Positions 1 through 24,070 of a DNA stretch of 24,070 bases are shown one piece after another. This stretch comes from a virus. The first letter of the stretch is position 1. The number at the start of each line of letters is the position of its first letter. The stretch spans positions 1 through 24,070 of the IMG/VR virus record IMGVR_UViG_3300013131_000244; one strand, given 5' to 3'. The notes beneath the pieces were generated by a model, which saw nothing but the letters and a program-made list of their open reading frames with translations, searched no databases and was not told the origin of the DNA. The position numbers and the translations under genes are program-made.

Positions 1-54
1 ACTGATATTGAGTTTACTGAAATTTCCGAAGAAGAAAACATTTCTGAAGAATAA
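1..54 (+). CDS. 3' end of an unidentified protein with an acidic tail
   Basis: An open frame enters from the left edge and stops with TAA at 52-54. Only 17 codons are visible and they are rich in glutamate (a Glu-Glu-Glu run, then Glu-Glu before the stop). An acidic C-terminus is all that can be said, and the protein cannot be identified. A 36-base gap separates it from the UV damage endonuclease gene. Confidence 0.5.
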   Translation, partial: TDIEFTEISEEENISEE

Positions 55-90
55 TTTGGAAATATGAAATAATGTTCTTATCTTTAAGAC

Positions 91-1143
91 ATGAAGAAAA
101 ATATACGTTTAGGGTATGCATGTATCAATATGACATTGGCATCCCGTCCAAAAAAGTTAGGTGGCCGTATTACTACGAATAGAGGTGTTCGTAAAGATTC
201 TTGGTTTCATACTAACGACTTAGCTAAACTTAATGACATTGCAATTCAGAATGCCAAGGACTTGTTACATATTCTTAAATGGAATGAAGAGAATGGTATT
301 CGAGTATTTCGTATAGGGTCTGAGATTATCCCATGGGCTGATCACTATGAACTTACAGACTTGCCTAAGTATGACGAACTTAGTAAGTTGTTCATGCAAT
401 GTGGTGACTTTGCTCGAGCACATGATCATAGATTGTCATTTCACCCAGGCCCGTTTCATATCCTAGGTTCTCAACGCGAAGATGTTGTTAACAAGAGTCT
501 TACTAGTCTCGAACGTCATTCGCAGATATTTGATATGATGGGTTTTGCTCCGTCTTATTGGAACAAGATCAATATTCATATTGGCGGCGCTTACGGCAAT
601 CCAGAAGGTACTGCATATACATGGATGCGTAATTGGGAGCGATTGTCTGACAGTTGCAAGGCACGTTTAGTTGTTGAAAACGATGACAAGCCTAGCCTAT
701 ACTCCGTTGACATGTTACATATGTTTGTACATCGTAACATAGGTATTCCGATTACATTTGACTACTATCATCATAAGTTGCATACCGGTGGCTTATCTGA
801 GCAAGAGGCGTTTGAAATGGCACGTAGTACATGGCCTTCGGATGTTAGGCAAGCTTGCCATTACAGCGAGTCCCGTCGTGTAGAGTATCAATTGTTACTC
901 GAACGTGCGGCTGATCAATACAATATTCCAAAAGAAGAATTACTCACATGGCCTACCTTTGCCAGATGGCAGAAGGAGTTTAGTAAGATCAAAGAGCAAG
1001 CACATTCTGATTACATCATTCAGCCTATCAATACATACGGCTATGATATTGATATCATGATTGAGGCTAAGGCTAAAGAATTAGCACTTTTAAAGTGGAG
1101 AGATATTTATATACATAACAATCAAGAAAAGGTTTTAATATGA
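91..1143 (+). CDS. uvsE: UV damage endonuclease (UVDE/UvsE family)
   Basis: This is a 350-aa TIM-barrel enzyme of the UVDE family. Members nick DNA 5' of cyclobutane dimers and 6-4 photoproducts and so start alternative excision repair. Against my memory of Thermus UVDE, the family blocks appear in order: RLGYACINMTL (6-16), FRIGSEIIP (73-81), LSFHPG (115-120), NIHIGGAYG (161-169), VVENDD (194-199), TFDYYHH (222-228), CHYSES (256-261), AHSDY (304-308) and MIEAKAKE (323-330). The likely metal ligands H118, H163, E196, D224, H227, H257, H305 and E325 are all present. Two points are odd. The lysine that is carboxylated in the Thermus enzyme, two residues before the H257 equivalent, appears to be alanine (A255). 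About 35 extra residues lie between H257 and H305. The gene also looks richer in G+C than its neighbours. Its last four bases (ATGA) overlap the next start. Confidence 0.93.
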   Translation: MKKNIRLGYACINMTLASRPKKLGGRITTNRGVRKDSWFHTNDLAKLNDIAIQNAKDLLHILKWNEENGIRVFRIGSEIIPWADHYELTDLPKYDELSKLFMQCGDFARAHDHRLSFHPGPFHILGSQREDVVNKSLTSLERHSQIFDMMGFAPSYWNKINIHIGGAYGNPEGTAYTWMRNWERLSDSCKARLVVENDDKPSLYSVDMLHMFVHRNIGIPITFDYYHHKLHTGGLSEQEAFEMARSTWPSDVRQACHYSESRRVEYQLLLERAADQYNIPKEELLTWPTFARWQKEFSKIKEQAHSDYIIQPINTYGYDIDIMIEAKAKELALLKWRDIYIHNNQEKVLI

Positions 1144-1310
1144 AAGACAAGGACAATGTTTTAAGACGTTTAGATGAGGCTGATAATATGGCTATGGTAC
1201 TTATTGATTTGGCTAGTAAAAAAGCTATTGATACTAATGAAGCCGTACGTAGATTAGGCGAAATTCGTAGTCGTATTCAATTTGCAATGGGTCGTGTAGA
1301 AATTAGCTAA
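1140..1310 (+). CDS. small helical protein, 56 aa, function unknown
   Basis: A 57-codon frame starts with ATG inside the stop of the UV endonuclease gene (ATGA, 1140-1143). It ends with TAA whose last base is the first base of the next gene's ATG (TAATG, 1308-1312). This exact fit between two real genes is the main argument that it is expressed, probably by translational coupling. The product starts MKDKDNVLRRLDEAD and is charged, predicted largely helical, and lacks cysteine, a signal peptide or a membrane segment. It resembles the small helical proteins often found in T4-like accessory regions, but I recognise no family. Confidence 0.75.
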   Translation: MKDKDNVLRRLDEADNMAMVLIDLASKKAIDTNEAVRRLGEIRSRIQFAMGRVEIS

Positions 1311-2380
1311 TGAAATCTAAAATATTACCGTACTTAATAGCATTAAGTGCATTTGCAGTATCAGCATCAGCAGCATTTTATTCAGTTTATGGATTGAGTA
1401 AATTGTTTGCTGGAGCTAGTACACAAGTAATTGTAATGGCAAGTAGTTTAGAATTTGCTAAATTAGTCATTGCATCTTTATTATACCAGTACTGGGATAC
1501 AATTAACAAAGTGTTACGGGTATATTTAATAGGGGCCATAACTATATTAATGCTAATTACGAGTGGTGGTATATACGGATACTTATCTAGTGCATATCAA
1601 GACACTGCCAATAAATCAGGTGTTGTTGAAAAACAAATCGAAACTATAAAAACTAAACGTACTCGATTTGAACAAAATAAAACAGATTATATGGCAGAGA
1701 AACAAAGATTAGATACTGATATATCACAGTTACGTAATGCGTTAGCTACCGGTAGTACTACTCAAAGTGTTGATAGACAAACAGGCCAGGCGATTATACG
1801 TTCTAATGAATCTAATCGTAAAGCATTTGAATCGCAATTACAAACTGCTATTACTAATAAAGATGCATTAGATATTAAATTATCTACAGTAGGCGATAGT
1901 TTAACAGCATTAGATCTAAAAATATTAGATATAGAATCAAATGCACAATTAGCCGGAGAATTAGGACCATTAAAATATTTAAGTAATCTAACTGGTAAAT
2001 CCATGGATACAGTTATTAACTGGTTCTTATTACTTATTATATTTGTATTTGATCCATTAGCAATTGCATTGGTAGTAGCAGCAAATATGGCATTTGAAAA
2101 AGTACACCAAAGACATTATGATACTATACCATATGTATCAGACGATTTTCAAGTAGGCCCTGATGGCGCATATGAACATGAAGACGATGACGATGAGTGG
2201 GATAACACAATAGATGACGGCTTAGATGATAATGAACCCGTATTTAACGAGTCATTATTAGACTTACAAGATCCTATTATAGAAGAAAAACCTAAAGAAG
2301 ATATTTACGAAGAAAAACCTAAAAACGAAGAATCTAACAAGTCCAATGAAGCTCCTAAGCGCATAGCATATTGGACGTAA
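1310..2380 (+). CDS. membrane protein with long coiled coil and acidic tail
   Basis: This 356-aa protein has a clear layout. Three hydrophobic helices lie at about residues 5-27, 38-58 and 70-92. A polar, Lys/Glu/Gln-rich coiled-coil stretch runs from about 105 to 215, followed by a fourth hydrophobic helix at about 236-260. The C-terminal tail (about 275-356) is very acidic, with a DDDDEWD run and Glu/Lys-rich repeats. It would sit in the host inner membrane with a large loop and tail; orientation is not determined. No enzyme motif is visible. The start is fixed by the TAATG overlap with the preceding small ORF. It could act on the envelope during infection (superinfection exclusion, lysis timing or anchoring of phage complexes), but that is conjecture. 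Confidence 0.85.
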   Translation: MKSKILPYLIALSAFAVSASAAFYSVYGLSKLFAGASTQVIVMASSLEFAKLVIASLLYQYWDTINKVLRVYLIGAITILMLITSGGIYGYLSSAYQDTANKSGVVEKQIETIKTKRTRFEQNKTDYMAEKQRLDTDISQLRNALATGSTTQSVDRQTGQAIIRSNESNRKAFESQLQTAITNKDALDIKLSTVGDSLTALDLKILDIESNAQLAGELGPLKYLSNLTGKSMDTVINWFLLLIIFVFDPLAIALVVAANMAFEKVHQRHYDTIPYVSDDFQVGPDGAYEHEDDDDEWDNTIDDGLDDNEPVFNESLLDLQDPIIEEKPKEDIYEEKPKNEESNKSNEAPKRIAYWT

Positions 2381-2392
2381 TATTTAATTTTT

Positions 2393-2902
2393 ATGGAAAA
2401 AGAAAAAAGTGGCTATGCTACAAAACAACACGATGGCAAACGATACATGATTTGTCAAAATAGTAAACCAGGCGGTAAGTATTGGAAAGATGTCTTATGT
2501 AATGAATGGTCTGAGGTAGGTAATAAAACTACTGCAGTGTTATGTTCACGATGTACATCTAAATTAGCCGGCGCGCCTGAAATGAGATCTGGATATGTAT
2601 CTAAGGGTCGTCCCCGAGGTTGGCAATTTATGGCAGAGTTTGTCGATCCGGAAGGTAATGTATTTCATAAGGGAGTAGAACAACCTAAATTAAAAGGTAC
2701 ATTACAACCTACAAAAATTGAACCTACAGATAACAAAAAGAAACTTTCAAAACAAGAGAAGGCTGATCTTAAAGAACAAATCTTAGGACAAATTGTTTTC
2801 CTACGTGGTGAAATTCTTAAGTCGGGTAAAAAGATGGAAATTAAAAAACATCAGTCTTCAATGAAAAAGCTTGAAAGACAATTAAACAAAGTTAACAAAT
2901 AA
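2393..2902 (+). CDS. four-cysteine, probably zinc-binding, basic protein
   Basis: This 169-aa lysine-rich protein has four N-terminal cysteines, C21, C36, C51 and C54. The last two form a CSRC knuckle, so a zinc-binding fold in the first 60 residues is likely. Residues about 60-85 hold a Gly/Arg/Trp-containing loop (GRPRGWQF). The C-terminal half (about 110-169) is a strongly basic, probably coiled-coil helix. This suggests a nucleic-acid or protein-binding role, which is inference. No Shine-Dalgarno sequence is visible before the ATG; the leader is only 12 AT-rich bases after the previous stop. I do not recognise a named family. Confidence 0.8.
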   Translation: MEKEKSGYATKQHDGKRYMICQNSKPGGKYWKDVLCNEWSEVGNKTTAVLCSRCTSKLAGAPEMRSGYVSKGRPRGWQFMAEFVDPEGNVFHKGVEQPKLKGTLQPTKIEPTDNKKKLSKQEKADLKEQILGQIVFLRGEILKSGKKMEIKKHQSSMKKLERQLNKVNK

Positions 2903-2942
2903 TTTTGTAAGTTAATTATTTTATATTATATTAATAGCAGTT

Positions 2943-3557
2943 ATGAGTATATACGACGAAAATTATAAAAAACCGACAGTTGAGACTGATGCAGAAAAGG
3001 TTACTCCATATACAGAAGTTACGGAGCAATTGACAACATTATTAGATTTTAAAGATTCTGTAGTATATCTTAATACAGATATTACAGATACTACTTTAAT
3101 AGATTTAATGATTAAAATACGGGCTATCCTAAATAATAGAGAAGAAGGTGATAAGTCGCCTATCAATCTAATTATCAATTCTAATGGCGGTGATGTATAT
3201 GAAATGCTAGGTATTATTGATTATATGCAATCATTGGATGTGCCTATCAATACAATTTGCAGAGGAAGAGCATTTTCAGCAGCAGCTGTTATATTAGCAT
3301 GTGGTACCGGTACACGGATGGTTAGTAAACATTCATGTGTAATGTTTCACGAATCTAGTTCTTTTCTTGAAGGAATTAAAATGAGTGACATGACAGCATA
3401 CTTAGCCAATCTTAAGAAAATTGAAAAGGATGTATGTGAACTATTAGCTACTAAATCTAATCAAAATGCCGAGTGGTGGTCGCAACAACAAAAGACTGAT
3501 ATGTTTTTATCAGCAGAACAGTTATTACAATATAAAATAATAGATCAAATAATTTAA
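2943..3557 (+). CDS. clpP: ClpP-like serine protease
   Basis: This 204-aa protein matches the ClpP/crotonase-fold protease family. The motif INLIINSNGGDVYE (74-87) corresponds to the ClpP strand and oxyanion-loop region. The Ser-His-Asp triad can be placed at S112 (in GRAFSAAAVI), H136 (in VMFHESS) and D186 (in TDMFLSAEQ). Spacings of 24 and 50 residues are close to those of bacterial ClpP. It ends with the usual ClpP motif in which a Ser-Ala-Glu-Gln helix leads to a Lys-Ile-Ile-Asp strand. ClpP forms tetradecameric chambers fed by Clp ATPases, and no ATPase is encoded here. In other phages ClpP-like proteins also serve as prohead proteases, but no capsid gene is nearby. The HD-domain gene begins two bases after its stop. 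Confidence 0.92.
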   Translation: MSIYDENYKKPTVETDAEKVTPYTEVTEQLTTLLDFKDSVVYLNTDITDTTLIDLMIKIRAILNNREEGDKSPINLIINSNGGDVYEMLGIIDYMQSLDVPINTICRGRAFSAAAVILACGTGTRMVSKHSCVMFHESSSFLEGIKMSDMTAYLANLKKIEKDVCELLATKSNQNAEWWSQQQKTDMFLSAEQLLQYKIIDQII

Positions 3558-3559
3558 TT

Positions 3560-4309
3560 ATGAGTTTAACAGCAGAAAAAATACATGATAATTGGATCGA
3601 ATTCCGTAGACGTGTAAATGAACTTTTTCCTACTAGGGCAAAAGCTTTGAATGAAATGTATGATTACTTTGAAGAACGTATGGTTACAATGCCAGCTTCA
3701 AGTGTAGATCATTTTCATAATGCATTTGAAGGTGGGTATGTCGACCACGTATTACGTGTTATGGACTGTGCAGAAAATTTATATAATTCATGGGAGTCGA
3801 TGGGAGCTAGTATAGATGGTTTTACTAAGGAGGAACTTATGTTTGCTGCAATGCATCATGACTTAGGAAAGGCTGGATTCCCTAATGACGGAGGAGAAAT
3901 TTATATCCCAAATGATTCGGAATGGCATCGTAAGAATCAAGGTAAGATGTATAAACATAATCCAAATAATCCATTTACTATGGTACCGGATCTAAGTTTA
4001 TGGAACTTACAACATTTTGGAGTACAAGTATCTTGGAATGAATATTTAGGTATTCGTATACATGATGGTCTGTATGATGATGCAAATAAACCATATTACA
4101 TTGCCAGAAGTGCTGACGCTAAGATGAGAAATAATTTAGCATTGATATTACATCATGCAGACCATATGGCAGCACGTATTGAATATGAACGTTGGGCTTC
4201 AGGCACAGCTGCCATTTCAAAGCCAACAGTATCAAAGCCTAAAGCCACTGTTAAATCAGATACGGCTATCAACGCCTCTAAGTTATTTAATGATTTATTT
4301 AAGGACTAA
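3560..4309 (+). CDS. HD-domain metal-dependent phosphohydrolase
   Basis: This 249-aa protein carries the HD signature: H63 (in YVDHVLRVM), the H100-D101 doublet (in MHHDLGKAG, 98-106), H168 (in RIHDG) and D201 (in HHADHMAARIE). This order, H...HD...H...D, is that of HD hydrolases acting on nucleotides or other phosphoesters with a divalent metal. The substrate cannot be deduced; dNTPs, cyclic nucleotides and alarmones are all possible. The last 35 residues are a Lys/Ser/Thr-rich linker and a short hydrophobic helix (SKLFNDLFKD). That C-terminal peptide could be a docking motif, for example for a sliding clamp, but this is speculative. The gene sits between the ClpP-like protease and a small membrane protein, with 2-base gaps on both sides. 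Confidence 0.9.
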   Translation: MSLTAEKIHDNWIEFRRRVNELFPTRAKALNEMYDYFEERMVTMPASSVDHFHNAFEGGYVDHVLRVMDCAENLYNSWESMGASIDGFTKEELMFAAMHHDLGKAGFPNDGGEIYIPNDSEWHRKNQGKMYKHNPNNPFTMVPDLSLWNLQHFGVQVSWNEYLGIRIHDGLYDDANKPYYIARSADAKMRNNLALILHHADHMAARIEYERWASGTAAISKPTVSKPKATVKSDTAINASKLFNDLFKD

Positions 4310-4311
4310 TT

Positions 4312-4596
4312 ATGTTAATTGCATTAATATCAGTATCAGTATTATTACTAGCCGCGTTGTTAGTAATTGTAAACTTATTACGTAAAGTTGAATCGCTAGA
4401 AGATTATGTTAGTGATTTAGAAACTTCCAATTTGGATTATTATACATTTTTTTCAAATTTAAAATCTAAAGTACGTGAATCATATTCTAGAATGAAAAAT
4501 ATTGACAGATTAGGTTCATTTGAAGCAGATGACGAAACTGGATTTATTTTTAAAGAACTTAAAGATATTGCTGATCAACTAAATGGGGACTTCTAA
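4312..4596 (+). CDS. small single-pass membrane protein
   Basis: This 94-aa protein has a strongly hydrophobic N-terminal helix (residues 1-23, rich in Leu/Val/Ile), then an amphipathic, probably coiled-coil region (24-70). A conserved-looking end follows, with the segment DRLGSFEADDETGF (64-77). From memory this last segment recurs in small proteins of cyanophages and other marine T4-like phages, always unnamed. It is probably anchored in the inner membrane with the bulk in the cytoplasm. The start follows AAGGA nine bases upstream of ATG. Its stop overlaps the sigma factor start (TAATG at 4594-4598), so the two are probably translationally coupled. Confidence 0.82.
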   Translation: MLIALISVSVLLLAALLVIVNLLRKVESLEDYVSDLETSNLDYYTFFSNLKSKVRESYSRMKNIDRLGSFEADDETGFIFKELKDIADQLNGDF

Positions 4597-5363
4597 TGAG
4601 TGCAGTTGAAGAATTTTATAAAGAGATGGAGATAGAAGCTGCTAATACCGTAGTAGTTTCTAAACGAGGCAGAAAGGCTAGTGATAAACAATATTTTACT
4701 GCTACCACAGAAAAGGCTATCATAGCTTATAATAAAGAAACGGATCAGTATTTACGTAATAAAATTTATCGTGAATATATAGACTATCCATTTAATAAGC
4801 TAGTAGAAAACATTTATCATACATCTAAATTTTCTTATTTTGATATTCCGTATGAAGACATTAAATGTGAAGTAGTAGCTTTCTTAAACGAAAAAATTCA
4901 TAAGTATACCGAAGGTAAAGGTAAAGCTTTTAGTTATTTTAGTATCATTGCTAAGAACTATTTAATTATTCAGAACAATTCAAATTATGCTAAATTTAAA
5001 CAACGTACTGATACTTCGTTAATTGACGAATCTCGAGATTTAATGACAGAAGTTAGTTTATCTTCTTATCAAGAATCTCTTAAAGACTTTGTAGACTTAT
5101 GGACGGATTGGTATGATAAAAATGCAAATGCAGTATTTAGCACTCGTAAAGATATTATAGTAGCAGATACAATTGTTGAGTTATTTAAGATACGTGAAAA
5201 TATTGAAGACTTTAATAAAAAGGCTTTGTATATTTTAGTTCGCGAACGTACTGGATTAAAAACTCAAAATATTACAAAAGTATTAACAACAATGCGCCGA
5301 GATTTTCTAAAAATGTTCTCGGTATATCAAAAGACCGGACGTTTTCCTAACAGTTCATTATAA
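4596..5363 (+). CDS. 55: late-transcription sigma factor, T4 gp55-like
   Basis: This 255-aa protein resembles gp55, the phage sigma factor that directs host RNA polymerase to late promoters. The recognisable part is a region-2-like helical block: YIDYPFNKLVENIYHTSKF (61-79), then EKIHKYTEGKGKAFSYFSII (99-118), then AKNYLII (119-125). It is longer than T4 gp55 (185 aa), with extra N-terminal residues including a basic SKRGRK stretch (22-27). The C-terminal helices (about 185-255) could hold the clamp or core contacts. In T4, gp55 works with gp33 and the gp45 clamp, neither of which is in this window. The start is fixed by the TAATG overlap. The gene is followed directly by the first copy of the putative late promoter motif. 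Confidence 0.85.
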   Translation: MSAVEEFYKEMEIEAANTVVVSKRGRKASDKQYFTATTEKAIIAYNKETDQYLRNKIYREYIDYPFNKLVENIYHTSKFSYFDIPYEDIKCEVVAFLNEKIHKYTEGKGKAFSYFSIIAKNYLIIQNNSNYAKFKQRTDTSLIDESRDLMTEVSLSSYQESLKDFVDLWTDWYDKNANAVFSTRKDIIVADTIVELFKIRENIEDFNKKALYILVRERTGLKTQNITKVLTTMRRDFLKMFSVYQKTGRFPNSSL

Positions 5364-5365
5364 GC

Positions 5366-5391
5366 CCTATATTTATTAGTAAAAGGGTTTT
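5366..5391 (+). promoter_or_regulatory. putative late promoter, copy 1
   Basis: The octamer ATATTTAT at 5369-5376 lies 15 bases before the ATG at 5392, in the gap right after the sigma factor gene. The octamer and its spacing recur at 8060, 19300 and 23278. It is similar in composition, but not identical, to the T4 late core TATAAATA. A weak ribosome site (AAAAGGG) follows. Confidence 0.45.
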
Positions 5392-5769
5392 ATGAGTGCA
5401 GATTACGAACTATTCAAAGGAACTACATTCTCAGATCTAATGCGCGATGTATATCACAATTCTAAAAAGAAGTCGCGCCAAATTGATACACTAATACAAG
5501 AACTACAACCGTTAGTTAAAAACGTGGGTGATGCAACTGTAATAGTACCGTTAATTGCAGAATATTTAGAAGTATCTGTTAAGAACGATGATGCGTTAGT
5601 TAAACTAGCTTCTATTGTACAACGTATAGTTTCTGCAACTGCTAAAGGCGAAGATGATGGCAATGAATTTGGTTTATCCGATGAAGAACGTAAACGTTTG
5701 ATCGAAGAGGCTGAAAAAGAAGTTAAGATTATCAAAGCCGCTGATGCGTCGGCGAAAGAGGATAAGTAA
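5392..5769 (+). CDS. conserved small phage protein, probably structural or assembly
   Basis: This 125-aa protein is mostly helical and acidic. Its N-terminal block contains FKGTTFSDLMRDVYHNSKKK (8-27). The middle (about 40-85, with VGDATVIVPLIAEYLEVSVK) is hydrophobic and probably a helical bundle. The charged tail (98-125) is Glu/Lys-rich. I recall similar sequences as unnamed proteins beside the spike and sigma genes in marine T4-like phages, which suggests a baseplate or assembly role; this is inference. It is the first gene after the putative late promoter, and its stop overlaps the next ATG by one base (TAATG, 5767-5771). Confidence 0.85.
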   Translation: MSADYELFKGTTFSDLMRDVYHNSKKKSRQIDTLIQELQPLVKNVGDATVIVPLIAEYLEVSVKNDDALVKLASIVQRIVSATAKGEDDGNEFGLSDEERKRLIEEAEKEVKIIKAADASAKEDK

Positions 5770-6764
5770 TGTTTACTATTGCACGTGTAATAGATTCAAG
5801 TATAGCATATACACCATCTATACGAAATTTTGCTGGTAATGATATAGAACTACCGTACGGTACTATTAAAGTACGTGGTCGAGCGGGCAGCTCTACTGCG
5901 CCTATTGATGTATTTGCTACACCTTTAGACTTATCAAATATTAATATTCCATTAAAAGACGAATTGGTATTAATTTCTTCTGGTTATGATGCGTCTAACG
6001 GTAATCGTTTTTATTATTCATCAATATTTAATGTACAAAATACGTTAAATACCAATAGTATTCCTAACTATTTTACATTTGAACAATCTACAGTTAGTGC
6101 TAATACTTACAATTCCAATCCTATTAAAAGTCGTACTAATATAGCTGCTCCCGAGTATATTTCACATACAGAACAAGAAATTATACCATTACAGCCATAT
6201 GAAGGCGATAAAATATTTAGTTCTAGATACGGCAGTGCTATAAGATTTTCTTCTAATATTAATAAAGGACAGTCTAAATATTTTAAATCAACTACTCCAT
6301 GGAAAGGATCCGGTGTTAATAGTCCCATTATAATGTTAACAGCTGGTTTAGCTAAATCCGCAGATTTCTATACAATAGAAAAACCGGATGAAGATAAAAG
6401 TTATATTTACCTTGCAAGTGACCAGAGTATTACAATGTCACCTGCACAGGCAAAAATTGGAACGGCACAATTACCAAGTAATTATAATAACGGCCAAATA
6501 ATTATCGGATCCGGCAGATTATTTTTTAATGCTCGACAAGATGATATAACACTAGTATCTAAATCTACTGTAAATGTAGCTACTCCTTCATGGGCTATTG
6601 ATATGGATAAATTTTTTACTATAGTAGAATCTTTAACACAGGAATTAGTTAATTTAGCACAAGGATCTGCTACATTTGCAACCGGCGCCGGGCCTACGGG
6701 TGTTTCTACTAACTTAGTAACATTACAGAATATCTTATCACAACTTAAAGCAATGAGGCAATAA
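5769..6764 (+). CDS. baseplate hub/central spike protein, OB-fold (gp5-like)
   Basis: This 331-aa protein has the layout of T4-like hub/spike proteins. The N-terminal OB-fold-like domain (about 1-95) contains YGTIKVRGRAGSST and a segment ending in LVLISSGYDA. A middle motif at about 144-160, GDKIFSSRYGSAIRF, matches a signature I recall from spike proteins of marine myoviruses. Two beta-strand-rich elements follow: SYIYLASDQSITM (about 212-224) and GQIIIGSGRLFFNARQDDI (about 241-259). These suggest a short beta-prism needle. A helical tail (275-331) could be the trimerisation or tape-measure contact. T4 gp5 also contains a lysozyme domain and this protein does not; the cell-wall hydrolase is the separate next gene. 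Its stop is two bases before that gene's start. Confidence 0.78.
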   Translation: MFTIARVIDSSIAYTPSIRNFAGNDIELPYGTIKVRGRAGSSTAPIDVFATPLDLSNINIPLKDELVLISSGYDASNGNRFYYSSIFNVQNTLNTNSIPNYFTFEQSTVSANTYNSNPIKSRTNIAAPEYISHTEQEIIPLQPYEGDKIFSSRYGSAIRFSSNINKGQSKYFKSTTPWKGSGVNSPIIMLTAGLAKSADFYTIEKPDEDKSYIYLASDQSITMSPAQAKIGTAQLPSNYNNGQIIIGSGRLFFNARQDDITLVSKSTVNVATPSWAIDMDKFFTIVESLTQELVNLAQGSATFATGAGPTGVSTNLVTLQNILSQLKAMRQ

Positions 6765-6765
6765 T

Positions 6766-8037
6766 ATGCCATTATCTAAAGAACAATTATTTTTATCTTT
6801 AGCTAATACGTTTTCGTCGACAACTACATCTGGTCGAGCATCCACAATTGCTAATATTCTTTGGCAGTATACGCTAAATATAACTCCTACCAGTACCGCG
6901 GCAGCTACAAGTTTAGAATTTTTAATTAATCAATTTAATAACTATGAAGGTAAAGAACATTCATTAGCTGATGCACTCACTGTGGTGTTACCGTTGTATG
7001 CACAACAATTAGCAGCTGGCATGCAACCGGCATTCACCGGGACGGCTCCTACTCAGCCTTTACCTAATTTTCGAGCACTAATGCAAAGTAATACTAATAG
7101 TGAAGATCCTGCTAGATCTTGCGCTGATAGGCTTTCTTCTGAAATACATGCATGGCTATCAAGTGGTACCGCTGTGAATAATTCTAGCGGCGCGATTATT
7201 CCATGGGGTACTCCCGACGGTTCGTCTACTGGATATAATAAATCATTTATTATGACATCTGAAAATATAGCGCCGTTATGGTCGCCGGCCGATGAAATTA
7301 TATTATCCGAAGAACAGCAACGTACCATTGACCTTTTAAACCAAATTGGATATGAAGATACGGTTGATGAATATGCTAGACTTGCACAGGCTCAGTTAGA
7401 AAATAAACAAAGATATTCCGCAGCTGCAAAACAAATTACACAAGCAGATATTCGTGATATACTATATAATACTCCATTAAAATATCGTAGTACGTTAGGC
7501 GATGAAATTGTATTGGAAGCTTCAAAAGATGTAGGAATGAAAGAAGGCGGCCCGAACTGGGGCGGTATACCGCCAGGACGTACTAGAAGCAGTCAACCAT
7601 ATAAGCAAGTATTAGGAGAAGGTAGGATCGAAGAAATGATGACTAATACAGGACTAAATACTGTGGCGCAGTTTTTAAAGTATGGCGATGGTTATTATTG
7701 GTGTGCAGGAGCTGTTACATCATGGTGGAAAGCATGCGGGTGCCCAGTACCAATTGGCCCGGCTGCATGTAAAAACTGGTCATCTTGGGGTAGATCTCGT
7801 GGACAATTTAGTGAAACAATACCAATGATTGGCTCTGCTGTACCATTTGGAGATTCTGAGGATACTGCTAATCATATAGGTATAGTAGCTGGAGTTGTTG
7901 AAGTAGACGGCGTAATAAAATCTATATATACTATTGAAGGTAATACTAGTAGTGGTTATGACCGCAATGGATTATATTGTTGGTATAAAATTGCTTCTAG
8001 AAATCGTATGGTAGGATTTGTACATCCTAAAAAATAA
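6766..8037 (+). CDS. CHAP-domain peptidoglycan hydrolase, tail-associated
   Basis: This 423-aa protein has a C-terminal CHAP (NlpC/P60-like) amidase/endopeptidase domain, about residues 245-423. The probable nucleophile is C313 in YYWCAGAVTSWW, the general base is H370 in ANHIGIVAG, and the polar partner is E391 or N393 in IYTIEGNTS. CHAP enzymes cut peptide bonds in peptidoglycan. The first 240 residues are an uncharacterised, mostly helical, Ala/Thr/Gln-rich part that could dock it on the baseplate. Its place directly after the spike gene, inside the baseplate block, suggests a virion enzyme that opens the wall during DNA entry rather than a holin-dependent lysin. It has several extra cysteines (C324, C326, C335, C405). 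GAGG precedes the start. Confidence 0.88.
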   Translation: MPLSKEQLFLSLANTFSSTTTSGRASTIANILWQYTLNITPTSTAAATSLEFLINQFNNYEGKEHSLADALTVVLPLYAQQLAAGMQPAFTGTAPTQPLPNFRALMQSNTNSEDPARSCADRLSSEIHAWLSSGTAVNNSSGAIIPWGTPDGSSTGYNKSFIMTSENIAPLWSPADEIILSEEQQRTIDLLNQIGYEDTVDEYARLAQAQLENKQRYSAAAKQITQADIRDILYNTPLKYRSTLGDEIVLEASKDVGMKEGGPNWGGIPPGRTRSSQPYKQVLGEGRIEEMMTNTGLNTVAQFLKYGDGYYWCAGAVTSWWKACGCPVPIGPAACKNWSSWGRSRGQFSETIPMIGSAVPFGDSEDTANHIGIVAGVVEVDGVIKSIYTIEGNTSSGYDRNGLYCWYKIASRNRMVGFVHPKK

Positions 8038-8056
8038 ATCTCGTAATTTAGTTCTC

Positions 8057-8084
8057 AACATATTTATATAAAAATAGAAAACTT
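8057..8084 (+). promoter_or_regulatory. putative late promoter, copy 2
   Basis: ATATTTAT at 8060-8067, in the context ACATATTTATATAAAA, lies 17 bases before the ATG at 8085. It sits in one of the few real intergenic gaps of the baseplate region (8038-8084). Its flanks match copy 4 at 23278 almost exactly (CAACATATTTATATAAAA). Confidence 0.5.
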
Positions 8085-8552
8085 ATGGATAGTAAATCAT
8101 TTTTAAAAGCTTTACAACTTATCATACGTGAAGAAGTGCAAAAAGCAGTTCGTACTGAAGTTAAAAAATTATTAGCAGAACAATCGTCACAACATGTTGT
8201 TGAACATGATATACGTATGAGTTCTCATGCTATACCTAAAAAGAAAACAAATAAAACATTTTCTAAAGATCCATTGTTAAATGATTTATTAGCAGAAACT
8301 GCTGCTAATCCAATGGCTGTCGCAGATGAATGGCCTGCAATGGATTTTCGTGCAGAGATGGCACAAGGATTTGGTATGATGCGGTCTGCAGGGCCTGATA
8401 TTCCATATGCTCCTGCTGTTGCTCCTAGCCATGATGTCAATGGCAATCCAGTTAATACTAATAACGAAAATGTAGCTACTGTCGTTAATGCAATGACAAA
8501 AGACTATTCTGCATTAATGAAAGCAATCGATAAGAAAAAAGGTTTTAGATAA
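8085..8552 (+). CDS. small structural or assembly protein, function unknown
   Basis: This 155-aa protein has an N-terminal amphipathic helix rich in Glu/Lys (about 4-34) that looks like a coiled coil. A variable Ser/Lys linker follows, then the segment FSKDPLLNDLLAETA (59-73), a Pro/Ala-rich middle and a C-terminal helix ending in DYSALMKAIDKKKG. I recall similar ends in unnamed proteins next to gp25 in marine T4-like phages. Position suggests a baseplate wedge or assembly factor (a gp53-type role is possible), but no motif proves it. It starts the transcription unit behind promoter copy 2 and overlaps gp25 by one base (TAATG). Confidence 0.8.
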   Translation: MDSKSFLKALQLIIREEVQKAVRTEVKKLLAEQSSQHVVEHDIRMSSHAIPKKKTNKTFSKDPLLNDLLAETAANPMAVADEWPAMDFRAEMAQGFGMMRSAGPDIPYAPAVAPSHDVNGNPVNTNNENVATVVNAMTKDYSALMKAIDKKKGFR

Positions 8553-9109
8553 TGGCTAGGCCAATATATAGATATCAACCTATCAATTTGTTTCCTGATC
8601 GTACGATCGGTATAAAACTACCATTTAATCGTAGTGTACCTGGGAACAATTCTAGATCTAATTCTGATTCATATTCTGGTAATATTAACGGTGGTGGACT
8701 ATTTTCGTTGTCTAAAACAACCGAAGAACAGGCTACTAGCAACTTAGTTAATTTAATGTTAACTGAGACCGGAGAGCGTATTATGCAACCAAATTTTGGA
8801 ACAAATCTACGTCGAACTCTTTTTAATCAAAACACAGAAGATTTGCAAACAGCTGTTGATATAGTAATTAGAGAAGCTATAACATATTGGTTACCTTATA
8901 TTGAATTAGTAGATTTAATAATATCACGTGATGTAGATAGATATATTTTTTCTGTTAAAATAGTATATCGCGTAACTAACTTCCCTGCAGAACAGGTTAT
9001 TAATGTGTTGTTATCTGAAAATACTATACAAGTTATTCCGGTGGTTGCATCTACAACTAATATTACACCGACATTGGTACAAGTTAATGAATTTGGAGGA
9101 TTTTATTAA
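8552..9109 (+). CDS. 25: baseplate wedge subunit, gp25-like
   Basis: This 185-aa protein contains the gp25/IraD-like fold at about 55-150. The hallmark is NLVNLMLTETGERIMQPNFG (64-83), followed by LRRTLFNQNTED and a helix over the wall-facing segment AVDIVIREAITYWLPYIELV (101-120). The gp25 family is the most conserved wedge component of contractile injection systems and nucleates sheath assembly. T4 gp25 is 132 aa; the extra length here is an N-terminal Gly/Ser/Asn-rich extension of about 50 residues. The gene sits directly before gp6, its structural partner in the wedge, and both junctions are TAATG overlaps. Confidence 0.93.
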   Translation: MARPIYRYQPINLFPDRTIGIKLPFNRSVPGNNSRSNSDSYSGNINGGGLFSLSKTTEEQATSNLVNLMLTETGERIMQPNFGTNLRRTLFNQNTEDLQTAVDIVIREAITYWLPYIELVDLIISRDVDRYIFSVKIVYRVTNFPAEQVINVLLSENTIQVIPVVASTTNITPTLVQVNEFGGFY

Positions 9110-10980
9110 TGCAAGTTCAAAAAGACGTTAGATATTTAAATAAAGATTTTGGTCAATTTAGACAGAATCTTATAAATTTTACACGTCAATATTTTCCTAA
9201 TACATACAGTGATTTTAATGAATCGTCTCCAGGTATGATGTTTATTGAAATGGCTTCATATGTAGGGGATGTCTTATCATATTATACAGATCAATCTTTT
9301 AGAGAGTCGCTACTTAAGACATCTAAAGAAGATGCAAATGTATTAATGTTATCGCAACTATTTGGTTATAAACCAAAACTTAACTCTCCTGCTACAGTAA
9401 CTCTAGAAGTTTATCAGTTAATACCTGCTATTGGAAGTGGCGTCGATGCACGCCCAGATTATAGATATGCATTATCTATTAAAGCTGGCATGCAAGTTTC
9501 GTCTACTACATCTAATATAACTTTTAGAACAATACAACCAGTTGATTTTAATAGTAATACTGCAGATGATCCTACAGAAATTTCTGTGTATGAATTAGAT
9601 AATGCAGGTAATGTATTATATTATCTATTAAAAAAGTATGTAGACGCTGTCAGTGGCCGTGTTATAACGACAGAGTATTCGTTTAATAATCCTAAACCAT
9701 ATGATAAAATATCACTGCCAGAAACAAACGTTTTGGATATTATAAAAGTTACCGATAGTGAAGGCAATACATGGCATCAAACAGATTATTTAGCACAAGA
9801 TACTGTATTTGAAGATATTTTAAATATTCCTTATAATGACCCTGATTTAGCTGTATATCGTAGTACAGTACCATATATTTTAAAATTACGTAAAACTCCT
9901 AGACGATTTGTAACACGTGTAAGATCAGATTTACGTACTGAGCTGCAGTTCGGATCAGGTATTAGTTCGGATGCTGATGAAGAAATTATTCCAAATCCTA
10001 AAAATGTTGGATTAGGATTAGATTATTTAGAACGTACAACAAATTCAAATATTGATCCGTCAAACTTTTTATATACTAGTACGTATGGATTGGCTCCGTA
10101 TAATACTATATTAACAGTTCAATATAGCGTAGGTGGTAGTATTGATGATAATGTAACATCAAATGTATTAACCGTTATTAATTCAATTGAATATACTACA
10201 AATCCATTTAACGTAGATCTTACATTTGTTAAAACATCTGTTGCAGTAAATAACGCTGGTCCGGCTATTGGTGGTAAACAACGTGATGAACTTGAAAGTA
10301 TACGACAAAATGCCATGGCAAGTTTTGCTGCACAAAACAGAGCAATTACAAGAGAGGATTATATCGTACGTTGTTATTCAATGCCAGTAAAATATGGTTC
10401 AGTGGCTAAAGCATATGTAGTAGCTGATCAGCAAGTCAATGCGTATGATATTACATATCCACGTGAAACTATTCCTAATCCGTTAGCTTTAAATGTATAT
10501 GTATTAGCATACAATGCAAATAAAAACTTTGTATCCCCTAATACAGCATTACAAGAAAATTTACGTACATATCTTTCAAATTATAGAATGTTAACTGACG
10601 GTATTAATATAAAAACTGCACATATCATAAACATTGGTATTGAATTTGATGTTATACCTCAACCTAATTATAATAGTAACGAAGTAATATTAACATGTAT
10701 CAATCGTTTAAAGACAATGTTTAATAATGATAGAATGCAAATTAACGGATCTATCAATATTTCTAATGTTGTAAGTGATTTAGATAGATTAGAAGGCGTA
10801 CAAAGTATACCTAGATTAGAGATACATAATCTTTATGATACAAATGCTGGTTATTCTGGTAATGTATATAACATTAATTTAGCAACACGTAATAATATTG
10901 TATATCCTAGTTTAGATCCATGTATTTTTGAGATCAAATATCCGGATACAGATATTGTAGGTAGAGCCATTAGCATATAA
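9109..10980 (+). CDS. 6: baseplate wedge subunit, gp6-like (baseplate J)
   Basis: This 623-aa protein matches gp6, which forms the inner baseplate ring as dimers in each wedge. The N-terminal block includes DVRYLNKDFGQFRQNLINFT (5-24), the NESSPGMMFIEMASYVGDVL segment (38-57), YYTDQSFRESLL and the LFGYKPK loop (84-90). These are typical of T4-like gp6. A baseplate J-like part follows in the C-terminal half, including QNRAITREDYIVRCYSMP (about 409-426), then the KTAHIINIGIEFDVIP strand region. Its length is close to T4 gp6 (660 aa). It begins with a one-base overlap with gp25, and GGAGG is visible nine bases or so upstream inside gp25. Confidence 0.93.
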   Translation: MQVQKDVRYLNKDFGQFRQNLINFTRQYFPNTYSDFNESSPGMMFIEMASYVGDVLSYYTDQSFRESLLKTSKEDANVLMLSQLFGYKPKLNSPATVTLEVYQLIPAIGSGVDARPDYRYALSIKAGMQVSSTTSNITFRTIQPVDFNSNTADDPTEISVYELDNAGNVLYYLLKKYVDAVSGRVITTEYSFNNPKPYDKISLPETNVLDIIKVTDSEGNTWHQTDYLAQDTVFEDILNIPYNDPDLAVYRSTVPYILKLRKTPRRFVTRVRSDLRTELQFGSGISSDADEEIIPNPKNVGLGLDYLERTTNSNIDPSNFLYTSTYGLAPYNTILTVQYSVGGSIDDNVTSNVLTVINSIEYTTNPFNVDLTFVKTSVAVNNAGPAIGGKQRDELESIRQNAMASFAAQNRAITREDYIVRCYSMPVKYGSVAKAYVVADQQVNAYDITYPRETIPNPLALNVYVLAYNANKNFVSPNTALQENLRTYLSNYRMLTDGINIKTAHIINIGIEFDVIPQPNYNSNEVILTCINRLKTMFNNDRMQINGSINISNVVSDLDRLEGVQSIPRLEIHNLYDTNAGYSGNVYNINLATRNNIVYPSLDPCIFEIKYPDTDIVGRAISI

Positions 10981-10991
10981 GGAAGTGTACT

Positions 10992-12137
10992 ATGTATCAA
11001 CTATATTTTGTCGATAAAGATACTACAATATACGAACGGTTTCCTAACCGTAATACGGGAATAGATGCGGTTTTAGAACTAACAAAAATTGCATCTGGGT
11101 CTAAATTAAATGGCGAAATTCAAGCCAATACTTATAACAGTCGTATATTAATCGACTTTAGTTCGCAGATATCTACATTGGCAACCGCTATAGCAAATGG
11201 TACTATTCCTCCGATTGGAAAAGCTGCCGGATCTGCATCTGTATATCTTAATTTGCATGCCGTAGATTCTACGGATTTGCCGTTATCATATACATTAAAA
11301 GCTTTTCCAGTGTCACAATCATGGGTTAACGGAAACGGTAATTACAGCGACTTCCCAGAAATACGTAATGGAGCTTCTTGGTATTATCGTGATGATTATG
11401 ATTTAGCTACCGCATGGAATACTGGATCGGCCCCGAGCGCTGGAGAACCAGGCGCAACTATTAGCCAAGGAGGCGGAACATGGATTACGGGCTCAGGATA
11501 TGAAGCTAGTCAGTCGTTTAGTTTTCAATCGCCAGATGTTCGTATGGATGTTACGGATATTGTAAATAAATGGACTACAAATGTTATACCTAATTATGGA
11601 TTCATTGTTAAACGATCTTATACGGATGAAACATCTGGTGATATTTTAGGTAGTTTAAAATTCTTTTCTCGAGAAACAAATACTATTTTTGTTCCGAGAT
11701 TAGAAGTTGCATGGAATGATACAAATTTATCAGGTACTGGATCTGTTACAGAGATTTCTGTAAATGAAACATATGTACCATATTTTAAGAATTTGCGTGA
11801 CTCGTATAGAGACGCCGATGTTACTTTATTTAGAGTAGGGGTTCGACCAGAATATCCAACGGCTAGTTATATTTCAACAAATTCACATTACCTAAATAAT
11901 TTTAGATTGCCGGCTACTAGTTATTATTCAATTAAAGATTCGGTTACGGATGAAACAATAATTCCATTTGATACCACTGCTACTCAAATAAGTTGTGATA
12001 CTAACGGAAATTATTTTAAAATAGCTTTTAGTACATTTATGCCAGAACGATTTTATAAAATAGTATTAAAGGCAGAACATAGCACAGGTGATACTCAGAT
12101 ACATGATAATGGATATTATTTTAAAGTAGTTAGATAA
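10992..12137 (+). CDS. baseplate or tail structural protein with DNRLRE-like domain
   Basis: This 381-aa protein starts with YFVDKDTTIYERFP (4-17), then NTGIDAVLEL. Its first 215 residues read like a DNRLRE-type beta-sandwich. Typical signs are the SRILIDFS strand (50-57), SWVNGNGNYSDFPEI (about 109-123), WYYRD and TAWNTG, and MDVTDIVNKWTT (about 184-195) followed by GFIVKRS. That domain is best known from extracellular and cell-wall proteins. The second half (about 235-381) is beta-rich with aromatic residues and no recognised motif. From its place between gp6 and two very large structural genes it should be a baseplate wedge component (the slot of T4 gp7/gp8), which is inference. AAGGA precedes the start by eight bases; the stop overlaps the next start (TAATG). 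Confidence 0.78.
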   Translation: MYQLYFVDKDTTIYERFPNRNTGIDAVLELTKIASGSKLNGEIQANTYNSRILIDFSSQISTLATAIANGTIPPIGKAAGSASVYLNLHAVDSTDLPLSYTLKAFPVSQSWVNGNGNYSDFPEIRNGASWYYRDDYDLATAWNTGSAPSAGEPGATISQGGGTWITGSGYEASQSFSFQSPDVRMDVTDIVNKWTTNVIPNYGFIVKRSYTDETSGDILGSLKFFSRETNTIFVPRLEVAWNDTNLSGTGSVTEISVNETYVPYFKNLRDSYRDADVTLFRVGVRPEYPTASYISTNSHYLNNFRLPATSYYSIKDSVTDETIIPFDTTATQISCDTNGNYFKIAFSTFMPERFYKIVLKAEHSTGDTQIHDNGYYFKVVR

Positions 12138-14785
12138 TGCCAACAACAAATAATAATATATACGATAATCGTTACACTAATAGACGTAATACATACGAAG
12201 AATATCCTCAACCGACAGGTGTATATACGGATGAGCAGATTGCTAATGTACGATACGACGCTTTTGGTAGGCCATATTGGATTTCACCTACTAATCAAAA
12301 CAATCCATTAAACGAATTACAACGCGATGGGATGAATATATTGTCGGTCAATGTACAAATACCTAATACATATGCCAAATATAAATTAGAAAAAGTATTT
12401 CCAAATGTAACTGAGGATCGTATAGACGAATTACTAGATGATGAATGGAACTACTTCGGACCAGATCTCGTAACTGAGTTACGTGCTCCTGGGGTCACTG
12501 GTGAGTTTAAGACAGCGTTTGAAATTAATACTCCTATAGATTTTCATGCTACATATATCTTATACGGGCCTTCGACAATCGAATCTAGAATAGCATCAGG
12601 CCAATTAACCGATGATGTAATTAAGAATACATTTTGTGTCTTTTTTATACGCGACTCAAAAGCATATCCAATTCCCAACTATAAAACATTGGAAGTAATG
12701 TTAGTCGAAAACGGCAAATCATATTCGGATATAAAAGAAGCTACGTTACAAGAAATGAACGAGTATGATTTTACATTGGATGGTGTTTTTGCGGGAGATC
12801 AGACCGTTACGTATACACCGGATCCGGTTGAAGAATTTCAATTTCGTACTTTATTAAATCGTAGTAACGAATGGACTTCGTTAATTAGATATAAAAGCGG
12901 ATATCGTCCAACATTGCCGTTTACACGTGATCCGGGTGATTATATTAAACCATTAGGATATACTGGAACAACATCTAGTCAACCCGATGTGTATGTGGCA
13001 GAAGATCCGACAGATACTTTCTTTGATACTACTTTTCAACAACAAACTTATAAAGAAAAATTACGTGAACGTTTTGAGGGTAAATTAATTATTTTAAATT
13101 GGCCATCTCCATATGCTAGTGGAGAATTAGGCGACGGTACTAATGTAGCTGATAGTTATCAATTCGGTTTACGTATGATGATACATGGCTATTGGAAACA
13201 AGTAACCGATCCTAACGTGTTAAAATTATATGCTACAATCAATAACTTTGATATATCAGATTTTGACGACCCAGGTTCTGGCGGTAATCCTTTGTTAGGA
13301 ACTAATGGATTAATTAATATATTAGTGAATCAGCGTGGTATAACTGTTATTAATTATTTTGGCACTGAGTTTGCTCCAATATGGAATGATTTTCCGCATA
13401 TCTATGACGTAGATGATGTTGATTTATTAGATTATCAAGAATATTTAGACTACTGGAGCAACGGTAGTAAAATGTTCGATGTATATTATTTGAATCCATA
13501 CGAGCCTAAAGGAAGTATAGCATATTATCCGTTTTCTAGATTAGTATTGTTGCAAGAACAATTAATCAATCAGTTTGAAATTGATGCTATACGTCCACAA
13601 TTATTAACTTTGTGGCAATCGATCGCCACAAAACTTACAAATATTTCTAATATAGCTAATTCAATACCGGGCAATTTTACACAATATTTCTTTAACATAT
13701 ATGGAGAGTCTGGGGATATTTTTAAAGTAATGAATGCGCCTAATGGCGATAAATGGAAATTTGTAAAAAGAAAAAATAACGGCGAACTAAAAGCTCTAGA
13801 TGATCAGGCTAGCTTCTTACGTCTTTTAGAAAAAAATAATAATATTCTACGAAAGTTTGATGGTAATGAGGAAATGAATATTGTTAACATTTCTAAATGG
13901 GGTAAAACAGTTGAACAGGATAGACTACGTAATCTTAGTTTAGGTGACTCGACAGGGTTAGCGGCCGGCGGAGCGGCGGTCGGAGCTATAGGAACAGCTG
14001 CAGGTGTTAGTGCAGCAGTTGCCGGTACGGCTGTCGGTGCAGTAGCTGTTACAACAACAGTGCCAGTATTAGTAACCGCTCCTATAATACTTACATCAGT
14101 AACAACAACAGTGCCGGTAGTGTTTTCTACTGGATTAGGAGCTAGTGCTGCACTAACTGCTACTGGAGTCGGTGTTGCTGTTGTAGCTTCAGCTGTAGCT
14201 TTATATTTTGGATTGCAGGTTATAATGGGCGAAGCTTTAGATGATAAGTATGACTTGCCAAGAAACAAATACATATATAATGGCCCGGGTGGAGGCGGTA
14301 GTGATAGACTAAGAACATTAATGAACGGCTCGTATACAAATGCAATGATATTAAATGAATTAGCTGCTACAATATCTCAATTAGAAATAAATTCTACTTT
14401 AGCAGATGAGGCTTTGATTGCGTTACGTCAATCGATCACAGCATTATCGCCCGCGATAAACGAAATAGAAAGTAGAATCAATTTGGCTGAAGGTATTGAA
14501 GAATTTCAATTATTACTAGCAGATTTACAGACAATTGACGGCGTGTTAGATAGTTATATAAGTACGATTATACCTATAATACAAGACGCTAAAACACAAA
14601 TGGATTCAGTGGCTATTGTACAAATGCAAAAATATTATGATGCTATTCAATATGCACGTAGGATAGTATATGAACGCGTAGGAATAAATAATACACGTGG
14701 AATACAATGGCCCGAAGCTTCTATAGCAGTTATAAACAAATATTTACCAGGTAAGACTTTTGATGACTATTTACCGCAAAGTTAA
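12137..14785 (+). CDS. large baseplate structural protein with hydrophobic insert
   Basis: This 882-aa protein is unnamed in my knowledge but typical of the baseplate block. Residues 1-600 are soluble, mixed alpha/beta and rich in Tyr/Asp/Asn, without enzyme motifs. Residues about 606-697 form an unusual stretch of Ala/Gly/Val/Thr with almost no charge, ending at EALDDKYD. It contains a 17-residue tandem duplication (see the repeat entry). Such a stretch can cross or insert into a membrane. The C-terminal 150 residues are helical and coiled-coil-like (EIESRINLAEGIEEFQLLLA). It probably corresponds by position to the gp7 wedge protein of T4, which is inference. The start is the TAATG overlap and the stop is three bases before the next ATG. 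Confidence 0.78.
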   Translation: MPTTNNNIYDNRYTNRRNTYEEYPQPTGVYTDEQIANVRYDAFGRPYWISPTNQNNPLNELQRDGMNILSVNVQIPNTYAKYKLEKVFPNVTEDRIDELLDDEWNYFGPDLVTELRAPGVTGEFKTAFEINTPIDFHATYILYGPSTIESRIASGQLTDDVIKNTFCVFFIRDSKAYPIPNYKTLEVMLVENGKSYSDIKEATLQEMNEYDFTLDGVFAGDQTVTYTPDPVEEFQFRTLLNRSNEWTSLIRYKSGYRPTLPFTRDPGDYIKPLGYTGTTSSQPDVYVAEDPTDTFFDTTFQQQTYKEKLRERFEGKLIILNWPSPYASGELGDGTNVADSYQFGLRMMIHGYWKQVTDPNVLKLYATINNFDISDFDDPGSGGNPLLGTNGLINILVNQRGITVINYFGTEFAPIWNDFPHIYDVDDVDLLDYQEYLDYWSNGSKMFDVYYLNPYEPKGSIAYYPFSRLVLLQEQLINQFEIDAIRPQLLTLWQSIATKLTNISNIANSIPGNFTQYFFNIYGESGDIFKVMNAPNGDKWKFVKRKNNGELKALDDQASFLRLLEKNNNILRKFDGNEEMNIVNISKWGKTVEQDRLRNLSLGDSTGLAAGGAAVGAIGTAAGVSAAVAGTAVGAVAVTTTVPVLVTAPIILTSVTTTVPVVFSTGLGASAALTATGVGVAVVASAVALYFGLQVIMGEALDDKYDLPRNKYIYNGPGGGGSDRLRTLMNGSYTNAMILNELAATISQLEINSTLADEALIALRQSITALSPAINEIESRINLAEGIEEFQLLLADLQTIDGVLDSYISTIIPIIQDAKTQMDSVAIVQMQKYYDAIQYARRIVYERVGINNTRGIQWPEASIAVINKYLPGKTFDDYLPQS
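14048..14119 (+). repeat. in-frame tandem duplication inside the hydrophobic segment
   Basis: Two 21-base units, GTTACAACAACAGTGCCAGTA at 14048 and its near copy at 14099, differ at two positions and lie 51 bases (17 codons) apart in frame. Both encode Val-Thr-Thr-Thr-Val-Pro-Val. The spacing suggests a small duplication that lengthened the hydrophobic stretch. Confidence 0.7.
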
Positions 14786-14788
14786 GAT

Positions 14789-17700
14789 ATGTTAGAAAGA
14801 TTTTCAAATAAAGATTATATACTATCAACAAAAGGATTTGTACGTGGTATAACTTGGAAGCAAGAAGACGTTGAACAATTACAACTTAGTACACAAACCG
14901 TACTAACACAAGAAAGACCTGTCGTCGAATTACATTTATATTCGCCGGGTGGAATGTATATCACTGGCGGCGTTACAACGGCATTTGATTTTGATAGAGA
15001 TAAAATTTCTGTTGACTATGCTGCGTTTTTTAATAACATTGACATTGAACGCGGTTACTATGAAGTAGTATCAAATATATATCGTAATTTATTAGGATCT
15101 GAAATTGATCCTTTAATACAAATAAAAGAAATATCCGCAGATCGCCGTGAAATAATCGTACGTTTAGTACCATTAGATCCGGCACGATTAGCTGTTAACG
15201 GCAATGCAATTCCTGCATACTTAACAGCTAATGATTCGGTATTTGACAAAGATATATTTTTAAATTTTGGTAAAGATAGATTAGTAAAAGTAATTAATCA
15301 ACGTAACTATTCAGAATCAAATACATTAGAAAATAATACTATTGCATTTAGATTATATCAGCCATTGCCTACTGATATTGTCATATCAGATACATTATGG
15401 ATTATAGAATCGTTATCAGACTCAATTACAGATAATGTTAATGTAACTACAGTAGCAGATGATCGTGTAGTAAATATATTACGCGGTCCTAACTTTGAAT
15501 ATGCTGACGATTTAGCTACAACAACCGAAACAGACTTTCAAAACTGGAATTCGTTGTTAGGGTCTAATTTATCAACATCACAACAGATTATTGATAAATA
15601 TTTTTCTGGATCGTTAGGTGGTGTACATTTAAATGTTGATTATACTGCATTTGAAAACTTTGTATTCTATTCTTCGGCATATGAAAGATTAGCTAATTTT
15701 AAGTATAAGTTAGAATTAATTGAATATTATGACGATCAATTAAATACGTTAAACAATGTAGCATTAGGCACTGATGATACGGCACTTCAAAATAACATTG
15801 CATTAACAACAGAACGCAAAGATAATGTTATCGGGGGGTTTGACGGATTTGAACGTTGGTTGTATTCTGAGCCTACTGCTAGTTTAACAACGCATGGTAT
15901 ATCAGGAAGTTTTATTGGAGCTGATGGTTATGCATTAACACCATGGCCTAAATATTTATCTGGAAGCAAGTATTATTTATACGATACTACAGATTCAATA
16001 TCTACATCATGGTATAATGGATTTTCTGCAACCGCGTCGTTATATGACGAACAAAATAACAATGCATTAGTAAAAACAATACCAGAACATATACGTAACG
16101 ATGCCAATAATAGTGAATATGAATTATTCATTAATATGATTGGCCATCATTTTGATATATTGTATACATATGTTAAAGCTTTATCCGATACATATCGTCC
16201 TGAAGAAAATCCTAAATTAGGACGTAGCCGTGAAACGTTATATCATATAGCGGAAAGTTTAGGATGGAAATTATCTAACGGCAATCAAGCTACTGCATTA
16301 TGGAAATATAAGTTAGGTACTAACTATGATGGTACATATCAGAGTACTGGTAGTTTATTTAGTAAGTCAAATGAAGATATTAGCACTGAAGTATGGCGTC
16401 GTATTGTAAACAATTTGCCTTACTTATTAAAAACAAAAGGTACTAGTCGTAGTATTAAAGCTTTGATGAATGCATATGGTATTCCTCAGACATTATTATC
16501 TATACGAGAATATGGCGGCCCGGCAGCTACAAATGACCAACCTTCATTAATTGAAGACCGATTTGCATATGCTGTTAGATTAACAGGAGAAAGCCAAATA
16601 TATGCACATATGCATCATGTTTCTTCTAGTATAGGAACCCCATGGGGTATTGAACGTGGGATTATTCCTATCATAACGCATGAAATACGCTTTAAACCTA
16701 GCGTTACTCAATCCATGTTGTTAATGTCATATGCTAAAGATGTAGCTGCTTCTATTTATGTCGATGATGAATATGTAGATCCGTTTTATGTTAGTAGTTT
16801 AAGTGCCAATGGCGAAAGTTTATGGCATGTTATATTAGAACATACAGCATCTTATTCCGGATCTGGAAATTATGGACGTGTACATTTTATAATGCCCGAT
16901 GGCGGTTCAACTTATGTTATAGATCCGTTACATGCAACAACTCCATGGACTCCTATATATGACGGCGATTGGTGGAATTTTAGATTAAACTATAATACAT
17001 CCGGCTATCATTTGAATTCAGGTTCAAATACAGATACTTCATATCAAATTAAAGTACAAAAGAAATCTGATTTTGTTAATGCTAAAGTTGTACATGCGGT
17101 ATCTGCTTCAACTGTTACGGCTACTAGCGGTAGCCATTATCAATTTTGGTGTAGTCCTACCGCATCTTATAATATATTAATTGGCGGGAACAGCGGTTCT
17201 ACAAATAATAACGATATTTACGGATTAGATGCATATGTATCTACATCTTTAGGATTAGGTAGTATACCTACCATGTATAAAGGTAATCTTCAAGAATATC
17301 GCGCTTGGTTAGAAACGGTTAATGATACTGCATTTAATGACCATACTATTAATCCTACCAGTTACGTTTCTAGTATTTCGCCTAGTAGTAGTTTCGATAC
17401 GTTAATACGTCATTTTACATTAGGCACTGAAACTAAAGCTTACGATTTAAGCACAGCAGCCATTTCAATTATTTCTAGTAGTCATCCATTCCGTGGCGTG
17501 TCCAATTTTGGCAGTGAAGCATTACCGTTTGAAATTACTGGCAGTGTTCGCGGATTTCAGACACCTGCCAATTTACAACGTGGCAATTTTAATGTTGTAG
17601 AAGAAACGTATTACATACCAGGTACGTCTTTAGGCGGTAATAATTACTATTCACAAAAAATACGTTTTGACGATAATGAGTTAGTATATAATTTATCTCC

Positions 17701-19285
17701 AATAGCTAACGGAGAACGTTCTCGTTACGATTTATTTCCAGTAGACTCTAATAAACTAGGAATGTTTTATAGTATGGCGGATCAGATTAATAAAGATATT
17801 TTTAATCATATAGGCCGTGTAGAGATAGATGATTTTATAGGTGACCCAGATGATGAGTTTGAATATGATTATCCGGATTTACGTACTTTTGCTAAATATT
17901 ATTGGAAAAAGTTTTCTGATAGAAATGATCTAAACGCTTATATACGTATTTTTAGTCAATTTGATTTTTCGTTATTTGAACAAATAAAACAATTAATACC
18001 AGAAAGAGCTGATTATGTATATGGATTATTAATCGAGCCACATGCATTAGAACGTGTTAAAGTACCTTTATATAAGGGTATGTCAAATGCACGTGAAAAC
18101 AATATAGATGTTTTACTACAAGGTTCAAGACCAACCAGTAGCGCTGATTATTTTCCGGAGTATAATGCAGTAATTGATAGGCCGTTAGTTGTTGAGTCTG
18201 ATAACATAAATGAAACTGTAGGTACAATTGAACGTCCATTGTCGTCGAGTGCAGATTTTATTACTGAACATTTAGCAAATATAGTGTACGGTATTGAATC
18301 AGATTATTGTACTATTTATACACCACCTGTAGACGAACGTCCTTCTAGTACAGCATCACTTTATTCAGTTAATAGTGTAAACCGTAATGATACATTAGCA
18401 TGGAGCGCGTCACAAGGAACATTATATAGTTGTGTAGTAACATCTGGCAGCGGCGAAGCAACTAATACAATTACGCCAAGTGAAACAACAGATGATTTAT
18501 TACTACGATATTATTTGAATACACAACATGATGTAGAATATGACTTTAAAGTACAATTCACATCCCGAGATGCAAATTCATCGGGTACAGGCTCTTGTAC
18601 AGTACAATTACTAACAATCGATGAAGATAATGTACGCGTAGTATTAGATGATGAAACACGTATTTTAAACTATAGTGGAACGTCATATCAAACATCAGAA
18701 TTTATTTTCCGTAATGTATTAGTTAATGCATATAACGACTTGTATGTAGCAATTAAATTTAATAATTTAAATACCGGGGGTGCTGACTTCATACCCGGAA
18801 TTGACAATGTAGTAACTACACGTACTGTAAGTGAGGTTTGTCATACTGGAATATTTCCTTTTATTGATGATTGTCGAACAAGTTATATCTATAAAAAAGA
18901 TATTTTGTATTATTCCGGAAGTGATACATCAAAAAGCCGCGAACAAAGAAATGCCGATCATTACTTAAGTCAATCATTAGGATTGTATTATAGTTCTAGT
19001 ATAGAAGAAGCTTGTTATCATGATGATTTTAATACACAAATAGAAAATTTATATCATGACGGATGCCGTATAACTGCGCCTGATATAAATGTATCAGTTC
19101 CGTTAGGTGGTATAGGATATGGTCCGGTAGTGACAGTATGGATTACAAATCCAAATCAATTGATATATTCTTTAACTCCAGGCTCAATTACAGTTGGTGG
19201 TAATACAGGTACGGCTGGTCCGGCTGGTGGAAATACAGGGCCTGGACCAGGTAATTTACAGCCAGGTAACTTAATTATTAGATAA
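14789..19285 (+). CDS. giant tail/baseplate protein with gpI-like and LamG-like regions
   Basis: This 1498-aa protein is the largest in the window. Residues 1-350 are a structural N-terminus that includes GYYEVVSNIYRNLLGSE (89-105). FDGFERWLYSEPTASL (351-366), YELFINMIGHHFDILYTYVK (444-463) and NNLPYLLKTKGTSRSIKALM (541-560), leading into NAYGIPQTLL, match a module I recall from large tail proteins of marine myoviruses. The last part resembles phage tail protein I (P2 gpI). At about 625-880 a concanavalin/LamG-like fold is indicated by EIRFKPS, DGDWWNFRL and GNLQEYRAWLETVND, then FNDH and NPTSY. The last 60 residues are Gly/Pro/Asn-rich and collagen-like. Several cysteines (CHTG, DDCRT, ACYHDD, DGCRI) lie just before that tail. 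It probably links the baseplate to fibres. Confidence 0.8.
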   Translation: MLERFSNKDYILSTKGFVRGITWKQEDVEQLQLSTQTVLTQERPVVELHLYSPGGMYITGGVTTAFDFDRDKISVDYAAFFNNIDIERGYYEVVSNIYRNLLGSEIDPLIQIKEISADRREIIVRLVPLDPARLAVNGNAIPAYLTANDSVFDKDIFLNFGKDRLVKVINQRNYSESNTLENNTIAFRLYQPLPTDIVISDTLWIIESLSDSITDNVNVTTVADDRVVNILRGPNFEYADDLATTTETDFQNWNSLLGSNLSTSQQIIDKYFSGSLGGVHLNVDYTAFENFVFYSSAYERLANFKYKLELIEYYDDQLNTLNNVALGTDDTALQNNIALTTERKDNVIGGFDGFERWLYSEPTASLTTHGISGSFIGADGYALTPWPKYLSGSKYYLYDTTDSISTSWYNGFSATASLYDEQNNNALVKTIPEHIRNDANNSEYELFINMIGHHFDILYTYVKALSDTYRPEENPKLGRSRETLYHIAESLGWKLSNGNQATALWKYKLGTNYDGTYQSTGSLFSKSNEDISTEVWRRIVNNLPYLLKTKGTSRSIKALMNAYGIPQTLLSIREYGGPAATNDQPSLIEDRFAYAVRLTGESQIYAHMHHVSSSIGTPWGIERGIIPIITHEIRFKPSVTQSMLLMSYAKDVAASIYVDDEYVDPFYVSSLSANGESLWHVILEHTASYSGSGNYGRVHFIMPDGGSTYVIDPLHATTPWTPIYDGDWWNFRLNYNTSGYHLNSGSNTDTSYQIKVQKKSDFVNAKVVHAVSASTVTATSGSHYQFWCSPTASYNILIGGNSGSTNNNDIYGLDAYVSTSLGLGSIPTMYKGNLQEYRAWLETVNDTAFNDHTINPTSYVSSISPSSSFDTLIRHFTLGTETKAYDLSTAAISIISSSHPFRGVSNFGSEALPFEITGSVRGFQTPANLQRGNFNVVEETYYIPGTSLGGNNYYSQKIRFDDNELVYNLSPIANGERSRYDLFPVDSNKLGMFYSMADQINKDIFNHIGRVEIDDFIGDPDDEFEYDYPDLRTFAKYYWKKFSDRNDLNAYIRIFSQFDFSLFEQIKQLIPERADYVYGLLIEPHALERVKVPLYKGMSNARENNIDVLLQGSRPTSSADYFPEYNAVIDRPLVVESDNINETVGTIERPLSSSADFITEHLANIVYGIESDYCTIYTPPVDERPSSTASLYSVNSVNRNDTLAWSASQGTLYSCVVTSGSGEATNTITPSETTDDLLLRYYLNTQHDVEYDFKVQFTSRDANSSGTGSCTVQLLTIDEDNVRVVLDDETRILNYSGTSYQTSEFIFRNVLVNAYNDLYVAIKFNNLNTGGADFIPGIDNVVTTRTVSEVCHTGIFPFIDDCRTSYIYKKDILYYSGSDTSKSREQRNADHYLSQSLGLYYSSSIEEACYHDDFNTQIENLYHDGCRITAPDINVSVPLGGIGYGPVVTVWITNPNQLIYSLTPGSITVGGNTGTAGPAGGNTGPGPGNLQPGNLIIR

Positions 19286-19295
19286 TTTTAATGAT

Positions 19296-19325
19296 ATACA
19301 TATTTATTAAAAAATAAGGAATTTT
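19296..19325 (+). promoter_or_regulatory. putative late promoter, copy 3
   Basis: ATATTTAT at 19300-19307, in the context ACATATTTATTAAAA, lies 18 bases before the ATG at 19326. It is in the 40-base gap after the giant tail gene. A clear ribosome site (AAGGA) follows it, eight bases or so from the start codon. Confidence 0.5.
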
Positions 19326-20003
19326 ATGGGATATTTAGATAATAGTTCGATTACGGTAGATGCGATTCTTACTAAAAAAGGAAGAGAATTGTTAGCCCGC
19401 GGACAAAACGAATTTGTAATTACACAATTTGCATTAGCAGATGATGAGATTGATTACGGATTATATAATACAGAACATCCGTTAGGTACTGCTTATTACG
19501 GCGCTGCTATTGAAAATATGCCAATTGTAGAAGCATTACCAGATGAAACATTGATGATGAAATATAAGTTAGTGACGTTACCGCGCGGTACTGTTAGAAT
19601 TCCAGTAATATCTGTTGCTACTACATCTGTAACATTAGAACCCGGCCAGGACTTTACCATAGCACCTCAAACTATTAATTTTAGTGGTGGTAATTCTCAA
19701 TACGGATATACAGCAATTTTAGCTAGTTCTGAAGCAGGTACAATTGTAGCAACACAAACCGCACAAATACAAATGGGGCCTACCATTCCTCAATTTATTG
19801 GTGATAATGAGGCAGCACAAAGTGTTACAGTTGTAGGTCGTACATTTACATTTACTGCTGCTAATTTGTTATTACCTACATCGACTACAATACTAATCAT
19901 TGGAAATGAGACAGGCGGTCGTGTTACGATCACTATTAATATCAATCCAATAGCATTAAATAATATGCCTCAACCAGCACCAACAGCATTAGGCGGTGGG
20001 TAA
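19326..20003 (+). CDS. conserved virion structural protein
   Basis: This 225-aa protein opens with MGYLDNSSITVDAILTKKGR (1-20), followed by ELLARGQNEF and FALADDEIDYGLYNTEHP. I recall this opening as almost invariant in an unnamed virion protein of many marine T4-like phages. AYYGAAIENMPIVEA (58-72) continues the match. The second half is beta-rich with Thr/Val/Gly-rich strands, like an Ig-type or fibre-decoration domain, and ends in a Pro/Gly-rich tail. It probably belongs to the tail tip or fibre-attachment apparatus, as its position among tail genes suggests; the exact role is unknown. It starts its own unit behind promoter copy 3 with a good AAGGA ribosome site. Confidence 0.83.
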   Translation: MGYLDNSSITVDAILTKKGRELLARGQNEFVITQFALADDEIDYGLYNTEHPLGTAYYGAAIENMPIVEALPDETLMMKYKLVTLPRGTVRIPVISVATTSVTLEPGQDFTIAPQTINFSGGNSQYGYTAILASSEAGTIVATQTAQIQMGPTIPQFIGDNEAAQSVTVVGRTFTFTAANLLLPTSTTILIIGNETGGRVTITININPIALNNMPQPAPTALGGG

Positions 20004-20011
20004 TTAATTGA

Positions 20012-20041
20012 TTGACAATTTTAAAGTAACTACAATATAAA
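20012..20041 (+). promoter_or_regulatory. possible sigma70-type promoter
   Basis: TTGACA at 20012-20017 and TATAAA at 20036-20041 are separated by 18 bases, in the 50-base gap before the gene at 20054. The boxes match the bacterial consensus well, but the gap is AT-rich and a host-type promoter in front of a late structural gene is unexpected. It may be chance. Confidence 0.28.
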
Positions 20042-20053
20042 ACATAGAATAAT

Positions 20054-21412
20054 ATGGCATTAACATCACAATATCCGCAAGGATTTATAGATTGGGCAAC
20101 AACGACTCAAGGAGTTAATTTTAATAACCAAACAATTAACGGAAATGCAATTCCTGCATTCGATGCTGCACTACAAAATTTATTAGCTATCTGGGTAAGT
20201 TTAGGACGTCCCGGAGGAGTAACTGGTTTTGGTGGAGGTACTAATACCGCTGGTACTGTAGCGCAGCCATTTGGAACTTCGGCAATGCGTCCACAAATGC
20301 GCCCGCCACGTGGAGGTAGAATTTGGACAATGTTTAATCCAGACGATGATATTCTACCTAACAATGTTGATACTGTTACTAAAGGATTGTTTTCTTGTAA
20401 TTCGGGAAGTATGCAGTATTTTTATACTTCTTCTACAGAAACAGCTATTCAAAATACATATTACAGAGAAATTTATACTGCGGATTGCAATTGCGGCGGT
20501 CCTGGTACAGAACCTCAATTTTCTATTGCATATGGACACTTTGCTGGATCTGGATCTGTTGATTTAACGGGCAATTTAAATAATGATACTCCATCACGTG
20601 CTATTTATGCTCAGTATGCACAATTGTTATTAGAACCTAACGATACTAAATTTTCGATTAACGGCCGAGATACGGATAGTATATACGTACTAAATTTTAA
20701 TCGTGCACGTTGGAGAGAGCGTATAGATCCAGGAAATATTGAAATTAATTTAGCATTTTTATCTGGATCACAGTTTCCTCTTAATAATGCACATACAGGT
20801 TCGAATGTAACGTTGGATGGTACTGGTAGAGTATTACGGTTGATTGATAATTCATCTACTACTGCAGCAACAGTGGGCGAGTCGGGAAAACGTTATAGTA
20901 TTGTTTCTGGAACTATTGATGGCGGTACTAGTATTTATAATTCTGCAGCTCCTCATTATTACGGATTATTTTATCCAGACCATGGCGTTGTTGTATTGGA
21001 TGGTACTAAATTGGATCAATCGGCATCATTTGGTACAGTATCTGGGTCGCAAGTGCAAGGTGATAATGCAATAAAATTATTTACATCTATATCAGGATCT
21101 GCTCCTTTAGATGATGGTGCTACTGCATATACATATGGTATACAGGCTCGTTCTGCAGAAGAAATTAAATCAACTTATTACTTCGTTCGTGTAAAAAATG
21201 CAGAATATAATTATTCTAATAACCCTTCATTTACTTCCGGGTCATACGGTGATATGAGATATTCAACATTTGTTAACGATCCACAAGTATATATTACAAC
21301 CGTAGGTTTATATAATAATAGTAGAGAATTATTAGCTGTAGCTAAGCTTAGTAAGCCAATATTAAAATCGTTTACTAGAGAAGCTTTAATTAAAGTTAAA
21401 TTAGATTTCTAA
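20054..21412 (+). CDS. tail structural protein, shares C-terminal module with next gene
   Basis: This 452-aa protein begins MALTSQYPQGFIDW. Its first 110 residues contain a Gly/Pro/Arg-rich region (GRPGGVTGFGGGTN and MRPQMRPPRGG), and the rest is beta-rich with Ser/Gly/Asn-rich loops. Residues about 410-452, with VYITTVGLYNNSRELLAVAK, LSKPILKSF and KVKLDF, form a terminal module also found at the end of the 615-aa protein downstream. I recall this module at the C-terminus of many marine myovirus tail proteins. It may be an attachment or trimerisation element. No clear ribosome site precedes the ATG. Probably a tail fibre or fibre-connector component. Confidence 0.82.
   Translation: MALTSQYPQGFIDWATTTQGVNFNNQTINGNAIPAFDAALQNLLAIWVSLGRPGGVTGFGGGTNTAGTVAQPFGTSAMRPQMRPPRGGRIWTMFNPDDDILPNNVDTVTKGLFSCNSGSMQYFYTSSTETAIQNTYYREIYTADCNCGGPGTEPQFSIAYGHFAGSGSVDLTGNLNNDTPSRAIYAQYAQLLLEPNDTKFSINGRDTDSIYVLNFNRARWRERIDPGNIEINLAFLSGSQFPLNNAHTGSNVTLDGTGRVLRLIDNSSTTAATVGESGKRYSIVSGTIDGGTSIYNSAAPHYYGLFYPDHGVVVLDGTKLDQSASFGTVSGSQVQGDNAIKLFTSISGSAPLDDGATAYTYGIQARSAEEIKSTYYFVRVKNAEYNYSNNPSFTSGSYGDMRYSTFVNDPQVYITTVGLYNNSRELLAVAKLSKPILKSFTREALIKVKLDF
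21289..21316 (+). repeat. 28-base repeat, copy A (C-terminal tail module)
   Basis: A 28-base stretch ending ACCGTAGGTTTATATAAT recurs at 23149-23176 with one difference (T to C). Both copies are in frame and encode the Tyr-Ile-Thr-Thr-Val-Gly-Leu-Tyr-Asn core of the shared C-terminal module. The copies are exactly 1860 bases apart. Confidence 0.75.
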
Positions 21413-21424
21413 TAAAACGATGAT

Positions 21425-23272
21425 ATGTCAGCTACGCCATCTGTATTTAGACCAGTTCGGGCAAATGATGTCCATGTACGACCGTTCCATGTTTACAAAC
21501 ATTACTATGTAAGTAACGTTACAGCGTCGAATTGCAATCCAGCAAATACAGGCTCGTCGTACTATGCACGTACTGCATTACATAATACTAATTTAATCAA
21601 TACAAGTGATCCGACTTCAACGTTTTTATTAAATACTGACGGGTCTGATCAAAATATTGAGTGGCGTAGTTTAGATCATAGATTTTATCGATATCCATAT
21701 GACTGGGCTCGTTCTAGCGAATTGACGAATCCTAGAACAAACTATAAATTTTTATTTTACTCAGCATCGACGTTGGCTATACCATATTTAGATGCCGGCG
21801 AACGTATAAAACCAAATTCTGTCTTTCTTGAAGCAACTGTCTCTGGACAGTATATTAATTTGATCGACGATGGTTATGGTAGTTTACGTGACCCGTTAAT
21901 ATTAACAGCTTCGTTTGCATCTTCTAGCTATTGTCAAATGTATTATACGTTTAATAATGCATTTCGTAGATTTAATTCAAATTTTGGATTGATATCGGAT
22001 GGTAAATTAGAATATACGTTACAACGTAAAACTATTAACAGTACTGTTAAAAATGTTGATATACAACAAGGGGTTACATTAATTAACGGAGTTTCAGATA
22101 TACATAATTCTGGATTATCTGGATACTTTGACGGACAAAGTTATATACGATTATCGAACGATAAAATATATAATCGTTTTAATCACTGTGATAGATGGAC
22201 TATTTCATTTTGGTTGTATCCTGACTCTGCTTCATTATCAGCTGCAACTAGTAGTGCAGGAACAATTATATCAAAAGGATCTGTTGTACGAGAATTGCAG
22301 CCTATACCGAATACTACAAATACTGGCACGGTATTAGGATATGCAGATACTGTATACGATAGGCCGAATCCGTTTACTGGCGATTGGACTAATTATAAAA
22401 CTCCGATGGAAATATCTGTAGGTACTGCTCTTGACGTCTTTTATGTAGAATCTGGATATGTATCAGCAAGTTATGTCGACGCGCTGGCAAGTGCGCCCGC
22501 TGTAATGTTTAGATCGAGCGACGGTATAAGCAGTACTGAAGTACGTGCTCCAATATCTGGTTCTGAATGGCAACATTATGCTATTGTTTATGACGGAGAT
22601 CTCGTTTCAATATACCGTAACGGTATTAGCTCTGGAGTTGCTGCTCCATTACCAAAATATGCATCGGTTAATGCGGCTGATATAATGATAGGAGCTACAG
22701 ATACTAATTTTAAACATGGATATAAAGGTAACATCGCTGAAATACGTTTTTATGATTATACAGTATCAAACATAGGTATTCAATCATTAGCAAATCGAAA
22801 TTTTTTATCAGGCTCTTTATATCAAACTAATGTAGCTGGTAACGTATTTTATCGTAATGAACAAGTTGTTGTCACATCGCCAATGCCTAAATATAATTCC
22901 GGATCGGGTTTATTTAATCAACAATGGAATCTATCATATCGCGGACAACGTACTATTTATGAAAATGAAGTAATGGTACGTATACCTGCAGATACTATGA
23001 ATGTAAGTGTAAATCCATCAGCAACTTTCCGCCGCGGTAGCGGTATTGATAATAATTGTAATACAGCTGGACCTAATAATGGAGCCGAACGTTATAATGA
23101 ACCTGGGGAATTTAGATTAACTGGATTTTTATCGGGTAGTATGTTACCATATATTACAACCGTAGGCTTATATAATCCAGAAGGGCAATTGTTAGTCATT
23201 GGTAAATTAGCTCAAGCAGTACAAAAACGTGATGACGTTCCGACAAACATTATTATTCGTTGGGATTACTAA
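21425..23272 (+). CDS. tail protein with LamG/concanavalin-like jelly roll
   Basis: This 615-aa protein has a central LamG-like lectin fold at about 228-475. The signs are GLSGYFDGQSYIRLSND (230-246), RWTISFWLYPDS (257-268), EWQHYAIVYDGDLVSIYRNG, and YKGNIAEIRFYDYTVSN. These domains often bind sugars, so host surface recognition is plausible, but binding is not shown here. The N-terminal 220 residues are an unrecognised beta-rich structural part. The C-terminus (about 510-615, with YENEVMVRIPADTMNVSVNP, then PYITTVGLYNPEGQLLVIGK and IIIRWDY) is a module I recall from marine phage tail proteins; its end is shared with the preceding gene. Most likely a tail fibre or adhesin component. The ATG lies 12 bases after the previous stop with no evident ribosome site. 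Confidence 0.83.
   Translation: MSATPSVFRPVRANDVHVRPFHVYKHYYVSNVTASNCNPANTGSSYYARTALHNTNLINTSDPTSTFLLNTDGSDQNIEWRSLDHRFYRYPYDWARSSELTNPRTNYKFLFYSASTLAIPYLDAGERIKPNSVFLEATVSGQYINLIDDGYGSLRDPLILTASFASSSYCQMYYTFNNAFRRFNSNFGLISDGKLEYTLQRKTINSTVKNVDIQQGVTLINGVSDIHNSGLSGYFDGQSYIRLSNDKIYNRFNHCDRWTISFWLYPDSASLSAATSSAGTIISKGSVVRELQPIPNTTNTGTVLGYADTVYDRPNPFTGDWTNYKTPMEISVGTALDVFYVESGYVSASYVDALASAPAVMFRSSDGISSTEVRAPISGSEWQHYAIVYDGDLVSIYRNGISSGVAAPLPKYASVNAADIMIGATDTNFKHGYKGNIAEIRFYDYTVSNIGIQSLANRNFLSGSLYQTNVAGNVFYRNEQVVVTSPMPKYNSGSGLFNQQWNLSYRGQRTIYENEVMVRIPADTMNVSVNPSATFRRGSGIDNNCNTAGPNNGAERYNEPGEFRLTGFLSGSMLPYITTVGLYNPEGQLLVIGKLAQAVQKRDDVPTNIIIRWDY
23149..23176 (+). repeat. 28-base repeat, copy B (C-terminal tail module)
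   Basis: This is the partner of the copy at 21289-21316, with one mismatch. It lies in frame in the C-terminal module of the LamG tail protein. Conservation at the DNA level, beyond the protein level, suggests recent duplication or gene conversion between the neighbours. Confidence 0.75.
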
Positions 23273-23273
23273 T

Positions 23274-23301
23274 CAACATATTTATATAAAAGGAAAAAGT
23301 T
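23274..23301 (+). promoter_or_regulatory. putative late promoter, copy 4
   Basis: ATATTTAT at 23278-23285, in the context CAACATATTTATATAAAA, lies 16 bases before the ATG at 23302. It is nearly identical in core and flanks to copy 2 at 8060. An AAGGA ribosome site follows. It would place the resolvase gene under late control. Confidence 0.5.
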
Positions 23302-23709
23302 ATGGCATGGCATTCAAAGTCAAATATTCGGGCAAACGCGATTAAATACGGTTACCGATCAGGGTTTGAACATAAAATATCAGAACAGTTAGAACAATTA
23401 GAAATCGATCCTAAATACGAACAAACGGTTGTTAAGTATACTATACCAGAACGTCAATCAAAGTATACAGTAGATTTTACATTACCAAATGGTATATTAA
23501 TTGAGACGAAAGGTCGATGGATGACAGAAGACCGTAAAAAACATTTACTAGTTAAAGAACAACATCCGGAACTAGACATACGTATTATCTTTCAGAGTGC
23601 AAAAACTAAAATACGTAAAGGTTCAAAAACATCATATGCAGACTTTTGTGATAAGCATGGAATCTTATGGGCAGAAAAAAAGATTCCAGAAAGTTGGCTA
23701 ATCTCTTGA
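23302..23709 (+). CDS. endonuclease I, T7-type Holliday junction resolvase
   Basis: This 135-aa protein belongs to the phage T7 endonuclease I family (restriction-endonuclease fold), which cuts four-way junctions and branched DNA. The catalytic set is complete: E23 (in RSGFEHKIS), D58 (in YTVDFTLP) and the E68-T69-K70 triplet (in LIETKG). The spacings of 35, 10 and 2 residues equal those of T7 (E20, D55, E65, K67). The N-terminal SNIRANAIKYGYRSGFEHK region is also typical. T4 itself uses the unrelated endonuclease VII (gp49), so this is a replacement within a T4-like gene order. The gene has its own putative late promoter and an AAGGA ribosome site, and a hairpin overlaps its stop. Late expression would suit debranching of DNA before packaging. 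Confidence 0.95.
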   Translation: MAWHSKSNIRANAIKYGYRSGFEHKISEQLEQLEIDPKYEQTVVKYTIPERQSKYTVDFTLPNGILIETKGRWMTEDRKKHLLVKEQHPELDIRIIFQSAKTKIRKGSKTSYADFCDKHGILWAEKKIPESWLIS

Positions 23710-23727
23710 TCTTATGAGATTTTGTTT
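23700..23727 (+). terminator. weak candidate rho-independent terminator
   Basis: The inverted repeat AATCTC (23700-23705) and GAGATT (23716-23721) with a 10-base loop is followed by a T-rich run (TTGTTT). It overlaps the stop codon of the endonuclease I gene. The stem is short and AT-rich, so termination may be partial. Confidence 0.35.
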
Positions 23728-23771
23728 ATAAATTCATGTATATAAATTTTTATGAAAGTTATTGAATAAAA

Positions 23772-23790
23772 CATTGTTAGTATGACAATG
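23772..23790. repeat. short perfect inverted repeat in the AT-rich intergenic region
   Basis: CATTGT (23772-23777) and ACAATG (23785-23790) form a 6-bp stem with a 7-base loop. No T-run follows, so a terminator is unlikely. It could be an operator or RNA leader element in the 113-base gap before the primase gene. Confidence 0.4.
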
Positions 23791-23791
23791 C

Positions 23792-23824
23792 TAATTAATA
23801 ATATTAATATAATTAATAATTAAT
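23792..23824. promoter_or_regulatory. all-A/T tract before primase, possible promoter
   Basis: The 33 bases 23792-23824 hold only A and T, arranged as repeats of TTAATAAT/ATTAAT. They include a perfect TATAAT at 23808-23813, but no well-spaced -35 box is seen (nearest ATGACA, 20 bases away). The octamer of the late promoters is absent, so if this is a promoter it is of another class, perhaps early or middle. Confidence 0.3.
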
Positions 23825-24070
23825 GAGTAAGTACTCACTTATTTCTTTGTTAGATTCTGTCTTAGGTAAAGGTAAGACTAATACAAATGATAACATTGCA
23901 TATTGTTGTCCATTTTGTAGCACGCAGAAAAAAAAGTTAGAAGTCAATCTTGTTACTCAATATTGGCATTGCTGGGTTTGTAATGCATCGGGTAGAAAGT
24001 TAAGTGTTTTATTTCGTAAGCTTAATGTACAAAGAGATAAGATTGCTCAATTACTTAAGCTGGTAGATGA
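23823..24070 (+). CDS. DNA primase, N-terminal zinc-ribbon part (runs off the window)
   Basis: Eighty-two codons are visible and the frame continues past the right edge. The N-terminus carries a zinc ribbon: C29 and C32 in CCPFCS and C50 and C53 in HCWVCN, with C28 and H49 as alternative ligands. Spacing and aromatic neighbours match the CHC2-type zinc domain of bacterial and T4-like (gp61-type) primases, which reads the template for primer start. The catalytic TOPRIM-like part is outside the window, so primase is inferred from the zinc domain and its phage context. It is the first gene after a 113-base AT-rich gap that lacks the late motif. Confidence 0.8.
   Translation, partial: MSKYSLISLLDSVLGKGKTNTNDNIAYCCPFCSTQKKKLEVNLVTQYWHCWVCNASGRKLSVLFRKLNVQRDKIAQLLKLVD

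Follow-up and report, generated by a model that had tools for sequence, protein, structure and literature searches.

Where a phage tail carries a wall hydrolase, the enzyme is usually built in as a single fixed domain of the spike, the hub or the tape-measure protein. In bacteriophage T4 the lysozyme lies inside gp5, an OB-like spike stands at the centre of the baseplate, and gp25 and gp6 are its neighbours. The window analyzed here, a virus record of 24,070 bases that is itself a fragment, holds a baseplate operon for a contractile tail in which a spike-like gene is directly followed by a gene encoding a 423-aa protein with a C-terminal CHAP domain. The locus raises the question of what a separate wall hydrolase does at this position. 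The original prediction held that the CHAP enzyme, cleaving peptide rather than glycan, replaces the lysozyme of the T4 spike. Our analysis favors a related but different answer, to which we assign a probability of roughly 0.75: the protein is a tail-carried (virion-associated) peptidoglycan hydrolase for entry, and it sits as interchangeable cargo in a variable gene slot.

Results

The genes of the baseplate operon described here are on the + strand. The spike-like gene (331 aa; 5769..6764) is preceded by a gene for a conserved 125-aa protein (5392..5769), whose family was found in 52 of 88 related loci and in 116 of 244 loci of a larger set. The gene for the 423-aa protein (6766..8037, ATG start) is an open frame beginning just after the spike-like ORF, whose stop at 6764 lies one base ahead. 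An intergenic stretch (8038..8084), of which the part from 8057 is common to two relatives with an empty slot (L083 and L084), leads to g155, a gene for a conserved 155-aa protein (8085..8552) that forms the downstream edge of the slot. Next are genes for a gp25-like baseplate wedge/sheath initiator (8552..9109; PF04965, E 1.1e-11) and a gp6-like baseplate wedge protein (9109..10980; phrog_219, E 4.7e-19; Baseplate_J at 19.4 bits, under the cut-off of 21.1), followed by larger tail proteins. An A/T-rich motif after the slot gene showed no enrichment in the window (9 matches vs. 12.7 expected).

Outside this core, the window encodes a UV endonuclease UvdE upstream of the baseplate operon (91-1143; PF03851, E 2.2e-55) and a ClpP-type protease (2943-3557; PF00574, E 4.2e-31) with an HD-domain phosphohydrolase directly after it (3560-4309; PF01966), the latter gene being found again in 28 of the 88 related loci. 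A conserved 255-aa protein (4596-5363), present in 41 of these 88 loci and lacking a Pfam match, recalls by eye a phage late sigma factor, a resemblance that may or may not reflect function. Towards the other end, a concanavalin-like lectin domain (Laminin_G_3, E 5.2e-14) was recognized in a tail protein (21425-23272) and is a candidate receptor-binding part, and a Phage endonuclease I gene lies beyond the tail fiber genes (23302-23709; PF05367, E 8.4e-54).

The prediction of a 423-aa CHAP protein directly after a lysozyme-free, spike-like gene was borne out. PF05257 (CHAP) matched residues 306-393 (E 2.7e-6) with 28.2 bits against a curated cut-off of 26, and phrog_9589, an endolysin family, matched the protein at E 1.7e-8. 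The copy of the protein in the locus L082 is 75% identical and scored 32.3 bits for CHAP; since it also occurs in the same gene order, the frame is not a chance ORF. CHAP enzymes use a Cys/His pair plus Glu or Asn. In the CHAP region (aa 241-423; 7486..8034), inspection by eye showed that Cys313 (codon 7702-7704), His370 (7873-7875) and Asn393 (7942-7944) were kept in 14 of the 14 CHAP rows of our alignment A5, and that position 391 holds Glu or Asp. As a result of this conservation, which extends to the comparison of the window with its 75%-identical copy in L082, we consider it highly improbable that the protein is a scaffold or structural component with an inactive CHAP domain or no role in entry, even though 12 of 20 slot proteins scanned gave no Pfam family.

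Structural comparison agreed with the domain assignment. Residues from about 238 to 423 of the predicted model matched NlpC/P60/CHAP structures in VIA-align with Z values up to 11.4 (8ev4; 112 residues aligned, 2.8 A), including a diffocin baseplate hydrolase (8v3w_H, Z 10.8), an endolysin (6ist, Z 10.1) and a phi812 baseplate protein (9euf_E, Z 7.3). Foldseek returned nothing for this model at E <= 0.001, its best match being an NlpC/P60 structure (6sqx, E 0.24). Mean pLDDT of the model was 66.6, with values of about 45-77 in the N-terminal part; since MAFFT spread the stand-alone N-terminal proteins over the CHAP region in A5, this part was effectively modeled from two sequences, and its three helix pairs are unreliable. 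No match to the slot protein was found in the PDB by phmmer. A search of viral contigs with the CHAP protein as single query found nothing, and the same search with a two-sequence alignment recovered the contig of L082 and nothing else. The 423-aa protein has no hydrophobic segment of the export or signal-anchor kind (maximum KD-19 1.36).

No Pfam or PHROG family matched the spike-like ORF, hence no lysozyme was recognized in it; likewise, among 43 spikes scanned at E <= 0.01, none matched a lysozyme PHROG, the one match being to an unnamed family. The model of the spike-like protein (pLDDT 82.7) predicts an OB-like N-terminus, a beta-rich middle and a C-terminal helix pair. The best Foldseek match was the central spike of PVC (9qgm; probability 0.93, E 0.019), with nothing at E <= 0.001, and VIA-align gave OB folds at Z values to 7.7, a P1 baseplate chain at 6.7 (163 residues) and VgrG at 6.5 (145 residues). 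A PDB profile search with the 43 spikes had best E values of only 0.12-0.27, VgrG and Pvc8 among them. Since the VIA-align values lie under the tool's safe level, identification of the protein as a spike rests on the trend in fold together with its position.

We compared the locus with relatives comprising the best 80 matches for each of four gp6 queries, for which the gp6-like protein was the bait, three loci reached via the spike and three phage records. Before counting, we removed 18 loci, namely L001, two loci from lysis regions and contigs that had been collected a second time, leaving 270, some of them near-identical, with flanks of at most 10 kb around the baseplate genes. Since the gp6 lists comprised at least 600 matches in two of three scans of wider kin and in the scan with L045, of which the best 80 were taken, this census covers part of the family. 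A spike was found in 157 loci (20 of the 157 spikes being incomplete at the start), compared with 258 loci for g155, 268 for gp25 and all 270 for gp6. In 25 of the 157 loci with a spike the slot was empty, with no ORF of at least 60 aa between the spike and g155 (or gp25) and gaps of 0-58 bases, while the remaining 132 held 210 slot ORFs.

The content of occupied slots was diverse. In an earlier census (194 ORFs, 140 loci), we scanned 117 of 118 cluster representatives, a 1603-aa protein being left out, against Pfam at E <= 1e-3. The families recognized were CHAP (10 representatives), VanY (9), Peptidase_M15_4 (7), Phage_lysozyme (6), GH19 (4), GDSL lipase (3), Hydrolase_2 (2), PG_binding_1 (2), NAGPA (1), C39_2 (1) and M15_3 (1), categories that may overlap. 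Much slot content has no recognized domain, since two per-protein scans gave no Pfam family at E <= 0.001 for the 12 of 20 slot proteins mentioned above. Seven loci (L104, L123, L158, L165, L167, L160 and L154) have large slot proteins (735-1251 aa; 1073 aa in L123) for which no Pfam family was found at the same threshold.

Several slots carry enzymes on a main adaptor family with recognizable N- and C-terminal halves. In L205, a single 463-aa protein consists of both halves followed by CHAP. The adaptor is split over two ORFs, one with the N-half and one with the C-half, in L063, L064, L077, L184 and L207; in three of these loci both ORFs have a recognized enzyme, the N-half being joined to VanY and the C-half to GH19 in L063, to CHAP and GH19 in L184, and to CHAP and VanY in L207. 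In the slot protein of L138 (1209 aa), Phage_lysozyme was recognized (E 3e-21) and VanY fell just short of its cut-off. Of the 66 ORFs matched by the N-half profile, 58 are slot ORFs and the other 8 precede g155 on contigs without a spike; for the C-half profile, the 59 ORFs matched were divided 46 and 13.

CHAP itself was confined to the same position. Using a search profile grown from the window's own domain, we found 22 CHAP-like ORFs (E <= 1e-3) among the 7591 ORFs of at least 50 aa in six frames of the 270 loci: 19 were in the slot, 3 were upstream of g155 on contigs without a spike, and none was elsewhere. One of these matches, in L015, is partial, and the Pfam domain of that protein is C39_2. 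Because baseplate genes served as the anchor for collecting the loci, this confinement says little about the remainder of each genome; in 13 longer records, PF05257 occurred in two, at the slot position in both.

These counts bear on the claim of a lysozyme replacement. That the enzyme is a separate hydrolase of the baseplate operon is supported by context, with all 22 CHAP-like ORFs at the same place and GH19 lysins elsewhere in isolated relatives (see below). As a settled design, however, the replacement does not hold, since the slot is empty in 25 of 157 loci, including two of the nearest relatives; these empty slots, together with GH24, GH19, M15/VanY and C39 domains in other slots, rule out a fixed substitute for lysozyme. 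Likewise, a wall-piercing tip that cleaves peptide rather than glycan describes only the present state of the window phage, because the slot elsewhere holds glycan-cutting enzymes (GH24, GH19).

The 240 residues ahead of the CHAP domain had been described as unknown, a description that no longer applies to residues of about 38-147. A profile of six stand-alone slot proteins (L029, L033, L045, L056, L057 and L249), built without the window and L082, was searched against the 7591 ORFs and matched both, with E values of 2.1e-9 for L082 and 1.7e-6 for the window, where the match spans residues 38-147. Five of the six stand-alone proteins are in the slot; the sixth, from L033, is truncated and is separated by 51 bases from the g155 downstream of it, on a contig without a spike. 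Therefore, residues of about 38-147 correspond to a slot protein in its own right, here joined to CHAP. We delimit the N-terminal module as aa 1-147 (6766..7206), with homology for about 38-147, which stands alone in the slots of other phages; it is followed by a linker region (aa 148-240; 7207..7485) that is helical in the low-confidence model.

Membership of this N-terminus in the main adaptor family, of which L205 and L063 are examples, was considered and rejected. An iterated HMM search gave a best window E of 4.9, the window was absent from the matches of the N-half and C-half profiles, and hhalign probabilities were 0.1-0.5%. In the stand-alone profile, the matches following the stand-alone group were L060 (E 9e-4) and L052 (E 4e-3); since the iterated search placed these two in the adaptor family but the N-half/C-half profile search did not, the bridge that they form is weak.

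Comparison of the window with its nearest collected loci, ranked by gp6 identity, showed that the slot changes over short distances: it is occupied in L082 (92%) and empty in L083 (86%) and L084 (82%). Homology between the window and L083 or L084, as detected by blastn, ends at 6629, inside the spike gene, and restarts at 8057, 20 bases past the CHAP stop. Thus, the last 44 residues of the spike and the entire slot gene differ together; the C-terminal tail of the spike (about 44 aa; 6630..6764), which includes the motif TGAGPTG, cannot be aligned to the tail of L083/L084. An N-terminal stretch of the spike (5772-6152) is likewise too diverged for blastn in these comparisons. Across the census, slot content was unrelated or one-sided in 391 of 1934 locus pairs with gp6 identity of at least 65%, pairs that are not independent of one another.

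We also compared spike C-terminal motifs with slot occupancy, in post hoc tests for which the patterns were chosen after viewing the sequences. A first pattern was present in 45 of 132 loci with an occupied slot and 3 of 25 with an empty one (P = 0.03), and at the level of 60% clusters in 20 of 61 and 3 of 16 (P = 0.37). A looser pattern (GP followed by S or T within the last 70 aa) was present in 72 of 132 vs. 3 of 25 (P = 6e-5, kinship ignored). Among loci with gp6 at least 55% identical to that of the window, the motif occurred in all 8 with an occupied slot and in none of the 6 with an empty one; with the bound lowered to 53%, the counts were 8 of 16 and 1 of 9. Taken together, these results are mixed and constitute a lead, not a result.

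Since the closest named matches and profiles, CHAP and PHROG alike, label the CHAP part an endolysin, the protein could instead be a free endolysin that acts with a holin late in infection, its gene merely being located in the baseplate operon. We consider this unlikely. Scans against Pfam and PHROG covering most ORFs of the 24-kb fragment recognized no holin or spanin near the slot gene, which is tightly packed between the spike and wedge genes, and two hydrophobic ORFs (1310-2380 and 4312-4596) gave no holin match in the scans run. Because the record is a 24-kb fragment, the phage's own lysin and holin are out of view. Furthermore, the N-terminal module stands alone in other slots, which gives the protein a tail-associated part, and the L083 and L084 phages do without a slot gene.

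Isolated relatives provide additional evidence against a free endolysin. Microcystis phage Mel-JY01 (PP395634) and Flavobacterium phage immuto (MW353176) share with the window the order spike - slot - g155 - gp25 - gp6, and both have a compact GH19 lysin elsewhere. In immuto, a GH19 gene adjoins a holin (43688-44735), and no hydrolase was found in the slot by searches with hydrolase Pfam families and a Pfam scan of the slot protein. In Mel-JY01, a 200-aa GH19 protein is encoded at 92920-93522 with no annotated holin beside it, and part of the slot protein (343 aa; 161423-162454) is paralogous to it (38% identity, E 5.1e-26), although Pfam alone missed GH19 there. The slots of these phages differ from that of the window in content, neither the GH19-related protein of Mel-JY01 nor the immuto protein, which has no Pfam match, being a CHAP protein. 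Outside the slot, lytic transglycosylase SLT domains occur in small ORFs of 179 and 184 aa in Mel-JY01 (150899-151255) and in G004, the record of L020 (45117-45455), and immuto has a VanY domain (158955-159317) in an open frame of 941 aa that is distant from its baseplate genes.

The record that favors a lysis function is G001 (168,635 bases), which contains L205 and, L082 apart, has the closest CHAP fusion. Searches with nine Pfam hydrolase families and the Mel-JY01 lysin found no lysin outside its slot; since no second lysin matched in this record, the phage may have no lysin other than the slot enzyme. This would be accounted for by a tail hydrolase that doubles as the lysis enzyme, a dual use that we regard as less probable still than a free endolysin, since the two jobs are separate in Mel-JY01 and immuto and since G001 may be incomplete or carry a lysin outside the families searched.

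Discussion

The slot gene is encoded within the baseplate module, between the spike and gp25/gp6, and occupies the same place in relatives. Together with its domain content, this position is most consistent with a tail-carried hydrolase used at entry, and we infer from the genes that the protein is present in the virion, docks to the spike, is enzymatically active and has its time of action at entry. In the mechanism that we propose, the N-terminal module would be the baseplate component of the protein, probably bound to the spike or close to it. The CHAP domain, carried on this module, would cut wall peptide at the puncture site upon tail contraction. The slot would be a cargo position whose enzyme is exchanged or lost between related phages, sometimes along with the C-terminal tail of the spike.

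Separate baseplate hydrolases are already known from diffocin, from phages Deep-Blue and Vp4, and from phage CBB. Like T4 gp5, the system of the window would combine an OB-like spike (as modeled), a wall hydrolase for the piercing tip (as inferred here) and gp25/gp6 neighbors; unlike T4, in which lysozyme is within the spike, the spike of the window is without one and the enzyme is encoded separately, as a CHAP protein. The domain order of T4 gp5 and a spike with C-terminal lysozyme in phage RaK2 are given in the same source (PMC3622015). In phage vB_PcaM_CBB, a lysozyme-domain gene (CBB_239) lies between gp25-like and gp5-like genes (CBB_238-240; PMC5259590), likewise a separate wall-enzyme gene; however, the gp5-like protein has its own C-terminal lysozyme and the extra enzyme is a lysozyme, not CHAP. 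The hub-hydrolase CD1368 of diffocin has a C-terminal NlpC/P60-type peptidase and is encoded beside the spike gene (PMC10996793), as in the window, and its hydrolase part (8v3w) ranks near the top of the structures matched by our CHAP model. It differs by a gp27-like hub N-terminus plus a lytic transglycosylase, where the protein of the window has an N-terminal module of about 147 aa that, given the poor model of this part, may or may not be a hub. Bacillus phages Deep-Blue (Gp189) and Vp4 (Gp110) have baseplate hub lysins that lyse the wall at entry (PMC11406892), a role that we attribute to the window protein on the basis of its genes; the hub lysins are hub-fold fusions from phages of Gram-positive hosts. 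An open-access literature search found no paper on the slot or on Mel-JY01, although one may still exist.

A more specific and more tentative extension, which we think possible but would not yet favor, is that the slot is a spike-linked cargo system in which a small docking module, its gene adjoining that of the spike, carries interchangeable wall-cutting enzymes, the tail of the spike is exchanged with the cargo gene, and an empty slot is viable. Such a system could take the form of one chain, or of two chains with one enzyme each, e.g., a peptidase and a glycosidase. Spike-bound effector cargo exists in type VI secretion, and if the cargo system is true, the slot might be regarded, by analogy, as its phage counterpart.

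For the annotation of uncultured phages, a lysin-like gene in this slot should not be called a lysis enzyme without further evidence. The slot system would also make the mode of attachment of the enzyme to the spike testable. Since the slot is a defined position in which the enzyme is swapped, doubled or missing within a baseplate that is otherwise kept, the tuning of penetration to the host wall would become a testable question.
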